Shown: piece by piece, positions 1 through 64,000 of the stretch
Numbering within the stretch: position 1 is the first letter of the stretch
Layout: each line of letters begins with the position of its first letter
NCBI GenBank assembly: GCA_021325675.1
Contig: JAJTCM010000002.1
Coordinates: 620,001-684,000, forward strand
Origin: Crocinitomicaceae bacterium
GTDB lineage: Bacteria; Bacteroidota; Bacteroidia; Flavobacteriales_D; Crocinitomicaceae
Length of the DNA stretch: 64,000 nt
Direction of reading: 5' to 3'
Program-made: the position numbers and the translations under genes
The notes under the pieces: generated by a model
Told to the model about the DNA's origin: nothing
The model's database searches: none
The model's input: only the letters and a program-made list of their open reading frames with translations

Positions 1-54
1 AGGATTTCGTAAAGAATCCCCCGCTTTTCCCTTGCCATAAAGGGTAAATCAGAA

Positions 55-2505
55 TTACTCCTTCTCCTTAAACTTAAAATCGATCTTATAATAAAACAAT
101 GGAAGAAAACCCAGCTGCTGCTTTTCGGCGATCGGCTCAGCGGACGGATTGGCGAGGTTCGGCGCATAAGCGAGTCCCAACAGGTTTTTCGTGTTGAAGA
201 GATTCACCAGGTCGAGCCCGATTTCGTGGGTCGTATTTTTAGCGTTATACGTCCAGTTCACTTTGAGGTCAAAGCGGAAATAATCACGGAACTGACGCTC
301 ATTGAGTGCAGAATCAACAAAAACAAGCTCTCTCAGCAAGTTGGAAGCAGCTGTATCCACGTAACCATAGCGTTTTCCACCGGCGTAAGTCATTTTAATG
401 CCCAGGGAAATACTTTGCTTCGTGTTGATTTTAAATTCCTTGCCCGCCAGGAGGTTGAACGTGTACGTTCCGTTATAGGAAGTGTTGCGCAAAACGCCGT
501 CGCTGCCTTTGTATTTGGAATCGTACAGTGATCCGGAAAAAAGGAAAAAGAAGGACTTGTCGAAGAATTTCTGCATCGTCAATTCAATTCCATAATTGTA
601 TCCCGTTCCCGTATTTTGCAAAGAGTCCGGGAAGAAACGTGCGAAACCGCTTCCCTGGTTGATCAGTGAAAAAGCCGACGGATGAATACTTACCGGAACA
701 TTGAACAAATGCTGGTAATAAGCTTCCGTTTTTATCTGGAAGTTCCGGGAGAAAATCTTTTCATAGCCGATCACATTATGGATACTTTTCGTAAAATCCA
801 TTTTTTTGTTGTGTAACACATACTGCTGCGAAACGGAATCATACAAGCGGTAAACATAGGTATAAAGCGGCTGCATCTGGCTGTGAAGGCCTGCGCCGGC
901 GAAAATCGAATTGCCGTTTTTCATACGGTATTTCCAGCCCAGGCGCGGTTCGGCAGGACTGAAGCTTTCGCTCATCGAATAAAACTGGCTGTGAATACCT
1001 GCTGTAAAATCCATGTTTTCAGTTACCCGCCATTTCCATTGCACAAAAGGCTGGATCAAAGCTGCACCCCCCGTATAATCCCAGCGGCGGATAAAAGCAG
1101 AATGGTCAACCGTCAAAGCAGAGTCCAGCATGTTCATCATTTGGTATTCGGCGTTCAACCCGAATTTAACCAGGTGCTGCTTATTGATCTTATGGTTGAC
1201 AGCCGTATAGCTCAGGATGCGCCCCGTTGAATATTGGTAGCCCATCAGCGGATAAATCGAGTCGACCACGATCGGGTAGCGCGTTTCACCGTCCGTATTC
1301 ACCGTATCGACATGACGCAGCAGGTAATCGTGGTGCGAATGCTGTTCTTCGTAGCTGTACGCCAGCGTGGAAGTGAAAAAAGTACGTTCATTGATGGATT
1401 TTTTGTAAATGAGACCGGTAACGCCCATCGAAGTGCCAAAATACTGGTCGCGGTCGCCTTCTCCATACAGTTCGGTTGAATATTCTGTTTGCTCCGAAAT
1501 TTTGATCTCGATATTGCTTTTTCCTCCCATCCCGAAAGCAGAAAGTGTCCCGCCTTTTTTGAGCGTCCAGTTAAATTTGAATGCAGCATCACCATATTCA
1601 GGAACTGCGTCCGTCCCGATCTGGATGCCGAGTGTTTTGAACAGGCTCAAGGTGGAATAACGGGCCATTACCAGGTAAGAAGATTTGCCTGTTTTTGACA
1701 TGGGGCCTTCCGCCAGCAATTCTGTTCCCAGGAAACCGAACTGGCCTGTAAATTCATGGTGCTTGTTGTTCCCGTTTCGCAGTTTTAAATCAAAAACACC
1801 GGAAATACTGTTGCCGTATTCTGCCGGGAAAGCGCTCAGGAAAAAATCCGAGTTGCCCAGGATCTTGTTGTTCAGGATACTCACCGGCCCGCCGCTGCTG
1901 CCGGAAATAGCAAAATGCGATGGATTTGGAATATCAATTCCTTCTACCTTATATACTATTCCAAGCGGGGAGTTTCCGCGCACAACGATGTCATTCCGGG
2001 AATCGTCTGCGCCCTGCACGCCGGCAAAGTTGGACGCCATCCTGGCCGGATCCGAACGGGAGCCTGCGTAGCGGTTTGTTTCTTCTACGCTGAACTGCTG
2101 GGCTGAAACCGTTGCCAGCTCATTGATCGTTTCGCCTTTTTTTCGGGCAGTTACTACAACTTCGGCTTTCTCCGTAAACGATTCCTGCAGCGGGATTTCG
2201 AGGATCGTTTCTTTCCCGGTTTGGACGATGATCGTTACCGTTTTATTATCATAAGAAATAAAGCGTGTTTGGAGCTCATGCTTACCGATCGGTACATTCG
2301 GGATTTCAAACAAGCCGTCAAAATCCGTTATTGCCCGTAAATTTTTAACCGAATCAGCAGTGAACACCTGCAGCTTTACGCCGGCCAGCGGACTTTTTGT
2401 TTCATTGTCGAAAACCTTGCCGCGAACAGTTTGGGTATACTGCCCGTAAGCAAAATGGAGTGAAATGACCGCCAGGAAAAGCGTTAGTGATTTTGTGATA
2501 GACAT
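55..2505 (-). CDS. TonB-dependent outer-membrane receptor with N-terminal regulatory-like domain
   Basis: Outer-membrane beta-barrel importer that would take up a ligand using TonB/ExbBD energy. The ligand cannot be told from sequence. An 816-residue protein with a signal peptide (about residues 1-21, ending A-Y-G-Q), a carboxypeptidase-D regulatory-like beta-sandwich (about 25-110, V-R-G-K-V-F-D), a plug domain (about 115-240, with V-V-T-A-R and the D-I-V-V-R-G-N-S-P motif) and a long barrel ending in alternating aromatic/charged residues (K-I-D-F-K-F-K). It is shorter than SusC proteins, which usually exceed 1000 residues, and there is no SusD neighbour, so this is not a classic Sus pair. 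It stands alone on the minus strand; an R3-type dispersed repeat lies just upstream. Family assignment is secure; substrate unknown. Confidence 0.93.
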   Translation of the reverse strand: MSITKSLTLFLAVISLHFAYGQYTQTVRGKVFDNETKSPLAGVKLQVFTADSVKNLRAITDFDGLFEIPNVPIGKHELQTRFISYDNKTVTIIVQTGKETILEIPLQESFTEKAEVVVTARKKGETINELATVSAQQFSVEETNRYAGSRSDPARMASNFAGVQGADDSRNDIVVRGNSPLGIVYKVEGIDIPNPSHFAISGSSGGPVSILNNKILGNSDFFLSAFPAEYGNSISGVFDLKLRNGNNKHHEFTGQFGFLGTELLAEGPMSKTGKSSYLVMARYSTLSLFKTLGIQIGTDAVPEYGDAAFKFNWTLKKGGTLSAFGMGGKSNIEIKISEQTEYSTELYGEGDRDQYFGTSMGVTGLIYKKSINERTFFTSTLAYSYEEQHSHHDYLLRHVDTVNTDGETRYPIVVDSIYPLMGYQYSTGRILSYTAVNHKINKQHLVKFGLNAEYQMMNMLDSALTVDHSAFIRRWDYTGGAALIQPFVQWKWRVTENMDFTAGIHSQFYSMSESFSPAEPRLGWKYRMKNGNSIFAGAGLHSQMQPLYTYVYRLYDSVSQQYVLHNKKMDFTKSIHNVIGYEKIFSRNFQIKTEAYYQHLFNVPVSIHPSAFSLINQGSGFARFFPDSLQNTGTGYNYGIELTMQKFFDKSFFFLFSGSLYDSKYKGSDGVLRNTSYNGTYTFNLLAGKEFKINTKQSISLGIKMTYAGGKRYGYVDTAASNLLRELVFVDSALNERQFRDYFRFDLKVNWTYNAKNTTHEIGLDLVNLFNTKNLLGLAYAPNLANPSAEPIAEKQQLGFLPLFYYKIDFKFKEKE

Positions 2506-2555
2506 CGGATGGAAGATATTATAGACTTGACTAAAGGCACCAGATAATCAGACCT

Positions 2556-2578
2556 GTCTTTGTCTTTCATCTTATGTC
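2556..2578 (-). repeat. Dispersed intergenic repeat family R3, copy 1
   Basis: On the minus strand this 23-mer begins GACATAAGATGAAAG and continues ACAAAGAC. It matches the plus-strand copy at 5356-5379 except for one extra A in a run. It lies in the gap between the TonB receptor and the binding-protein gene. Confidence 0.6.
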
Positions 2579-2595
2579 CCGTTGTCTTAAAAATA

Positions 2596-4329
2596 TTAGC
2601 TTTTTACGCGGTTTTCATACTCTGATTTGGTCCAGTCCTTGAAATAGACCTCTTTGAAAATAAAGTAATTCAGCGGATTGTCATGGAAATTCCGCACTTT
2701 GGCATATAAAAGCTGGATATCGCCATTGTACCAAAGCGGGATTAACGGCGGATCTTTCATCAGCTCTTTTTCCGCCTCTGAAAACAGGATCATGCTTTCT
2801 TTCAGGTTGTGGGACTGTCTTGCTTTATCATACAGCGCATCGAATGCCGGGTTGACATAGCGAGACTGGTTGATAACGGATGGGTCTTTCGCTGATTTCG
2901 GTACAATTTTACCATAAAAATTAACGAGGAACGTTTCCGGGCTCACGAAATCCGCAAACCACGCCGAGCGGAAAATATCGCCCTTGCCATTGGAAGCATC
3001 GTTGTTTTTTTGTTCAAACGAGCTGGCGTCAATGTTTACGTTGATTCCCAAAGTCTGGTTCAGTTGTCCGGCAATTTCTTCTGCAACTGCCGAGTTGAAA
3101 TCACCCAGGTTGATCACGAGGTCTACCGAACCGAAGTTCACACCGCCCGGGTAACCGGCTTCAGCCATAAGCTGGCGTGCTTTTTCAGGGTCATAATCGT
3201 AGGAAACGGCTTTCACACCTGTAAAATCATACCCGCGGAAAGAAGCGGAAAGCGGGGGAACAATACCGTAAATCCCGTTTTCGTAAGCTTGTCCCCGGAG
3301 CACGTTTTGTGTAATCTCGTTCCGGTTGATGGCGTAATTGAATGCCTGGCGAACGCGCACGTCCTTGAAGCGCTCATCCTCCATGTTGAAGAAATAATAA
3401 TTCGTGGCCAACAGCGGGTTGTTACGCAAAATCAGTACCGGCGGAACGGAATTGAAATCTTTTATCCGTCCTTCAAGCATAGCGGAAATCCGGCTGGTTG
3501 GCAATGCCGCAATAAAGTGCGTTTCCCCGTTTTCAAACATTTCAAGCTCTTCCAGTTTTTTGTTTTCCACGATAAGCTCAACACCATCCAGGTAAGGCAA
3601 TGCATTCCCGTCTTTATCAGTCATGTAATAATCTTCGTTCTTCACAAGGGTGATCTTCGGTTGATCGCCCTTATCGATACCTTTATAAACAAAAGGCCCT
3701 GTTCCGATCATCATCTCTTCTTTGCCGGCTTCATATACTTTTTTGGATCCGATAAACGCATTGAGTACAGCAAGCTTGTTGAGGAAATTCGCGTCAGGCT
3801 GCTTCAGTGTGATTGTAAGCTTGTCGCCCTCGCCTTTCAAGCCTGCGATTGTTTTGCTTTTCCCCTGGTGAAAATCCTCCACTCCTTTTATTGTTCCATT
3901 GAAAATAGAAGCGTAAGCCGGTGTCTGATCGCCTTTGCTGTCCTTTTTACAGGCCAGCTCAATACTGTGAATGATATCGTCAACTGTCAGCGTACGGTCA
4001 CTTTCCGTACTCAGGATATCGCATTTGTGAAAGAGTACATTTGGCCGGATTTTAAATTCATAAACGAGGTTGTCCTTAGATATTTTCCAGGATTCTGCGA
4101 TTTGCGGCTGCACCTTCATGTCCTCCGGGTTGAAAGAAACAAGGCCTTCCATTACCTGGTAAATGACAATAGCTGAATGCACATCCATTACATCGCGGGG
4201 AATATTTGTGGAAGGGTAATCATTTAGGCACATTTTGAAAGTGCCCCCGGCATGTTCAAATACCTTTTTGTCATCCTGGCAAGCCGAAAATATGAGCGCG
4301 AGGATGAACAAAGAAAAAAGCTTTTTCAT
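2596..4329 (-). CDS. ABC transporter substrate-binding lipoprotein, family 5 (oligopeptide type)
   Basis: Extracytoplasmic solute-binding protein of the SBP_bac_5 (OppA/DppA-like) family, which captures peptides or similar solutes for an ABC importer. I start it at the ATG at 4329 (577 residues) because this places a lipoprotein signal at the N-terminus: M-K-K-L-F-S-L-F, then hydrophobic residues, then lipobox F-S-A-C. The open frame extends 38 codons further upstream but would bury that signal. Typical family text is visible: N-Y-Y-F-F-N-M, V-R-Q-A-F-N-Y-A-I-N-R, and a Y-D-P-E-K-A-R-Q-L-M-A-E-A-G-Y-P-G segment. No permease or ATPase gene is adjacent, so the partner transporter is elsewhere. 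Substrate is not predictable. Confidence 0.9.
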   Translation of the reverse strand: MKKLFSLFILALIFSACQDDKKVFEHAGGTFKMCLNDYPSTNIPRDVMDVHSAIVIYQVMEGLVSFNPEDMKVQPQIAESWKISKDNLVYEFKIRPNVLFHKCDILSTESDRTLTVDDIIHSIELACKKDSKGDQTPAYASIFNGTIKGVEDFHQGKSKTIAGLKGEGDKLTITLKQPDANFLNKLAVLNAFIGSKKVYEAGKEEMMIGTGPFVYKGIDKGDQPKITLVKNEDYYMTDKDGNALPYLDGVELIVENKKLEELEMFENGETHFIAALPTSRISAMLEGRIKDFNSVPPVLILRNNPLLATNYYFFNMEDERFKDVRVRQAFNYAINRNEITQNVLRGQAYENGIYGIVPPLSASFRGYDFTGVKAVSYDYDPEKARQLMAEAGYPGGVNFGSVDLVINLGDFNSAVAEEIAGQLNQTLGINVNIDASSFEQKNNDASNGKGDIFRSAWFADFVSPETFLVNFYGKIVPKSAKDPSVINQSRYVNPAFDALYDKARQSHNLKESMILFSEAEKELMKDPPLIPLWYNGDIQLLYAKVRNFHDNPLNYFIFKEVYFKDWTKSEYENRVKS

Positions 4330-4478
4330 GGTAGTTTTATCTAAATTGTGATACAAGGATACAAAAAAAATAGGAAACAAAAAATTTATACGGTTTTTTG
4401 CAGAATAAAACAAAGGTCTTTTTTTTGACGATAAAACCATCATTTTTTAATGTGAATTTAAAAAATCAGTTAAAAAAA

Positions 4479-4509
4479 TTTGTAGATCCGAAAAAATGTG
4501 TTAAACTTG
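4479..4509 (+). promoter_or_regulatory. Candidate Bacteroidota promoter for the secreted protein gene at 4537
   Basis: TTTG (4479-4482) as a -33 element, a 19-nt spacer, then TAAACTTG (4502-4509), which is 7 of 8 to TAnnTTTG. Predicted transcription start is near 4514, giving a leader of about 20 nt. This favours the ATG at 4537 over the upstream in-frame TTG at 4498. Confidence 0.5.
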
Positions 4510-4536
4510 TACCCAACAATAGCGTACAGTACTATA

Positions 4537-5340
4537 ATGAAGTTTTTATTCGCACTTTCTTTTTTATTGGTTTTCAGCAATATAGCTTGGTCCTCTTTAT
4601 CAATTGAGGGTAGCTATCAGGGTAAGAACCTGTATGTTCAGAATCCGGAAGATGGCGACGGTTTCGGATTTTGTGCCACAAAAGTTACTGTAAACGGGGA
4701 CGTAATGCCAGGCGGTACAAGTTCCAGCGCTTTTGAAATCGACTTTTCCCTTTTTAATATTGAAATCGGTGAGCCTGTGTTCATCGTAATCGAGCATAAC
4801 GACGGCTGCAAGCCTAAAATCCTCAACCCGGAAGTTTTATTGCCAAGAAGTACTTATAAAGTAACTGATATGAGCATTACAAGTACCGGCAAACTGGTTT
4901 GGAAAACGACGAACGAACAAGGGAAACTGCCTTTCAGGATCGAACAGTACCGCTGGAATAAGTGGGTAGAGATCGGTGAAGTGCAAGGTAAAGGAAAAAG
5001 CGGTTCCAACGAAAACACATATGAATTCCAGGTAATCCCGCATTCCGGTGAAAATACGGTGCGTGTTGCCCAGGTTGACCATTCCGGTACAAAAAAATCT
5101 TCCCAGGAAGTGAAATTTACTTCCACGACCCCTGCGGTCGAAAAAAACCCGGTAAAAGTGAAAACGGTTATCAATTTCACATCCGGCGGAAAAGCAGTTG
5201 AAACAAAGTACGAAATCTTCGACGCTTACGGTAACATCGTTAAAAAAGGCTTCGGTTCATCCGTGAACTGCGAGAACCTCCTGAAAGGTGCTTACTACAT
5301 CAACTTCGATAACAAGACCGAGAAATTCTTCAAGGGATAA
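4537..5340 (+). CDS. Secreted protein of unknown function with T9SS-like C-terminus
   Basis: I do not recognise the family. 267 residues from the ATG at 4537, which gives a clean signal peptide (M-K-F-L-F-A-L-S, hydrophobic core, cleavage near N-I-A-W-S-S). The central part is a beta-rich sequence with a V-E-I-G-E-V-Q-G-K-G segment. The last 50 or so residues (Y-E-I-F-D-A-Y-G-N-I-V-K-K-G, then L-L-K-G-A-Y-Y-I-N-F-D-N) read like a type A T9SS sorting domain: a strand, an 'X-D-x-x-G-x-x-V' turn and a 'G-x-Y-x-I' strand before the end. I infer export, and perhaps T9SS-dependent surface release. It has its own promoter-like sequence and no operon partner. An R3 repeat cluster follows its stop. 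Confidence 0.75.
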   Translation: MKFLFALSFLLVFSNIAWSSLSIEGSYQGKNLYVQNPEDGDGFGFCATKVTVNGDVMPGGTSSSAFEIDFSLFNIEIGEPVFIVIEHNDGCKPKILNPEVLLPRSTYKVTDMSITSTGKLVWKTTNEQGKLPFRIEQYRWNKWVEIGEVQGKGKSGSNENTYEFQVIPHSGENTVRVAQVDHSGTKKSSQEVKFTSTTPAVEKNPVKVKTVINFTSGGKAVETKYEIFDAYGNIVKKGFGSSVNCENLLKGAYYINFDNKTEKFFKG

Positions 5341-5355
5341 TTTTCCAGACTACAA

Positions 5356-5437
5356 GACATAAGATGAAAGACAAAAGACTTTTTTTGTTCTTTTAATACT
5401 TCTATCTAATGTCTTCAGTCTTCTATCTAATGTCTTC
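5356..5437. repeat. R3 repeat copy 2 and a 17-bp direct repeat
   Basis: 5356-5379 is a 24-mer (GACATAAGATGAAAG then ACAAAAGAC) nearly identical to 2556-2578 in reverse. It is followed by two exact copies of TTCTATCTAATGTCTTC at 5400-5416 and 5421-5437, spaced 21 bp apart. The block fills the gap before the epimerase gene. Confidence 0.65.
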
Positions 5438-5442
5438 TAAAA

Positions 5443-5847
5443 ATGAATAAAATCGAACATCTCGGTATTGCCGTTAAAAACATTGAAGCTTCTTTGCTGG
5501 TTTACGAAAAACTGCTGAACCAGAAATGTTACAAAACGGAGGAGGTAGAATCCGAGGGCGTTAAAACTGCTTTTATCCAGGTTGGCGAAACCAAAATCGA
5601 ATTGCTGGAAGCTACAAAACCGGATTCACCGATTGCGAAATTCCTGGAGAAAAAAGGACAGGGAATCCATCACATCGCTTTTGACGTAAACGACATTGAA
5701 GCAGAAATTTCACGGCTTACAAATGAAGGATTTGAGCTCATTCACCAAAGCCCGAAAGACGGCGCCGACAACAAGCTGATCGCCTTCCTCCACCCGAAAT
5801 CCACCGATGGGATTTTAGTAGAGCTTTGCCAGGAAAAGTCAGTGTGA
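5443..5847 (+). CDS. mce: Methylmalonyl-CoA epimerase
   Basis: Interconverts (2R)- and (2S)-methylmalonyl-CoA, linking propionyl-CoA metabolism with succinyl-CoA through methylmalonyl-CoA mutase; cytoplasmic. 134 residues, the usual length. It has two VOC (glyoxalase-like) beta-alpha-beta modules. Metal ligands are visible as His in I-E-H-L-G-I-A-V near the start, His in G-I-H-H-I-A-F-D-V in the second module, and Glu in I-L-V-E-L-C near the C-terminus. The mutase and carboxylase genes are not in the window. It starts six bases after the R3/direct-repeat block; no promoter consensus is obvious there. It stands alone on the plus strand. Confident. Confidence 0.92.
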   Translation: MNKIEHLGIAVKNIEASLLVYEKLLNQKCYKTEEVESEGVKTAFIQVGETKIELLEATKPDSPIAKFLEKKGQGIHHIAFDVNDIEAEISRLTNEGFELIHQSPKDGADNKLIAFLHPKSTDGILVELCQEKSV

Positions 5848-5969
5848 GCCACGCATTACACAAATTTTCACGAAATTATTTAGGACGATGATTGGTTGGA
5901 ATATATTTTCGCGACTAATTAGTGCTCATATTCAAAACCATAAACCACAAATTAGTGCTAATTCGTGGC
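5848..5969. repeat. Imperfect inverted pair of dispersed repeat R1
   Basis: GCCACGCATTACACAAATTT at 5848-5867 is the approximate reverse complement of the 21-mer at 5949-5969, which starts AAATTAGTGCTAATTC and ends GTGGC. A third copy lies at 58544-58563. The left copy begins right at the epimerase stop codon. No gene was seen in 5848-6037. Confidence 0.6.
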
Positions 5970-6037
5970 TAACCCTTAAAAAAACCTCTGCTTAACTTTT
6001 TTGCTTTGCAAGAACTAGCGGTTCTTTGTGATACCAA

Positions 6038-6553
6038 CTAATTCTTCGCCCTGTTGATAATCGCCGTGGTGGAAAAGCCCGCTTCGAGATCGATCACCTG
6101 AACGCTTCCACCGTTTTGTTTCACGATGTCAGAACCAACAATGTATTTTTTATCAGCCGTATCGCTTATTTCCGGGTCGTAATCCGCCCCTTTCACCAAT
6201 ACATCCGGCTGCAGGGCTTTAATCACTTCATAAGGCGTTTCCTCGTCAAAAAGAATCACTAAATCCACAAAGGCAAGAGATGCCAAAACCATTTGACGCG
6301 CAAGCTCATCGTTAATGGGACGGTTTTCACCTTTGCCCTGGCGTTTCACGGATGCATCCGTATTGAGCGCTACAACGAGTCTTTGACCCAGATCGGCGGC
6401 TTTCGCAAGATAAGTAACATGACCTTTGTGCAGGATATCAAAACAGCCGTTTGTAAAAACAACCGTGTCCGTTTTCATTTTCCACGAGTTGACCAGCTTA
6501 ACGGCCTTTTCGACGGTGGTGATTTTCTGTTGTATGTAAGTTAAGCGTGACAT
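6038..6553 (-). CDS. rfaE2: D-glycero-beta-D-manno-heptose 1-phosphate adenylyltransferase
   Basis: Transfers AMP from ATP to heptose 1-phosphate to give ADP-heptose precursor for the LPS core; cytoplasmic. 171 residues corresponds to the stand-alone nucleotidyltransferase domain (HldE C-terminal half or RfaE2). The signature T-N-G-C-F-D-I-L-H-K-G-H-V carries the H-x-G-H motif, followed by A-L-N-T-D-A-S-V-K-R and the L-V-K-G-A-D-Y motif. Its ATG shares one base with the stop of the upstream flippase-like gene (TAATG), so the two are translationally coupled at the 3' end of the panC-panD operon. The sugar-kinase half is not fused and not nearby. Confident. Confidence 0.92.
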   Translation of the reverse strand: MSRLTYIQQKITTVEKAVKLVNSWKMKTDTVVFTNGCFDILHKGHVTYLAKAADLGQRLVVALNTDASVKRQGKGENRPINDELARQMVLASLAFVDLVILFDEETPYEVIKALQPDVLVKGADYDPEISDTADKKYIVGSDIVKQNGGSVQVIDLEAGFSTTAIINRAKN

Positions 6554-7593
6554 TATGCTATAGTATTAGCTTCTTCTTTTGCACCTTCTTTGGCGTGGTT
6601 CTTCGGCAGGGCAATCAGCGAGATCAGGCCAAGGAAAACGAGCAGGAGTGTTTGTGAAACCCAGATCAGCATGCCGAGGGCGTTGCCGATAGCCTGGGCG
6701 TTCGGATTAGTGTCTTTGAGATAAAATACAATTACCAGCCCCACCAGGAACGGGAAAGTGCCGATCCCGCCGTTCGTAAAGGAAATCCCCAGCGCACCGG
6801 CGATAAATCCAAGCAGGATGCCCGACAGTGGAAAGTTGGACGTTTCCTCCATGCTGTAAAACGCGATCCCAAAGTACACAATGTATAAAATCCAGATCAG
6901 GAGCGTATGAAAGAAAAATAAGAACGGGTTTTTGCATTTGAAAATCGAAAAGATCCCGGCGAAGACGTTTTTAGTAAAAGCTACTATTTTAGCACGCAGC
7001 TTCGGATAAACCATCAGCAGGAAGATCCCGATCCCGAAGCCCAGCATAACCAAGGTGTAGAGCCAGAATTTGAGGTTCACCGCCGAGGGGTTTTTTACAT
7101 CAGAAAATTGGGCGTTGATCTGTCCGAAAATCTCGAAAAAATCGTCGTAGGCCACGAACATAGTGATGAGGGAAACCAGCGCGAGCATAATCAGGTCGAT
7201 TGCCCGTTCAGCGATAATTGTCCCGAAAGCCCGCGCAAACGGAACTTTGTCGGAGCGGTAAAGCATCACAGCGCGGGAAGCTTCACCGGCACGCGGAATG
7301 GTCATATTAACCAGGTAGCCGATCATCATCGAATGGTAGCGGTTCCAGAAAGGCGTTTTATATCCCAGGGGCTCAAGCGTGTATTTCCAGCGCCACGCCC
7401 GGATAAAGTAGGCAAAAGTGCTCAGTACAAGCGCTCCGATAATCCAGAAATAATTGGCGCTTTCAATTGCTTTGTAAAAGAAATCCAGGGCCTCCCGGGA
7501 CATCGAAGCAAAAAAGTACCAGATCAGGAAAAAACCCAGGGCCAGTGGAAGCGTTATTTTCAATATGCTGAAGATGCTTCCTTTCAAAATCAA
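6553..7593 (-). CDS. Flippase-like integral membrane protein (UPF0104 / LPG synthase TM family)
   Basis: Multi-spanning membrane protein of the lysylphosphatidylglycerol synthase transmembrane / AglD family (UPF0104). 346 residues with about eight hydrophobic helices. Family hallmarks are [12 protein letters not shown] (about residues 89-100) and the late G-G-I-G-T-F-P motif. The catalytic LPG synthase domain is absent, so a lipid- or glycolipid-flipping role is inferred only. Initiation appears to be TTG at 7593, because TTGA overlaps the panD stop by four bases and no ATG is available before residue 29. Being placed between panD and rfaE2 hints at envelope biogenesis. Confidence 0.85.
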
Positions 7594-7940
7594 TCGATTA
7601 GGTTGGTTTCTTCATTCGGAAAAACGAGCGATGGCTTGAAGGTTTTCGCTTCCTCGAAATCCATATAACCGTAGCCGATAATAATAATGATGTCGTTTAC
7701 GGCAACGCGGCGGGCCGCAGGGCCGTTCAGGCAGATCATACCGGATTTTTTTTCACCTTTGATGATGTATGTCTCAAAGCGCTCACCGTTATTGATGTTG
7801 ACGATTTGTACGCGTTCACCTTCCAGCAGGTTAGCTTCCTGCATCAGGTCCTCATCGATGGTAATGCTGCCAATGTAATTCAAATCTGCCTGTGTGACCC
7901 TGACACGATGAATTTTGGACTTTACTACTTGAATTAACAT
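7590..7940 (-). CDS. panD: Aspartate 1-decarboxylase precursor
   Basis: Pyruvoyl enzyme that decarboxylates L-aspartate to beta-alanine for pantothenate. 116 residues, the normal proenzyme length. Self-cleavage is expected between Gly24 and Ser25 in N-Y-I-G-S-I-T-I. Conserved Lys9, Tyr22 and the L-N-G-P-A-A-R substrate-binding stretch are present. It lies 79 bp downstream of panC, which makes the partner substrate, and overlaps the next gene by four bases. Confident. Confidence 0.95.
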
Positions 7941-8019
7941 GTTGAAAAAATTGCGCGTAAAGTTAGTGAAAAATTATGTTATCCCGGGAAAGCGTTTTCC
8001 TTTTTCTGCCAAAGGGTAC

Positions 8020-8868
8020 TCAATCACAGGAATATATGCACATATTGTCGATCAAGCGCACTTCGCCGACGTAAGCAACGATGCAGGCCACGGCGCCTTC
8101 CACCCAGTTTTGCTCCAGGGTTTCAAAGCTTTTCGGATCAATGATTTCGACATACTCCAGGCGCAGGCTCGATCGGGCGTAAAGCGTTTCGATTTGCGCT
8201 TTGATTTCCGCAGGGGAAAGCTTGCTTGCCAGGTCTCGGGCGAGGATCAGGCTGTGGTAGATAAATAGCGCTTCCTGGCGTTCACCGGCATTGAGACGCA
8301 TGTTCCGGCTGCTGAGCGCGAGTCCGTCCGTTTCGCGGATGGTCGTGCAGGGAACGATTTCCACCGGCAAACCGAAATGGGCTGTCATTTGGCGGATCAC
8401 AGCCACTTGCTGAAAGTCTTTGAGCCCGAAGTAAGCTTTGTTGGGTTTTACGATATCAAAAAGGCGGTAAACCACTTCGATGACGCCTTCAAAATGTCCC
8501 GGGCGGAATTTACCTTCCATAATTTCATTCAGAAAGCCGATATCCATCCTGGGGCCATCGTATCCCGGAGGGTAAACTTCCTCTTTTTCAGGTAAAAACA
8601 ATACATCGCAGCCGGCATTTTCCAGCAGCTTTTTGTCCTCCTCCGTCCGTACCGGGTATTTCTCAAAATCTGCAGAGTTGTTGAACTGTGTCGGATTGAT
8701 AAAAATACTGGCTACCGTGAGGCCGCATTCCTTACGGGAACGGGCGATCAGCGAGAGATGGCCCTCATGCAAAGCACCCATCGTAGGTACGAAGCCAACC
8801 GTCCTGCCTTCTGCCTTTTGTGCTGAAACAAACGTTTGTAAGTCAATGATTTTGGTAAATATCTTCAA
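8020..8868 (-). CDS. panC: Pantothenate synthetase (pantoate--beta-alanine ligase)
   Basis: ATP-dependent condensation of pantoate with beta-alanine to pantothenate; cytoplasmic. 282 residues, the family length. Motifs: F-V-P-T-M-G-A-L-H-E-G-H-L-S (H-x-G-H nucleotide site, about residues 25-38), F-I-N-P-T-Q-F, G-L-K-D-F-Q-Q, and G-L-A-L-S-S-R-N-M-R-L. First gene of a minus-strand operon with panD, the flippase-like gene and rfaE2. A perfect -7 box lies about 45 bp upstream. panB is not in the window. It diverges from the glycogen-synthase-like gene, and the two share a 122-bp intergenic region. Confident. Confidence 0.95.
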   Translation of the reverse strand: MKIFTKIIDLQTFVSAQKAEGRTVGFVPTMGALHEGHLSLIARSRKECGLTVASIFINPTQFNNSADFEKYPVRTEEDKKLLENAGCDVLFLPEKEEVYPPGYDGPRMDIGFLNEIMEGKFRPGHFEGVIEVVYRLFDIVKPNKAYFGLKDFQQVAVIRQMTAHFGLPVEIVPCTTIRETDGLALSSRNMRLNAGERQEALFIYHSLILARDLASKLSPAEIKAQIETLYARSSLRLEYVEIIDPKSFETLEQNWVEGAVACIVAYVGEVRLIDNMCIYSCD

Positions 8869-8911
8869 AATTGAAGGGCTGTAAATGTGATGTAAATATG
8901 AAGAAAGGGGA

Positions 8912-8919
8912 CAAATCTA
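8912..8919 (-). promoter_or_regulatory. Candidate -7 element for panC operon
   Basis: TAGATTTG on the minus strand, a perfect TAnnTTTG. Predicted start near 8906, with a leader of about 38 nt to the panC ATG. No clear -33 TTG at the expected distance. Confidence 0.4.
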
Positions 8920-8927
8920 AATTCTTT

Positions 8928-8959
8928 TTTGGAAATGACGTAAATTTTTTTTAATTTTG
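8928..8959 (+). promoter_or_regulatory. Bacteroidota-type promoter for the glycogen synthase-like/DUF4270 genes
   Basis: TTTG at 8928-8931, a 20-nt spacer, and a perfect TAATTTTG at 8952-8959. Predicted start near 8965, 26 nt before the ATG at 8991. One of the best two-element promoters in the window. Confidence 0.6.
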
Positions 8960-8990
8960 TGCTTTATTACACGCAATCTATAAAACTTCT

Positions 8991-9812
8991 ATGGATAAGA
9001 AAAAGATTCTTTTCGTTTCTCAGGAAATAGCCCCTTTTGTACAAAAATCCGATATAGCCAATTTAACACGACGTTTGCCGCAAAGTATCCAGGAAGCTGG
9101 AAAGGACATCCGTGTGTTTACCCCGAAGTTCGGTTGCATCAATGAACGCAGGCATCAGCTGCATGAAGTTATCAGGCTTTCGGGCATGAATATCATCATC
9201 GACGACAAGGATCACCCGCTGCTGATCAAGGTAGCTTCTATCCCTTCTGCAAGATTACAAGTTTACTTTATTGATAACGAGGAGTTTTACGATCGTAAAA
9301 ACACCCTCATGGACGAGAATGAAAACTATTACCCGGACAATGACGAGCGTTCCATGTTCTTCTGCCGCGGCGTTCTCGAAACGGTTAAAAAGCTCGGCTG
9401 GAAACCGGATATCATCCATTGCCACGGCTGGATGGCTTCCTTAATGCCGCTTTACATCAAAAAGATTTACCAGAAAGACCCGCATTTTTCCGATTCAAAA
9501 GTGGTTTTAAGCCTCTATGATGAGGAAATTAACAATAATTGGGACACCCGTTTTCACGAAAAACTTAAATTTGAGGGCTTTGATAAAAAGATCCAGACGG
9601 AACTGACGGACTCTTCATACCTCAACGTGATGAAAACGGTGATTAAATATTCTGACGGTGTTGCCATCGGAAGTGAAACACTTAACCCGGCAATCCGTGA
9701 ATTGTTTGACAGCGCCGCTTGCTCCAAACAGGATTTTGTGGCTGAAGAACACCAAACGAAGGCCATGTCTGATTTTTTTGACAAAGTAATTGAGGAAGAA
9801 GTTTTAGTTTAA
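8991..9812 (+). CDS. Half-length glycogen/starch synthase-like protein (GT5 N-terminal domain only)
   Basis: Resembles the N-terminal Rossmann half of ADP-glucose-type glycogen synthases (GT5) over its whole length: K-K-I-L-F-V-S-Q-E-I-A-P-F at the start, D-I-I-H-C-H-G-W-M-A-S-L in the middle and S-D-G-V-A-I-G-S-E near the end. Real GlgA is about 470-480 residues; this one has 273 and stops before the second GT-B domain. The usual K-T-G-G-L-A-D-V loop, which binds ADP-glucose, reads Q-K-S-D-I-A-N-L here. I therefore infer it is not a working synthase and may be a regulatory or structural relative. Short proteins of this kind are, as I recall, commonly annotated in Flavobacteriales upstream of a DUF4270 gene, as here. 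The ORF is intact, so it is not a recent pseudogene. Confidence 0.8.
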   Translation: MDKKKILFVSQEIAPFVQKSDIANLTRRLPQSIQEAGKDIRVFTPKFGCINERRHQLHEVIRLSGMNIIIDDKDHPLLIKVASIPSARLQVYFIDNEEFYDRKNTLMDENENYYPDNDERSMFFCRGVLETVKKLGWKPDIIHCHGWMASLMPLYIKKIYQKDPHFSDSKVVLSLYDEEINNNWDTRFHEKLKFEGFDKKIQTELTDSSYLNVMKTVIKYSDGVAIGSETLNPAIRELFDSAACSKQDFVAEEHQTKAMSDFFDKVIEEEVLV

Positions 9813-9826
9813 TTAAATCCCTTTTA

Positions 9827-11116
9827 TTGTTGAAAATCCCTTACTATTTAGCGCTTATTTTCATCTTTCCTATTTTTATCTCGTCCTGTAAAAAGGAGGA
9901 TATGCAATTGGGTAAAGACGGGCTTGATTCTGATGCATATTTAGATTCACAGGCCATTGATACATTCAGTCTCGAAACGTATACTTACGTAGAAGATTCA
10001 CTGGTTTCAAGCAATTTGTCTACCGCTTTGCTCGGGTCTTACAATGATCCGGTAACAGGTAAGTTCGAATCGGAAATCTTCACCCAGTTTGAGCTTTCTG
10101 CCCTGAGCCCCGATTTCGGCGATGTGACAACCATCCATATTGATTCTTTTGTACTTGGGATTGAGTACCGCGGCTACTACGGAAGCCTGGACGCCCAGAC
10201 CTTCGAAGTGTACCGGATGACGGAAGAAATTGACCGGGATTCAACGTATTATACATTCACGACAAAAGCGATTGATAACTCGGATGATCTCGTTCAAACC
10301 GACAAAGGAACACTGGTCCCGGACCCGACTTCACCAACGATAATCGACGGAAAAGAGGTTGAAGCCCAGCTGCGCCTGCACCTGGATACCACGCTCGCCC
10401 GTGCTATGATCACCGAGGCAGAGAACAACCCGGCTACGTTTTCAAGCAACGAGAATTTCAGGGACTATTTCAAAGGACTGAATATCAAGGTAAACAATCC
10501 TGCTCAGGCATCCGGAAAAGGAGCTTTGCTTTACTTCAACCTGTATGACCCGCTTTCCAAGCTGACAATTTATTTCACGCAGGACGGACAAAAAAAGACC
10601 TTCGACTTCCTGCTCAACGATGAGTGCGCGAATTTCAACCACATTACCGTCAACAATTCACCGGCAGTGCAAAATGTAATCGACAACCCGGCCTTAGGCA
10701 AGAACCAGTTTTTCGCCCAGGGGAACAAATCACGGGCTGTTGTGAAGTTTACAACGATCAACAAGATCCCGAAAAACGCCATCATTCAATATGCCAAGCT
10801 GGAATTGCCGGTAGCTGCCTATACTTACGATCCTTTTTACCCAAGCCTGAACATCACAACGGCCACCCGGATCAATGACAGCGACGAGAATTTATACAAC
10901 CTCAACCAAATCGGGGAATACAGCTCTTTCCGTAAAAACTACGAAATTGACGTTCGCGCTTACGTGCAGCAGCTCGTTAACCAGAATATCGAAAATATGG
11001 GAATTTACCTGAGCCCGGCAAAAATGCTGTCTTCAGGTGAACGCATCGTGTTTAACGGTACAAGTACTACCAACAAAAAACAGCCTAAATTAAAGATCAT
11101 TTATACAACCTATTAA
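9827..11116 (+). CDS. DUF4270 lipoprotein
   Basis: 429-residue exported lipoprotein of the DUF4270 family, known mainly from Bacteroidota and without an assigned biochemical function. The N-terminus L-K-I-P-Y-Y then a hydrophobic run to I-S-S-C-K-K is a lipobox. The body is beta-rich with repeated 'I-D-S-F-V-L', 'S-R-A-V-V-K-F' and 'Y-A-K-L-E-L-P' segments, and ends Q-P-K-L-K-I-I-Y-T-T-Y. The start must be TTG (9827 or 9830), since no in-frame ATG precedes the signal peptide. It begins 14 nt after the glycogen-synthase-like gene and ends 12 nt before glmS, so the three look like one transcript. Surface or envelope role inferred. Confidence 0.88.
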   Translation: MLKIPYYLALIFIFPIFISSCKKEDMQLGKDGLDSDAYLDSQAIDTFSLETYTYVEDSLVSSNLSTALLGSYNDPVTGKFESEIFTQFELSALSPDFGDVTTIHIDSFVLGIEYRGYYGSLDAQTFEVYRMTEEIDRDSTYYTFTTKAIDNSDDLVQTDKGTLVPDPTSPTIIDGKEVEAQLRLHLDTTLARAMITEAENNPATFSSNENFRDYFKGLNIKVNNPAQASGKGALLYFNLYDPLSKLTIYFTQDGQKKTFDFLLNDECANFNHITVNNSPAVQNVIDNPALGKNQFFAQGNKSRAVVKFTTINKIPKNAIIQYAKLELPVAAYTYDPFYPSLNITTATRINDSDENLYNLNQIGEYSSFRKNYEIDVRAYVQQLVNQNIENMGIYLSPAKMLSSGERIVFNGTSTTNKKQPKLKIIYTTY

Positions 11117-11128
11117 AAATTTTAAACT

Positions 11129-12973
11129 ATGTGCGGAATAGTAGCTTACATTGGTAAAAAACAAGCTTATCCTATCATTTTGAAAGGACTTAAGCGATTA
11201 GAGTACAGAGGTTACGACAGTGCCGGGATCGCCTTACTGAACAACAATAAAGTCAACATTTATAAAAAACAAGGCAAAGTTTCCAACCTGGAAGAATACG
11301 CCAACACCCTGGATACTAGCGGAAATATTGGGATCGGGCATACACGCTGGGCTACCCACGGTTTACCGAATGACATTAACTCCCACCCGCATTTCAGCAA
11401 TGACGGAAAACTGGCCCTGATCCACAATGGGATTATTGAAAACTACGATGTGCTAAAAAAAGAGCTGATCAACCGCGGCTACAAATTTGTAAGCGAAACG
11501 GACACGGAAGTTTTGGTGCACCTGATTGACGATATCCTTAAAAATGAGCGTATTTCCCTGGCGGAAGCTGTTCGTTTGGCGCTTAATGAAGTGACCGGCG
11601 CTTATGCCATTGTTGTTTTATCTCAGGATAACCCGGACCAGCTCGTCGCAGCCCGTAAAAGCAGCCCGCTTGTTGTTGGGATCGGTTCAGACAATGAATT
11701 TTTCCTCGCTTCCGATGCGACGCCGATTGTTGAATACACCAAGCAGGTTGTATACCTGAACGACGAGGAAATCGCGGTAGTTGACATCAATGAAGGCCTT
11801 AAAATTGTTCACCTCTCCAACCAGGAGAAAACACCATATATCCAGGAATTGGAACTGCACCTCGAAGCTCTTGAGAAAGGCGGTTTTGAACATTTCATGC
11901 TGAAAGAAATCTACGAGCAGCCGCGTTCTATTCACGACTGTTTCCGCGGTCGTCTGAATGCCGAAGAAGGCTGGGTTGCCCTGGGTGGAATCAAAGATTA
12001 CGAGCAGAAGCTCATCAACGCCAACCGGATCATCATGGTGGCTTGCGGTACTTCCTGGCATGCCTGCCAGGTGGGTGAATACCTGATCGAAGACCTGGCG
12101 CGGATCAACGTAGAAGTAGAATACGCCAGTGAATTCCGTTACCGTAACCCGATCATCAACGAAAACGACGTCGTTATTGCCGTTTCCCAATCCGGTGAAA
12201 CTGCCGATACACTGGCTGCACTTGAGCTCGCGAAGCACAAAGGCGCTACGATCCTCGGAATTTGTAACGTGGTTGGTTCATCTATTTCACGGATCACGGA
12301 CGCAGGTTCTTACACACACGCCGGTCCTGAAATCGGTGTAGCTTCAACAAAAGCGTTTACAGCACAGGTAACAATCCTGACGTTGATGGCCTTGAAGCTG
12401 GCTCACAAAAAAGGAACAATCAGCGAATCCCGTTTCCATACGATTTTGTCTGATTTGGAAGCTATTCCGGACAAGGTAAAGAAAATCCTCGAAAGCGACG
12501 ATAAAATCAAAGAAATTGCTGAAGTATACAAAGACAGCCAGAATGCACTTTACTTAGGCCGCGGAAGCTCTTTCCCGGTAGCTTTGGAAGGCGCGCTGAA
12601 ACTGAAAGAGATTTCCTATATCCACGCGGAAGGTTACCCGGCAGCAGAAATGAAGCACGGGCCAATCGCACTGATCGATGAGGAGATGCCTGTATTCGTA
12701 ATCGCTACCAAAGGCAATTCCTACGAAAAAGTAGTTTCGAATATCCAGGAAGTGAAAGCACGTAAAGGGAAAATCATCGCTATCGTTACAGAAGGCGATG
12801 TGCAGGTAAAAGAGCTTGCCGACCACGTGATCGAAATCCCGGATACGGACGAAAACCTTGTTCCTTTGCTGGCGACCGTTCCGCTTCAGCTGATCTCTTA
12901 CCACATTGCCGTAATGCGTGATTGTAACGTCGATCAGCCGCGTAACCTGGCGAAGTCGGTTACTGTAGAATAA
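11129..12973 (+). CDS. glmS: Glutamine--fructose-6-phosphate aminotransferase (isomerizing)
   Basis: Makes glucosamine 6-phosphate from fructose 6-phosphate and glutamine, the entry step to UDP-GlcNAc, peptidoglycan and lipid A. 614 residues. N-terminal glutaminase with nucleophile Cys2 (M-C-G-I-V-A-Y-I-G) and R-G-Y-D-S-A-G; two SIS domains with S-Q-S-G-E-T-A-D-T and L-G-R-G-S-S-F-P-V-A; canonical end Q-P-R-N-L-A-K-S-V-T-V-E. Only 12 nt separate it from the DUF4270 gene, leaving no room for the glmS ribozyme known in Firmicutes. A strong hairpin terminator follows about 55 bp downstream. Confident. Confidence 0.97.
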   Translation: MCGIVAYIGKKQAYPIILKGLKRLEYRGYDSAGIALLNNNKVNIYKKQGKVSNLEEYANTLDTSGNIGIGHTRWATHGLPNDINSHPHFSNDGKLALIHNGIIENYDVLKKELINRGYKFVSETDTEVLVHLIDDILKNERISLAEAVRLALNEVTGAYAIVVLSQDNPDQLVAARKSSPLVVGIGSDNEFFLASDATPIVEYTKQVVYLNDEEIAVVDINEGLKIVHLSNQEKTPYIQELELHLEALEKGGFEHFMLKEIYEQPRSIHDCFRGRLNAEEGWVALGGIKDYEQKLINANRIIMVACGTSWHACQVGEYLIEDLARINVEVEYASEFRYRNPIINENDVVIAVSQSGETADTLAALELAKHKGATILGICNVVGSSISRITDAGSYTHAGPEIGVASTKAFTAQVTILTLMALKLAHKKGTISESRFHTILSDLEAIPDKVKKILESDDKIKEIAEVYKDSQNALYLGRGSSFPVALEGALKLKEISYIHAEGYPAAEMKHGPIALIDEEMPVFVIATKGNSYEKVVSNIQEVKARKGKIIAIVTEGDVQVKELADHVIEIPDTDENLVPLLATVPLQLISYHIAVMRDCNVDQPRNLAKSVTVE

Positions 12974-13027
12974 GTATCGCAAAGTATACAAAAAAGTTAG
13001 CGCTAAATGCGCAAAGGAATATAAAAG

Positions 13028-13054
13028 AAAACCCGGTGCAGAACACCGGGTTTT
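13028..13054. terminator. Intrinsic, probably bidirectional terminator after glmS
   Basis: Perfect stem ACCCGGTG (13031-13038) with CACCGGGT (13044-13051) and loop CAGAA. It is flanked by AAA on the left and TTTT on the right, so it can work for glmS on the plus strand and for hppD arriving from the minus strand. Confidence 0.85.
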
Positions 13055-13125
13055 TGTATTTTTAAAAGTTCCGGACTTTAGCCCCTTTACTTTTTCTTTG
13101 CAAACTTTGCGATCCGCCCCGGCGG

Positions 13126-13143
13126 ACTTTGCGTCCTTCGCGT
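13126..13143 (-). repeat. Dispersed repeat family R2, copy near hppD
   Basis: ACGCGAAGGACGCAAAGT on the minus strand, followed (minus direction) by looser GCAAAG units down to about 13094. The same 18-mer occurs exactly at 25463-25480. Both copies sit at the 3' end of a gene. Confidence 0.6.
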
Positions 13144-13152
13144 TCCAGAAAA

Positions 13153-14310
13153 TTAAAGCGTTCCGCGTTTTTCCTGCTCGCGCTCGATGCTTTCAAACAA
13201 AGCTTTGAAGTTTCCTGCTCCGAAACCGCGTGCGCCCATGCGCTGGATAATCTCGAAAAATAAGGTTGGACGGTCTTCCAAAGGCTTGGTGAAAATCTGC
13301 AGCAGGTAGCCTTCATCATCCGCGTCAATCATGATCCCCAGTTTTTGAAGCTCGTTGATGTCTTCCTTGAATTTCGACATGTGATCTTTCAACCGCTCTG
13401 GAATCGCGTCGTAATATGCTTGCGGAGGCGTGCTCAGGAATTCAATCCCGCGGGAACGCAGATCAGCAATTGTTGTAATAATATCGTCGGTTGCAACAGC
13501 AATGTGCTGCACGCCTGCTCCTTCGTAAAAGTCAATGTATTCTTCAATTTGTGAGCGTTTTTTACCTTCAGCAGGCTCGTTGATCGGGAATTTGATGCGC
13601 CCGTTTCCGTTCGACATTACTTTCGACATCAAAGCCGAATATTCCGTGGTAATTTGCTTATCGTCGAAGGAAAGGAAGTTCACAAATCCCATGACGTCTT
13701 CGTACCATTTCACCCAGGTATTCATTTCACCCCAGCCAACATTGCCCACCATGTGATCGATGAATTTCAGGCCGGTTGGCGCCGGGTTATAATCGCTTTT
13801 CCACTCCTGGTAGCCCGGAAGGAAAGCGCCCCTGTAGTTTTTGCGCTCAACAAACATGTGAACGGTTTCGCCGTACGTATAAATTCCCGCGCGGACAACT
13901 TCGCCATGCTCATCGCTTTCAACAGTTGGTTCCATAAAGGATTTCGCTCCGCGCTTCGTGGTTTCTTCCCAGGATTTACGGGCATCTTCCACCCACAGTG
14001 CAACGACTTTCACCCCGTCACCGTGTTTTTTTACGTGCTCACCGATCGGTGAATCGCTTTTCAATGCCGTTGTCAGCACCAGGCGGATTTTGTCCTGTTT
14101 GAGCACATAAGACGCGCGGTCTTTAATTCCGGTTTCCAAACCGGCATAAGCATGCGACTGGAAACCAAAAGCGGTTTTATAAAAATGGGCGGCCTGCTTG
14201 GCATTGCCCACATAAAATTCTACATAATCGGTTCCTAAAAGCGGTAAAAAATCCTGCGCTCCTTCGAAGATCTTTTCCAAACCGTATTCTACATTTTTTA
14301 TTTCTTTCAT
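13153..14310 (-). CDS. hppD: 4-hydroxyphenylpyruvate dioxygenase
   Basis: Fe(II) enzyme converting 4-hydroxyphenylpyruvate to homogentisate in tyrosine degradation. 385 residues with two VOC modules. Iron ligands are visible as His in F-I-D-H-M-V-G-N-V (about residue 185), His in V-Q-H-I-A-V-A-T-D-D (about 270) and Glu in L-F-F-E-I-I-Q-R near the end, followed by the family's G-F-G-A-G-N-F-K-A-L-F motif. It lies 101 bp downstream of hmgA, the next enzyme of the pathway, on the same strand, so the two are probably co-transcribed. The fumarylacetoacetate steps are not in the window. Confident. Confidence 0.96.
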   Translation of the reverse strand: MKEIKNVEYGLEKIFEGAQDFLPLLGTDYVEFYVGNAKQAAHFYKTAFGFQSHAYAGLETGIKDRASYVLKQDKIRLVLTTALKSDSPIGEHVKKHGDGVKVVALWVEDARKSWEETTKRGAKSFMEPTVESDEHGEVVRAGIYTYGETVHMFVERKNYRGAFLPGYQEWKSDYNPAPTGLKFIDHMVGNVGWGEMNTWVKWYEDVMGFVNFLSFDDKQITTEYSALMSKVMSNGNGRIKFPINEPAEGKKRSQIEEYIDFYEGAGVQHIAVATDDIITTIADLRSRGIEFLSTPPQAYYDAIPERLKDHMSKFKEDINELQKLGIMIDADDEGYLLQIFTKPLEDRPTLFFEIIQRMGARGFGAGNFKALFESIEREQEKRGTL

Positions 14311-14411
14311 CTCTAATGTGTTAATTTGTTAATGATAATATGCTGATTCTGTGGGTCAATATGCATTTATGTGTTAAAAGTCATTTTAGCATATTAAACC
14401 ATATCAGCACA

Positions 14412-15569
14412 TTATTCCGTCCACGATTTATAATACTGTCCGTCATCAATTCCCATTGCGGCTTCGGTTACCATCAGCGGGCGGAAAGTGTCAACCATAA
14501 CGGCAAGCTCCTGCGTTTCTTTCTGGCCGATGCTGCGTTCGTAAGCGCCCGGCGCGGGACCGTGAGGAATCCCTTTCGGGTGCAGTGTAATGTGCCCCTG
14601 TTCAATGTTGTTGCGGCTCATGAAATCCCCGTCAACATAGTACAAAACCTCGTCGCTGTCTACATTGCTGTGGTTATAAGGCGCAGGAATGGAAAGCGGG
14701 TGATAATCATACAAACGCGGCACGAATGAACATACTACGAAAGTGGATGTTTCAAACGTCTGGTGTACTGGTGGCGGTTGGTGCACACGGCCCGTGATCG
14801 GCTCAAAATTATGAATGCTGAAACCGTACGGAAAATTGTATCCGTCCCAGCCTACAACGTCGAAAGGATGTGAAGCGTAAACCAATTCATGGATAACGCC
14901 CTGCTTTTTAATTTTGATCAGGAAATCGCCCTTTTCGTCATGTGTTTCCAGTTCGGAGGGAAGAATGTAATCCCGCTCGCAGAAAGGAGAATGCTCCAGC
15001 AATTGACCGGATGAGCTTTTGTAGCGTTTCGGTGTGTGGAACGGGGCAAAAGACTCCACGTAGAAGAGGCGGTTGTCTTCCGTTTCAAAATCGATCTGGT
15101 AAATCATCCCCCGCGGAATGATCAGGTAATCGCCGTATTCAAAAGGGATATTTCCCATGAACGTGCGAAGCTTGCCCTTTCCCTTGTGGATGAAAAGCAA
15201 TTCGTCTGCGTCGGCGTTTTTATAAAAATAAGTGCGCAAAGACTTCCGTGGTGCAGCCAACCCGATCGTGCAATCGCTGTTCACGAGCATGGGTGTCCGG
15301 CTGTCCAGGAAATCGTCTGTCGGCTTGACTTTGAAACCCTGGAGCAAAAGCGCTTTGATGTTTTTATCGATGGCAATTTTTGGCTCAACGGAGTAAGATT
15401 TCAGGATTTCTTTCACTTGTGTCGGGCGGTGCACATGGTAGAGCAATGCCGAATGACTGTGAAAGCCTTCCGTTCCGAAGAGCTGTTCGTAGTACAATCC
15501 TCCGCCCGGCTTTTCCAGGACGGTGTGCCTTTTCGGGGGAATTGTTCCTAATTTATGATAAATGGGCAT
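14412..15569 (-). CDS. hmgA: Homogentisate 1,2-dioxygenase
   Basis: Opens the homogentisate ring to maleylacetoacetate in tyrosine catabolism; cytoplasmic, Fe(II)-dependent. 385 residues; the proteobacterial and eukaryotic enzymes are about 430-445. Cupin-type features: F-I-H-K-G-K-G-K-L-R, I-P-R-G-M-I-Y-Q-I-D, Y-V-E-S-F-A-P, Q-P-P-P-V-H-Q-T-F-E and the late H-P-K-G-I-P-H-G-P-A-P-G-A-Y-E-R segment that carries the metal and substrate residues. First gene of the hmgA-hppD pair. A two-element promoter lies about 120 bp upstream, with a 23-codon ORF inside the leader. Confident. Confidence 0.94.
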   Translation of the reverse strand: MPIYHKLGTIPPKRHTVLEKPGGGLYYEQLFGTEGFHSHSALLYHVHRPTQVKEILKSYSVEPKIAIDKNIKALLLQGFKVKPTDDFLDSRTPMLVNSDCTIGLAAPRKSLRTYFYKNADADELLFIHKGKGKLRTFMGNIPFEYGDYLIIPRGMIYQIDFETEDNRLFYVESFAPFHTPKRYKSSSGQLLEHSPFCERDYILPSELETHDEKGDFLIKIKKQGVIHELVYASHPFDVVGWDGYNFPYGFSIHNFEPITGRVHQPPPVHQTFETSTFVVCSFVPRLYDYHPLSIPAPYNHSNVDSDEVLYYVDGDFMSRNNIEQGHITLHPKGIPHGPAPGAYERSIGQKETQELAVMVDTFRPLMVTEAAMGIDDGQYYKSWTE

Positions 15570-15616
15570 GATTTTACTGTTTTAATTGATAAGACTTTAA
15601 CTGAACAAAACAGCTT

Positions 15617-15688
15617 TCACTCCGGATTGCGTTTGATCAGAAAGTTCAAATGGTCTTTTAAACCAATCCATTCACGATAAATGTTCAT
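15617..15688 (-). CDS. Possible 23-codon leader ORF upstream of hmgA
   Basis: An ATG at 15688 opens a 23-codon frame (M-N-I-Y-R-E-W at the start, ending K-R-N-P-E) that stops at 15617, 47 bp before hmgA. The ATG falls at the predicted transcription start, 5 nt after a perfect -7 box. It contains Tyr, Trp and Phe, but singly, not as a run. It could be a leader peptide of the tyrosine-degradation operon or chance; sequence alone cannot decide. Confidence 0.2.
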   Translation of the reverse strand: MNIYREWIGLKDHLNFLIKRNPE

Positions 15689-15693
15689 AGAGA

Positions 15694-15724
15694 CAAAAAT
15701 AGAGGTTTTCACTTAGGAAACAAA
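15694..15724 (-). promoter_or_regulatory. Two-element promoter for hmgA-hppD
   Basis: On the minus strand: TTTG (15724-15721), a 19-nt spacer, then a perfect TATTTTTG (15701-15694). Predicted start near 15688. Confidence 0.6.
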
Positions 15725-15778
15725 ATTAATTGAGTTAAATTTTAAACATTGATATGGGGCTTTTTTCGAGGATAATAT

Positions 15779-15786
15779 TACTTTTG
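15779..15786 (+). promoter_or_regulatory. Candidate -7 element for the threonine dehydrogenase gene
   Basis: TACTTTTG, a perfect TAnnTTTG, 18 nt before the ATG at 15805. It falls inside the longer open frame that begins at 15754, supporting the later start. No -33 TTTG at the expected spacing. Confidence 0.4.
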
Positions 15787-15804
15787 CTGAAATTCTTCTT
15801 AAAC

Positions 15805-16755
15805 ATGAAAAAAGTTCTTGTTATAGGTGCATGCGGCCAGATCGGGACCGAATTGGTGCTTTCGCTTCGCCAGGTTTACGGCACTGACAAGGTAGTTGCG
15901 TCCGATGTCAAAGTGTATGCAAACGACACCTTCCTGGACGGGCCTTATAAACAGCTGGACGTGCTGGACAGGGAAGCCGTGAGGGCATACATTATTGCAG
16001 AGAAATTTGACCATGTTTACCTGCTGGCGGCTTTGCTGTCGGCTACCGCTGAGAAAAACCCGGATTTTGCCTGGAAACTGAATATGGAAGGACTTTTCAC
16101 CGTTCTCGACCTCGCTAAGGAAGGACACATTCAACAGATTTTCTGGCCGAGCTCTATCGCCGTTTTCGGGCCAACGACACCCAAACAAAACACGCCTCAG
16201 TATACCGTTATGGAGCCGTCAACCGTTTACGGGATTTCCAAGCTGGCCGGCGAGCGCTGGTGCGAATATTACTTCAAGCAATACAATGTGGATGTGCGCA
16301 GCATCCGTTACCCGGGGTTGATTTCGCATACAAGCCTGCCGGGCGGCGGGACGACGGATTATGCCGTTGACATTTTTTACCAGGCCAAAAAAACAGGAAA
16401 ATATACGTCCTTCCTGGACCAGGATTCGGCGCTCCCGATGATGTACATGGAAGATGCGATCCGCGCAACGATTGAGCTGATGCAGGCCCCGAAAGAGCAA
16501 GTCAAAATCCGCTCGAGCTACAACCTGGCCGGGATCAGCTTTACACCGGAAACCCTGGCTTCGGAAATCAAAAAACACCTGGCGGATTTCACCATTTCAT
16601 ACGCCCCTGATTTTCGTCAGGATATTGCCGACAGCTGGCCGGATTCCATCGACGATTCCCACGCAAAAAACGACTGGGGCTGGCAGGAAAAGTTCGGTCT
16701 TGGAGAAATGGTTAGCGAAATGTTAACCCACGTCGACATTTCCAAAATAAGTTAA
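15805..16755 (+). CDS. NAD-dependent L-threonine 3-dehydrogenase, SDR type
   Basis: Extended short-chain dehydrogenase that most resembles the SDR-type threonine dehydrogenases (threonine to 2-amino-3-ketobutyrate), as opposed to the zinc-dependent Tdh. 316 residues from the ATG at 15805, which puts the nucleotide-binding G-A-C-G-Q-I-G-T-E near residue 7, as expected. The catalytic Y-x-x-x-K is in V-Y-G-I-S-K-L-A-G-E; R-Y-P-G-L-I-S and D-D-S-H-A-K-N-D-W-G-W near the C-terminus are also typical of the group. A sugar epimerase remains the alternative. The 2-amino-3-ketobutyrate ligase (kbl) is not adjacent. Confidence 0.82.
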   Translation: MKKVLVIGACGQIGTELVLSLRQVYGTDKVVASDVKVYANDTFLDGPYKQLDVLDREAVRAYIIAEKFDHVYLLAALLSATAEKNPDFAWKLNMEGLFTVLDLAKEGHIQQIFWPSSIAVFGPTTPKQNTPQYTVMEPSTVYGISKLAGERWCEYYFKQYNVDVRSIRYPGLISHTSLPGGGTTDYAVDIFYQAKKTGKYTSFLDQDSALPMMYMEDAIRATIELMQAPKEQVKIRSSYNLAGISFTPETLASEIKKHLADFTISYAPDFRQDIADSWPDSIDDSHAKNDWGWQEKFGLGEMVSEMLTHVDISKIS

Positions 16756-16784
16756 TTAAATAAACCGTTAATCGAAAAAATAAA

Positions 16785-16792
16785 TATATTTG
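16785..16792 (+). promoter_or_regulatory. Candidate -7 element for the YwqK-like gene
   Basis: TATATTTG, a perfect TAnnTTTG in a very A+T-rich stretch 83 nt before the ATG at 16875. No -33 match; A+T richness makes a chance hit possible. Confidence 0.3.
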
Positions 16793-16874
16793 ACGAATTT
16801 ATTTGGCATAACTGTTGTTAATTCGATTATAATTAATATATTTCAACTGCGGTTGGATAATTTAAAGCGAAAAA

Positions 16875-17756
16875 ATGATTAAACTTTTATCTTTATTTGT
16901 TTTTGTTCTTTCTTTCTCGAATATGTCTTTGGCAGAGATTATCGGTGGGCCTTACCTGACCCAAAATGATAAGATCAACCAGAAAGATGCTAACGGAAAG
17001 AAGCAGGGAAAATGGATTTATTATGGTAAGGACCGCCCGGAAGAAGGTTATCCGATGGAGGGTAAAATCGAAGAAGGGCCGTATAAGGATGACCGTAAAG
17101 AGGGCATTTGGATTAAGTACCATAATGATGGCGTAACTCCCAAGCTCAAAGGGATGTATGTGAATAACAGGCCTAAAGGCTATTACACGAAATTTCACGC
17201 AAACGGAAAAATCAAAGAACAGGGAAGTTTTGAGAAAAACCAGTACCAGGATTCTTTGAAGCGCTTCCATGAGAATGGGCAGCTTGAGTACGAAGCGAAA
17301 TACAACGAAAACGGTAAGGAGCAAGGTAAAGTAAAATATTATTACCCGAACGGCCAGGTGGAGTTTGAATATTCCTCACAAAATGGTGTCGCTGCAGGTA
17401 AAGCTACCCGTTACTACGAAAACGGTGATGTAAAAGAAGAAATTGAATTCAATGCTGACGGGTCAATCGCTAAATCTGTTGCCAAAGAACCTGTAAACCC
17501 GATGATTAAGGTAAAAGATCCGGGAAGCAGCACAGAACGCGCGCCATCCATCGAAAAACCAATCGTAAAAGGAGGTAAATTCCAGCCAAACGGTTACAAC
17601 AAAGTGTACAACGCACAAGATGAAATCTGGCAGGACGGTAACTTCAAAGAAGGAAGATTATATGACGGTAAAGTATACGTCTATGACCGTGACGGAATCC
17701 TCCTCAAAGTGAAGGTTTACAAGAACGGTGTTTACCACTCTGACGGACAGCTTTGA
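16875..17756 (+). CDS. Secreted YwqK/MORN-variant repeat protein
   Basis: 293-residue exported protein with a signal peptide (M-I-K-L-L-S-L-F, cleavage near S-L-A-E). It has at least five MORN-variant repeats of the form Y-x-x-N-G-x-x-x-x-x-G-x-x, for example K-F-H-A-N-G-K-I-K-E-Q-G, R-F-H-E-N-G-Q-L-E-Y-E and Y-Y-P-N-G-Q-V-E-F-E-Y. Databases name such repeats 'YwqK family antitoxin', but no toxin is adjacent and the protein is exported, so the antitoxin label should not be taken over. More likely an envelope or surface beta-sheet protein. A C-terminal W-Q-D-G-N-F-K-E-G repeat ends near the stop. A clear terminator follows. Confidence 0.85.
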   Translation: MIKLLSLFVFVLSFSNMSLAEIIGGPYLTQNDKINQKDANGKKQGKWIYYGKDRPEEGYPMEGKIEEGPYKDDRKEGIWIKYHNDGVTPKLKGMYVNNRPKGYYTKFHANGKIKEQGSFEKNQYQDSLKRFHENGQLEYEAKYNENGKEQGKVKYYYPNGQVEFEYSSQNGVAAGKATRYYENGDVKEEIEFNADGSIAKSVAKEPVNPMIKVKDPGSSTERAPSIEKPIVKGGKFQPNGYNKVYNAQDEIWQDGNFKEGRLYDGKVYVYDRDGILLKVKVYKNGVYHSDGQL

Positions 17757-17774
17757 TCCCAAAATATTTATACG

Positions 17775-17803
17775 AAAGTCGGCTTTTATGGCCGACTTTT
17801 TTT
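17775..17803 (+). terminator. Intrinsic terminator after the YwqK-like gene
   Basis: Stem AAAGTCGGC (17775-17783) with GCCGACTTT (17791-17799), seven-base loop, and a T run through 17803. Confidence 0.88.
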
Positions 17804-17828
17804 ATTTTTACACTTTAAAAACGAATCT

Positions 17829-19232
17829 ATGTTGCTTCAGTCACTCAAAAAAACCGACTATACCCAAAACCTCCTGTTTATCCTGTCTGAAAAAGGCAAA
17901 CCAGATAGCAAAGCCCCGGCACATATCCAGCGTTTTGCCAAAGTATTCCAGGCTTCAAAAAAAGAATTCGATTTTCTTAAAACAGAGGAGCAGCAGGTTT
18001 TCTTCATCAAAGAGAACAAAGACCGCGAGAAAAACCGGGTGGCCGGGCATACACTCCGTACACAGCTGGATAAAGACGCCAAAGAGCTAACGATCATTGG
18101 AGAAAATGAGGAAACAGCTTTCACAGTAGCAGAAGGCCTTTTGCTTTCCAATTACCAGTTTTTGAAATACTTCAAAGATGCCGCCGAGAAAAAATACGGT
18201 CTGCAGTCAGTATATATTGACAGTGACAAAAAGAAGATAAAACAATACAACCAGTTAATTGAAGCGGTTTACTGGACGCGCGATATGGTCAACGAACCGG
18301 TTTCTTACCTCACGGCTACCCAGCTGTCGCAGGAAATTGAAAAGCTCTTTGAAGGCCTGGACGTAGAAATCGACGTGTTCGAAAAATCCAAGATCGAAGC
18401 GCTTAAAATGGGCGGCCTGCTGGCTGTAAACAAAGGCTCTGTTGAACCGCCGACATTTACGATCATAGAATACAAACCCAAAAAAGCCGTAAATAAAAAA
18501 CCGCTTGTTCTTGTAGGAAAAGGAGTCGTTTACGATACGGGAGGTTTAAGCCTCAAGCCGACCCCGGGTTCAATGGACCTGATGAAATCCGATATGGCGG
18601 GAGCGGCCATGATGGCGGGAACAGTTTATGCCGCTGCGAAAAATGAGCTGAACGTTCACCTGGTGGCTTTGATCCCGGCAACGGACAACCGCCCCGGAAT
18701 GGACGCATACACGCCGGGAGACATCATCACCATGTTCGACGGCACTACCGTTGAAGTATTGAATACCGATGCTGAGGGGCGCATGATCCTGGCAGATGCC
18801 TTGTCTTACTCCCAAAAATACGATCCGGAATTGGTAATCAACTCTGCTACGCTGACCGGCGCAGCTGTCGTTGCCATCGGAACGCGTGCTACCTGCATGA
18901 TGGGGAATGCCGATCAAAAAGTGCTCGACAAGCTTACCGCTTCGGGCCTGAGGGTCCACGAGCGTGTAGTACAGCTCCCGTTTTGGGACGAGTACCTCGA
19001 AGACATGAAATCTTCCGTTGCCGACCTGAAAAACATCGGCGGGCGTTACGCAGGCATGATTACAGCCGGTAAATTCCTGGAGCATTTCGTAAAAGCGCCT
19101 TTCGTTCACCTTGATATTGCCGGGCCTTCATTTTTGGAAGCGACGGAAAACTACAAAGGAAAAGGCGGAACAGGGGTTGGCGTCAGATTATTATATGATT
19201 TTTTAGAACACAAAAGTAAAAGCAACGCATGA
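17829..19232 (+). CDS. Leucyl aminopeptidase family M17
   Basis: Cytosolic di-metal exopeptidase that removes N-terminal residues from peptides. 467 residues. The C-terminal catalytic domain is intact: K-G-V-V-Y-D-T-G-G-L-S-L-K (metal and catalytic Lys), M-K-S-D-M-A-G-A-A, and the signature N-T-D-A-E-G-R-M-I-L-A-D-A. The N-terminal domain is poorly conserved, as usual. It is 30 bp past a terminator and its last four bases overlap the pdxA start (ATGA), so it leads a three-gene operon with pdxA and the YceH-like gene. Confident on family; specificity open. Confidence 0.93.
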   Translation: MLLQSLKKTDYTQNLLFILSEKGKPDSKAPAHIQRFAKVFQASKKEFDFLKTEEQQVFFIKENKDREKNRVAGHTLRTQLDKDAKELTIIGENEETAFTVAEGLLLSNYQFLKYFKDAAEKKYGLQSVYIDSDKKKIKQYNQLIEAVYWTRDMVNEPVSYLTATQLSQEIEKLFEGLDVEIDVFEKSKIEALKMGGLLAVNKGSVEPPTFTIIEYKPKKAVNKKPLVLVGKGVVYDTGGLSLKPTPGSMDLMKSDMAGAAMMAGTVYAAAKNELNVHLVALIPATDNRPGMDAYTPGDIITMFDGTTVEVLNTDAEGRMILADALSYSQKYDPELVINSATLTGAAVVAIGTRATCMMGNADQKVLDKLTASGLRVHERVVQLPFWDEYLEDMKSSVADLKNIGGRYAGMITAGKFLEHFVKAPFVHLDIAGPSFLEATENYKGKGGTGVGVRLLYDFLEHKSKSNA

Positions 19233-20299
19233 TACGAGTAGGAATAACCATTGGCGATATCAACGGGATTGGCCCGGAAATCATTATTAAGGCTTTGCGC
19301 GATAACCGCATTTTACAAGATTGTATTCCGATTATTTACGGTTCAACGAAAACGATCTCACATCATAAAAAATTGATTCACGGCGAGGAGCTGACTTATC
19401 AATCCTGTAAAAACGCCACTGAAGCAGTTGCTAAAAAAGTGAATGTCGTAAACGTCTGGAACGACGAAATCAAGTTCGACCTCGGGCAATCTACGGAAAC
19501 GGGCGGGAAATACGCTTTTCTTTCTTTGGAAAAAGCAACGGAAGACCTTGCAGCGAACAAAATTGACGTATTGGTTACCGCTCCGATTTCCAAGGACGGT
19601 ATCATCAAAGCAGGCTTCCAGTTTCCGGGACACACGGAATACCTGGCGCACTTATCCAACCAGGAAGAAGTACTGATGCTGATGGTCAACGGAAACCTGC
19701 GCGTGGCATTGGTAACAACACATCTTGCCCTGAAAGAAGTTGCTTCTACACTGACGAAAGACAAAATCGTTCAAAAGATAAAAATGCTGGAAAGCAGCCT
19801 TAAAAAGGACTTTGGCCTCATCCGTCCGAAAATTGCCGTGTTTGGGCTCAACCCGCATGCCGGTGAGAATGGCAAAATGGGCGATGAGGAGCAGAATATC
19901 ATCACACCGGCGATCCAGCAGGCTAAAAGCGAAGGAATCCTGGCTTTCGGGCCCTACCCGGCCGACAGCTTTTTTGGTTCCGGCAGCGTGCGCGAATTTG
20001 ACGGGATCCTGGCAATGTACCACGACCAGGGCCTGACGGCTTTCAAAGCGCTTGCTTTTGAGGAAGGCGTGAATTATACGGCCGGTTTGCCAATCGTGCG
20101 TACTTCTCCCGACCACGGAACGGCTTTCGACATCGCAGGACAGGATAAGGCTTCCGAGCAGTCGATGCGCAGCGCGATTTACCTCGCACTTGATATTTAC
20201 CGCAACCGCCAGTTTGTGAAAGAAATTTCAACGAACCCGCTTCCGTTCTCGGATGGCGACAACAAAAAACATAAGGTTAGAGAAGGACAAATCGAATAA
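19229..20299 (+). CDS. pdxA: 4-hydroxythreonine-4-phosphate dehydrogenase
   Basis: NAD-dependent oxidation in the DXP-dependent route to pyridoxal 5'-phosphate. 356 residues, family length. Motifs: G-D-I-N-G-I-G-P-E near the start, the T-A-P-I-S-K-D-G segment, F-P-G-H-T-E-Y-L-A, the metal-site H-x-x-L (T-H-L-A-L-K-E-V), A-M-Y-H-D-Q-G-L-T-A-F-K and R-T-S-P-D-H-G-T-A-F-D. Translationally coupled to the upstream aminopeptidase and two bases from the following YceH gene. pdxJ is not in the window; dxr, which shares the upstream DXP precursor, is at the far end. Confident. Confidence 0.96.
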   Translation: MIRVGITIGDINGIGPEIIIKALRDNRILQDCIPIIYGSTKTISHHKKLIHGEELTYQSCKNATEAVAKKVNVVNVWNDEIKFDLGQSTETGGKYAFLSLEKATEDLAANKIDVLVTAPISKDGIIKAGFQFPGHTEYLAHLSNQEEVLMLMVNGNLRVALVTTHLALKEVASTLTKDKIVQKIKMLESSLKKDFGLIRPKIAVFGLNPHAGENGKMGDEEQNIITPAIQQAKSEGILAFGPYPADSFFGSGSVREFDGILAMYHDQGLTAFKALAFEEGVNYTAGLPIVRTSPDHGTAFDIAGQDKASEQSMRSAIYLALDIYRNRQFVKEISTNPLPFSDGDNKKHKVREGQIE

Positions 20300-20301
20300 C
20301 T

Positions 20302-20949
20302 ATGGAACCGAGCTTATTACCACAATTGACAGCTGAGGAATTACGCGTGTTGGGCGCTTTGATTGAAAAGAGCAAAACGACCCCCGATTATTACCCGCTG
20401 ACCCTGAATTCGCTGCACACCGCCTGTAACCAGAAAAGCTCGCGTAACCCGGTGGTGGATTATGACGAAGAAACGGTTGTGGTAGCCCTGGATTCCCTCA
20501 AGAAAAAACAGCTCATCGCCCACGTGATCGGGGGTGGCCGCGCTTTGAAATACAGGCACACGATTGCCGTGTCGTACCCGCTTGACCCCGCTGAAACAAG
20601 TGTTTTATGCCTGCTGATGCTCCGCGGCCCGTTAACAGCCGGTGAAATCAATTCCAATTCCGGAAGGCTGCACGAGTTCGATTCTTTACAGGAAGTCCAG
20701 GAAACGCTTGACAACCTCGCGAACTATGAAACGCCTTTCGTACAGCTCCTGCCGAAAAAACCGGGACAAAAAGAAGCGCGCTACTGCCATTGCTTCGCAG
20801 AAGTTCCTGAATTTGACGACAGCGCTTACCCCAATGAGCCGGCCAGGAAAAATGTTTCTGAGCTGGAAGAACGTCTTTCCAAAGTAGAAACTGAGCTGGC
20901 GGAAGTGAAAGAAAAGCTGGAAATGCTGATGAAAGAACTGATGGGCTAA
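20302..20949 (+). CDS. YceH family protein (DUF480)
   Basis: 215-residue member of the DUF480/YceH family, two tandem winged-helix domains of unknown biological role. Visible signatures: L-T-A-E-E-L-R-V-L-G-A-L-I-E-K, T-P-D-Y-Y-P-L-T-L-N-S-L, C-N-Q-K-S-S-R-N-P-V, and in the second wing L-M-L-R-G-P-L-T-A-G-E-I. The C-terminus is a predicted coiled coil (repeated E-L-E-E-R-L-S-K-V-E and E-V-K-E-K-L-E). Starts two bases after pdxA, so same operon. A DNA-binding role is inferred from the fold. Confidence 0.9.
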   Translation: MEPSLLPQLTAEELRVLGALIEKSKTTPDYYPLTLNSLHTACNQKSSRNPVVDYDEETVVVALDSLKKKQLIAHVIGGGRALKYRHTIAVSYPLDPAETSVLCLLMLRGPLTAGEINSNSGRLHEFDSLQEVQETLDNLANYETPFVQLLPKKPGQKEARYCHCFAEVPEFDDSAYPNEPARKNVSELEERLSKVETELAEVKEKLEMLMKELMG

Positions 20950-20985
20950 AATTCAAAGACAGAAGATTAAGCTTATCTCCAACAT

Positions 20986-21438
20986 ATGATCTTCGATCCG
21001 GAAAATAACATCAACCGTCTCTGCGCCGAAGGTATCGCTTTGGAAGGAAGTGATCTGCAGCAAGCGGCGGCTTTATACCTCCACGCCTGGAATGAAGCCC
21101 AGACAGAGACTGAAAAAGCCACCGCCGCACATTATCTGGCCAGGGTCCAGGACGATGTTGCCGGAAAACTGGATTGGGACCGGAAAGCATTGGATCATGG
21201 CTTGCAAATCGGCGAAACAGCAAAAACCGCATTTTTACCTTCACTCTATCTCAATGTTGCGAAAGGCCTGGAAGATTCCGGCGAAATCAGCGAAGCAAAG
21301 CTGCATTATGGGCTAGGACTGAAATACATTGGAACGCTGCCGGAAAATGGCTATGTACAGCTTATCAAAGGCGGTCTTCAGCGCGGCCTGGAAAGAACCG
21401 GCGAAAAACCGGGCTTCAGTCCTTCAGGAAATCCATGA
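20986..21438 (+). CDS. TPR-like helical protein of unknown function
   Basis: 150 residues, predicted all-alpha, with TPR-like pairs (A-A-A-L-Y-L-H-A-W-N-E-A, then A-K-L-H-Y-G-L-G-L-K-Y-I). Similar Bacteroidota proteins have, as I recall, been labelled 'rRNA adenine methyltransferase', but no SAM-binding motif (no G-x-G-x-G) is visible, so that label looks wrong. It starts 36 bp after the YceH gene and may belong to that operon. Its last 23 bases overlap the 3' end of the convergent DUF4143 ATPase gene. The tail (G-E-K-P-G-F-S-P-S-G-N-P) is read-through into that overlap and may not be conserved. Confidence 0.65.
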   Translation: MIFDPENNINRLCAEGIALEGSDLQQAAALYLHAWNEAQTETEKATAAHYLARVQDDVAGKLDWDRKALDHGLQIGETAKTAFLPSLYLNVAKGLEDSGEISEAKLHYGLGLKYIGTLPENGYVQLIKGGLQRGLERTGEKPGFSPSGNP

Positions 21439-22546
21439 AATTGAGCTGGCTGATCACCTCGCCTTTAGCCTGCGGGTAACTGTTCAGGAAAGCCGGGCTG
21501 ACGCGTTGGTTTTTGTTATTGTTCCATTTGATTTCAAAAGCCAGCAGCTCATCTTTGAAATGCTCCACGTAATCCACCTCGCTTTGGTTGTAATTCCTCC
21601 AGAAAAAGCTTTTGCGTTTTTCTTCCTGGTAAGCGTTTTTCTTAAGCCGTTCGCTGATCACGAAATTTTCCCACAGCTGACCGGTATCCTGGCGTAAAGG
21701 CAAAGGACGGAAATCATCAATTACGGCGTTGCGGATCCCGAGGTCCCAGAAATACACCTTGCTCATTTTCGAAATTTCCTTTCGCGGGTTGGTGCTGTAA
21801 GCCTTCAGACGGAAAATAACAAACGATTTTTCCAGCAAATCCAGGTAACTTTCCACCGTTTCGGATTTCACTTTTAAATTATTTGCCAGCTCGTGTACCG
21901 AAATTTCCTGCCCGACCTGGTAAGCCAGCATTTTGAGCAGATTTTCCAGTAATTCGGGTTTACGGATATTTTTCCAGATCAATACATCCTTGTATAGGTA
22001 CTGGTTCGCCAGGTTCCTGATGTTAAATTCCGCATCATCCCGGAAGTTACAAATATCGGGGTACATGCCATACAGCAAATGAAACGGGAGCTCATCCGCG
22101 GCCTGGAAAGAGTTTTTGCGCGGATAAAGCTCTGTCATGGAAAAAGGGTACAAATGAAAAAGCACATGCCTGCCCGTTAACGGCTCGAAAATTTTATCGG
22201 AAATTTCTAACGCTGATGATCCGGTAGCGATAAATTGCGTGTCTTTGAAATTATCCACGAGCAGCTTCAGCAATAAACCCGGGTTCGAAATCCGCTGAAC
22301 CTCATCGATAATAACGTATTTACTGCTGCCAACCAACGCTTTCAGGTTCGGCAGGTTCAGGTCTTCAAAAACGGTACGTACGCGGATTTCATCTGCATTC
22401 ATGAACTGTACGTCTTCGCCTTCTTTGAAAAAGTTCAGCAAAAGCGTCGTTTTTCCTACTTGCCGGGCGCCGGTCAAAACAATGGCCTTGCGCTTGTGAA
22501 ACCATTTTTTAAGCTTGATTTCCAAGGCTCTCTTTACCTGTTTCAT
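21416..22546 (-). CDS. AAA ATPase with DUF4143 domain
   Basis: 376-residue P-loop ATPase of the type found as solitary genes across Bacteroidota and other phyla. N-terminal AAA module: Walker A G-A-R-Q-V-G-K-T-T (about residues 21-29), Walker B Y-V-I-I-D-E-V-Q-R (about 77-85), sensor F-I-A-T-G-S-S-A. Then a winged-helix-like middle and the DUF4143 C-terminal domain, ending with the nuclease-like signature S-E-V-D-Y-V and F-E-I-K-W-N. The D/E-x-K arrangement of the PD-(D/E)xK fold is visible, but catalysis is unproven. Function unknown; stress, defence or accessory-element roles have been suggested for the group. Preceded by a 32-bp tandem repeat and a -7 box only 4 nt before its ATG. Confidence 0.88.
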   Translation of the reverse strand: MKQVKRALEIKLKKWFHKRKAIVLTGARQVGKTTLLLNFFKEGEDVQFMNADEIRVRTVFEDLNLPNLKALVGSSKYVIIDEVQRISNPGLLLKLLVDNFKDTQFIATGSSALEISDKIFEPLTGRHVLFHLYPFSMTELYPRKNSFQAADELPFHLLYGMYPDICNFRDDAEFNIRNLANQYLYKDVLIWKNIRKPELLENLLKMLAYQVGQEISVHELANNLKVKSETVESYLDLLEKSFVIFRLKAYSTNPRKEISKMSKVYFWDLGIRNAVIDDFRPLPLRQDTGQLWENFVISERLKKNAYQEEKRKSFFWRNYNQSEVDYVEHFKDELLAFEIKWNNNKNQRVSPAFLNSYPQAKGEVISQLNFMDFLKD

Positions 22547-22550
22547 ACCA

Positions 22551-22558
22551 CAAATGTA
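22551..22558 (-). promoter_or_regulatory. -7 element abutting the DUF4143 ATPase start
   Basis: TACATTTG on the minus strand, a perfect TAnnTTTG, four bases (TGGT) from the ATG. It suggests a leaderless mRNA. The -33 position falls inside repeat copy 1 and is not consensus. Confidence 0.45.
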
Positions 22559-22560
22559 TG

Positions 22561-22651
22561 AAAATTTCCAGTATAATGGAAAAATTACCCCTAAAATTTC
22601 CAGTACGATGGAAAAATTACCCCTAAAATTTCCGGTAGGATGGAAAAATTA
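22561..22651. repeat. 32-bp tandem repeat, 2.8 copies, upstream of the DUF4143 ATPase
   Basis: Copies at 22561-22592, 22593-22624 and 22625-22651. Each holds TTTCCA, six bases, TGGAAA; the third has TTTCCG. The six-base spacers differ (GTATAA, GTACGA, GTAGGA) while the arms and the AAAATT / AAATTACCCCT flanks are kept. A 32-bp period is about three helical turns, so the palindromes would lie on one DNA face. Confidence 0.85.
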
Positions 22652-22672
22652 ATGGTTTTGATTACGCTTTTT

Positions 22673-23128
22673 TTAACGTTTGAGGGCTTTTTCGTAAGTT
22701 TCAATCCACTCATCAACAGTCACTTTCTGCATCAGCTGGCCGATAAGATCAAAAGGGATATCTTCCGGCTTTTTGAAACGGATACAGCTTTTTCCCATAT
22801 CCAGCTTCTTTTTGGAATGCTTCGGAAACTCAGTCGTAAACCAATTAAGCAAGTCCGGATCGGAATACATTCCCATGTGGTAGAGGGCGATAAAATTTTT
22901 CTGCGAGGCAAAGCTTACAAAAGGCAGGGCTTGTTTCGGATCGCAGTGATAACCGGCCGGATAAATAGAATGCGGTACACCGTAGCCAACCATCCCATAA
23001 GATATTGTTTCTGAAAAACCCTTTGGCAAATTGGCCTTAATTGTTTCGCGCAAGTGAAGGATAGCTTCTTTTCTTTCTTCCGGAACGCTAGCCAGGTAAT
23101 CGTCTACAGTTTTGGAATTGCTTTGCAT
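22673..23128 (-). CDS. DUF1801 domain protein
   Basis: 151-residue member of the DUF1801 family (YdhG-like fold, beta-sheet with helices), function unknown. Recognised from T-V-D-D-Y-L-A-S-V-P-E-E-R near the start, E-T-I-S-Y-G-M-V-G-Y-G-V-P, F-V-S-F-A-S-Q-K-N-F-I-A-L-Y-H-M and the C-terminal C-I-R-F-K-K segment. It begins three bases after the stop of the outer-membrane protein gene on the same strand, so the two are probably co-transcribed, although no functional link is evident. Family call secure. Confidence 0.85.
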   Translation of the reverse strand: MQSNSKTVDDYLASVPEERKEAILHLRETIKANLPKGFSETISYGMVGYGVPHSIYPAGYHCDPKQALPFVSFASQKNFIALYHMGMYSDPDLLNWFTTEFPKHSKKKLDMGKSCIRFKKPEDIPFDLIGQLMQKVTVDEWIETYEKALKR

Positions 23129-23131
23129 GTT

Positions 23132-23899
23132 TTAAAGTTTAAACCCAATCGCCGCTTTGATTGCAAAAAGATTGGAGCGGTGGATATAAGGCGCTTGTTT
23201 GTTGAATGTGTTGGACAATTGCAGGGCATAATCCGCGGAAACCAGGAAACTCGCCCTGTTGCCCAGGGGCAGCTGCACCCCGGCAGAAGAAACACTGGCA
23301 ATTGAAAACGGGTTTTTGTTTTTCAGCTCCGTTACTTTTACCGTTGTTTCATTGCCTTCGATGGTTGTGGAAGTTTTGTTCAGGTAAGCCGCCAGCAGCT
23401 GCGCCTGTAAGCCTGTTCCGATAAAGAAAATGATTTTATCACCGGTTTGGTACTGCACTTTTAGGGGAAGTACAACATGTGAATATGTTGTTTTATAAGA
23501 AATTGTAGTATCTGAGCCGGAATTTTGGTATTGTTCGCCGTATTGCTGAAAGCCAATTCCGAAGTCCAGGTGAATTTTTTGATCAAATTTGGTGTTCGCC
23601 CCCAGATAAACGCCTGAAACCGGTAAGCGTTTTTCCTGCCCCCGCTCTCCTAAAGGCTCCCCGTAAAAATCCCCGTTTTCTTTCAGGCTGCGAAAAGAGC
23701 TCCCGTAACTATAACCCAGGCTGAGCAGCGTATAATCTTCTTTTGGAACAACTGTCTTGTCTGTTTTGCCCGTTCCGGTGTTTTTATCCTGAACCGTTGT
23801 TTTGCGTTTCTTTTTTGTTCCGCTTTTCCCGGTTTCAATCTGGGAGTTCAGCGAAAAGGTCAAAAGCATTAAACAAAAGAGGGAAAAGAAGTTTTTCAT
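23132..23899 (-). CDS. Outer-membrane beta-barrel protein
   Basis: 255 residues from the ATG at 23899, chosen because it gives a signal peptide (M-K-N-F-F-S-L-F, hydrophobic core, cleavage near S-L-N-S-Q). The open frame runs 64 codons further upstream but without such a signal. A short Lys/Thr-rich linker follows, then alternating amphipathic strands with Gly/aromatic turns (L-S-L-G-Y-S-Y-G-S-S, H-L-D-F-G-I-G-F-Q-Q-Y-G, F-F-I-G-T-G-L-Q-A-Q) and an end in A-I-K-A-A-I-G-F-K-L, typical of PorT/OmpA-like barrels. Function unknown. A perfect -7 box lies 20 bp upstream. Confidence 0.8.
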   Translation of the reverse strand: MKNFFSLFCLMLLTFSLNSQIETGKSGTKKKRKTTVQDKNTGTGKTDKTVVPKEDYTLLSLGYSYGSSFRSLKENGDFYGEPLGERGQEKRLPVSGVYLGANTKFDQKIHLDFGIGFQQYGEQYQNSGSDTTISYKTTYSHVVLPLKVQYQTGDKIIFFIGTGLQAQLLAAYLNKTSTTIEGNETTVKVTELKNKNPFSIASVSSAGVQLPLGNRASFLVSADYALQLSNTFNKQAPYIHRSNLFAIKAAIGFKL

Positions 23900-23918
23900 G
23901 GTGCGGAGTTTGCTCTCA

Positions 23919-23926
23919 CAAAGATA
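23919..23926 (-). promoter_or_regulatory. Candidate -7 element for the beta-barrel gene
   Basis: TATCTTTG on the minus strand, a perfect TAnnTTTG, about 20 nt before the ATG at 23899. Supports that start over the longer frame. Confidence 0.4.
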
Positions 23927-23943
23927 AAAATAGATTTTTGGAT

Positions 23944-23974
23944 TTTGCAGGTTAAACAATAAAAAGTAAATTCG
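23944..23974 (+). promoter_or_regulatory. Promoter for the EamA transporter, possibly leaderless
   Basis: TTTG (23944-23947), 19-nt spacer, TAAATTCG (23967-23974, 7 of 8), then three bases to the ATG at 23978. Confidence 0.5.
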
Positions 23975-23977
23975 CTC

Positions 23978-24892
23978 ATGTTTCATAAATTCCGGTATCA
24001 TATCCTGATGCACCTCATCATTTTTGTGTGGGGTTTCACAGGTATTTTGGGCAAGCTGATCGAGCTGGACGCCCTGAACCTGGTTTGGCACCGGATTTTA
24101 GTGGCGCTGGTCTCCCTGCTGATCGGTTTGAGCCTGCTGAAAATGCCTATGCGCATCAAATCCACCAAGCACCTGCTTTTTGCTTTATTGGTCGGGGTTT
24201 TTGTTGCCGTGCACTGGATCACCTTTTATGTTTCCATTCAGCTTTCCACCGCGTCCCTCGGGATTTTGTGCCTTTCGACGGCAACTTTGCACGTCACGTG
24301 GCTGGAACCGCTGGTCATGAAACGCAAATTCTCCTGGATTGAGTTCCTGCTCGGGCTTTTTGTTATTTATGGTATTTATTTCGTTTCCTCCAATTTTTCT
24401 GCACAGGATTACGAGGCCTTGGTTTATGGACTTATTTCAGCGCTCACAGCAGCCTGTTTTAATGTGTTTAACGCCAAACTGGCACAAAGCGTCCCTTCTT
24501 CGGCGATCACCCTGCACGAAATGATTATGGCGATGGCCGTGCTGACCGGCGTTTTAGCTTTTGAAGGTAAACTCAATGCGGAATTGTTCTCCATGACCCT
24601 GAGCGATTTCCTCTGGCTGCTTTTCCTGGGGATTTTGTGTACTTCCGTAGCTTTCCTGCTGACGATCGATATCATTAAAAAACTGGGGACTTTTACCGTT
24701 TCCCTGAGCATTAACCTGGAGCCGGTTTATACGATGCTGCTGGCGATCGCGATCCTGCACGAACACGAATTACTCGGCATACAGTTCTATATCGGTTCGA
24801 GCATTATTATCCTGGTGGTTGTTGCCAATGCCGTAATTAAAAATTACATGAAACCCAAAGTAAAACATGTTGAGAAAAATCCTGAAATATAG
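23978..24892 (+). CDS. EamA-family (drug/metabolite) membrane transporter
   Basis: 304-residue inner-membrane protein with about ten hydrophobic helices in two EamA repeats, as in the DMT superfamily (small-metabolite exporters). Typical text: I-I-F-V-W-G-F-T-G-I-L-G-K in the first helix, W-H-R-I-L-V-A-L, A-L-L-V-G-V-F-V-A-V-H-W in repeat one, and I-N-L-E-P-V-Y-T-M-L-L-A in repeat two, the E-P motif of the family. Substrate unknown. The 3' end overlaps the SRPBCC gene by 26 bases, so the two are coupled. Confidence 0.88.
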   Translation: MFHKFRYHILMHLIIFVWGFTGILGKLIELDALNLVWHRILVALVSLLIGLSLLKMPMRIKSTKHLLFALLVGVFVAVHWITFYVSIQLSTASLGILCLSTATLHVTWLEPLVMKRKFSWIEFLLGLFVIYGIYFVSSNFSAQDYEALVYGLISALTAACFNVFNAKLAQSVPSSAITLHEMIMAMAVLTGVLAFEGKLNAELFSMTLSDFLWLLFLGILCTSVAFLLTIDIIKKLGTFTVSLSINLEPVYTMLLAIAILHEHELLGIQFYIGSSIIILVVVANAVIKNYMKPKVKHVEKNPEI

Positions 24893-25436
24893 CCTTATCC
24901 TCCTCTTGCTTGCCACAGCTTGCGCGGTGTTTTTCAGCCCGTACCAAAAGCACGAAGGCATGGAATTCAGCTCCGTTCGTGAGGAAATTATCATTGATGC
25001 CCCGGTGGATACTGTGTTTGCTTATATCGGCAACTCGGGTAATGCGGCCACGTGGTCAGTTTTTGTGGATCACATCACCCCGATCAATTCCGATAAATTT
25101 CCTGACGGTAAGGTTGGGTGTGTGCGGAGATGCTATACGCAAGCCGATGAAAAAGGCGCAACCTGGGACGAAGAAATCCTGATCGTGGAAAAAAACAAAC
25201 GGCGCCGGCTGAGCATTTTCAACCTGCAGGATTTTACATTCAAAGCGGATCATTTGCTCACGGAACAAGAATATACGGTTTTGGACCAAAAGCAAACAAA
25301 ACTGACTTTTACGCTCTTTTTTGACCAGGGTAAGGAAACGCTTTGGGATGAGTTCAAGCTTAAGTTGGCCGCCTGGAAAGCAGCTGATATATTCCGCCAA
25401 AACCTGGCGAATATCAAGAAGGAAATCGAAAACTAG
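24867..25436 (+). CDS. SRPBCC-fold protein with lipoprotein-like N-terminus
   Basis: 189-residue START/polyketide-cyclase-like (SRPBCC) protein. The N-terminus M-L-R-K-I-L-K-Y-S then a hydrophobic run ending L-A-T-A-C is a possible lipobox, so it may be membrane-anchored outside the cytoplasm. The fold is suggested by I-I-I-D-A-P-V-D-T-V-F-A-Y-I (first strand and helix), W-S-V-F-V-D-H-I, and the terminal helix F-K-L-K-L-A-A-W-K-A-A. The ligand is unknown; such folds bind hydrophobic molecules. Overlaps the upstream transporter gene by 26 bases, hinting that the pair handles a related compound (inference). Confidence 0.75.
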   Translation: MLRKILKYSLILLLLATACAVFFSPYQKHEGMEFSSVREEIIIDAPVDTVFAYIGNSGNAATWSVFVDHITPINSDKFPDGKVGCVRRCYTQADEKGATWDEEILIVEKNKRRRLSIFNLQDFTFKADHLLTEQEYTVLDQKQTKLTFTLFFDQGKETLWDEFKLKLAAWKAADIFRQNLANIKKEIEN

Positions 25437-25440
25437 ATGG

Positions 25441-25480
25441 TATCGCAAAGGACGCAAAGCCTACGCGAAGGACGCAAAGT
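25441..25480. repeat. Dispersed repeat family R2, copy between SRPBCC gene and nadD
   Basis: Starts TATCGCAAAGGACGCAAAG and ends with ACGCGAAGGACGCAAAGT (25463-25480), the latter identical to 13126-13143 in reverse. It lies between the convergent ends of the SRPBCC and nadD genes. Confidence 0.65.
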
Positions 25481-26098
25481 TTATTTGTAGAAATTCATTT
25501 CATCCACGTAGCGGAAAACCGGCTCTGTCAGCAAATAACGCACTTCTTTTCCATTCTGAATGGACTCGCGGATAAAGCTGGAAGAGATTTTCATCACGGG
25601 TGTATCTTCGCAAAACCTGACATTCGGATGACTTTTAACCTCGTTGTAAAAAGCGGCATCCGTTTTTAATTTTTCTTCTTCGGTTTCCTGGGCCGTGAGA
25701 TTGCGCGGGTACACAAAAACCGTGTGGTTCTCCAAAATATATTCGTAATTGTACCACTTATTGAATGTGCGGAGATTGTCTTCGCCGAGGATCAGGGAAA
25801 ACTCATGCTGCGGGTATTTTTCCTTCAGGTGGGCCAGCGTGTGAACTGTATAATTCGGCTGTGAAAGTGCGAATTCAATGTCTGATGCCCGGAGCTTCGG
25901 ATTATCATCAACGGCGAGCCTGACAAGCTGCAGGCGGTGGTGGTCGGCTAAGAGCGTTTTTTTGTTTTTCAGGGGATTGTGGGGCGAAACAACAAGCCAA
26001 ACCTGGTCCAGCTCACCGCCGTTTGCCATGTGGCCGGCAATAATCAGGTGGCCGACATGGATGGGGTTAAACGTTCCGAAAAACAAGCCGATTTTCAT
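25481..26098 (-). CDS. nadD: Nicotinate-nucleotide adenylyltransferase
   Basis: Adenylates nicotinate mononucleotide in NAD synthesis; cytoplasmic. 205 residues. Nucleotidyltransferase motifs: G-L-F-F-G-T-F-N-P-I-H-V-G-H near the start and the C-terminal I-S-S-S-F-I-R-E (the I-S-S-T-x-I-R motif). Its ATG overlaps the gmk stop by four bases (ATGA), making it the last gene of yicC-gmk-nadD. Confident. Confidence 0.95.
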   Translation of the reverse strand: MKIGLFFGTFNPIHVGHLIIAGHMANGGELDQVWLVVSPHNPLKNKKTLLADHHRLQLVRLAVDDNPKLRASDIEFALSQPNYTVHTLAHLKEKYPQHEFSLILGEDNLRTFNKWYNYEYILENHTVFVYPRNLTAQETEEEKLKTDAAFYNEVKSHPNVRFCEDTPVMKISSSFIRESIQNGKEVRYLLTEPVFRYVDEMNFYK

Positions 26099-26679
26099 GC
26101 GTTTTCCAAAAATTCCCGGACGGTTTTTTCTGCTTCCTTACAGGCTTCTTCCAGGTTGAAATTATTGAGGATATAATCGAATTCCTTGGCGCGCAGGATC
26201 TCCGCTTTGGCTTTCCCGAGACGCGTCTGGATTTTTTCTTCGCTTTCCGTGCTCCTGTAGCGCAGGCGTTCTTCGAGCACCTGGACTGAGGGCGGGTTAA
26301 CGAAAATCGCCAGGGCCTGGTCGCCGAATTGTTTTTTAAGGTTCAGTCCGCCTACCACGTCCACATCAAAAATCACGGCATTGCCATTTTTCCAGATGCG
26401 TTCAATTTCCGATTTGAGCGTTCCGTAAAACATATTGGTGTAAACTTCCTCCCACTCTACAAAGTCGCCGCTCCGGATTTTTTCCTTGAAAGCCTCCACC
26501 GGGTAAAAATGATAATCTTTCCCGTTGGATTCCGTTCCGCGCGGGTCACGGCTGCAGGCAGAGACAGAAAACTCAAGACCAAGATCGCAGCTCAGCAGGT
26601 GGCGCACAATTGTTGTTTTCCCTGCTCCCGAAGGTGCCGAAAAAATAACGCATTTGCCTTGATGTGATGTCTTTTCCAA
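26095..26679 (-). CDS. gmk: Guanylate kinase
   Basis: Phosphorylates GMP to GDP. 194 residues, family length. P-loop F-S-A-P-S-G-A-G-K-T-T at residues about 13-23, GMP-binding S-x-R-x-R-x-x-E-x-x-G region (C-S-R-D-P-R-G-T-E-S-N-G), F-V-E-W-E-E-V-Y, and D-V-D-V-V-G-G. The start appears to be TTG at 26679: there is no in-frame ATG before the P-loop, and the TTG sits two bases after the yicC stop. Middle gene of yicC-gmk-nadD. Confident. Confidence 0.95.
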   Translation of the reverse strand: MEKTSHQGKCVIFSAPSGAGKTTIVRHLLSCDLGLEFSVSACSRDPRGTESNGKDYHFYPVEAFKEKIRSGDFVEWEEVYTNMFYGTLKSEIERIWKNGNAVIFDVDVVGGLNLKKQFGDQALAIFVNPPSVQVLEERLRYRSTESEEKIQTRLGKAKAEILRAKEFDYILNNFNLEEACKEAEKTVREFLENA

Positions 26680-26681
26680 AA

Positions 26682-27548
26682 TTACAGGGTATTCAATACT
26701 TGTTCTTTGATTTTTTCGAGGTTGTCTTTCATTTCAACAACGAGCTTCTGCATTTCAACATGGTTGGCCTTGCTTCCGAGCGTGTTTACCTCGCGGCCGA
26801 TTTCCTGGGAAATAAACCCAAGCTTTTTGCCCGGGAAATCAGTGCCCATCGTTTCAAGGAAATAATCCAGGTGATTGGAAAGACGCATTTTTTCTTCCGA
26901 TACATCAAGCTTTTCGAGGTAGAAAATCAATTCCTGCTGGAAGCGGTTTTCGTCCACTTGTGCAGCCATCATCTCATCGAGGTTTTTGTGGATACGTTCG
27001 CGTACCGTTTCGATCCGGGTCGCTTCGTAAGGCTCCACCTCGGTGAGTAAACGGCGGATATCTTCTATTCTTTCAGTAAACTCAATTTTCAGAGCGTCAC
27101 CTTCCTGCGTCCGAAAGTCGATGAGCTTATCGCAGCTGCGGGAAACAAGGTCGAGCAAAAAAGCGGTTTCCTCGTCGCCTAGCGTTTCGTTTGTCTGCAC
27201 AAAAATATCCGGCATGCGCAGGATCAGCGTGTGATAATCCGCAGGTTCTTTCCCAATAATCGCATCAAGCGCTTTAAGGTCGTTCAGATAAGCTTTCGCC
27301 AGGTCTTTATTGATCTCCGTATTTTTGGTAGCTCCCGTATTTTCAATCGTGATACTCAAATCTACTTTCCCGCGGTTCAGTTTTTCAAAAACAAGCTGTC
27401 GGACCTGGATTTCTTTTTCACGGTAAAAAGGGACGATCTTCGTGTATAAATCAAGCGATTTGCTGTTGAGCGACTTGATTTCAACACTTACCGTTTTACC
27501 CTGAAAACTGTCTGTTACCTTTCCGTAACCTGTCATTGATTGGATCAT
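26682..27548 (-). CDS. yicC: YicC-family endoribonuclease-like protein
   Basis: 288-residue member of the YicC family; E. coli YicC has been reported as an endoribonuclease acting on small RNAs and mRNA decay. Hallmarks: I-Q-S-M-T-G-Y-G-K at the N-terminus, E-I-K-S-L-N-S-K-S-L-D-L near residue 26, R-G-K-V-D-L-S-I, and the C-terminal G-K-K-L-G-F-I-S-Q-E-I-G-R-E-V-N-T-L-G-S-K-A domain (DUF1732). First gene of a yicC-gmk-nadD operon, a grouping that is common: yicC and gmk are neighbours in many bacteria. A perfect -7 box precedes it. Confidence 0.93.
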   Translation of the reverse strand: MIQSMTGYGKVTDSFQGKTVSVEIKSLNSKSLDLYTKIVPFYREKEIQVRQLVFEKLNRGKVDLSITIENTGATKNTEINKDLAKAYLNDLKALDAIIGKEPADYHTLILRMPDIFVQTNETLGDEETAFLLDLVSRSCDKLIDFRTQEGDALKIEFTERIEDIRRLLTEVEPYEATRIETVRERIHKNLDEMMAAQVDENRFQQELIFYLEKLDVSEEKMRLSNHLDYFLETMGTDFPGKKLGFISQEIGREVNTLGSKANHVEMQKLVVEMKDNLEKIKEQVLNTL

Positions 27549-27567
27549 ACTTTACCAATTTTTTTGA

Positions 27568-27575
27568 CAAAAGTA
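27568..27575 (-). promoter_or_regulatory. Candidate -7 element for yicC-gmk-nadD
   Basis: TACTTTTG on the minus strand (perfect TAnnTTTG), 19 nt before the yicC ATG. No -33 TTTG in register. Confidence 0.4.
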
Positions 27576-27791
27576 AGTTTTTTTACCCGAAGCACAGTTT
27601 TTCCGGATTAAAATCCTTGCTTATGTGTGAAAGAAATTACCATGGCTTTCCTATCTTATTTTTTATACAAATTGTGATATAATTAACCCGATCAATTATT
27701 TTTAACATTCCTCTTTTTCAAAAAGTTGGATAGCATTCAAACCTTCTGCTATTTTTATTCGTTATTAGGATGAAAAATAATTGTTTTTGCA

Positions 27792-27799
27792 TAACTTTG
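27792..27799 (+). promoter_or_regulatory. Candidate -7 element for the T9SS cargo gene
   Basis: TAACTTTG (perfect TAnnTTTG) 42 nt before the ATG at 27842. It lies inside the extended open frame from 27770, which argues against that upstream start. Confidence 0.4.
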
Positions 27800-27841
27800 G
27801 TGAGCAAAAAAGTTATAAATGCTTTAATTAAAACTATATTT

Positions 27842-29680
27842 ATGAAAAAAAGTTACCTACTGGTCCTTGGTCTGGGGATTTCCCTTGTATCGTTCGGACA
27901 AAAGAAAATCGTTGAGAAAAAACCTGCTTACAAAGGATTAAGCGTTGATGTTACAAGTGAAAAAATCAAAAGCCCGAAGAAGTTTAGCAAAGCTGCGGGT
28001 GATGTTTTCTTTCACCAGGAATTTAACGGATCAATTGACGACTGGACAACTTCCGGTCAGGATGCTGCCATCTGGCTGTTTGATACGGATGGCCCTTCCG
28101 GACAGTATGCCGCTACAAATAACTCTGATATTATTACATCTACATCCGCTGCAAACGGGTTTATGATCTTTGATGCTGATGCTGCTGACATCGTTGCGCC
28201 TTATGAGGACAAACAAGGAAGCCTCGTTTCACCGATTATTGATTTAACGGGACGCCCGTCGGTAAGCATCCGTTTCCAGCACGCTTACAGAACATGCTGC
28301 CTGGCATCATTCTATCCAAAACTGGAAGTTACAACTGACGGCTTTGCAACAGTAACCGAGTATAACGTTACTGAAACAGGAATTGGTGTAAATGATTTAT
28401 CCGGTACAGCAGTAAAAGAAGTAAATATCGATGCCTTTTTGGCTACCGCAGGTGATGTTTCTCAGTTCCAGTTCCGTTTCAACTTTGACGGTGTTACGAA
28501 TTCAAGCTCCCACTATTACTGGCAGATTGATGACGTTGAGCTTTTCGAGCCATACATGTACAGCCTTGAAGCTGTTTTGCCATACTGGGGAAGTACAGGA
28601 TACTGGGAGCTAAGACTGCCTTATTCTATGGTTCCGCAAGACCAGGTTGCACCGATCGATTACTCTTATTTGGTTGAGAACAAAGGAAGCGTAACACAAA
28701 CAGATGTTGTTTTGGAAACGACTATCCCTGAAGCTTCTTTCACGAACACAGGAGCTATGTCTACTATCCCGGCATTCTCAATTGATACGACAGATGCTTC
28801 CGCCTCTTTTACACCTGACGGATCTATCACAACGTACAACCCGACTTTTGTTGTGACTTCTTCCAACGAGGATGTTGACCCGAGCGATAACGTTGGGACT
28901 GCTCCGGCGGTTACGATCACAGATACGGTTTATGCCCGCGACATGGGTACGGTTGACGGTGGTTCATACAACCAGGGTGAAGGTTTTGAGGTAGGTAACA
29001 TTTTCGATACTTACGCAGAAGGGCTTACTGCTTCAGCTTCCGTTTGGGTACGCTCAACTTCTAACCCGGGCGCTTCGATTTATGTACGTTTGTACTCTAT
29101 TGACCCGGAAACCGGTGATTTCGTATTCGTAACAGAATCCGATGCTCATACAGTAACAGATGATGAGCTTGGTACTCTCGTTACGCTTATGTACCAGGAT
29201 GTTGCAACACTGACTGCTGACAACTCTTACCTCGTGGTAGCCGGCTCTTTTGGTGACGGTGGATCAACAGATGATTTGATTGTTGGTACTTCCGGTGTAT
29301 CCGAGCCGCAAACAACTTACTATTTCGATATGACTGACCAGACTTGGTATTACACGACAAACACACCGATCGTTCGTCTGAACTACCATGACCCGCAAAG
29401 CGTTTCTGTAAACGAATTGAAATCTGCAAGCGGCCTGTCTGTTTACCCTAACCCGGCGAAAGACAAAGTTTCAGTTAATTTCAACGTGAGCAAGGAAGCT
29501 GCAGTTAAAATCGAGCTTACTGACCTCGCAGGAAAAGTTGTGAGCAGCAAAACAATGACGGCTTCTGAAGGCGCTCATTCCGTTGAGCTTGAAACACGCA
29601 ATGTTTCCAACGGTGTTTACGTATTGAACCTGGTTACCGAAGGGGAAATCAGCTCCCATAAAGTAGTAATCAGCCACTAA
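27842..29680 (+). CDS. Secreted T9SS type A sorting-domain protein
   Basis: 612-residue extracellular or surface protein. The start at 27842 is chosen because M-K-K-S-Y-L-L-V-L-G-L-G then S-F-G-Q is a standard Sec signal and a -7 box sits between this ATG and the earlier in-frame one. About residues 60-215 look like a jelly-roll/MAM-like ligand module (F-N-G-S-I-D-D-W-T-T, I-R-F-Q-H-A-Y-R, W-Q-I-D-D-V-E-L-F). The middle is beta-sandwich repeats. The last 80 residues are a type A sorting domain: V-Y-P-N-P-A-K-D-K, L-T-D-L-A-G-K-V-V, N-V-S-N-G-V-Y-V-L and final K-V-V-I-S-H. Exported through T9SS; the ligand is unknown. Monocistronic with its own terminator. Confidence 0.9.
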   Translation: MKKSYLLVLGLGISLVSFGQKKIVEKKPAYKGLSVDVTSEKIKSPKKFSKAAGDVFFHQEFNGSIDDWTTSGQDAAIWLFDTDGPSGQYAATNNSDIITSTSAANGFMIFDADAADIVAPYEDKQGSLVSPIIDLTGRPSVSIRFQHAYRTCCLASFYPKLEVTTDGFATVTEYNVTETGIGVNDLSGTAVKEVNIDAFLATAGDVSQFQFRFNFDGVTNSSSHYYWQIDDVELFEPYMYSLEAVLPYWGSTGYWELRLPYSMVPQDQVAPIDYSYLVENKGSVTQTDVVLETTIPEASFTNTGAMSTIPAFSIDTTDASASFTPDGSITTYNPTFVVTSSNEDVDPSDNVGTAPAVTITDTVYARDMGTVDGGSYNQGEGFEVGNIFDTYAEGLTASASVWVRSTSNPGASIYVRLYSIDPETGDFVFVTESDAHTVTDDELGTLVTLMYQDVATLTADNSYLVVAGSFGDGGSTDDLIVGTSGVSEPQTTYYFDMTDQTWYYTTNTPIVRLNYHDPQSVSVNELKSASGLSVYPNPAKDKVSVNFNVSKEAAVKIELTDLAGKVVSSKTMTASEGAHSVELETRNVSNGVYVLNLVTEGEISSHKVVISH

Positions 29681-29716
29681 TAAAGAATTTAGCCCGCAAG
29701 GGTGATTCTCTTCTTT

Positions 29717-29752
29717 AAAATCCATCATTCCTCCGGGGATGATGGATTTTTT
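29717..29752 (+). terminator. Intrinsic terminator after the T9SS cargo gene
   Basis: 12-bp perfect stem AAAATCCATCAT (29717-29728) with ATGATGGATTTT (29739-29750), ten-base loop and T run. Confidence 0.88.
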
Positions 29753-29776
29753 ATTTTGTTTCATTAACTTTACGAA

Positions 29777-30775
29777 GTGAAAATTCTGATCTTACGCTTC
29801 AGTTCCATTGGTGATATTGTGCTCACGACCCCGGTTGTACGCTGCATCAAAAAACAATATCCCGAAGCCGAGATCCACTACTGCACCAAAAAATCCTATG
29901 TTTCTCTCCTGGAACATAACCCGTATATTTCGAAGATCATCCCGCTGGAAGGCAAGGTCAAACATGTGATCCGTGAAATCCGGAAAACGGACTATGATTT
30001 CGTTATCGACCTGCACAATAACCTGCGCACCCTGATCCTGAAAGCTTTCCTGCCGCTGAGCGCTAAAACGAAAGCTTTTCCAAAAATCAACCTGCGCAAG
30101 CTGCTGGCCGTACGATTTAAAAAGATCAGCTTTTTACCCGACGTTCATATTGTGGAACGCTATTTCAGCGCTGCTTCCCGGCTTGGGATAGTAAATGACG
30201 GAGAAGGACTGGATTATTTCCTGCCTGAAGGTTTTGAGATCACACCGCTACAGGCCGGCTTCCAGGAAAATTACGTTGCACTGGCTATCGGCGCGCAATT
30301 TGCCACCAAGCAATTCCCGGTACATAAGATCATTGAGCTTTGCCGGAAATCACCGCAGCGTTTCGTGATTATCGGCGGGCCTGAGGACAAAGCCCGGGGA
30401 GAGGAAATTGCTTCCGCCTGCCCGAATACGCTGAATGTCTGCGGAGAATACTCACTCCACGGCTCGGCCCTGCTGGTAAAAAATGCAGCCGCGCTTGTGA
30501 CGAACGATACCGGAATGATGCACATCGGAGCGGCATTCAATAAAAAAATAATTTCCATCTGGGGAAATACGGTGCCTGAATTCGGGATGTACCCGTATTT
30601 ACCAAAAGATGAGTTTTCAATCCACGAGATCAAAGGATTGTATTGCCGTCCGTGCTCCAAAATCGGCTACCAGGCTTGTCCGCTCGGGCATTTCGATTGT
30701 ATGGAAAAGCAAAATACAGACGAGATTGCGCGGGATATCGATGAAAAAATGAGATCAGGTTTATTTTCCGGCTGA
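29777..30775 (+). CDS. Glycosyltransferase family 9 (heptosyltransferase-like)
   Basis: 332-residue GT-B enzyme of family GT9, which adds heptose or related sugars to LPS core. N-terminal I-L-I-L-R-F-S-S-I-G-D-I-V-L-T-T-P is the family signature; V-I-D-L-H-N-N-L-R, I-G-G-P-E-D-K and N-D-T-G-M-M-H-I-G-A-A follow in the usual order. Initiation is GTG at 29777. TAACTTTA (29765-29772, 7 of 8 to the -7 consensus) ends four bases before it, so the transcript may be leaderless. Only 26 bp separate it from the upstream terminator. Fits with rfaE2 (heptose activation) elsewhere in the window. Confidence 0.92.
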   Translation: MKILILRFSSIGDIVLTTPVVRCIKKQYPEAEIHYCTKKSYVSLLEHNPYISKIIPLEGKVKHVIREIRKTDYDFVIDLHNNLRTLILKAFLPLSAKTKAFPKINLRKLLAVRFKKISFLPDVHIVERYFSAASRLGIVNDGEGLDYFLPEGFEITPLQAGFQENYVALAIGAQFATKQFPVHKIIELCRKSPQRFVIIGGPEDKARGEEIASACPNTLNVCGEYSLHGSALLVKNAAALVTNDTGMMHIGAAFNKKIISIWGNTVPEFGMYPYLPKDEFSIHEIKGLYCRPCSKIGYQACPLGHFDCMEKQNTDEIARDIDEKMRSGLFSG

Positions 30776-30824
30776 TTGCGCTGATTTTTTGGAAACGCAG
30801 ATTGGCGAAAATTAACGCTATGAT

Positions 30825-31349
30825 TTAAGTGGTTTGATCCCCTAAAAACAAGGCTTTCAATTCAGTCGCTTCGTGCGGGTTCATTTTACCGGCAAGGATT
30901 AAGCTGAGCTGCTTTCTGCGGAGCGCACCTTCAAAACGCTGTATTTCCTGCTCCGTTTCAGGGATCAGCTCAGGAACCTGGATCGGGCCACCATGTTGGT
31001 CAACGGCAACGAAAGTATAGATCGCTTCATTGGATTTGCGTTTTTTGCCTGAAACCTGGTCTTCCACGAAAACATCAACAAACACTTCCATAGAAGAAGT
31101 AAAAGCCCGTGAAACTTTGGCTTCCAGCGTCACAATCGAAGAATGCAGGATCGGCTCGCGGAAAGAAACATTGTTCACCGAAGCGGTAACAACCACGCGG
31201 CGGCAATGGCGGTGGGCGGAAACGCTTGCAATCACGTCCATCCAGGCCAGCAGCTGGCCTCCGAAGAGATTTCCTAACGTATTGGTATCGTTCGGTAAAA
31301 CAACTTTGGTAGTAATGGCGAGGGTGTCGGAGGCTTTTGTTGCTTTCAT
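30825..31349 (-). CDS. Acyl-CoA thioesterase, hotdog fold
   Basis: 174-residue cytoplasmic thioesterase of the YciA/ACOT group, hydrolysing acyl-CoA to free acid and CoA. Motifs: V-L-P-N-D-T-N-T-L-G-N-L-F-G-G-Q-L-L-A-W-M-D (long helix with catalytic Asp) and V-S-F-R-E-P-I-L. The C-terminal 30 residues are a helical extension rich in charged residues. Convergent with the GT9 gene, 49 bp between stops. Substrate chain length cannot be read from sequence. Confident on family. Confidence 0.92.
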   Translation of the reverse strand: MKATKASDTLAITTKVVLPNDTNTLGNLFGGQLLAWMDVIASVSAHRHCRRVVVTASVNNVSFREPILHSSIVTLEAKVSRAFTSSMEVFVDVFVEDQVSGKKRKSNEAIYTFVAVDQHGGPIQVPELIPETEQEIQRFEGALRRKQLSLILAGKMNPHEATELKALFLGDQTT

Positions 31350-31362
31350 TGTGTTTTTTTGT

Positions 31363-31370
31363 CAAAATTA
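31363..31370 (-). promoter_or_regulatory. Candidate -7 element for the thioesterase gene
   Basis: TAATTTTG on the minus strand, perfect TAnnTTTG, 13 nt before the ATG at 31349. The gap beyond it (31371-31597) holds loose GCAAAG-type R2 units near 31391-31420 and no gene. Confidence 0.4.
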
Positions 31371-31597
31371 CGCAAATTTTAACATCGGAACGCAAAGGCC
31401 TCCAGGTTAACGCAGAGTAAATAAAGTTTATCCAGGATTCCTGAGCGATAAGGCAGGTGTTTTTTTAGCTACAAATGCACGCATTTTTCTTGTGTTTAAC
31501 TGCGCTGCTACCTGGGAAGTGGGTTGTAAAAGAATAAATTACCCGAATTATAATTCGTCAATTCGTTGGAGTTAAAACGAACGCTAAAAAAGCTTAC

Positions 31598-33115
31598 TTA
31601 TTTGTTATCTGACAGGAAGCGTTTCCACTCGGAAGCCTGGTGCTCGTTCATAACGCGCGGAAACTTGTTCTGTGAGCCGAGCTTACCCATTTTCGCCATG
31701 AATTTGTAGAATAAATCCGTTTTTACGCATTGCAGCGTCGGTGTGTTCAGGCTGGCTTTTCGCACGGATTTATAATCGTCGTTGAGCTTTCCCAGCTGAT
31801 AATCAAGCTTCTGGATAAAAAGATCGGTGTCAATGAATTCATTGCTTCCTACCGTCCAGGCGTGGCGCTGGTTGAGTAAATCGCAGTACACACAGAATTC
31901 CTGCGCTTCAACTTCCATTTCACTGCAAACGATTTCGAGCGCCTGGTTGATGTTATCGAGAGAAAGGTGCTCACCGACTAAGCTCAGGTATTGCTTGATG
32001 CGGCCCGTGATTTTGATCTGCCTGCCTTCCACGTCGGTAAACTGGACGAGGTCGCCGATGATGTAACGCCACAAGCCTGCATTGGTCGAAATGATCAGGG
32101 CGTAATCTTTTCCGGCTTCCACTTCTTCAACCGTCAGGGCCTTGTATCGGTCTTTGAGCTTTCCTTCTGTAAAATGTTCCTCGTCGAAAGGCACAAATTC
32201 ATAGAAAATGTCGTTGTTGAGCAGCAATTTCATGGAACTGCTGTTCGGAATGTTTTGGTAAGCAAAGTATCCTTCACTGGCAAGGTACGTATCGAGCAAA
32301 TGCACTTTCTGACCGGAAATCCGTTCCATCCGCTTGAGATAAGGCTGCATGAAAACGCCGCCGTGAACATACACGTGGAAATTCGGCCAGATATCGTGGA
32401 TCGATTTCAGCTTATGACGGTCAATGATGCGCTCCATGAGCATGATGCACCAGCTTGGAACCCCGGCTACCACACCGATATCCCAGCCCGGGGCTTCTTC
32501 CACCATTTTATCCAGTTTTTTGTTCCAGTCTTTGATGTCGGCCACTTTATTGCTTGGCTGCGTAAAAGGCGTAACAATCCAGGAAGTGTGCTTTTTCAGG
32601 ATCCCGCTCAAATCGCCTTCGATTCGGTTTTCAACGTGGTTCAGCTCCGTCGAGCCCCCTACCACGAGAATTGATTTTTGGAAAAACTCTACGGGCAGGT
32701 CCATTTGATGCAGTGTCATGATCTGCTTCATGCTGGTCTTCTGGAAAGACTTGATTGTTTGCTCGGTTACCGGAATACGTTTGCTCGGTGAGCCTGTTGT
32801 CCCGGAGGAAAGTGCATAATATTTGATTTTTCCCGGCCAGGTGTGGTCTTTCTTGCCGTCAATCGAGCCGTGGAGCCAGGTTTGATAAAATTCTTCGTAA
32901 TCCACCATCGGGACTCCTCCCTGGTAATCCCGGATCATGGTTTCGCTTTTCAGCATGCCTGCAAAATCATGGTTTTTACCAAAGTCCGTTTTTTTGGCTT
33001 TGTCAAGCAAGTAAGCCAGCGATTTGATTTGGTAGTCAAAGCTCAGGCCTTTGTTGTGGTTGCGTTTAAATCCGATTTCAGCTGTTTTTTTAAGAAGTCT
33101 TCCGATAATTTTCAT
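31598..33115 (-). CDS. GH3 auxin-responsive-promoter-family acyl-adenylating protein
   Basis: 505-residue member of the GH3 family, related to the acyl-adenylate ANL superfamily. In plants GH3 enzymes conjugate amino acids to jasmonate or auxin; bacterial members are uncharacterised. ATP-binding motif A-L-S-S-G-T-T-G-S-P-S-K-R at about residues 101-113, plus Y-I-I-G-D-L-V-Q-F-T-D and I-K-I-T-G-R-I-K-Q-Y-L in the C-terminal half, in the expected order. The substrate is unknown. Monocistronic, with a perfect -7 box about 25 bp upstream. The family name reflects the plant founders and should not be read as an auxin function here. Confidence 0.9.
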   Translation of the reverse strand: MKIIGRLLKKTAEIGFKRNHNKGLSFDYQIKSLAYLLDKAKKTDFGKNHDFAGMLKSETMIRDYQGGVPMVDYEEFYQTWLHGSIDGKKDHTWPGKIKYYALSSGTTGSPSKRIPVTEQTIKSFQKTSMKQIMTLHQMDLPVEFFQKSILVVGGSTELNHVENRIEGDLSGILKKHTSWIVTPFTQPSNKVADIKDWNKKLDKMVEEAPGWDIGVVAGVPSWCIMLMERIIDRHKLKSIHDIWPNFHVYVHGGVFMQPYLKRMERISGQKVHLLDTYLASEGYFAYQNIPNSSSMKLLLNNDIFYEFVPFDEEHFTEGKLKDRYKALTVEEVEAGKDYALIISTNAGLWRYIIGDLVQFTDVEGRQIKITGRIKQYLSLVGEHLSLDNINQALEIVCSEMEVEAQEFCVYCDLLNQRHAWTVGSNEFIDTDLFIQKLDYQLGKLNDDYKSVRKASLNTPTLQCVKTDLFYKFMAKMGKLGSQNKFPRVMNEHQASEWKRFLSDNK

Positions 33116-33140
33116 CCAAAAAGAGATTTTTAACGAATTT

Positions 33141-33148
33141 CAAAGATA
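33141..33148 (-). promoter_or_regulatory. Candidate -7 element for the GH3-family gene
   Basis: TATCTTTG on the minus strand, perfect TAnnTTTG, 25 nt before the ATG at 33115. Confidence 0.4.
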
Positions 33149-33340
33149 GTATTTTTTTAGGATTTGATAAAAATTAGGCTTGTCTTTGAAAATAGTCGCT
33201 GAAAATTAACTGTCACGACGCGCAGCAGTAATAAAAACACCGTTCATTCATCACCTAAATTTTACTACATGACATAAAAATTCGTTTATTTGTTCCCCAA
33301 TGGTGAAAATTTTCTTATTTTCAGGGATTTAAACACACTT

Positions 33341-36300
33341 TTGAAGCGAATAACCTCCATATTACTCTTTTTCCTGGCGTTTTACAGCTGGGGCCAGCTC
33401 TATACTTTCAAGAACATCAACCATAAAAACGGGTTGAGCCTTTCGTCGGTTTTATCTGTTTCCCAGGATAAATACGGCTATATCTGGATCGGAACGGATG
33501 GCTTCGGGCTGCAGCGCTATGACGGCAAACAGGTGAAAACCATCCAGGTTGACCCGCTCGACAACGAACATCATGTAACTTACATCGACCCGACTGACGA
33601 CGGCATTTATTTTTCTTCCCGTTATACCGGCTTTTACCATTATAAAAACAAAAAGCTGACCCCGGTTTCCGTGGATCAAAAAGACCTGGGAGAACATCTT
33701 GCCATTAAAAAAATCGGGAAATCGCTTTGTATGGTCGGCCAGCGCAAAATCCGCTTGTGGCGTGGTAAAAGATCCTATCGCGAGCTGACTTACCCGGTAC
33801 CTTTTCATGAAATTATCCAGCTGCTGGAAGTTCCCGGCGGGGCGGTGATCATCACTCCTGACAAAAGCTATCATGTGCAGGAGCACAGCATCCGGGAAAT
33901 CAATACCTGGCTGAACGAAAAAAAAGAGCCGCTAAAACCTGTTGCAGCCCGATTTTATGAGGGTAAGCTGGAGCTCTTTGAAGCCGGCAAAGCTTATTCG
34001 AATCTGGTTTACCTGGACAAGGAAGGCTCTATCTTTTCGCGCCAGAGGAAGCAAACCGAAGCCGTCCCGGAATTGAAATTTACAAAAGTTTATGCCCGGA
34101 ACAAGATTATTTTTGCACTGGACGATCATAACGCAATCTACCATTATGCCAAGGAACATTTTACTTATATTCCTAAAAACACAACCAAAACCAACTTTAT
34201 TTTCCACGATTTATTTATCGACCGGAACAATGATTTCTGGGCTTCATCTGCCAATGCGGGGATTTTCAAAATTTCGGACGAGCCTTTTACAAAAATTGAC
34301 CTCCACCCCGTTTACCAGGACCCGCTGATTTGTTATATTTTTCGTAATAAGTCCCGGGAGGTTTTTGTCAGTAATTTTGATGGGAAAACGTCTTACAGCT
34401 CATACAAGCTCCCTGATTTCAAGAGCTTTCAAATCCGGCTTTACGGACAAACGGAATTCGGCGGACAAACCGTTTTTGCCAGCGACCGCGGACTGGTGTA
34501 TTTTGACGGGGGGGATTTCCGGGTATTCCGTGGCCTTAAAAGCGATCAGCGCGTACTTTTTGTTTTTGCGCAGGGCGACAAGCTTTATTATTCCCCTGAA
34601 GGAAAAGGCTTATTGTGTTATGACGCCCGGACATCCAAAATCAGCACTGTTCTCGACTGGAAAAAGGCCAGCCATATTTATACCGCCCAGGCAAACCGCG
34701 ACCAAAGCAAGATTTATTTCGGTTCGAATGACGGGGTTTTTGAGCTCATAACGGCTTCACAGCAAATGACCAAAATTACTTCGCGCTTCAAAACGAAGGG
34801 TAGTTATTCAGGCGTTTCCTGTACGGACAGCTACGGAACCATGTGGTTTACGCTGGATAAGAAAATTGTCGGGATTACCGCGCGGGAGGAATATGTTGTG
34901 ATCGAAGATAAAAAATACTTCAATTCGACCTTATTTTATAACCTGAATTCTGATCCGTACGGAAGCCTGATTATCGGAACGAATGTCGGGATCAGCAAGC
35001 TGAAAATCGATCATTTGGGCAATGTGATCAATTATTTCCATTATAACAACAACAACGGGTTCGGCGGCTTTGAAACGCATATGCGCTCCAATTTTCAGCA
35101 CGGCCCCTACATTTATATGGGAACGATCGAAGGGATGTTCGTCATCAATACCGAAAAGCTTGAATACCTTCCCGATCCGCCTTTGCCCCTGATTTTCCAG
35201 CTTAAGGAAAAAGAAAACAGCTTGTTCAATACGGACGAGGAGCTTATCAAAATCAGTTACCTGGCGCTGAACCCGAAGCTGAACGGAATTCAGTACACGT
35301 ATCGCCTGAAAGGAAAAACCAAGGCCTGGAGCGAGCTGACGCCCAAAACGGAAGCTTATTTTTCCAACTTATCCGACCAGGAATACATTTTCCAGGTGCG
35401 TTCTACCTACGACGGTATGAATTTCAGCCCGATCGCGAATTATAAAATTGTCAAGGATACGCCTTTCTGGAAATCGAAGTGGTTCATTCTGTTCCTCATC
35501 CTTTCCATTGCCCTCGCAAATGTGATCGTGCTTGACCGTTCCAAAAGCTTTGAGCTGAGCTCGGTGATCGAAAACCAAAACCTGGAGATCAATTCCAAGG
35601 TGCGGACCCTCATCCTCGGCTTCGGCTTCCTGGCAAACACGGGCGCCAATTACCTGGCGCCTTACCTCGATAAAAGCCTGCCGCACCTGAACAGCCTGAA
35701 TACTTTTACAAATATTATCCTCTTCCTGCTTTTTCTCCTTTCCGTATTCAGGCACCCTTTCCCGAAAATCAAATATTACCTGCTTCAAATCGGGCTTTTT
35801 GTCGTTGTCGGCCAATGCTATATCGGCGCCTATCTTTCCGAGATTCATCCCCTGTATGTCACGGTATTGGCGCTTACGACCGCTTTTACACCTTTCGTGC
35901 TGACCAAAATTTTTGAAGTTATTATCCTCTCGGTTTTCCATGTGCTCTGTGTCGTTTCAATCGTTTTCCTGCTGGATCACTCGATTTTCAATGAGGTTTT
36001 GTTCCTGATCGCTATTATGGTATCGATATGCTTATCCATTTTCACCACGTATATCCGGAACGAATCCCTGCAAAAACTGAGGTTTATTTCTGAAATTATC
36101 AACAAGGGAAATATTGTGGCGATTGCTTTCGACCAGGACAATAAAATTACTTATATCAGTGAAAACAGCTACGATTCACTGGGTATTAGCGGCACGTTCC
36201 TCAATAAAAACATTTCTTCGCTTAATAAATTTGTCAGCCACGACCTGAGCAAGCGCGATATTGATCTTTCGCATGAATTTAAAGACGAGCAAAAGCATGT

Positions 36301-37564
36301 GATCCCGATGAGAAAGGACAGCGACTCGCCTATGAGGTGGATGGAATGGTCGTGCAAGGTTTTTTCCAAGAAAATCAAGGTTATTTTCGGTCAGGATATC
36401 ACGGAGCGCGTCAGCATCGAAAGCAACTACGAGTCACTTGTTGAAAATGCACAGGACCTCATCTATTATGTAGATATCAAAGGGAATTTTGTGTATGTGA
36501 ACAACAGGTTCCAGGAAATCCTCGGCTTCGAAGAAAGTGAGCTCATTGGCCGCGATTCCATGTTTATTGTCAACGTTTTCCAGCAGCCGGCCGTTCGCAA
36601 ATTTTACGAAGACCAGTTCCGCACACGAACGCTGAATACGTACAACGAAATCATTATCCGTAAAAAAGACGGCACGGAAATCTGGGTAGGACAAAATTCA
36701 ACCTTGCTCTATGCCCACGGTTCCAATAAGATCATCAAAGGATTTTTATGCCTGGCCCGTGATATTACCGAAAAGCGCAACCAGCAGCGGGTCATTGAAA
36801 CGCAGCACGAAGACATTACTTCAAGCATCAATTACGCCAAAACGATCCAGTATAACTTACTGCCCCACCAGGATAAAATTGACGCTTGTTTTTCAGATTT
36901 TTCAGTCTTCTACCAGGCGAAAGACATCGTCAGCGGGGATTTTTACTGGTTTGAGAAAATCAATAATAAAACGATTTTTGTCTTGTCGGATTGTACCGGG
37001 CACGGTGTTCCGGGCGCGTTTATGACCTTGCTGGGCATTAACCTTATCAACCAGATCATCAGTGAAGACAAGGTGTTAAACCCGGCGAAAATCCTCACCA
37101 AGCTGGACGATAAGCTCGGGCAGGTGCTCCCGCGCCATGGACAGGAGGGGCTCCGGGACGGAATGGAAGTGCTCGTGTTGATTTACGACCATCAAAAAAA
37201 TACCTATCAATATGCCTGCGCGGGTGGTAAGTTTGTCACCCAAAGTGAAGCAGGCTTTGTGATCCATCGCGGTGAATCGAAGCACATCGGCGATACAGCG
37301 GAAGCCAATTTCAGCAAATACAATACGTATACACTGGACGTTTCAGCGCCACAGGCATTTTATTTCTTTACGGATGGGATCCAGGACCAGTTCAGTGAAA
37401 GCACCCACAAAAAATTCACGTTGAAGCGTATGCTGGAAATCCTGAGAAAACATCCGGATGCACCCATGAGCGAGCAAGTGCGCGAAATGCGGAATAAGCT
37501 CCATAAATGGAAGGGGAACGCTGAGCAAACGGATGACATTACGTTTATCGGGTTCAGGTTTTAG
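33341..37564 (+). CDS. Propeller/Y_Y_Y/multi-TM/PAS/PP2C (SpoIIE) sensor phosphatase
   Basis: 1407 residues if translation begins at TTG 33341, which gives the signal peptide L-K-R-I-T-S-I-L-L-F then Y-S-W-G-Q. An earlier TTG at 33290 adds 17 residues and hides the signal. Domains in order: two-component-regulator propeller repeats (about 25-630, e.g. D-K-Y-G-Y-I-W-I-G-T-D-G-F-G-L), Y_Y_Y domain (about 640-705), one TM helix (about 712-732), a further membrane region of about five or six helices (753-904), PAS-like (about 913-1025), PAS (1027-1145), and a PP2C/SpoIIE phosphatase (about 1155-1407) with V-S-G-D-F-Y-W, L-S-D-C-T-G-H-G-V-P-G-A and D-D-I-T-F-I-G. It should sense something outside and act on a phosphoprotein inside. 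No anti-sigma or STAS partner is adjacent; the next gene, convergent, is a LytTR regulator. Confidence 0.88.
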   Translation: MKRITSILLFFLAFYSWGQLYTFKNINHKNGLSLSSVLSVSQDKYGYIWIGTDGFGLQRYDGKQVKTIQVDPLDNEHHVTYIDPTDDGIYFSSRYTGFYHYKNKKLTPVSVDQKDLGEHLAIKKIGKSLCMVGQRKIRLWRGKRSYRELTYPVPFHEIIQLLEVPGGAVIITPDKSYHVQEHSIREINTWLNEKKEPLKPVAARFYEGKLELFEAGKAYSNLVYLDKEGSIFSRQRKQTEAVPELKFTKVYARNKIIFALDDHNAIYHYAKEHFTYIPKNTTKTNFIFHDLFIDRNNDFWASSANAGIFKISDEPFTKIDLHPVYQDPLICYIFRNKSREVFVSNFDGKTSYSSYKLPDFKSFQIRLYGQTEFGGQTVFASDRGLVYFDGGDFRVFRGLKSDQRVLFVFAQGDKLYYSPEGKGLLCYDARTSKISTVLDWKKASHIYTAQANRDQSKIYFGSNDGVFELITASQQMTKITSRFKTKGSYSGVSCTDSYGTMWFTLDKKIVGITAREEYVVIEDKKYFNSTLFYNLNSDPYGSLIIGTNVGISKLKIDHLGNVINYFHYNNNNGFGGFETHMRSNFQHGPYIYMGTIEGMFVINTEKLEYLPDPPLPLIFQLKEKENSLFNTDEELIKISYLALNPKLNGIQYTYRLKGKTKAWSELTPKTEAYFSNLSDQEYIFQVRSTYDGMNFSPIANYKIVKDTPFWKSKWFILFLILSIALANVIVLDRSKSFELSSVIENQNLEINSKVRTLILGFGFLANTGANYLAPYLDKSLPHLNSLNTFTNIILFLLFLLSVFRHPFPKIKYYLLQIGLFVVVGQCYIGAYLSEIHPLYVTVLALTTAFTPFVLTKIFEVIILSVFHVLCVVSIVFLLDHSIFNEVLFLIAIMVSICLSIFTTYIRNESLQKLRFISEIINKGNIVAIAFDQDNKITYISENSYDSLGISGTFLNKNISSLNKFVSHDLSKRDIDLSHEFKDEQKHVIPMRKDSDSPMRWMEWSCKVFSKKIKVIFGQDITERVSIESNYESLVENAQDLIYYVDIKGNFVYVNNRFQEILGFEESELIGRDSMFIVNVFQQPAVRKFYEDQFRTRTLNTYNEIIIRKKDGTEIWVGQNSTLLYAHGSNKIIKGFLCLARDITEKRNQQRVIETQHEDITSSINYAKTIQYNLLPHQDKIDACFSDFSVFYQAKDIVSGDFYWFEKINNKTIFVLSDCTGHGVPGAFMTLLGINLINQIISEDKVLNPAKILTKLDDKLGQVLPRHGQEGLRDGMEVLVLIYDHQKNTYQYACAGGKFVTQSEAGFVIHRGESKHIGDTAEANFSKYNTYTLDVSAPQAFYFFTDGIQDQFSESTHKKFTLKRMLEILRKHPDAPMSEQVREMRNKLHKWKGNAEQTDDITFIGFRF

Positions 37565-37583
37565 GCGCGAAGTATTTCAGGCT

Positions 37584-38324
37584 TTAAATTGCATTGATCA
37601 GCCCCAAAACATATTCCTTCTTGCGGGAAGAAACCGGGATCAGGGAATTGTCTTTCATCATGATCTGGTTATCGGTTTTTTCAAAGCAGAAAAGATAATC
37701 CATGTTGATGAGATGGGATTGGTGGACGCGTGTAAAATTGTCGTTGCACAGCATTTCGTCGAATTCCTTGATGAGCCGGGAAACAACGATTTTTTTGCCG
37801 TCTTTAAGGAAAACTGTCGTGTAGCTGCCTTCGGATTCAAAGCGCACAATCTCCTGGATGCCGACGGAATAGATGCGTTCCATTGTTTTAAGCACTACCT
37901 TTTTTTCCTGGCCGCTTTCCGAGACATTGCTGAGCAGGTTTTTGATCTTTTGGTTGATTTCCGTGCTGGAAATAGCTTGCTCAGCTTTTTTAACGGCTGC
38001 AATGAGCGATTGTGGCGAAAGCGGTTTCAGGATATAATCGACGGCTGAAACTTTGAAAGCTTCAATGGCGTATTCCTGGTAGGCAGTAATGAAAATAACC
38101 TTAAAATCGTAATTATCAAAGCATTGAAGCAGATCGAAACCCGTTCCGTCAGGCATCTGAACATCCAGGAAAACGAGCTCGGGCTTGTTGTCAATAATCG
38201 CCTGGTAACCGGATTGGACAGAGTCAGCAATGGCAAGCACTTCTACTTCTTTGCAAAACATGCCCAATAAATTCGAAACAAGCTCCGAATTATTTTTTTC
38301 ATCATCAATTATAACAACTTTCAT
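37584..38324 (-). CDS. LytTR-family response regulator
   Basis: 246 residues: a receiver domain (acidic pair in V-V-I-I-D-D-E-K, phospho-Asp in V-F-L-D-V-Q-M-P-D-G, Lys in Y-I-L-K-P-L) followed by a LytTR DNA-binding domain (about 140-246, with F-E-S-E-G-S-Y-T-T-V-F and R-V-H-Q-S-H-L-I-N-M). Directly downstream of its LytS-type kinase, with two bases between them, so it is the cognate partner. Targets unknown; LytTR proteins often control envelope or extracellular functions. Convergent with the big phosphatase sensor, 19 bp between stops. Confident. Confidence 0.94.
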   Translation of the reverse strand: MKVVIIDDEKNNSELVSNLLGMFCKEVEVLAIADSVQSGYQAIIDNKPELVFLDVQMPDGTGFDLLQCFDNYDFKVIFITAYQEYAIEAFKVSAVDYILKPLSPQSLIAAVKKAEQAISSTEINQKIKNLLSNVSESGQEKKVVLKTMERIYSVGIQEIVRFESEGSYTTVFLKDGKKIVVSRLIKEFDEMLCNDNFTRVHQSHLINMDYLFCFEKTDNQIMMKDNSLIPVSSRKKEYVLGLINAI

Positions 38325-38326
38325 GC

Positions 38327-40294
38327 TTACAGCTCTTGATATGGTATTTCAAAACTGACCCTCACGCCGCTAAGCGTTTGATCTTCTGTACAAAGGTCGG
38401 TAATTTTAATTTGTGAAGCGCCCTTTTTATTTAAAAATAATGCATCGATCCTTTCCTGGGTAATAATAGTTGCCAGTGAATTATGCGATCCGGAGGTGTT
38501 CCGTTTGAATTTTTTCCCCCCTTCAATGCCCACGCCGTTGTCCGTAATTTCGTAACGCACGAACTCACCCTGCCTGGAAATTTTTACCTGGATAAAACCC
38601 GGTTCTTCCTTGAAAAAAATTCCGTGCTCAATCGAGTTTTCGATAAAAGGCTGGGCGAGCATCGGAGGAATCCCTGTTTTGGACGGAATGAGCGCCGGAT
38701 CGATTTCAATGTTGTATTCGAATTTCCCGTCGAAGCGGAATTGCTGCAGCTGGAAGTAATTGTGGAGCATGTTTACTTCTGATTCGAGCGGGATGAAGTC
38801 TTTGCGGGAAAACTCGAGGATCATACGCATCAGCTCAGCGAACTGGGCCAGGTAAGTTCCCGCTTTGAGCCCGTCCTGCTTAAAAATACAGTTCTGGATA
38901 GCGTTCAGTGAATTGAAGATAAAATGCGGGTTCATTTGTGAAACCAGCAGTTTTTGCTTCAAAATATTGTTTTTCTGGCCGGCGATAATACTTTTCTGGC
39001 GGGCGTTCCGGTAACCGAAAAAGATCAGCAAAACGGCAATGCAGCTGATAAAAAGCGTGATCGTGATCCATACATTTTTCCGGAAATTCTTCCGTTCAGC
39101 GTCCAGTTTCAGGCGGCTGATCCGCTTCTCGTTGCGGGCTTTATCAAGAAGCTGTTTCTTTTCAAATTCGTAATTGAGCTGCTCCTGGAAAATGATGTTT
39201 TTAATCTCGCTGGTGTTCTTCTTAGCCAGGATATCGTTGTATTTCTCCAGGTAAAGCAGCGACTTTTCGTACTGCCCCATTTTTTTATAGGTTTCGTAAA
39301 TGAGCCAGGTGCTGTTTTCAATTTCAACCGGGAATTCGATTTCCGTAGACAGCTCCAGCGCTTCCAGTCCGTATTTCAAAGCGGACCGGTAGTCTTTCTG
39401 TTCCATCAGGACTTGCCCCAGGTGATATTTGGTGGAGCAAAGCAGTGAAAGCTCTTCCTGTTCTTCAAACAGCTGCAAGGCATCCCGGTAAAAACGGACG
39501 GCTTCATCTGTCTTGTTGAGCTTTTGTTTCAGCATGCCCCAATGCAGGAAAATCAGCGCTTTTTCGTAGGGTTTTCCTTCGAGGTTATTTTTTTCCGCCA
39601 TCGCCAGGTAGCGGGCAGCTTTATCATACTCCTGCAGGGCGCTGAAACAAGCTGAAATACAGCAGCATACAATGGAAACGCCATCTTTGGTATCCCCCAT
39701 CTGGTAATACTGAATGGCAAGCTTATAATTCTTAATCGCTTTTTCGTAATCTAAATTGGTGGCGTGGATTTCTCCCAAACCGAGGTAACAATCGCCAATG
39801 CCAACATAATCTTTCAGCGATTCGTAAATCCGAAGCGTTTGGTAAAAGGTACTGATCGCCTGTTCAAAAGCGCCGCTGAGCACATAAATTTTGGAAATCT
39901 CGGAAAGCGGGTGTGTCATGCTTTTTTTATCGCCGATTTCCTCATAAATCGCCAGCGCTTCTTGTTGGAGCTGCAACGCTTTTCGCAGTTCGGAATGGTC
40001 TAAAAGATCAATTCCTTCGTTGTGGATTGCATTCGCATAATGTTTGGAATAAACGCGGTATAAAGGTGATTTTGGGGAGCTTTCCGAACGGAGCTTTGCC
40101 GCCAGGATTTTCTGTTTCCTGTTGTACTGCTGCCATTCGCCGTCATCCGCTGCAATGCTGATTTTACTGAGTACGACCAGCCGCGTGGTGTCGTCAATAT
40201 TGTCTTTCAGCCTTCTTTTCAGGGAGTCAATATCCTGTGCCCTGAGCGTAAAAACGCTTAGGATGAAGATCAGGCAAATGGCGGCTTTCTTCAC
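38327..40294 (-). CDS. LytS-type sensor histidine kinase with TPR region
   Basis: 655 residues. Signal peptide (M-K-K-A-A-I-C-L-I-F, cleavage near L-R-A-Q), about six to eight TPR units (e.g. D-C-Y-L-G-L-G-E-I-H and Y-E-K-A-I-K-N-Y-K-L-A-I-Q-Y-Y) as a periplasmic sensor, a coiled coil, one TM helix (about residues 405-425, I-T-L-F-I-S-C-I-A-V), then a His_kinase (PF06580) domain with phospho-acceptor His in Q-M-N-P-H-F-I-F-N-S-L-N and an HATPase with Q-P-F-I-E-N-S-I-E-H-G. The start is GTG at 40294, immediately after the thiL stop with no gap, so translation is coupled to thiL. Partner is the following LytTR regulator. Confidence 0.93.
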   Translation of the reverse strand: MKKAAICLIFILSVFTLRAQDIDSLKRRLKDNIDDTTRLVVLSKISIAADDGEWQQYNRKQKILAAKLRSESSPKSPLYRVYSKHYANAIHNEGIDLLDHSELRKALQLQQEALAIYEEIGDKKSMTHPLSEISKIYVLSGAFEQAISTFYQTLRIYESLKDYVGIGDCYLGLGEIHATNLDYEKAIKNYKLAIQYYQMGDTKDGVSIVCCCISACFSALQEYDKAARYLAMAEKNNLEGKPYEKALIFLHWGMLKQKLNKTDEAVRFYRDALQLFEEQEELSLLCSTKYHLGQVLMEQKDYRSALKYGLEALELSTEIEFPVEIENSTWLIYETYKKMGQYEKSLLYLEKYNDILAKKNTSEIKNIIFQEQLNYEFEKKQLLDKARNEKRISRLKLDAERKNFRKNVWITITLFISCIAVLLIFFGYRNARQKSIIAGQKNNILKQKLLVSQMNPHFIFNSLNAIQNCIFKQDGLKAGTYLAQFAELMRMILEFSRKDFIPLESEVNMLHNYFQLQQFRFDGKFEYNIEIDPALIPSKTGIPPMLAQPFIENSIEHGIFFKEEPGFIQVKISRQGEFVRYEITDNGVGIEGGKKFKRNTSGSHNSLATIITQERIDALFLNKKGASQIKITDLCTEDQTLSGVRVSFEIPYQEL

Positions 40295-41335
40295 TTAACT
40301 TCCGCTGAAGTGGTTCCAGCCCTGCGCCTTGAGTGGCAGCAGCGCCCCGTTTTTGTCAACGAGGTTCACCCCGCTGTTTGCATCCGTCATGTGGCCGATC
40401 ACCGTCAGGTTAGGATTGCCCGCAATTTTATCATAGTCGCTTTGGGAAATAGTGAACAAAAGCTCATAATCTTCGCCCCCGTTGAGCGCTGCCGTGATCG
40501 GGTCGATGTTAAACTCAATGGCCGCCATGGACGTTTTGGCATCAATCGGCACTTTTTCGTCGTAAATTGTGCAGCCGGTTTTACTGGCCTTGCACAAATG
40601 GAAAATCTCTGAGGCAAGCCCGTCTGAGATATCGATCATCGAAGTTGGCTTTACTTCCAGGGCTTTCAGCAGGTCAACAATATCCCTCCTGGCCTCTGGT
40701 TTCAGCTGGCGCTCGAGCAGGTAATCATTTCCGTCGAGGTCGGGCTGGATATTCGGGTTGGCTTTGAAGACTTCTTTTTCACGCTCCAGCAGCTGCAGTC
40801 CCATGTAGGCAGCGCCTAAATCACCGGTAACAACCAGCAAATCGTTTTCTTTGGCACCGCTGCGGTAAACGACATCGGATTTTTTAGCCCGGCCAAGCGC
40901 GGTAATGCTGATCACCAAACCAGAGAGGGAAGTCGTTGTATCGCCGCCAATCAGGTCTATTTTATAAAAATCACAGGCTTTTTTGATCCCGGCATATAAT
41001 TCTTCGAGCGCCTCAACGGGGAAACGGTTCGATACCGCAATGCTCACCGTAATCTGCTGGGCGATGCCGTTCATAGCGTAAATGTCAGATAAGTTAACCA
41101 TCACAGCTTTGTAGCCGAGGTGCATCAATGGCGTGTACATCAGGGAAAAATGCACGCCTTCCAGCAGCGCATCCGTCGTTACGAGCAAAGCTTCTTCGTC
41201 TGAAATAGAAATCACTGCTGCATCATCGCCTACACCTTTAATTGTTTGCGGTACATGCGTTGTAAATCCCTGGGTCAGTTTGTCAATCAGGCCAAACTCG
41301 CCTAAATCGCTGAGTTCTGTACGTTTATCTGTCAT
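40295..41335 (-). CDS. thiL: Thiamine-monophosphate kinase
   Basis: Phosphorylates thiamine monophosphate to thiamine diphosphate, the active cofactor; cytoplasmic. 346 residues, AIRS-fold. Motifs: L-S-D-L-G-E-F-G-L-I near the N-terminus, V-G-D-D-A-A-V-I, T-T-D-A-L-L-E-G-V-H-F, G-G-D-T-T-T-S, V-T-G-D-L-G-A-A-Y, D-I-S-D-G-L-A-S-E and G-G-E-D-Y-E-L-L-F-T. No other thiamine gene is near; instead it heads an operon with a LytS/LytTR pair. No TPP riboswitch-like structure was seen upstream. A -7 box ends four bases before the ATG. Confidence 0.95.
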   Translation of the reverse strand: MTDKRTELSDLGEFGLIDKLTQGFTTHVPQTIKGVGDDAAVISISDEEALLVTTDALLEGVHFSLMYTPLMHLGYKAVMVNLSDIYAMNGIAQQITVSIAVSNRFPVEALEELYAGIKKACDFYKIDLIGGDTTTSLSGLVISITALGRAKKSDVVYRSGAKENDLLVVTGDLGAAYMGLQLLEREKEVFKANPNIQPDLDGNDYLLERQLKPEARRDIVDLLKALEVKPTSMIDISDGLASEIFHLCKASKTGCTIYDEKVPIDAKTSMAAIEFNIDPITAALNGGEDYELLFTISQSDYDKIAGNPNLTVIGHMTDANSGVNLVDKNGALLPLKAQGWNHFSGS

Positions 41336-41339
41336 AGTG

Positions 41340-41347
41340 CAAAGGTA
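41340..41347 (-). promoter_or_regulatory. -7 element abutting thiL start (leaderless candidate)
   Basis: TACCTTTG on the minus strand, perfect TAnnTTTG, four bases from the ATG. No -33 TTTG in register. Confidence 0.45.
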
Positions 41348-41361
41348 TGGTTTTTTAGTGA

Positions 41362-41456
41362 GACTAAGAGACTGAAGACAATAGACATAAGATAGTTTTT
41401 ATAATAATTGAGTCAGTTTGTCGTGCTTCTTTTGTCTTAAGTCTTTTGTCTATCTT
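41362..41456. repeat. Dispersed repeat family R3, copy 3
   Basis: Left part contains GACATAAGATAG (41384-41395) and right part TTTTGTCTTAAGTCTTTTGTC, forming a loose inverted arrangement of the R3 words. The right end runs into TATCTTTG (41451-41458), a perfect -7 word, so the repeat could itself carry a promoter. Confidence 0.5.
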
Positions 41457-41521
41457 TGCCGTGCCCGGTTTTTATTTGCCACCATTCGCCGACTGTCGTC
41501 TACCATTCACCTATTTAGGGT

Positions 41522-41551
41522 TTTGGGGGCGGAAGAGAGCAGCTAATTTTG
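41522..41551 (+). promoter_or_regulatory. Promoter of the LiaF-like/kinase/regulator operon
   Basis: TTTG (41522-41525), 18-nt spacer, perfect TAATTTTG (41544-41551). Predicted start near 41557, 18 nt before the ATG. Confidence 0.55.
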
Positions 41552-41574
41552 GCTTATCAATTTAAAATAAAGAA

Positions 41575-42345
41575 ATGATGAGACATAAAAGATTTGGGCG
41601 CTTTGGTAAATTTGATGAAGAAATGATCAGAGAACACGAAAAAAATCAATTCAGGGGCCGCATAATCGGTGGGATTTTTGCCATCGGTTTCGGAGTACTG
41701 CTCTTGTTGCACCAGTTGAAGATGGGCGTTCCACACGCTTTTGCTTCCTGGCAGTTTGCGTTGGTATTATTGGGTGTAGGCTCGCTTTTGAAACATAAAT
41801 TCCAGAAATTTTTCGGGTTTGTTCCGCTTGCGATCGGTGCCGTATTTATGGCGAAAGAATTTTACCCGGGAATGATCGACACGAAGCTGATATGGCCGGT
41901 GCTGATCATCGTTCTGGGGCTTAGCATTTTCGCCAAAGCTTTTTCCCGGAAGAAAAACAGCTGTTACCGCCACATGAGTGATGAAGAGCTGGCTGAAGTT
42001 CAGGGCGATGATTATTTTGAATCCCGCGCTTTCTTTGGCGGTGTAAGCAAAAAAGTGGTATCTAAAAACTTCAAAGGCGCCAACATTTCTTCCATCTTCG
42101 GGGGAACTGAGCTGGACTTATCCAACGCTGATTTTGAAAAAGAAGCCGCGATTGCCATCAACTGCGTATTCGGAGGTATAAACATAATCGTTCCGTCCAA
42201 CTGGAAAGTGAAATCCGACATCAATACGGCCTTTGGCGGGGTGGACGATACACGCAACATCAGCCTGGTGGATGAAAACGGGAAATTATTGACCCTGACC
42301 GGCAGCTGCACTTTCGGAGGAGTTGAAATATCCGGCCATGCCTAA
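41575..42345 (+). CDS. LiaF-like membrane protein (DUF5668 plus cell-wall-response C-terminal domain)
   Basis: 256 residues: cytoplasmic basic N-terminus, about four TM helices (45-130, e.g. I-I-G-G-I-F-A-I-G-F-G-V-L-L) in the DUF5668 style, then a soluble beta-solenoid-like C-terminal domain with repeated F-G-G (F-F-G-G-V-S, I-F-G-G-T-E-L-D-L, V-F-G-G-I-N-I-I-V-P, A-F-G-G-V-D-D, T-F-G-G-V-E-I), as in LiaF/YvqF. In Bacillus LiaF restrains the LiaRS envelope-stress system. Here the gene overlaps a LytS-type kinase gene by eight bases, followed by a LytTR regulator, so an analogous sensing and modulating role is a fair inference. Confidence 0.85.
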   Translation: MMRHKRFGRFGKFDEEMIREHEKNQFRGRIIGGIFAIGFGVLLLLHQLKMGVPHAFASWQFALVLLGVGSLLKHKFQKFFGFVPLAIGAVFMAKEFYPGMIDTKLIWPVLIIVLGLSIFAKAFSRKKNSCYRHMSDEELAEVQGDDYFESRAFFGGVSKKVVSKNFKGANISSIFGGTELDLSNADFEKEAAIAINCVFGGINIIVPSNWKVKSDINTAFGGVDDTRNISLVDENGKLLTLTGSCTFGGVEISGHA

Positions 42346-43405
42346 ATCGGCTTTGTTCCATATCAAAACTTTTCTGATTCAAAGACGAATGAGCGTAATA
42401 CTCATCGTCTTTTTGCTTTTGGCCCTCGTCTATGCCGCCTTGCTTTATAAATATGGGTTCAGCATGCAGGCTATCTGCTTTGAAAGTATTTCCTTCTTGA
42501 TTTTTCACGGGTTTTTTACCTTGATCCTCAGCCGGATCCACCGGTTTTATCATTCGCGCTCGGCTATTTCGATCGTTCACCTGAGCACGGTGATTTTCTT
42601 CAGCTTGTTTTACCTGTTCTTTATTTACGAATACGCGAACCTGGTATATGAAGACAACAGTGTGTACGGAACTTATGTAAGGCATTCCTTCCCGGTGCGC
42701 TGCATTTTGTCCTTTTTGCTGCTATTTTCGGTAGCCAACCAGTTTTGGATCGACAAGCATCTACTGGACGAGGAAAAACGCAACCAGGTGATGATTGAGA
42801 ACGAAAAACGCCTGGTGCGCTCGGAGCTGGATAAATTGAAACAGCAGTTCCAGCCCCATTTTTTGTTCAACTCCCTGAATTCAATCTCTGCGCTGATTGG
42901 CTCGCAGCCCGCTGAAGCCCGCAGGATGATTTTGCTTTTGTCTGACTTTTTGCGCTTATCTATCCGGGAACGCGACAAGGAGTTCGAAAGCCTGCAGCAG
43001 GCACAGGAATTCCTCGGGCTTTACCTTGAAATCGAAAAAGTGCGCTTCGGCCATCGCCTGAAAGTCGAAATAAACATTGACCCGACGCTTGAACAGGAAC
43101 AAATTCCCGCCCAGATCCTGCAGCCGCTGGTTGAAAATGCCATCAAATACGGTTTGTATGGAAACCTGGGCGAGCTCACTATTGGTGTAAACATAAAGCT
43201 GAACGCCAGGATGCTGGTCATGCAAATTACAAACCCTTACGAAGAAAACGCCGTTAATGCCTCCAAAGGAACGGGTTTCGGCCTTAAATCCGTGGAACAA
43301 AAACTAAAAATCCTCTATGGCCGCACCGACCTGATCCGTATCCGGAAAACTGCCGGACAATTCGAAATCGAAATCTCGATCCCGGTCTTGGCGTCTGATG
43401 TCTAA
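42338..43405 (+). CDS. LytS-type sensor histidine kinase (His_kinase family)
   Basis: 355 residues from the ATG at 42338, which overlaps the LiaF-like gene; an upstream in-frame TTG at 42323 is less likely. Three or four TM helices in the first 150 residues and no large periplasmic domain, so it probably senses through the membrane or a partner. Then L-K-Q-Q-F-Q-P-H-F-L-F-N-S-L-N (phospho-acceptor His), and the ATPase motifs I-L-Q-P-L-V-E-N-A-I-K-Y-G and G-T-G-F-G-L-K-S-V. Twenty bases precede the LytTR regulator gene. Partnership with LiaF-like protein and regulator is inferred from the operon. Confidence 0.93.
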   Translation: MPKSALFHIKTFLIQRRMSVILIVFLLLALVYAALLYKYGFSMQAICFESISFLIFHGFFTLILSRIHRFYHSRSAISIVHLSTVIFFSLFYLFFIYEYANLVYEDNSVYGTYVRHSFPVRCILSFLLLFSVANQFWIDKHLLDEEKRNQVMIENEKRLVRSELDKLKQQFQPHFLFNSLNSISALIGSQPAEARRMILLLSDFLRLSIRERDKEFESLQQAQEFLGLYLEIEKVRFGHRLKVEINIDPTLEQEQIPAQILQPLVENAIKYGLYGNLGELTIGVNIKLNARMLVMQITNPYEENAVNASKGTGFGLKSVEQKLKILYGRTDLIRIRKTAGQFEIEISIPVLASDV

Positions 43406-43425
43406 AGTCTAATATCTTTAAAAAC

Positions 43426-44160
43426 ATGAAAACAATCATTATCGACGACGAACCTTTAGCGAGGATGCTGGTAAAGGAATACCTGGTTTCCCACCCGGAA
43501 ATGGAAGTGATCGCGGAAGCGGAAGACGGTTTCGACGGCGTGAAAAAAATCAACGAGCTGAAACCGGATGTCGTTTTCCTCGACGTGCAAATGCCAAAAT
43601 TAAACGGCTTCGAGCTGCTTGAATTACTAAACCATTTCCCGCAGGTGATTTTCACAACGGCTTTTGATGAGTACGCCCTGAAAGCATTTGAAAGCAATGC
43701 AGTCGATTATTTGCTCAAGCCTTTTTCGGAAGAACGCTTCAGCCAGGCGCTCCATAAACTGAAAAACGATGCACCGGCAGCAGAAAAAAATATCGGGAAG
43801 CTGACTGATTTTAATCCCAAATACGAAGAAGAAAGCAGCCGTATCGTCGTGAAAAACGGCAGTGAAATCCAGATCCTCCCAACGCGGGATATCGACTTCA
43901 TTGAAGCGTACGACGACTACGTGAAAATCTATATCGGCGAAAAATACCACCTCAAAAAGAAAACACTTTCCTATTATGAGCCTGTACTCGCCCCAGCCAA
44001 TTTTTTGCGTGTTCACCGCAGTTTTATATTAAATCTTGCGAAATTAACCCGAATCGAGAGCTTTGAAAAAAATTCATACCTCGCGATCTTAAGCTCCGGG
44101 ATGCGCATTCCGATCAGTAGAACATCCTATCCGGTCTTGAAAGCGAAGCTGGGAATTTAA
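43426..44160 (+). CDS. LytTR-family response regulator
   Basis: 244 residues: receiver (T-I-I-I-D-D-E-P, V-F-L-D-V-Q-M-P-K with the phospho-Asp, Y-L-L-K-P-F) and C-terminal LytTR domain (I-E-A-Y-D-D-Y-V-K-I-Y, F-L-R-V-H-R-S-F-I-L-N, I-P-I-S-R-T-S-Y). Third gene of the LiaF-like/kinase/regulator operon. Similar in layout to the regulator at 37584-38324 but clearly divergent in sequence, so the two are paralogous systems, not a recent duplication. Targets unknown. Confidence 0.94.
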   Translation: MKTIIIDDEPLARMLVKEYLVSHPEMEVIAEAEDGFDGVKKINELKPDVVFLDVQMPKLNGFELLELLNHFPQVIFTTAFDEYALKAFESNAVDYLLKPFSEERFSQALHKLKNDAPAAEKNIGKLTDFNPKYEEESSRIVVKNGSEIQILPTRDIDFIEAYDDYVKIYIGEKYHLKKKTLSYYEPVLAPANFLRVHRSFILNLAKLTRIESFEKNSYLAILSSGMRIPISRTSYPVLKAKLGI

Positions 44161-44196
44161 TAACCAATCATTTTTTAGAATATAGCTTTTATTTCT

Positions 44197-44204
44197 TAAG
44201 TTTG
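44197..44204 (+). promoter_or_regulatory. Candidate -7 element for the DUF6150 gene
   Basis: TAAGTTTG, perfect TAnnTTTG, 24 nt before the ATG at 44229; -33 not evident. Confidence 0.4.
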
Positions 44205-44228
44205 AGTCTATTTATAAATTCATAAACT

Positions 44229-44567
44229 ATGAAAAAATTCATGTTAACCGTTGCTTTGATCTTTGCAGGAATTACCCGGGCCAACGCACAAAAGGTGTAT
44301 TCCGTTGATGCAGACTACAAAGCTGACGTTAAAGTATATGTGGTGGACGCAGATTACAAAGCCGATTTGTTGGTTTACAAAGTTGATTCCGATTACAAGG
44401 CGGGAGAAAATGACGGGAAATGGTTTTTTACCGATGCAGATTACAAGGCCAAAAAGAAAATTTATTTTGTAGATGCGGATTACAAAGCTGACCTGAAAGT
44501 TTTCTTCGTAGATTCCGATTACAAAGCCGGGTGGAAAAATTCAGCTAAAAAAGCGGAAATGTACTAA
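44229..44567 (+). CDS. Secreted six-repeat DUF6150-type protein (septoil-knot-like)
   Basis: 112 residues: signal peptide (M-K-K-F-M-L-T-V-A, cleavage near A-N-A-Q), then six repeats of V-D-A/S-D-Y-K-A-D/G spaced about 13 residues apart. The fourth reads T-D-A-D-Y-K-A-K and is preceded by a short insert, E-N-D-G-K-W. From memory, this repeat pattern belongs to DUF6150, a family discussed as forming a 7_1 'septoil' knotted beta fold; treat that as recollection. The ligand or role is unknown. Nucleotide repeats are similar but not identical, so the protein repeat is maintained by selection or an old duplication. The protein ends with a Lys-rich tail. Monocistronic in appearance; DUF2235 gene follows 151 bp later. 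Confidence 0.8.
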   Translation: MKKFMLTVALIFAGITRANAQKVYSVDADYKADVKVYVVDADYKADLLVYKVDSDYKAGENDGKWFFTDADYKAKKKIYFVDADYKADLKVFFVDSDYKAGWKNSAKKAEMY

Positions 44568-44718
44568 AGCAGCCCAAAAAAATAACGTAACAGGAGTGTA
44601 ACCCCAGAAATTTCGCAAAATTCAACAAAATAGAGCTGAAATTACCCCGTTTCCGGGACTTGTTTGATATCTTTTAAAAGTGTAGGTTTATACCCGAAAT
44701 TTTTAAAAATCTACTGTT

Positions 44719-45849
44719 ATGGAAAACAAGCCCGTGAAACGACTGATCACTTTTTCCGACGGAACCTGGAACAAGCCCGGGGCAATGGACGGAAAACACG
44801 AAGTAAAAACCAACGTGGAAATCCTCTTCAATTGTATAGAGCATATTGACAAAGAAGGTGTGCCGCAGCTGAAGATATACGATGAAGGAGTGGGAACGAG
44901 CAGCTGGGACCGCAAAGACCAGGTTATGGGCGGAATTGCGGGCTTTGGGATCGACAAAAACATCATGGACGTTTACACCTTTTTGGTGATCAATTATGAA
45001 ATAGGCTCCGAAATTTACCTCTTTGGCTTCAGCCGCGGCGCTTACACAGCGCGGAGCCTGGCCGGTTTCATCCACAATTGCGGAATTTTGAAAGCAGAAA
45101 ATATCGGGATGATCAACGAAGCTTACGAATTGTACCGCGACCGCAATAAATATTCCCACCCGGACTCGGATTTCATGACGACTTTCAGGAAGAAATATTG
45201 CGTTGAGCCGGCAACAAAAATCCATTATATCGGCGTTTGGGATACAGTAGGTGCATTGGGCCTGCCTTTTGCCTGGTCTGAAAAACACAACACGGAACGC
45301 TATAAATTCCACGATGTGAAGCTCAGCCGCATGATCTTAAATGCATATCACGCTTTAGCCGTTGATGAACGCAGGAAACAGTTTACACCAACCTTATGGG
45401 AGAAAAGCGCTGCCGTAAAAGAAGATCCCAATCATCCGCAGGTGCTCAGGCAACGATGGTTTGCCGGGGTACATAGTAATGTGGGCGGAGGATATGCAGA
45501 TCACGGCCTGAGTGATATTGCGCTGGGCTGGCTGGCCGAAGGCGCTAAAAAAGCGGGCTTATCCATTGACATCAACAAATCTAAAAGGCTATTTGGCAAT
45601 TATGAGTTCAAGCCGGATTATAAGGGCAAACTGCGTAATTCGCTGAAGTGGTATTACCGCCTCACTTTATCTGCCAAACAGCGCGGGATCATGGTGAAAC
45701 GCTACAATAACAAAGGCGAATTGATGGTCACCTGCGAGGAAATCGATGAAACGGTAGTACAGCGTTACCATGACAAATCAATGGGCTACACACCGAAAAA
45801 CCTGAGAAACTATTTTGCTTCGCTGGATACTAAACAAGCAAGTAAATAA
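44719..45849 (+). CDS. DUF2235 alpha/beta hydrolase (Tle1-like)
   Basis: 376 residues of the DUF2235 family, which includes the T6SS phospholipase effector Tle1 and fungal and plant relatives. Motifs: F-S-D-G-T-W-N-K near the N-terminus, nucleophile elbow G-F-S-R-G-A-Y-T-A-R (G-x-S-x-G, about residues 110-118), Y-I-G-V-W-D-T-V-G-A-L-G with the likely catalytic Asp, and F-A-G-V-H-S-N-V-G-G-G-Y with the likely His. No signal peptide and no VgrG, Hcp or immunity gene nearby, so a stand-alone cytoplasmic hydrolase is as likely as an effector. Substrate unknown; lipase activity is inferred from relatives. A hairpin lies just downstream. Confidence 0.88.
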   Translation: MENKPVKRLITFSDGTWNKPGAMDGKHEVKTNVEILFNCIEHIDKEGVPQLKIYDEGVGTSSWDRKDQVMGGIAGFGIDKNIMDVYTFLVINYEIGSEIYLFGFSRGAYTARSLAGFIHNCGILKAENIGMINEAYELYRDRNKYSHPDSDFMTTFRKKYCVEPATKIHYIGVWDTVGALGLPFAWSEKHNTERYKFHDVKLSRMILNAYHALAVDERRKQFTPTLWEKSAAVKEDPNHPQVLRQRWFAGVHSNVGGGYADHGLSDIALGWLAEGAKKAGLSIDINKSKRLFGNYEFKPDYKGKLRNSLKWYYRLTLSAKQRGIMVKRYNNKGELMVTCEEIDETVVQRYHDKSMGYTPKNLRNYFASLDTKQASK

Positions 45850-45853
45850 AAAC

Positions 45854-45890
45854 CATAATTTGCGGCGGTTTATTTCCTCCGCAAATTATG
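45854..45890 (-). terminator. Hairpin terminator between convergent DUF2235 and GNAT-nitrilase genes
   Basis: Perfect 12-bp stem CATAATTTGCGG (45854-45865) with CCGCAAATTATG (45879-45890). On the minus strand it is followed by GGTTTTTATTT, so it best serves the GNAT-nitrilase gene; on the plus strand the tail has no T run. Confidence 0.75.
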
Positions 45891-45924
45891 CTTAACTTAT
45901 GTTAGACGCGGTTTTCCGTCTTTC

Positions 45925-47445
45925 CTACTTTGTTTTGGTTAGGGTATAAAAATCCTTTCTCCGGTCCCTCAGGTTGCGGACACTTCCATAACTGTGCAAT
46001 TCATCCAATAGTTTGAGGTCCACATCGGCGATCAGGATCATTTCCGTATTGGCTGTCGCTTCACTTTTCACTGCATTGGAAGGAAAGGCAAAATCGCTTG
46101 GCGTAAATACCGCGGACTGGGAATACTGGATATCCATGTTTTCCACTTTCGGCAGGTTTCCGACGCTCCCGGTGATGGCAACAAAACATTCATTTTCAAT
46201 AGCACGGGCCTGGGCGCAGAGACGGACCCTCAAATACGCATTTTGGGTATCGGTCAGGTAAGGGACAAACAGGATTTGCATGCCTTCGTCAGCCAGCAGG
46301 CGCGATAATTCAGGGAATTCAACGTCGTAGCAGATCAAAATACCGATTTTACCGGCATCCGTGTCAAACACCTGCAGCTTATCCCCACCTTTCAGGCCCC
46401 AGTATTTTTCTTCATCGGGCGTGACGTGCAGTTTTTCATAAAGCTCCACCTGGCCGTTGCGGTGACACAGATACCCGACATTTTTCAGCACTTCCCCATC
46501 GTATAAAGGCATACTTCCGGCAATGATGTTGACATTGTAGCTTACAGCAAAGGCACTGAATTTCTCAACGATCAGGCTCGTGTACTGCGACATCGCCCGG
46601 ATAGCTTCCGATTCGCTCATTCCCTCGAACTGCGCCATCAGCGGCCCGTTAAAATATTCCGGGAATACAGCAAAATCAGCCTTATAGCTGGAAATCGCGT
46701 CCACAAAATATTCTGCCTGCTGAAAAAGCTCTTCAATGGAGTCGTACAAACGCATTTTCCACTGCACCAAACCGATCCGGACGCTTCTTCTTACCCGGAA
46801 CGCCTGCCTGTGGTTCGAAATATAATAAACGTTGTCCCACTGCAAAAGTGTTGCATATTCACGGCTTTCCGCGTCTTCGGGGATGTAGTTTTTTAAGACT
46901 TTTTTTACGTGGAAGTCATTGCTAAGCTGGAAAGACAATACCGGATCGAAGATTTCAAGCTGCTTAACCTTCTGGATATATTCCTTCGGCGTTAAATCAT
47001 CGGCAAATTTATGATAGTTCGGGATTCTTCCCCCGAAGACGATTGCTTTCAGGTTGTGCTTTTCACACAGCTCTTTCCGGGCATCATACAAACGTCTTCC
47101 CAGGCGCATTCCCCGGTAATCAGGATGGATGAAAACCTCGATCCCATACAGCACGTTCCCGTTCGGGTTGTGTGTGGCAAAGGAATAATTCCCGGTAATC
47201 TGGGCATAGGTATGCTCATCTCCGAAATCATCGTATTTCACCAGGATGGAAAGCGCGCAGCCTACAATCTGGTCGTCAGCCATTACAACCAATTGCCCAT
47301 CCGGGAAAACCGAAAGTAATTTTTTGATCGCTCTTTCGCTCCACACGCTGCCCCCCCAATTGGAATAGGCGGCTTTCATCACACTTACCAATTGGTCATA
47401 ATTGGATTGCTGGAGTTTTTGTACTTCAATTTTTGGGCCTGTCAT
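45925..47445 (-). CDS. GNAT acetyltransferase fused to carbon-nitrogen hydrolase
   Basis: 506-residue fusion. Residues about 1-215 form a GNAT acetyltransferase (Y-R-G-M-R-L-G-R-R-L-Y-D-A-R as acetyl-CoA loop). Residues about 220-500 form a nitrilase-superfamily hydrolase with the Glu-Lys-Cys triad: E in F-A-V-F-P-E-Y-F, K in L-Y-E-K-L-H-V-T, C in L-I-C-Y-D-V-E-F-P. The fusion is known from several phyla; the substrate is not established. It could acylate an amine and hydrolyse an amide in sequence, as a speculative link. Monocistronic; both catalytic sets appear intact. Confidence 0.92.
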   Translation of the reverse strand: MTGPKIEVQKLQQSNYDQLVSVMKAAYSNWGGSVWSERAIKKLLSVFPDGQLVVMADDQIVGCALSILVKYDDFGDEHTYAQITGNYSFATHNPNGNVLYGIEVFIHPDYRGMRLGRRLYDARKELCEKHNLKAIVFGGRIPNYHKFADDLTPKEYIQKVKQLEIFDPVLSFQLSNDFHVKKVLKNYIPEDAESREYATLLQWDNVYYISNHRQAFRVRRSVRIGLVQWKMRLYDSIEELFQQAEYFVDAISSYKADFAVFPEYFNGPLMAQFEGMSESEAIRAMSQYTSLIVEKFSAFAVSYNVNIIAGSMPLYDGEVLKNVGYLCHRNGQVELYEKLHVTPDEEKYWGLKGGDKLQVFDTDAGKIGILICYDVEFPELSRLLADEGMQILFVPYLTDTQNAYLRVRLCAQARAIENECFVAITGSVGNLPKVENMDIQYSQSAVFTPSDFAFPSNAVKSEATANTEMILIADVDLKLLDELHSYGSVRNLRDRRKDFYTLTKTK

Positions 47446-47522
47446 AATTTTTAAGTTAGTGAGTGATTCGAATCGTACATCAAATCAGTATAAAAGCAAT
47501 AGAAATAAATTCCCGGAAACGG

Positions 47523-48641
47523 TCAGGCCTGGTGCAATAAACGCATCACGCGGAAACACAATTCCGTAAACAAGATTTTGCCGTTTGCATTCCGGTCAAT
47601 GTGGTAAAAAGCATTGTTAAAATCCTCCATCAGCTGCATGATGTTGTTGCCGGTGATAAATTTCGCAAAGTTTTTCAGGAATTCGTCTTCCTCCTTCGAA
47701 GTTTTGGTGAGTTGGTCTTCCGTATAGTTTTTCAGCATGCTCTGGCGGAACATGTGCAGCGCGTATTTCAGGAATGTTTTCTGCTTGTCGCGCCCGATCC
47801 CGCTGATTTGCTCGGCCCAGTCCATCATCGGCAGCGGTGATTTTTTCCAGCAAACGCGCATGAGCGTGATAAAGAGCTCGCGGTTGAGGTTTTTTTCGTC
47901 GCTGACGTTCACCAGGTCGTTGGCTTCAATCAGGTTTCCTTCGGATTGCGCGGCAACACTCAGGGCGGTCGATGGGTCAAGCCCGTGCTTTTGAACCAGG
48001 AACTGCGAAAGCTGCTCCGTTTGAATAGCCGGGACCCGGGTTAGCTGCGTCCGCGAAAGAATGGTTTGCAGCATGTTTTCTGCCGCTTCCGAAACGAGGA
48101 TAAACAACGTTTTGGCCGGCGGCTCCTCCAATATTTTCAACAGCTTATTGGCGCAGGTCGGGTTCATCTCTTCCGCCATCCAGATCAGCATCACCTTGTA
48201 GCTTCCCTCGAAGGATTTCAGGCTCAGCTTTTTGATGATCGCAAGGCTTTCTTCCGTTCCCAGGATTGGCTTGCGCAGCCTGTCGTCGATGGTTGCCGTC
48301 CATTTGTTAAGGTTGAAATACGGGTCTTTTTTGATGATTGCCCGCCAGTCTTTCAGGAAGGCATCGCTGTATTTGTCAATCGCCTGTACTACCGGGAAAG
48401 CAAAATGCAGGTCGGGATGCTGTAAATCCTGTACTTTGATACAGGAAGAACATTGTCCGCAGCTGTCTTTCGGCTGCTTGTTTTCGCAAAATAAATACTG
48501 GATAAAAGCGAGCGCCAGGGGCAGGGTGCCGTTACCGGAATTGCCTAAAAAAAGCTGTGCATGGCTGATCTTATCCGAAGCAATTTCCTGGATAAAATGG
48601 TGTTTTAACTCGTCTTGCCCTACGACATCTTTGAAAAGCAT
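47523..48641 (-). CDS. holB: DNA polymerase III delta' subunit
   Basis: Clamp-loader subunit. 372 residues from the ATG at 48641 (M-L-F-K-D-V-V-G-Q-D-E-L), the normal start; an upstream in-frame codon adds 13 unlikely residues. Zinc motif with four Cys: F-C-E-N-K-Q-P-K-D-S-C-G-Q-C-S-S-C. The P-loop position reads G-N-S-G-N-G-T-L-P with no catalytic Lys, as expected for delta', which does not hydrolyse ATP. Sensor region I-L-S-R-T-Q-L is present. TAATTTTA, one mismatch from the -7 consensus, ends three bases before the ATG. Confidence 0.88.
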   Translation of the reverse strand: MLFKDVVGQDELKHHFIQEIASDKISHAQLFLGNSGNGTLPLALAFIQYLFCENKQPKDSCGQCSSCIKVQDLQHPDLHFAFPVVQAIDKYSDAFLKDWRAIIKKDPYFNLNKWTATIDDRLRKPILGTEESLAIIKKLSLKSFEGSYKVMLIWMAEEMNPTCANKLLKILEEPPAKTLFILVSEAAENMLQTILSRTQLTRVPAIQTEQLSQFLVQKHGLDPSTALSVAAQSEGNLIEANDLVNVSDEKNLNRELFITLMRVCWKKSPLPMMDWAEQISGIGRDKQKTFLKYALHMFRQSMLKNYTEDQLTKTSKEEDEFLKNFAKFITGNNIMQLMEDFNNAFYHIDRNANGKILFTELCFRVMRLLHQA

Positions 48642-48644
48642 GGC

Positions 48645-48652
48645 TAAAATTA
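48645..48652 (-). promoter_or_regulatory. Weak -7 element abutting holB start
   Basis: TAATTTTA on the minus strand, 7 of 8 to TAnnTTTG, three bases before the ATG. Leaderless initiation possible. Confidence 0.3.
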
Positions 48653-48736
48653 CGAATTTATCCGTTCCTTCCCCGCTCAAACAAACGAAATTTCTATATT
48701 TATACGTTTAGAAGATAGGTCTACACATTTTTCACG

Positions 48737-50176
48737 ATGAAAACTGCTTTTGCTTTCTTGTTTTTGCTCCTTTCCGGCCGGCTTGCGGCACAGGAAAATT
48801 TTGGCAGTCTGAGCAGTAATTACATGCCTACAAACTCGGTGCACATCAATCCTTCCTCCATGCTTGATGCCAAAACCCGGCTGGATATTAATATCGTTTC
48901 GGCTGGCGTTTTTGTGATGAACAACATCGTTTACCTGGAAAACACAAGTATTGCAGGCCTTTTATCTGACCGGGGATATGAAAATCCTAATTTCGACATC
49001 AAGCTTGACCGGCGGAAATACCACGCGTACAACCGGAATTTCGTCCAGGGCCCGGGCTTCGTTTTCAGCCAGGGTGACCACGCTTTTGGTTTGAGCCTGG
49101 GCCTGAAAAGCTTTACACATGTACGCAAAATTCCCGGGGAAGTCATCCGGGCGGTGGCCACACTGGAAGTTCCTGAAGACAGGTCGGTGAACGGCAAAAA
49201 TTTTTCCATGACAAGCATGAGCTACGGTGAGGCCAAGTTTAGCTATGCCTATACCTTTCTCAAGAAAAAGCGCGAATTGTTTATGGGCGGGATTTCACTC
49301 AATAAATACATCCCGATCCAGGCGGCAGCGACCAAAGTGCGCGAAGCCAAAGCAGAAATTGTAAGTGACAGCCTGGGCTACGTCTTTGATATGGATGCCG
49401 ATAATGTATACCTGCAGGCGGATACGTTTACGTTTTTCAGCAATTTTGGGGTCGACCTGGGTTTTACCTACGAGCGCATGCAGTCTGAAAGCTACAATCA
49501 CCTGCCCAATTCAGGCAAAAACAACTGCAGGCGGAATTATTACCTCTACAAAATCGGCGTTTCACTGATGGACCTCGGCAGCCTGAAATTTGAGGAAGAG
49601 AACGTGGAGTACATTGGCATTAAGGCTTCGGATTATAATTTCACCCGGGAAGAATTTTCGGAGGACAATATCAATGTGCTTGAAAATCTACAGGGAAATG
49701 CCCTTGTTACAACCGATCAGTCCGCTGCTTTTGTGCGTAAGCTGAATAAGGTGCGTTTGCCTTCCTATGTATCGCTGCAAGGGGACTACAACGCCTGGAA
49801 CAATAAATTTTACGTGAACCTGACCTGGGTGCAGCGTTTTCCCTTATCCGATAAATCGCTCGGCGTAGCACGCAGCAATTCCCTGTCGCTTACCCCGCGT
49901 TACGAAAGCCGTTTGTTTGAAGCTGCCCTTCCGCTGAGCCTTTACGAATATACTTACCCGCAAATCGGGCTGATGCTCCGTTTCTGGTTTTTAACTGTGG
50001 GGACAGACAAGCTGGGAAGTATCTTGTTTAATTCCAACATGTACGGAACAGATTTTTACTTTGCCCTGAAAATACCAATTGCGTACCATCCCGATTGCCG
50101 CGACGGCAAAAAAGACAGGTTTAATTATTACCCGAAAAAATTCCGGTGGAGGAGCAAAAGCTGCAACGGGATGTAA
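48737..50176 (+). CDS. DUF5723 outer-membrane-type protein
   Basis: 479 residues, signal peptide (M-K-T-A-F-A-F-L-F, cleavage near L-A-A-Q), then a beta-barrel-like sequence of alternating strands. The N-terminal S-S-N-Y-M-P-T-N-S-V-H-I-N-P-S-S-M-L-D-A segment marks the DUF5723 family of Bacteroidota. Strands such as G-F-V-F-S-Q-G-D-H-A-F-G-L-S and Y-P-Q-I-G-L-M-L-R-F-W-F fit an outer-membrane barrel. No function is known. Convergent with the acyltransferase gene, one base between stops. Monocistronic. Confidence 0.85.
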   Translation: MKTAFAFLFLLLSGRLAAQENFGSLSSNYMPTNSVHINPSSMLDAKTRLDINIVSAGVFVMNNIVYLENTSIAGLLSDRGYENPNFDIKLDRRKYHAYNRNFVQGPGFVFSQGDHAFGLSLGLKSFTHVRKIPGEVIRAVATLEVPEDRSVNGKNFSMTSMSYGEAKFSYAYTFLKKKRELFMGGISLNKYIPIQAAATKVREAKAEIVSDSLGYVFDMDADNVYLQADTFTFFSNFGVDLGFTYERMQSESYNHLPNSGKNNCRRNYYLYKIGVSLMDLGSLKFEEENVEYIGIKASDYNFTREEFSEDNINVLENLQGNALVTTDQSAAFVRKLNKVRLPSYVSLQGDYNAWNNKFYVNLTWVQRFPLSDKSLGVARSNSLSLTPRYESRLFEAALPLSLYEYTYPQIGLMLRFWFLTVGTDKLGSILFNSNMYGTDFYFALKIPIAYHPDCRDGKKDRFNYYPKKFRWRSKSCNGM

Positions 50177-50177
50177 A

Positions 50178-51500
50178 TTAAGCGCCGGGGATCAGCTCAT
50201 TGATACGCCCGATTAGCTCAGCACGCTTTTTCACAAGGGAAGCCAGGTCCGTTTTTTGGAGCGCTTGTTTGGTGCGGTAATCCTTCAATTTCCGGAACCA
50301 GTGATACGTAATCAAACCGATCAGGGGAAGCACCAGGAAATAAGCAAGTGAAACCAGCCCGTTATGGACCAGGAAAATATTGAGCAGCCAAACCAGGAGT
50401 ACATTCCACAAGGTCATGGCCAGTGATCCCAGCATGACTTTCACGGAGCTCCAGAATACGCGGCGCTTGAATGATTTTTCCGTGAAGCGTTTCACAAAAG
50501 TATACGGCGGCCAGAAATGAAGCAGGCCGAGGGGAACAAAAATGGCAGTAAAAAGCAGGAACAACATTTCGCCGGAGGTTTTCAGCTTGCCTTGTCTGGC
50601 CTGCTCGTAAACGAATTTTTCTTCGGTGCGCATGCGTTTCAGCAGCTTGAAATACGTGTCTGTATCTGCTTTCAGCTGAACAAGCGTTTCGTTTTCGCTG
50701 AGCTTTTGTTCATTCATCCAGAGTGCCAGGCGTCGGGAATTGTCCCAGCGCTTCAGCAGCGGAATTTTGCGGTCCGAATCCACCGGGTTAATACCATTGC
50801 GGCGCAGGCGGCAGATGTGCTCATGGAAAAACACCCAATCTTTGTCGGCTACGTGGGTCAGCTGCTCCTGCATCAGTTTTTCGACGCGCTTGGTGACTTC
50901 ATTGATAGCACGGGCCGGGTTTTCCAGGTAGGATTCCCTGTAGTCGTTGAGGCAGAAACGTTCGGAATTCGCAATTACCAGCTCGCTGCCAAAATGATTG
51001 GGATCACCGTAGTTAACGCCAATCGCTGCCATGTAGATTTTTTTCTCCCAGTTCAGGGCTTCCAGCGCTCCGAACCCGATCCTTGCGGCGCCTTTTTTGA
51101 CAGGTTTCAGGCGGCGTATAAAAATATCGTCGGTAAAGCCTTCGCCAAACACCAGCAGGTTGCGGCCATGGGAAAGAATGCGGTTACATTTTTTAAACAC
51201 CGCTTCGTTTTTGCCTTTGGTATCGTCATTGTCCTGCTCGCGGTAAATCGGCAGCATGTGGACAGCCCAGGTGATCGGGCGGATTACGGGCTTGAACACA
51301 TCCGAGCGGGTCATAAAAAAAACGATCGGCCTTTGCAGCACACCGATTACCAAAGGATCAAAGAAAGACGAAGCATGGTTGCTGACATAGATTGTACGGC
51401 CAAAAAAGCGTTTCGGGGGTCTTACCAGGCGAATGGAAGAGAAATACAAACGCATGGAGTATTGCAGGAGTATGTTGAGTATGAAATATAAAATCCGCAT
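50178..51500 (-). CDS. PlsC-like lysophospholipid acyltransferase, membrane protein
   Basis: 440 residues. An N-terminal hydrophobic helix precedes the acyltransferase motif S-N-H-A-S-S-F-F-D-P (the H-x4-D catalytic pair at about residue 42), followed by L-V-F-G-E-G-F-T as motif III-like. The C-terminal third has two to three more TM helices (L-L-F-T-A-I-F-V-P-L-G-L, M-T-L-W-N-V-L-L-V-W). It is longer than PlsC (about 240) and resembles the larger Bacteroidota 1-acylglycerol-3-phosphate acyltransferase relatives. The start lies one base after the purK stop (TAG-T-ATG), so coupling with purK is likely, without an obvious metabolic link. Confidence 0.85.
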   Translation of the reverse strand: MRILYFILNILLQYSMRLYFSSIRLVRPPKRFFGRTIYVSNHASSFFDPLVIGVLQRPIVFFMTRSDVFKPVIRPITWAVHMLPIYREQDNDDTKGKNEAVFKKCNRILSHGRNLLVFGEGFTDDIFIRRLKPVKKGAARIGFGALEALNWEKKIYMAAIGVNYGDPNHFGSELVIANSERFCLNDYRESYLENPARAINEVTKRVEKLMQEQLTHVADKDWVFFHEHICRLRRNGINPVDSDRKIPLLKRWDNSRRLALWMNEQKLSENETLVQLKADTDTYFKLLKRMRTEEKFVYEQARQGKLKTSGEMLFLLFTAIFVPLGLLHFWPPYTFVKRFTEKSFKRRVFWSSVKVMLGSLAMTLWNVLLVWLLNIFLVHNGLVSLAYFLVLPLIGLITYHWFRKLKDYRTKQALQKTDLASLVKKRAELIGRINELIPGA

Positions 51501-51501
51501 A

Positions 51502-52647
51502 CTAGGCCGTTTTAACCTTGATGATTTGCTGCACTTTACGCCCGGTTTTTTTGGCTTCTTCCAATGAAGGGTTTACAATTGTCACATGTCCCATTTTCCG
51601 GAAAGCCTTGGTCAGCTCTTTTCCATAAATATGAGGTTTAACACCCGGGATGGCAAGGGCTTCTTCCAAACCTTCATAAACCGCTTTGCCTTCAAAGCCT
51701 TCCTCACCCAACAGGTTGATCATCACGCCCGGCAAAAGCAGCGAAGTATCGCCCAGCGGCAGGTTGAGGATGCTCCGCAGGTGCTGTTCATATTGTGAAG
51801 TGCGGTTGCATTCGATCGTTTGGTGGCCGCTGTTGTGCGGTCGCGGTGCAATTTCGTTCACCAGCAGCTCATTGTCCTGCGTCAGGAAAAACTCAACGGC
51901 CAGAACACCAACCATATCGAGCTTAGTGATAATATCGGTAGCTATTGCTGCTGCTTTTTGTTCAATTTCAGGGGAAATATTGGCCGGCGCAAAGAGAAAT
52001 TCCACGAGGTTCGCTTCCGGGTTGAATTCGCATTCCACCGTAGGGAAAACACAGGTTTTGCCATCTTCAGTGCGGGCAACCATTGTAGCCAGTTCTTTCT
52101 GGAATGGAACGAATTTTTCGAGTACGCTCGGAACGCTAAAGCCGGCTTCAAAATCAGCTTCGGAACGAACGGCTTTCACACCTTTTCCGTCATAGCCTCC
52201 GGTGCGCATCTTTTGCACAAAAGGTAAAAAGTCCGCATTGGAGTTTAATTCGCTTTGGGAATCGATCAGCCTGAAATCCGCTGTTGGAATATTGTTTTCT
52301 TTGTAAAAATTTTTCTGTAAGCCTTTGTCTTTGATCAGCTTCAAAACACGCGGCTGGGGAAATACTTTTTTGCCTTCAGCTTCCAGTTTCTCAAGCGCTT
52401 CGATGTTCACGTTCTCAATTTCCACCGTAATGAGGTCCTTGTCTTTACCGAAAGCATAAACCGTATCAAAATGATTGAGCGACCCAACCGTAAATGAAGA
52501 AGCAATTTCCGAGCAGGGAGCCTGCGGGTCGGGGTCCAGGCAATGAATTTTAACATTCAGGTTGATGGCTTCCTGGATGAGCATCCTGCCCAACTGACCG
52601 CCGCCAAGTACGCCTAAGCGAAAAGATGAACCGTACCAAGTTTGCAT
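51502..52647 (-). CDS. purK: 5-(carboxyamino)imidazole ribonucleotide synthase
   Basis: ATP-grasp enzyme carboxylating aminoimidazole ribonucleotide in purine synthesis. 381 residues from the ATG at 52647; an in-frame TTG six bases earlier is ignored because the -7 box ends just before this ATG. Motifs: R-L-G-V-L-G-G-G-Q-L-G-R-M at the start, K-M-R-T-G-G-Y-D-G-K-G, V-E-F-F-L-T and I-A-P-R-P-H-N-S-G-H. purE is not adjacent. Followed by the acyltransferase gene after one base. Confident. Confidence 0.95.
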   Translation of the reverse strand: MQTWYGSSFRLGVLGGGQLGRMLIQEAINLNVKIHCLDPDPQAPCSEIASSFTVGSLNHFDTVYAFGKDKDLITVEIENVNIEALEKLEAEGKKVFPQPRVLKLIKDKGLQKNFYKENNIPTADFRLIDSQSELNSNADFLPFVQKMRTGGYDGKGVKAVRSEADFEAGFSVPSVLEKFVPFQKELATMVARTEDGKTCVFPTVECEFNPEANLVEFLFAPANISPEIEQKAAAIATDIITKLDMVGVLAVEFFLTQDNELLVNEIAPRPHNSGHQTIECNRTSQYEQHLRSILNLPLGDTSLLLPGVMINLLGEEGFEGKAVYEGLEEALAIPGVKPHIYGKELTKAFRKMGHVTIVNPSLEEAKKTGRKVQQIIKVKTA

Positions 52648-52650
52648 GGG

Positions 52651-52658
52651 CAAATGTA
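52651..52658 (-). promoter_or_regulatory. -7 element abutting purK start (leaderless candidate)
   Basis: TACATTTG on the minus strand, perfect TAnnTTTG, three bases (CCC) from the ATG. No -33 match. Confidence 0.45.
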
Positions 52659-52662
52659 GGAA

Positions 52663-52730
52663 AAAATGAAGAATGAAGAATGGAAAATGGAGAATTGGTT
52701 CTCATTCTCCCTTCTCATTCTAAATTTTCA
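52663..52730. repeat. Dispersed repeat family R4, copy between gldH and purK
   Basis: A left arm with GAATGGAAAATGGAGAATT and a right arm with CTCATTCTCCCTTCTCATTC form an imperfect inverted repeat. A related stretch lies at 59366-59398. Confidence 0.5.
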
Positions 52731-52731
52731 A

Positions 52732-53190
52732 TTATTTCGCTTCCTCGATCCTGATCCCGACATCGAGCACCTCATCCAGGTTTTCCTGCACAACGGCTTG
52801 CTCAAGCTCGAAGAAATAAGTTCCCTTCAGCGGAAATTTACGGCGTTTGAAAGACAGAAGGTTTTCAACGATTGTACCAGATTTTTTACCGATCCAGGTG
52901 CCGTCCGGGTTCGTGATTTTGATCTCGAAAGGTTCCCGCGCCCTGATTTTGTTCGGCGTTTTGGTGTTGAGGTAAATCCAGCAGTTATTGAAAGCGTAAT
53001 CCGTTGTCGTACGCAAAGTGATGGTGAAATCGTACAGCTTGGCCGTATCCGTGATCTCCACTTTGAACATCGGCCTGACTTTCAGGTTCCAGGTATTTTT
53101 TGGAAAAGAATAGGATTTTTCATAAAAAACCGGGTCCGTGCACGAAGCAAAGACCGCGGCTAGTATGAATAATATGAACCAATTACGCAT
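52732..53190 (-). CDS. gldH: Gliding motility lipoprotein GldH
   Basis: 152-residue outer-envelope lipoprotein of the Bacteroidota gliding machinery. Start is the ATG at 53190 (or 53196); the frame is open for another 44 codons upstream only because it overlaps the PSP1 gene. The signal ends in the lipobox F-A-S-C. GldH hallmarks: W-x-x-x-V-R-P-x-F-x-V-x-I-x-D-T (here N-L-K-V-R-P-M-F-K-V-E-I-T-D-T) and F-E-L-E-Q-A near the C-terminus. Overlaps the last codons of the PSP1 gene and is co-transcribed with it. Confident. Confidence 0.9.
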   Translation of the reverse strand: MRNWFILFILAAVFASCTDPVFYEKSYSFPKNTWNLKVRPMFKVEITDTAKLYDFTITLRTTTDYAFNNCWIYLNTKTPNKIRAREPFEIKITNPDGTWIGKKSGTIVENLLSFKRRKFPLKGTYFFELEQAVVQENLDEVLDVGIRIEEAK

Positions 53191-54559
53191 TTGCATTCGG
53201 CGTACTGTTATTCGGGTTTGAATTTGGATTTGGATTGGGCTTGCGGTTATTCCGGCGCTTCTTCGGACGTCTTTGTTCGCCGCCCGGGTTCTCCCCGCCT
53301 TGTGCCTGTGCCTTCGGAACATTTGGCTTTGGCCCGCCTGTTCCTGGCTTCACAGCTTGCGGAGGTTTCACTCCCTGCGCCTGCGGCCCCCTGTTTTCGT
53401 TTTGTCCCTGGCCACCTTGTCCTCCCGGGCGATTTGGCTTTTTCTTCTTTTTCTTTTTGAAGGTACTGTCGAAACGGTTCAGGCTGTCCTGGCCAACCAC
53501 GTTGGAATAATCCGGCTCAGGCGCTGCAGTATAGCGTTCTTCACGGTGTTTTTCGTGGTCAACCAAATCTTTTGGTTTTTGCTTCTGCTCGTTCAGCTTT
53601 TTGATCTCCGCTACCCTGTCCGGGCTCAGCGCAATCAGGCCGGAGCCCTCGCTGTACATGTACCACATCTGTCTTTTGAAAACGTCGGTCTTCACGTGGA
53701 AAGCCGTTCCTTTTTCCGTATGGAGCTTGGTTTCATGTGTCGGGAAGCTTTTAATCGCATCCAGGTACATATCGAGCTCGTAATTCAGGCAGCATTTAAG
53801 CTTGCCGCATTGTCCCGCCAGTTTTTGCGGGTTCAGCGAAAGCTGCTGGTAGCGTGCCGCAGAGGTCGAAACCGTCCGGAAATCCGTCAGCCACGTAGAG
53901 CAGCACAATTCCCGTCCGCAGGAACCGATACCTCCCAAGCGGGAAGCTTCCTGGCGCGAACCGATCTGGCGCATTTCAATGCGGATCCTGAATTTATCGG
54001 CCATGTCTTTGATCAGCTGGCGGAAATCCACGCGCTGGTCGGCCGTGTAATAAAATGTTGCTTTTGTAAGGTCACCCTGGTATTCCACATCGGAAATCTT
54101 CATTTCCAAACCGAGGTTTACGGCAAGGGTGCGTGATTGGTACATCACTTCCTTTTCGAGCTCCCGTGCCTTGACCCATTTGTCAATGTCTTCCTGGTTG
54201 GCGACACGGTAAATCTTCTTGGTTTCCAGGGGTTTTAAGCCCGGAGCTTTTTTATTGACCTGTATTCTGGCTAATTCCCCAACAACAGAAATCACTCCGA
54301 TATCATAACCGGGGCTGGCTTCAACCGCTACAACATCACCGACCTGTAAAGGGAGGTTTTTGTCGTTGCGGTAAAAACTTTTTCTGCTGTTCTTGAAGCG
54401 AACTTCTAATATATTGTAAGGTGCCTGACCGCCGGGAAGCTTCATATTCCCCAACCAGTCGAAAACACCTAATTTATTGCAACCACCAGAACTACAGGTT
54501 CCATTGTTTTGACAGCCCCGCGGTGTTCCGCCGCCTGAGCTACAAGAGGTACATCCCAT
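53183..54559 (-). CDS. PSP1-domain protein (RicT/YaaT-like)
   Basis: 458 residues. N-terminal Cys-rich segment (M-G-C-T-S-C-S-S-G-G-G, then C-N-N... G-C-N-K-L), PSP1 domain (about 40-200, V-R-F-K-N-S-R-K-S), and the C-terminal Cys signature G-S-C-G-R-E-L-C-C-S-T-W and A-G-Q-C-G-K-L-K-C-C-L-N-Y. RicT in Bacillus forms an Fe-S complex with RicA and RicF that affects RNase Y. The last 100 residues are low-complexity (a run of Lys, then Gly/Gln/Pro/Asn-rich), unlike Bacillus RicT of about 275 residues. Upstream of gldH, overlapping its start by 8 to 14 bases; this PSP1-gldH pairing is seen in other Bacteroidota, as I recall. Confidence 0.9.
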   Translation of the reverse strand: MGCTSCSSGGGTPRGCQNNGTCSSGGCNKLGVFDWLGNMKLPGGQAPYNILEVRFKNSRKSFYRNDKNLPLQVGDVVAVEASPGYDIGVISVVGELARIQVNKKAPGLKPLETKKIYRVANQEDIDKWVKARELEKEVMYQSRTLAVNLGLEMKISDVEYQGDLTKATFYYTADQRVDFRQLIKDMADKFRIRIEMRQIGSRQEASRLGGIGSCGRELCCSTWLTDFRTVSTSAARYQQLSLNPQKLAGQCGKLKCCLNYELDMYLDAIKSFPTHETKLHTEKGTAFHVKTDVFKRQMWYMYSEGSGLIALSPDRVAEIKKLNEQKQKPKDLVDHEKHREERYTAAPEPDYSNVVGQDSLNRFDSTFKKKKKKKPNRPGGQGGQGQNENRGPQAQGVKPPQAVKPGTGGPKPNVPKAQAQGGENPGGEQRRPKKRRNNRKPNPNPNSNPNNSTPNANA

Positions 54560-54724
54560 AGTTTATATAATTTTGCGATAAAGTTATACATTTATTTAGA
54601 GAATTCAAAATTCAATGTGAGGGTGGCCGGCTTCGGCAAAAGCATAAATCTTATAAATTATCATCAAAAGAGTAATTGACTTAATATAAATGCGGTCATT
54701 TATCACAAAAATATTTTAAAATTG

Positions 54725-54732
54725 TATATTTG
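54725..54732 (+). promoter_or_regulatory. Candidate -7 element for the 1006-residue T9SS gene
   Basis: TATATTTG, perfect TAnnTTTG, 20 nt before the ATG at 54753, within A+T-rich sequence. Confidence 0.35.
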
Positions 54733-54752
54733 AAATTCCAATTTATATTCAC

Positions 54753-57700
54753 ATGAAAAAGTTTCTGCTGTTTTTCTCATTTCTTGCTTCTGTTTCATTT
54801 TATGCTCAAAGACCATCTGTAGTATGGTCAAAATCTTTTGGCGGATCTGAATTTGATGAAAATCCACACCTTGTTCTAACAAGTGATGGCGGATACCTAT
54901 TGGGTGGAAGTAGTCGTTCAAATGATGGTGATGTTTCTGGTAATCATGGACAGAATGACTATTGGGTTGTAAAATTAGATTCCATGCGTAATATTCTTTG
55001 GCAAAAATGCTTTGGTGGAACAGAAGATGAAAATTTAACGAGTATACAACAAACCACGGATGGCGGATACATTATTTCCGGAACTTCCTTCTCAAATAAT
55101 GGCGATGTATCCGGTAATCATGGAAATGGAAGTCCGGACTGTTGGATCGTTAAATTGGATTCATTGGGTAATTTAATGTGGCAAAAATCATTGGGAGGAT
55201 TTTATAATGAGTATGCATCGTCAATAATTCAGACCAATGACGGCGGGTATATTTTTACCGGAAGCGCCGATTCTTACGATGGGGATGTAGGATCCAACTA
55301 CGGATATAGCGACATGTGGGTGGTAAAGCTCAACGGCGCCGGTACAATAGTTTGGGAAAATAACCTGGGAGGGACACAAAACGATAGCGGAAGGGAAATT
55401 CACCTAACAAGCGACGGTGGATATATTGTTGCTGGAGAATCAAAGTCAATCAATGGAAACGTGACAGGAAATCATGGGGGTATAGATTATTGGATAGTTA
55501 AACTAAATGCTTCAGGAACAATTGTTTGGCAAAAAAGTTTGGGTGGATCGGACGACGATTTTGCGCCAAGTTTGATAGAAACTACTGAAGGAGAATACAT
55601 TATTTGTGGTTTTTCATTTTCAAGTGATGGTGACGTTTCTCAAGCTTTAGGACATTCTGACAATTGGGTGGTAAAACTTGATCCTAATGGAAATATTGTT
55701 TGGGACAGGTCTTTTGGTGGCTCTTCCGGAGACAGTGGGAAGTGTTTAAATAAGACACTTGATGGAAATTATATCATGGCTTCATGGTCACAATCCTACG
55801 ATGGAGATGTTTCTACTGACATGAGCTCAGGTGATATTTGGATCACAAAAATAGATCCCTCCGGTAACCTGTTATGGGAAAAGAGTATTGGTGGTTCTGA
55901 ATCAGATATTCCTACCACCATATATACTCTTGCAACCGGTGGGTATATCGTCAGTGGATATTCATGGTCCACTGATTTCGATTTGGACACTAATTATGGG
56001 GGACAGGATTATTGCATTTTAAAATTAAATGAACCCAGAATCTCCGGAGAGGTATATATTGATGCAAATCAAAATTGTTTACGTGATGAATTTGAAGTAG
56101 GCATTGGCAATATAAATCTCATTATTAATCCAGGAAATTTGATCACGCAAACAAATCCAAACGGAACCTGGTTTTTGGATTCCTTACCTGCCGGAAGCTA
56201 TACCGCTGCAATCGACACAGGTACCGTTTGGCAGGCCACTTGTTCTTCAATGCAATCTTTTGATATAACACAATCTGTCCTTTCTCAGGGCCCGGATTTT
56301 GGAATGATAAACACCAATCCTTGCCGTGATCCCTTTGTTTCAATTTACGCTCCTTTTCTGAGACGCTGCTTTAATGGTCAAAAAATATATATTTCCGCGT
56401 GTAATAGGGACCATTCAACCGGACAAATTACTTCTTCCTATGTTGAGGTAGAATTAGATCCTCTTATTAGCGTAAATTCATCTTCGTTGTCATCGGTAAA
56501 CCTGGGAAATAATGTTTACCGCTTCCAAACAGGAAATTTGAACCCCGGACAATGTAGAAACTTTACCATTTCTACAACAATCAGTTGTGATGCACTCCTG
56601 CAACAAACTCTTTGTATGGAAGCAAATCTGTTCCCTGTTGATCCATGTGCTTTTGATACCGTCCACTCTCCTTCTCCAAATCTTTTGCAATGTCCAATCC
56701 CATGGGATAATTCCCATATTGAAGTAGAAGGATTTTGCCAAAACGATTCTGTTAGTTTTGTGATCACAAATACCGGCACTATTGGAATTGGAGATATGCT
56801 GTGCTATTCTCCTGTCCGGATTTATGTTGATGAAGTTTTGACCTACAGGGATTCAGTCCAAATCTTTGGCGGTTCTTCCGTGACTTATTCATACCCTGGT
56901 AATGGAGAAACCTGGATAATACAGGTCGACCAACACCCGCTTCATCCCGGCAATTCAAACCCAACAGCTTATGTTGAGGCATGTGGGAATTTATCGAATT
57001 GGATTCCAGACCTAATCAATAATTTTGAACTTGATGATTCTGATTCGTGGAGAGATATCTATTGTGGTGTTGCATCAGGAAGTTATGATCCAAATGATAA
57101 GACCGGTTTTCCAAAGGGAATTGGTGACAGCAATAACATAATGCCCAATCAGCAGTTACAATTCGTGATCCGGTTTCAAAATACCGGCACAGATACCGCC
57201 TTTACGGTAGTTGTTCGTGACACTTTGGATATGAACTTTGATATTTTTTCCGTTCAGCCAGGTGTCTCAAGTCATAACTATGCATTTCGCATGTATGGCC
57301 CGCGGGTATTGGAGTGGACATTTTCAAACGTTATGTTACCGGATAGTACTACAAATGAAGAAAATAGTCATGGATTTTTAACATTTATGGTCGGGCAACA
57401 GTCTAATTTACCGGATGGAACCAGTTTAATGAACGATGCTGACATCTATTTTGATTTTAATGAGCCCGTTATAACCAATAATACTGTCCACACCATTAAC
57501 TCTTGTATAAAACAGTGTTTTGAGTTTTCCGGACTGAAAATGGAAAAAATGCCTTCTTTCATTAATATATTCCCAAATCCCGCATCAGATATTTTATTTG
57601 TCGAAAGCAAGATCTCTCAATCAGCAGGTTTCGAAGTTTTTAATACTGTTGGTAAAAAATGCTTATCCGGAGAAATTTTTAATTCAAAAAATGAAATTGA

Positions 57701-57773
57701 CATTTCTAATTTATCTGAAGGAGTTTATCTTTTGAAAATAGACGGAAGAAACTATAAATTTATTAAAATGTAA
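54753..57773 (+). CDS. T9SS-secreted seven-repeat propeller-like protein
   Basis: 1006 residues. Signal peptide (M-K-K-F-L-L-F-F, cleavage near S-F-Y-A-Q). Residues about 25-425 hold seven repeats of about 55 residues with the frame S-x-G-G-S-x-x-D, T-x-D-G-G-Y-I, S-x-D-G-D-V-S, W-V-V-K-L-D and N-I-V-W, consistent with a seven-bladed propeller. Then a prealbumin/SdrD-like domain (about 428-500, I-S-G-E-V-Y-I-D-A-N-Q-N-C), a domain around 775-915 with S-Y-D-P-N-D-K-T-G-F-P-K-G (DUF7619 type), and a type A sorting domain (about 936-1006, I-F-P-N-P-A-S-D-I-L). Exported and possibly surface-bound; adhesin-like role inferred. More A+T-rich than its neighbours by eye. Confidence 0.88.
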   Translation: MKKFLLFFSFLASVSFYAQRPSVVWSKSFGGSEFDENPHLVLTSDGGYLLGGSSRSNDGDVSGNHGQNDYWVVKLDSMRNILWQKCFGGTEDENLTSIQQTTDGGYIISGTSFSNNGDVSGNHGNGSPDCWIVKLDSLGNLMWQKSLGGFYNEYASSIIQTNDGGYIFTGSADSYDGDVGSNYGYSDMWVVKLNGAGTIVWENNLGGTQNDSGREIHLTSDGGYIVAGESKSINGNVTGNHGGIDYWIVKLNASGTIVWQKSLGGSDDDFAPSLIETTEGEYIICGFSFSSDGDVSQALGHSDNWVVKLDPNGNIVWDRSFGGSSGDSGKCLNKTLDGNYIMASWSQSYDGDVSTDMSSGDIWITKIDPSGNLLWEKSIGGSESDIPTTIYTLATGGYIVSGYSWSTDFDLDTNYGGQDYCILKLNEPRISGEVYIDANQNCLRDEFEVGIGNINLIINPGNLITQTNPNGTWFLDSLPAGSYTAAIDTGTVWQATCSSMQSFDITQSVLSQGPDFGMINTNPCRDPFVSIYAPFLRRCFNGQKIYISACNRDHSTGQITSSYVEVELDPLISVNSSSLSSVNLGNNVYRFQTGNLNPGQCRNFTISTTISCDALLQQTLCMEANLFPVDPCAFDTVHSPSPNLLQCPIPWDNSHIEVEGFCQNDSVSFVITNTGTIGIGDMLCYSPVRIYVDEVLTYRDSVQIFGGSSVTYSYPGNGETWIIQVDQHPLHPGNSNPTAYVEACGNLSNWIPDLINNFELDDSDSWRDIYCGVASGSYDPNDKTGFPKGIGDSNNIMPNQQLQFVIRFQNTGTDTAFTVVVRDTLDMNFDIFSVQPGVSSHNYAFRMYGPRVLEWTFSNVMLPDSTTNEENSHGFLTFMVGQQSNLPDGTSLMNDADIYFDFNEPVITNNTVHTINSCIKQCFEFSGLKMEKMPSFINIFPNPASDILFVESKISQSAGFEVFNTVGKKCLSGEIFNSKNEIDISNLSEGVYLLKIDGRNYKFIKM

Positions 57774-58147
57774 CTCTGCAAAAAATTAGATTTCCAGATC
57801 TTCATACTCCACAAACTCTAGTCTAAAAGTTGTCAATGTGTGTAAGTCTTTCCGATTTTACTGATTTTAACCCACTTATCTCAAATAGCAATTAACCCTA
57901 TCAAATTATCGATAAGATTTCCTGATATCTTTCGGGGTTATAGTGTCTATCTTGCAAATCTTCATTCTACAAAGCAAATTAGCTTTAATTTCAATAGAGG
58001 ATGAAAGGACTGACCTGAACTTGATAATAGGACAAGAGTTAGATTTGATTATCTTCAAAAAATTCCCGTTTATATAAAATATTTACCCAAAAGTGAGCGA
58101 TTAATGTAAATTATTTTTCCCTTATCGGTGCTCAATTTTGTAACACT
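57774..58147. other. Gene-free A+T-rich stretch, 374 bp
   Basis: No convincing ORF, tRNA, hairpin terminator or repeat-family copy was found on either strand. It keeps the A+T-rich composition of the T9SS gene before it. The only near-consensus promoter word is CAATTTTG at 58133-58140 (7 of 8), just before the next ATG. Confidence 0.6.
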
Positions 58148-58507
58148 ATGGAACATCGTGGAGAAATTATAGAGCAGGCGATCCGCAAAAGCGGTTACCC
58201 GATTACGAAAGTGGCTGACAAAATTGGGAAAAGCAGGAGGTGGATGTACCTCATGTTTGATAATCCTTCCGTTTCGTATGAAGTCATTATCAAAATCGGG
58301 AAAATTATCCACCACGATTTTTCACAGGAGATTGCCGAGCTCAAAGCCAACGTTCCCGGCATTTTCATGGAAGGCCAGGAGCCGTACGGTACACCCAAAG
58401 ACAAAGATGCCGCTTACTGGCGCCAGAAATATTACGATTTGCTGGAAGAATACAATACTTTCCTGAAAAAGGAAAAATCAGAGCTTGAAAAGAAAAAGGG
58501 CAAATGA
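58148..58507 (+). CDS. Small XRE-like HTH protein with C-terminal coiled coil
   Basis: 119 residues; exact family not recognised. Residues about 5-65 resemble a Cro/C1-type helix-turn-helix: I-I-E-Q-A-I-R-K-S-G, then I-T-K-V-A-D-K-I-G-K-S-R-R-W-M-Y as helix 2-3, and I-I-K-I-G-K-I-I-H-H-D-F. The rest, from Y-W-R-Q-K-Y-Y-D-L-L-E-E-Y, is a charged coiled coil ending K-K-K-G-K. A DNA-binding dimer is the natural inference. The -7-like CAATTTTG ends seven bases before the ATG. Composition returns to that of the core genes here. Single gene; its target, if any, is not apparent. Confidence 0.7.
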   Translation: MEHRGEIIEQAIRKSGYPITKVADKIGKSRRWMYLMFDNPSVSYEVIIKIGKIIHHDFSQEIAELKANVPGIFMEGQEPYGTPKDKDAAYWRQKYYDLLEEYNTFLKKEKSELEKKKGK

Positions 58508-58543
58508 AACCCTGCTGCTAATCACCAGTACTAAATAAAATCA

Positions 58544-58563
58544 AAATTGGTGTAATTCGTGGC
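58544..58563 (+). repeat. Dispersed repeat family R1, copy 3
   Basis: AAATTGGTGTAATTCGTGGC, similar to the words at 5949-5969 and, reversed, at 5848-5867. It lies between the HTH gene and the convergent lptB. Confidence 0.55.
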
Positions 58564-58610
58564 GAAAATATACGCTGTTCGTCATTTGAATTTTAAGGAT
58601 AGCTGATGAA

Positions 58611-59345
58611 CTACTTCTCTTTTTTACGCAATTCGAAATTCTGGCCCAAATACACTTTACGGACTGTTTCGTCGGCCGCGAGCTCTTCAGCTGTACCTGA
58701 TTTCAAAATTCCACCTTCAAAAAGCAAATACGCGCGGTCAGTGATCGAAAGCGTTTCCTGCACGTTGTGGTCCGTGATCAAAATCCCGATATTCCGCTTG
58801 CGCAGGTCAGAAATGATCGCCTGGATGTCTTCCACGGCAATCGGGTCAACGCCGGCAAAAGGTTCATCCAGCAAAACGAATTTTGGGTCTGTAGCCAGGG
58901 CGCGGGCGATCTCTGTGCGGCGTTTTTCACCTCCCGAAAGCCGGTTACCGAGGTTTTTGCGGACATGCGTCAGGCTGAACTCCTCCAGCAGCTGCTCCAA
59001 ACGTTCCTTACGCTGGATTTTCGTCAGGTCCGTCATCTCGAGGATCGACAGGATATTGTCTTCCACGCTCAGCTTGCGAAAAACGGAAACCTCCTGAGGA
59101 AGATAACCCAATCCAAGCTGCGCGCGCTTGTACATCGGGTAGCTTGTAATCTCCAGGTCATCCAGGAAAACCGAGCCTTCGTCCGGCTTCACCAAACCTA
59201 CGATCATGTAAAAAGAAGTCGTTTTACCTGCGCCGTTCGGGCCAAGCAAACCGATGATCTCGCCCTGGTTCACTTCAACAGAAACACCTTTTACAACAGG
59301 TCTGCCCTTGTATGTTTTTTTGATGTTATGTGTATGAAGCTTCAT
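58611..59345 (-). CDS. lptB: LPS export ABC transporter ATP-binding protein
   Basis: ATPase of the LptB2FG complex that extracts LPS from the inner membrane. 244 residues. Walker [12 protein letters not shown] (about residues 33-43), Q-loop at Y-L-P-Q-E, signature [10 protein letters not shown], Walker [15 protein letters not shown]-loop I-T-D-H-N-V. The F-A-G-V-D-P-I-A-V segment and Y-L-L-F-E-G-G-I-L favour LptB over LivG-type ATPases. The -7 box ends four bases before the ATG. lptC/A/F/G are not adjacent. Confident. Confidence 0.94.
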
Positions 59346-59349
59346 GGCT

Positions 59350-59357
59350 CAAAAATA
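59350..59357 (-). promoter_or_regulatory. -7 element abutting lptB start (leaderless candidate)
   Basis: TATTTTTG on the minus strand, perfect TAnnTTTG, four bases (AGCC) before the ATG. An R4-like repeat lies just upstream at 59366-59398. Confidence 0.45.
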
Positions 59358-59365
59358 CTTATTTT

Positions 59366-59398
59366 AATTGAAAATCGAGAATGGAAATGTGAGAATTG
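59366..59398. repeat. Dispersed repeat family R4, second copy
   Basis: A degenerate run of AATTGAAAATCGAGAATGG followed by AAATGTGAGAATTG, similar to the words at 52663-52700. Confidence 0.4.
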
Positions 59399-59446
59399 CT
59401 TCAAAGCAGGAAACGTAATTCGGAACAATCCTGAAGCAGGCGTACA

Positions 59447-61909
59447 CTAAAAAGTAAACGACCATCTTGCACGCACACCAAGCGGGTTCATGCCCGGGTC
59501 GAGGTGGGTCATCCGCCAAACGAGGTCAACACGGAAAAACTTGAAGATATTCTCCACGCCAACAGCTGTTTCTGCATACGGAACAGCGCCGAACTTTTTG
59601 GTGAAGGACGGAATGATCATTTCCTTTGAATGGCGGTCATCCAGTGAGCCGTAAACTATCCGGCCGGAAGTTACCAAACGCCATTTGAGTTTTTTAATCA
59701 AAGGCAGGCGGTCGAAAAACAAGCCTTCCCAGTGGTGCTCAATATTTCCGCCGATGTATTTATCCGAAACAAATTCAAAGAAATTCAGTTTGTTGAAGGC
59801 GCTCGTAAGCAGCCAGTAAGACTGGTTCCCTTCGTGCACTTTCAGGAAAGGATAAGCCGCTGTCCCGAAGATGTAGCCGGCGTTGATCCCGTATTTCAGG
59901 TAACCCCAAACGCCTACGTTGCGGTTGTGCGTCATCTGGAACTCAATTTTCTGATAAGCATAATCGCTGCCGAAAACGCCCTTGATCCCAAAAATCCCCT
60001 GCACGGAAAAGATCGGGTATTTGGAGCGCAGGGAAGTCCGGTCAAAAGCCCCGGAAATAAATTCTTCGTCCTTCGTCCAGCGGATGCGCGCCGTAATTTC
60101 AGCGGTTTGCACTTTGGAAATATTCACCAGGTTGCTGTCAGCATCGTAGCGCTGGTAATTCGCCAAACCAAGCGGCGTGTATTCTTTCCATTCGAAGCCG
60201 CCGAAAAGAACGAGGTCCTTTTTAACGTCCTTCTCAAAATTAAACCCGGTTTTTTCTACAAAGGTCAGCTTGTCGAGCGGGCCGGTGCGGAAAAGCGTAT
60301 TGAAAGTCGAGCCAACCGAAGCCGCTGTGGGTGATTGCCCGATTTGTTCAATGTCGTAATTGTAATACACGGAAAGCAGGCCGCGTTTTTTCCTGGTGAC
60401 GTTCCAGCGCAGTGATCCGCCGTATTTGAAGCGTTCATCACCCCAGCCGTAAGCGACTTTACCGCCCAGCTCGATGACCCGCGAAAATTTGTTCGAGGTT
60501 CGTAAAGCCAAGCCGGTGCGGAAGCTCTCCACCGGGTTGAAGCTCAGCAGGCTGTAAGCGTTCCCCAGCTCAAACAGGCCGATTGGAACGTAGCCCGTCG
60601 TTCCGAGGTAAGCCAGGTTTTTCATCGTCCGGAAGATCCGGGTGTTTTCAAGCGAATCGATCATCTCCACGATCCCTTCTTCCTGGATCGAAAGCGGTTG
60701 GTGGCGGTGGGCTTTCCAGTATGCTTCGCTGCGAACTTCGGAGCTGTCCTCGTATTCAACCGTAGAATTGGAATTGTAAAAATCGTCTTGCCGCTGGCGG
60801 TTCACCACATAATATTTCCGGGAGGAGCTTTTCCGGGCAAAAAAGCCGTAAACCTTGGAGTTTTTCGTAAGCTTCAGGTCAATGATCAGTTTTTCTTTTG
60901 TCAGCATCCAGACTTCTTTTGCAACGAGATTGAACTCCTGCTCGAAGTATAAATCCTGGACGTAGTTGATATTCGCCCCCGGGGAAATCCGCGCTGAAAC
61001 CTGCTTCACAGCATAGGTCGTATCGTGGATCCACATTTCTCCTTCAAAAGTCACATCTCCAACGCGTTTCGGCACAAAGCGCAGCTTGTAACACCATTGA
61101 TTGCCGATAAACGTGGAATCATCGAGGTAAAAACGGTAGAAATTGCGTGCAAAATTTGAAACAGGGCTCACGAACGAACGGTCGAACAAAATGAGGTTGT
61201 TGTCATAAATGTTCATATCGAGATACATATCACCCACGATCTGGTTCAGCTGGATGTTGTCGATCCCCGTAATTTTGGACGCCGTAATGACTTCGCGTTT
61301 CTTCTTCGGATTGTTTTTGAAATAAAAATTGGAAATGGATTCGCTGAGCAGGAAAGGCAGGTAGCTTTTGCCGTTTTCCGCCGAATCCAGGTAATCCATC
61401 ACCATGTCGAGACGCTTGATCATCGGCATTTTGTTGAATTTTTCGCCGATATTATTGACATCAAACTGGATTTTATTGTACAGCTCGTATTCGTAAGCGT
61501 CCAGCTTTTCCTTGTTGTTGATGTCTTTATGCTTGATCACCCGCTTGTGAAGGCGCGTGGACGGAAGTTCATCGGGCGGCTTAACGAAAACTTCTTCGAT
61601 TTCCGCAGTGAGCACGTTCAGCTTCACATTGATTTCCTGGGAAATGTCTTTTCTGACGAATACCGTTTTGGTTTTGTAGCCGAAAAATGAAACCTGGAGA
61701 CTGTCGGTAGCATAGTAGGTTTCTATCTCGAAATAGCCCGTCGAATCTGCAATTGCACCGATTTTAGAGTCGTAAAAACGAACGCGGGCACCCGGGAGCA
61801 TTTCACCCGTCACAGCATCTGTGACTTTCCCGTAAACCTTGGTCTGCTGGGCCACAGCGCTTGCGGCAAGCCAACTAAAAACCAGGACCAGGGACAGGCG
61901 GAATATCAT
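59447..61909 (-). CDS. DUF5686 outer-membrane protein with regulatory-like N-terminal domain
   Basis: 820 residues: signal peptide (M-I-F-R-L-S-L-V-L-V, cleavage near A-V-A-Q), a carboxypeptidase-regulatory-like beta-sandwich (about 22-110, V-Y-G-K-V-T-D-A-V-T-G), and a long DUF5686 region (about 130-820) predicted as a beta-barrel, ending A-R-W-S-F-T-F. It has the domain order known for this family in Bacteroidota but no known substrate. It is not TonB-dependent: no plug motif. It follows tatC on the same strand with a five-base gap, so it is probably the second gene of a tatC operon. Confidence 0.88.
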   Translation of the reverse strand: MIFRLSLVLVFSWLAASAVAQQTKVYGKVTDAVTGEMLPGARVRFYDSKIGAIADSTGYFEIETYYATDSLQVSFFGYKTKTVFVRKDISQEINVKLNVLTAEIEEVFVKPPDELPSTRLHKRVIKHKDINNKEKLDAYEYELYNKIQFDVNNIGEKFNKMPMIKRLDMVMDYLDSAENGKSYLPFLLSESISNFYFKNNPKKKREVITASKITGIDNIQLNQIVGDMYLDMNIYDNNLILFDRSFVSPVSNFARNFYRFYLDDSTFIGNQWCYKLRFVPKRVGDVTFEGEMWIHDTTYAVKQVSARISPGANINYVQDLYFEQEFNLVAKEVWMLTKEKLIIDLKLTKNSKVYGFFARKSSSRKYYVVNRQRQDDFYNSNSTVEYEDSSEVRSEAYWKAHRHQPLSIQEEGIVEMIDSLENTRIFRTMKNLAYLGTTGYVPIGLFELGNAYSLLSFNPVESFRTGLALRTSNKFSRVIELGGKVAYGWGDERFKYGGSLRWNVTRKKRGLLSVYYNYDIEQIGQSPTAASVGSTFNTLFRTGPLDKLTFVEKTGFNFEKDVKKDLVLFGGFEWKEYTPLGLANYQRYDADSNLVNISKVQTAEITARIRWTKDEEFISGAFDRTSLRSKYPIFSVQGIFGIKGVFGSDYAYQKIEFQMTHNRNVGVWGYLKYGINAGYIFGTAAYPFLKVHEGNQSYWLLTSAFNKLNFFEFVSDKYIGGNIEHHWEGLFFDRLPLIKKLKWRLVTSGRIVYGSLDDRHSKEMIIPSFTKKFGAVPYAETAVGVENIFKFFRVDLVWRMTHLDPGMNPLGVRARWSFTF

Positions 61910-61914
61910 CTTTT

Positions 61915-62703
61915 TCAGCTTTCTTTGTTACGTTTTTTCTCTACGGCAACCACGACAAATATACTGATTTCGTAAAGTAAAAGAATAGGGATTGAAACAA
62001 TAACCTGGCTGATCATATCGGGCGGGGTGATAATCGCCGAAAGGATCAAAACGCCGACAATGGCGTGTTTCCGGTATTTTCTCAGGAAGGCAGGCGTAAT
62101 AATTCCGAGCTTCCCGAACAAATAAGCAACAACCGGAAGCAGGAAGAAAAGCCCGCTGTAAAAAACCGTCGAAATTATCGTGCTCATGTAAGAGTTCAGG
62201 TCAAATTCATTCTGGATTTCACTGGTGATCTTAAATGTTCCGAAAAAATGAACGCTCATCGGGGCCACAACGAAATAGCCGAACATGATCCCGAAGAAAA
62301 AGAGCATGCTGACATAAAAAACTATCCCGCGCACAATATTCTGCTCGTTGGTTTTCAGTCCCGGCCTCACGAAAGACCAGATCTGATGAAAAATAAATGG
62401 AAAGCCGAGAACAACGCCGCCGATGAAAGACATCCAGATCGCGTAACCGAATTGTCCACCGACCTGCCGTGACTGGATAGAAGCGGGAATGTGGTCAACG
62501 CACATGATCTTAAAATTGGAGCAGAAAAAATCGTAGGTAACGAAATCCGAGCGGAGCATCGACATAAAAATGTTGCGCATGATCCAGTCCATGTTCCACC
62601 AGATTGCAATCGCAATGATGATGATCACAATCGCGGACTTCACCAGGCGCCACCTCAACTCTTCGAGATGGTCTAAAAAGGACATTTCTTTGCGTTCCGA
62701 CAT
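61915..62703 (-). CDS. tatC: Twin-arginine translocase subunit TatC
   Basis: 262-residue inner-membrane core of the Tat export system for folded proteins. Six TM helices. Cytoplasmic N-terminal signature M-S-F-L-D-H-L-E-E-L-R-W-R-L, and family motifs F-G-Y-A-I-W-M-S-F, P-F-I-F-H-Q-I-W-S-F-V-R-P-G-L and F-R-K-Y-R-K-H near the end. The periplasmic loop holds a short Cys pair (F-F-C-S-N-F-K-I-M-C). tatA is not adjacent. A -7 box ends eight bases before the ATG. Confident. Confidence 0.95.
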   Translation of the reverse strand: MSERKEMSFLDHLEELRWRLVKSAIVIIIIAIAIWWNMDWIMRNIFMSMLRSDFVTYDFFCSNFKIMCVDHIPASIQSRQVGGQFGYAIWMSFIGGVVLGFPFIFHQIWSFVRPGLKTNEQNIVRGIVFYVSMLFFFGIMFGYFVVAPMSVHFFGTFKITSEIQNEFDLNSYMSTIISTVFYSGLFFLLPVVAYLFGKLGIITPAFLRKYRKHAIVGVLILSAIITPPDMISQVIVSIPILLLYEISIFVVVAVEKKRNKES

Positions 62704-62711
62704 AGGCAGTG

Positions 62712-62719
62712 CAAAAATA
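62712..62719 (-). promoter_or_regulatory. -7 element close to tatC start
   Basis: TATTTTTG on the minus strand, perfect TAnnTTTG, eight bases before the ATG. No -33 TTTG at normal spacing. Confidence 0.4.
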
Positions 62720-62788
62720 ATGAAACACTTTCAATTGATCTCATTTTTACCGCTTATTTTGTTGAAAACAGGCGGAAATTCGGAAGTT

Positions 62789-63961
62789 TTAACGAATTGT
62801 GCCCTGAAGGAGCAATTCCCGGGCGAGGCGGCGGGCTTCGCTGTCTACGGCAACAAAATCTTCGTAAACCGGGCTGGCGACAAATTGCGTATCGTGCATC
62901 ACACGGCGGTTGATTTCCGCAATGTCTGTAAAACCGATTTTTTCTTCAAGAAAAGCCTGAACGGTAACTTCGTTGGCGGCGTTGAGCGCGCAGGCGGCCG
63001 TTCCTTTTTTCTCCATCGCTTCGTAAGCCGAATTGAGGTTAATGAAGGTTTCACGGTCCGGTTTTTCAAAAGTCAGCGAAGGATAATCCATGAAATTGAA
63101 GCGTGGGAAATCCGTCGGGAAACGCTCCGGGTAGGTCAAGGCGTATTGAATCGGCAGCTTCATGTCCGGCAAGCCCATTTGCGCTTTCATGCTCCCGTCG
63201 CGGAACTGAACGAGCGAATGCACAATTGACTGCGGGTGAACGATTACGTCAATCTGGCCGGCAGTGAGATCAAACAGCCATTTGGCTTCAATCACTTCCA
63301 GGCCTTTGTTCATCAGCGTTGCGGAATCAATCGTGATTTTGGCGCCCATCGACCAGTTAGGATGTTTCAGGGCTTGTGCCGGGGTAACGTTTTGCAGCTG
63401 GTCCATCGTCCATCCACGGAAAGGGCCGCCTGAAGCCGTGAGGTATATTTTTTCGATCGGGTTGCCGGATTCGCCTGTCAGGCATTGGAAAATCGCGGAG
63501 TGTTCCGAATCTACAGGATAAACCGCAACCTCGTTTTCCAGTGCCAGGCGGGTGATTAATTCCCCGGCTACAACCAGCGTTTCCTTGTTGGCAAGGGCAA
63601 TGGTTTTTTTGGCTTTGATCGCTGAAATTGTCGGCTTGAGACCGGCGTAACCAACAAGGGCAGTCAGCACGATATCCACTTCGGAAGATTCAACGACCTG
63701 CGATAACGCGTCGGCCCCGCAGTAAACTTTAATGTCCTCGTTCCACAAAGCTTCTTTCACCGGCTGGTAGCCTTTTTCATCCACGATGACCACACAGTTC
63801 GGCTTGAATTTTTTGGCCTGTTCGATCAGGAGCCCTGCATTTCCATTTGCGGTCAGCACTTCCAGGTTAAAATAATCGGGGTAGGTTTCGAGCACTTCCA
63901 GCGCCTGTGTGCCGATTGAACCGGTTGAACCTAAAATAGCAAGACCTCTTTTGGATTTCAT
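62789..63961 (-). CDS. dxr: 1-deoxy-D-xylulose 5-phosphate reductoisomerase
   Basis: NADPH-dependent conversion of DXP to MEP, first committed step of the MEP isoprenoid pathway. 390 residues. NADPH motif L-G-S-T-G-S-I-G-T-Q at the start; L-A-N-K-E-T-L-V-V-A-G; catalytic and metal site P-V-D-S-E-H-S-A-I-F-Q; L-T-A-S-G-G-P-F-R; N-W-S-M-G-A-K-I-T-I-D-S-A-T-L-M-N-K-G; C-terminal A-L-N-A-A-N-E. A -7 box ends four bases before the ATG. The pathway's other genes are outside the window. Confident. Confidence 0.97.
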   Translation of the reverse strand: MKSKRGLAILGSTGSIGTQALEVLETYPDYFNLEVLTANGNAGLLIEQAKKFKPNCVVIVDEKGYQPVKEALWNEDIKVYCGADALSQVVESSEVDIVLTALVGYAGLKPTISAIKAKKTIALANKETLVVAGELITRLALENEVAVYPVDSEHSAIFQCLTGESGNPIEKIYLTASGGPFRGWTMDQLQNVTPAQALKHPNWSMGAKITIDSATLMNKGLEVIEAKWLFDLTAGQIDVIVHPQSIVHSLVQFRDGSMKAQMGLPDMKLPIQYALTYPERFPTDFPRFNFMDYPSLTFEKPDRETFINLNSAYEAMEKKGTAACALNAANEVTVQAFLEEKIGFTDIAEINRRVMHDTQFVASPVYEDFVAVDSEARRLARELLLQGTIR

Positions 63962-63965
63962 TACA

Positions 63966-63973
63966 CAAAACTA
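63966..63973 (-). promoter_or_regulatory. -7 element abutting dxr start (leaderless candidate)
   Basis: TAGTTTTG on the minus strand, perfect TAnnTTTG, four bases (TGTA) before the ATG. Close to the window end, so the upstream context is limited. Confidence 0.45.
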
Positions 63974-64000
63974 AGGAAAATTTCGGAGAAAATATTTTGG

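Follow-up and report, generated by a model that had tools for sequence, protein, structure and literature searches.

In the window, that is, the whole 64,000-nucleotide stretch of Crocinitomicaceae DNA analysed here, three palindromes stand in series just before an ATPase gene, which raises the question of which protein reads them and with what effect on the gene. The first-pass annotation had described three TTTCCA-N6-TGGAAA palindromes at 32-bp steps, with the plus-strand spacers GTATAA, GTACGA and GTAGGA, and had placed them directly against a -7 box; the palindromes, their steps and the spacers are as described, with one mismatch in the left arm of the third, and the gap to the -7 box is 2 bp. 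On comparative sequence evidence, it is proposed, with a probability of about 0.8, that the array is the ATPase's own operator, in which dimers would bind the palindromes and occupancy would block the promoter, giving autorepression.

The palindrome array and the gene behind it

The putative operator array occupies 22561..22651 on the minus strand and consists of three 32-bp units, each with an 18-bp palindrome and a 14-bp linker, an assignment that draws on the sequence and on homologue upstream regions with the same architecture; it ends 14 bp upstream of the ATPase start codon. The proximal palindrome, TTTCCAGTATAATGGAAA (22565-22582), has its dyad 27 bp 5' of the ATG, over the promoter core, and the dyads of the middle palindrome, TTTCCAGTACGATGGAAA (22597-22614), and of the distal one, TTTCCGGTAGGATGGAAA (22629-22646), which carries the arm mismatch, lie 59 and 91 bp 5' of the ATG. 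Tandem Repeats Finder reports the array with period 32, 2.8 copies, 93% matches and a score of 154, the runner-up among its 19 rows for the window scoring 41. At lag 32 the array matches itself at 55 of 59 bases, against a maximum of 34 at any lag of 12-99 in 20 shuffles of the window. A CRISPR-like array was ruled out, since the linkers are nearly identical across units and the variable bases are few, central and within the palindrome. Over the same lags, the second strongest self-match of the window is a degenerate 39-bp periodicity at 44345-44490 (44/59 matches at lag 39).

In the source genome, TTTCCAGTANNATGGAAA with at most one mismatch is found at the three array palindromes only; the shorter TTTCCA-N6-TGGAAA, also with at most one mismatch, is found at 65 places, compared with 13 for the reversed control. 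Eight of these 65 places (L301-L308) were inspected, each lying inside at least one open frame of at least 100 codons, and from these eight loci we take the surplus to be codon usage.

The gene itself lies at 21416..22546 on the minus strand (ATG at 22546) and encodes a 376-aa AAA_14-DUF4143 ATPase, which we take to be COG1373-like. Its Pfam matches are DUF4143 (E 4.7e-41) and AAA_14 (E 9.4e-30), both above cut-off, and the PADLOC model PDLC04789 (PDC-S01, a defence candidate) matches residues 4-374 of 376 with E 2.9e-145. The AAA+ ATPase domain, residues 19-140 (22127..22492, minus strand), is defined by the AAA_14 match and by invariant residues: G26, R28, G31 and K32 of Walker A, D81 and E82, and T124, G125 and R126 are unchanged in 30/30 aligned homologues. 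The nuclease-like residues that had been suspected at the C-terminus were borne out, E323, D325, E338 and K340 being kept in all 30 aligned sequences; they form a PD-(D/E)XK-like motif at residues 323-340 (21527..21580, minus strand), presumably the pattern of a PD-(D/E)XK nuclease. Both the Walker A/B and the PD-(D/E)XK residues are intact in the window ATPase. An AlphaFold2 model built on a 30-row alignment (mean pLDDT 89.9) has an AAA+ domain, a middle part of helices and strands, and a C-terminal domain; in our reading, the predicted helices and strands after the AAA+ domain form a winged helix-turn-helix at residues ~197-266 (21749..21958, minus strand), with a predicted recognition helix at 228-240 and a wing at 244-249 and 262-266. 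A second, distant family member with 27% identity is present in the source genome (L081, G000:C6:84100-86000), and its upstream region is without a 32-bp array by eye.

Array architecture and promoter register in the gene family

Homologues are present in 145/200 family genomes (E <= 1e-20) and 71/199 order genomes (E <= 1e-30), in a patchy pattern. From this material, 4/190 genes of the first set were dropped as too short, with too little upstream sequence, or duplicate; a named-genome scan, from which the best 80 of 587 confirmed places were used and whose titles name Bacteroidota, Treponema, Chlorobiota, candidate phyla and others, gave a second set of 76 after removal of 3 duplicates and 1 locus too short or with too little upstream sequence. 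L183 (wrong start, 468 aa) was left out of alignments. In the 130 bp before the start codon of 146 homologues (distinct genes, best tblastn identity at least 36%), self-identity has a lone sharp peak at lag 32, with an excess of 0.141 +- 0.008, against 0.033 at lag 31, 0.044 at 33 and 0.036 at 64; the 304 control upstream regions of neighbouring ORFs have no peak at lag 32 (-0.013). The 20 homologues titled as non-Bacteroidota also peak there (0.091 +- 0.013, taxa taken from record titles), and the peak is absent in 40 genes of the distant subfamilies B and C (25-33% identity).

Gene by gene, the array score of 84/146 homologues exceeds the 99% quantile of the 304 controls (shuffles, 3/730), and with an independent likelihood caller 180/221 homologues exceed the 95% quantile of 120 controls and 41/221 fall under the threshold, both comparisons being made with longer sequences for the genes than for the controls (162 vs 150 bases for the first caller, 202 vs 150 for the likelihood caller). 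For the latter, the threshold is 32.4, the controls are the first 120 of the 304, with a maximum of 36.9, and 60 full-length shuffles have a median of 26.8 and a maximum of 33.8. Among the 129 callable genes, arrays of two copies occur in 23, three in 61, four in 33 and five in 12, where the caller stops at 5; three copies, or six half-sites, are thus the commonest number, and the called range across callers is 2 to 6.

An orthologue from another genus has three 32-bp-spaced palindromes with nearly the sequence of the window, and in more distant homologues the letters differ, the versions by subfamily including TTTCCA, TTTGGA, GCGATT, GGTGATT, GGTCATT and others. The proposal that DUF4143 homologues would share the upstream repeat thus holds for 32-bp palindrome arrays and fails for the literal TTTCCA-N6-TGGAAA as a general motif, this being one of many versions: the conserved feature of the array is its spacing and architecture, with the sequence changing. 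As for the concern that the repeat might be scattered over unrelated loci, the paired 32-bp pattern (at most three mismatches) was found in 14/200 family genomes, in 10 of them at ATPase orthologues, and the reversed control pattern in 3/200. The remaining four comprise one orphan array (G058) and three chance-like cases (G175, G051, G065); the latter, as well as second matches in G018 and G077, appear to be coincidental, and none adjoins a listed ATPase match. The orphan array of G058 is of the TTTCCA type and lies ~60 bp past the stop codon of another gene of the family (L318:1413-1462), with no further ATPase match within 1.5 kb beyond; it is possibly the remnant of a lost gene.

Meanwhile, the array keeps a fixed relation to the promoter. 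The -7 box of the window gene, TACATTTG (22551..22558, minus strand), is of the type TAnnTTTG, which we take to be the Bacteroidota-type -7 consensus, and starts 15 bp downstream of the proximal dyad. TAnnTTTG is present within the last 70 bp before the start in 119/129 callable homologues, compared with 51/304 controls, and in 81 of the 119 homologues having the box it begins 13-19 bp past a dyad, a register by which the palindrome covers the promoter core. The gene's own putative promoter, recognized as a consensus match, is overlapped by palindromic sites. In L050, L067, L181 and L187 the called dyad falls on the start codon and a half-site separates the -7 box from the ATG, which suggests a very short or absent leader in these genes.

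Other arrangements are seen in distant branches of the family. L109, L110, L115, L108 and L117, from a distant subfamily with 30-32% identity, have, before the ATPase ORF, direct repeats around ATTTCAAAAT with a period of 22-23 in place of the 32-bp palindromes, which may reflect a different mode of binding within the family. In a subfamily with 26-27% identity, L103 has a single long inverted repeat, CGCAAAATTCAATTGAATTTTGCG, shortly 5' of the start codon, and L101 has a less perfect one in the same position.

Coupling of half-site bases to predicted recognition-helix residues

If the ATPase reads the array, the letters of the half-site can be expected to change with residues of the protein. 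For each gene, the two arms of every copy were merged into a consensus half-site with no reference to the protein, and for each half-site position the alignment column sharing most information was determined, columns with more than 20% gaps being skipped. AT-rich DNA makes the calling of operators imperfect, and filters on score, copy number, centring and core A removed 77 to 92 of 221 genes, leaving 144 for the first caller and 129 for the second; related genes are non-independent, and weighting and pair contrasts were applied (the 144 genes have an effective number of 82).

In the first set of 93 genes, the top columns for positions -5, -6, -7 and -8 are 227, 229, 228 and 232, respectively. 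With all filtered genes, -6 couples to residue 229 with a z of 26.8, compared with 10.2 for the next column (second caller, 19.9 vs 10.1); -5 couples to residue 227 (14.5, next 12.2; second caller, 14.8 vs 10.7), and -7 to residue 228 (11.0, next 7.6; second caller, 12.5 vs 8.8), where n is 144 for the first caller and 129 for the second throughout. For -8, column 228 is top by excess information and not by z with the first caller (n=144), and it is top at 12.9 with the second; no helix column leads for -9, -3, -2 or -1 (n=144). To lessen the influence of kinship, disjoint nearest-neighbour (sister) pairs were compared, 70 for the first caller and 63 for the second, with 376 columns ranked. 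With the second caller, 229 ranks first for -6, 228 second for -7, behind 222, and 227 third for -5, behind 218 and 365; with the first caller, the ranks of 229, 228 and 227 are 7, 2 and 1, respectively. Columns 218 and 222 are in the helix preceding the recognition helix.

A look-up table from the first set was then applied to the half-site bases of other genes. For -6 from residue 229, 36/48 bases were predicted correctly with the first caller, against 2/48 for the training-majority guess and 29/51 for the test-majority guess, and 31/42 with the second, against 24/42 for the test majority. The values for -7 are 32/48 with the first caller (training majority 10/48, test majority 30/51) and 26/40 with the second (test majority 25/42), and those for -5 are 21/49 compared with 18/49 for a constant guess (first caller) and 21/42 compared with 15/42 (second). 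The coupling of -8 with residue 232 seen in the first set failed on held-out genes, with 18/38 for the table and 18/38 for a constant guess. The held-out genes thus show a clear improvement on a constant guess at -6 alone, with little or none over the test majority for -7.

The residue-base pairs over both sets are as follows: at -6, K229 goes with G (22/25), E229 with C (17/21), N229 with T (28/30) and H229 with G (6/6); at -5, D227 goes with G (65/76) and K227 with C (13/16); and at -7, K228 goes with G (39/47) and S228 with T (26/36). Residues 227-229, which were picked without structural input, fall where the predicted recognition helix (228-240) begins; in the window ATPase they are K227-S228-E229 (21860..21868, minus strand), the predicted specificity residues, whose columns are the top ones coupled to -5, -7 and -6. 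Because the half-site bases couple best to residues at this helix N-terminus, the array very probably consists of binding sites of the same ATPase, and the guess of the first-pass annotation that the ATPase itself binds there gains computational support from arm letters that covary with the protein's own recognition-helix residues.

Proposed mechanism, alternatives and related systems

We infer physical binding by dimers: AAA_14-DUF4143 dimers would attach to each palindrome via the winged helix that follows the ATPase domain and precedes the nuclease domain, with residue 227 predicted to read half-site position -5, residue 228 position -7 and residue 229 position -6. With at least two palindromes 32 bp, or about three turns, apart, the dimers would share one DNA face, which would allow cooperative binding. 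The gene-nearest dyad sits between the -33 and -7 elements, so its occupancy would be expected to block the promoter, and with the dyads in register with the -7 box, autorepression is the most likely outcome; position thus makes repression most likely over activation. The earlier suggestion of an autoregulatory operator is in this way supported by computation, the sign being inferred from promoter position. Autorepression would keep a potentially harmful ATPase-nuclease low, and release might follow a signal, e.g., phage infection.

Other readings of the array have to be weighed against this one. The ATPase might bind as an activator, or as activator and repressor in positive feedback; the distal palindromes, 59 and 91 bp 5' of the ATG, sit where activators can bind, and PMC5760070 describes IniR, with an AAA+ domain reported to be similar to SSO1545, as binding the iniBAC promoter and inducing it. 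We regard activation as unlikely, since both the placement of the proximal dyad, between the -33 and -7 elements, and the extra half-site that extends to the start codon in some homologues (e.g., L050, L181) speak for blocking. Somewhat less likely still is an assembly or parking platform, initiator-like or an effector site, on which an AAA+ oligomer would be loaded or held inactive, with secondary effects on transcription. The archaeal Cdc6/Orc1 origin complex and RuvB among the structural neighbours, the six half-sites of the commonest arrays (61/129) and the conserved ATPase and nuclease residues would suit a platform, but the callers assign 2 to 6 copies to an array and the register with the -7 box, needless for a pure platform, is kept.

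Binding of the array by a different regulator, with its gene elsewhere, is very improbable: some defence systems are indeed under separate repressors, such as RptR with its three promoter palindromes in the available text of PMC12255303, but the half-site letters follow the ATPase's own recognition-helix residues better than the other tested columns, and coupling to the ATPase's own helix argues against an outside protein. The reading to which we give the least credence, next to none, is a functionless, microsatellite-like tandem duplication. Slippage does give rise to tandem repeats; against this origin, period 32 persists while the letters diverge, the units form palindromes that keep register with the promoter and covary with the protein, and the array is conserved family-wide, with the paired pattern mostly at ATPase orthologues.

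The self-bound operator, as the preferred reading, can be compared with known systems. A Foldseek search with the ATPase model gave the archaeal AAA+ ATPase SSO1545 (2fna) at rank 1, followed in the next ranks by RuvB, Cdc6/Orc1 and, at rank 5, the archaeal AAA+ ATPase PABY2304 (2qen); SSO1545 and PABY2304 align over 362 and 352 columns with a TM-score of ~0.5 and 15-16% identity, and neither is among the 60 of 98 matches listed from a family-profile sequence search of the PDB. In both, a winged helix follows the AAA+ domain, and we know of no operator for either. Archaeal Cdc6/Orc1 proteins and iteron initiators combine AAA+ with a winged helix and bind repeats near their own gene; the resemblance to 2qby (Cdc6/Orc1 on origin DNA, rank 3) is structural, whereas the ATPase array has palindromes, not direct iterons, and the ATPase has a nuclease motif. 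Antitoxins and the DNA methyltransferases of restriction-modification systems bind their own promoter and so regulate themselves; they resemble the present case in that a protein of the system sits on its own promoter, which for the ATPase is suggested by covariation, and they differ in that here the protein would be an AAA+ ATPase with a PD-(D/E)XK motif acting on a tandem array, with a residue-base code particular to each subfamily. Antitoxin autoregulation is mentioned in the available part of PMC12255303. The same source describes RptR, a defence-island repressor acting on its own promoter, over which three repeats with palindromes extend; this series of three palindromes on an own promoter is the nearest arrangement found, but RptR is a separate repressor with 6-bp palindromes in 9-bp repeats, whereas in the ATPase array the spacing is 32 bp and the putative effector enzyme itself carries the predicted DNA-binding domain.

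The window ATPase is a full-length match to PDC-S01, an unvalidated PADLOC defence candidate. In the available part of PMC12988326 (2026), PDC-S01 consists of an ATPase domain joined to a member of the PD-(D/E)XK superfamily, is called the fourth most common defence across prokaryotes, with 29,494 counted in Bacteria and 9,986 in Archaea, and is among candidates of which most await validation; similarly, PDC-S01 is the most frequent individual locus in rumen genomes in the accessible part of PMC13356809. The former gives abundance, phylogeny and architecture, and its available text mentions no operator array, DNA-reading helix or autoregulation; regulation of PDC-S01 is likewise not mentioned in the accessible parts of either source. 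Among titles and opening lines of abstracts on AAA_14, PF13173, PF13635, DUF4143 or COG1373, none concerns the regulation of this gene, and no description of the array or of the residue-base code was found in the open-licence PubMed Central literature, bioRxiv being outside this scope. The case is thus probably a known kind of regulation, a self-bound operator, in a form for which no description was found, on a candidate defence gene that is among the most abundant of those still unexplained.

An enzyme reading its own promoter would, if true, offer a practical handle: the promoter could serve for reporters and gel shifts, and residues at which specificity might be switched are predicted member by member. 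In addition, the data set provides a natural residue-to-base code for a winged helix together with a collection of possibly orthogonal operators. A more far-reaching reading, which we hold to be doubtful, is that the array, besides being an operator, serves as the sensor in an immune switch made of one gene and that divergence of the code stops co-resident paralogues silencing each other. If true, the ATPase-nuclease would sit on its own 32-bp-phased palindromes until drawn to phage or damaged DNA, whereupon the promoter would be freed and the defence would amplify itself; through fast divergence of the three-residue code, the family would amount to a large, naturally occurring set of orthogonal operator-repressor pairs. 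In single genomes, 2/77 paralogue pairs share the 227-229 triplet, compared with 4.1 expected (P 0.21, not significant).

If the autorepression model holds, it would also show why genomes can harbour a potentially harmful ATPase-nuclease as one gene, patchily distributed and probably mobile. Homologues are found in 25 phage records, the best being an unverified faecal scaffold, and in 519 plasmid records, all with less than 60% identity, and the exact double palindrome in its TTTCCA version has 0 matches in viral contigs. A clear array lies upstream of a Treponema plasmid homologue; the one phage-labelled homologue inspected has three called copies with a poorly centred half-site, and a Bacteroides finegoldii plasmid homologue has a low score (5.9) and an upstream region without a convincing array. 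DUF1801, the neighbour of the ATPase, is present in 3/4 congeners, where none of the five other window proteins tested adjoins it within up to 1.5 kb on each side, so no empty site is readable there. In the window, the ATPase ORF and a convergent ORF (20986-21438) share 23 bp at their 3' ends (21416-21438), an overlap that may mark an insertion boundary.
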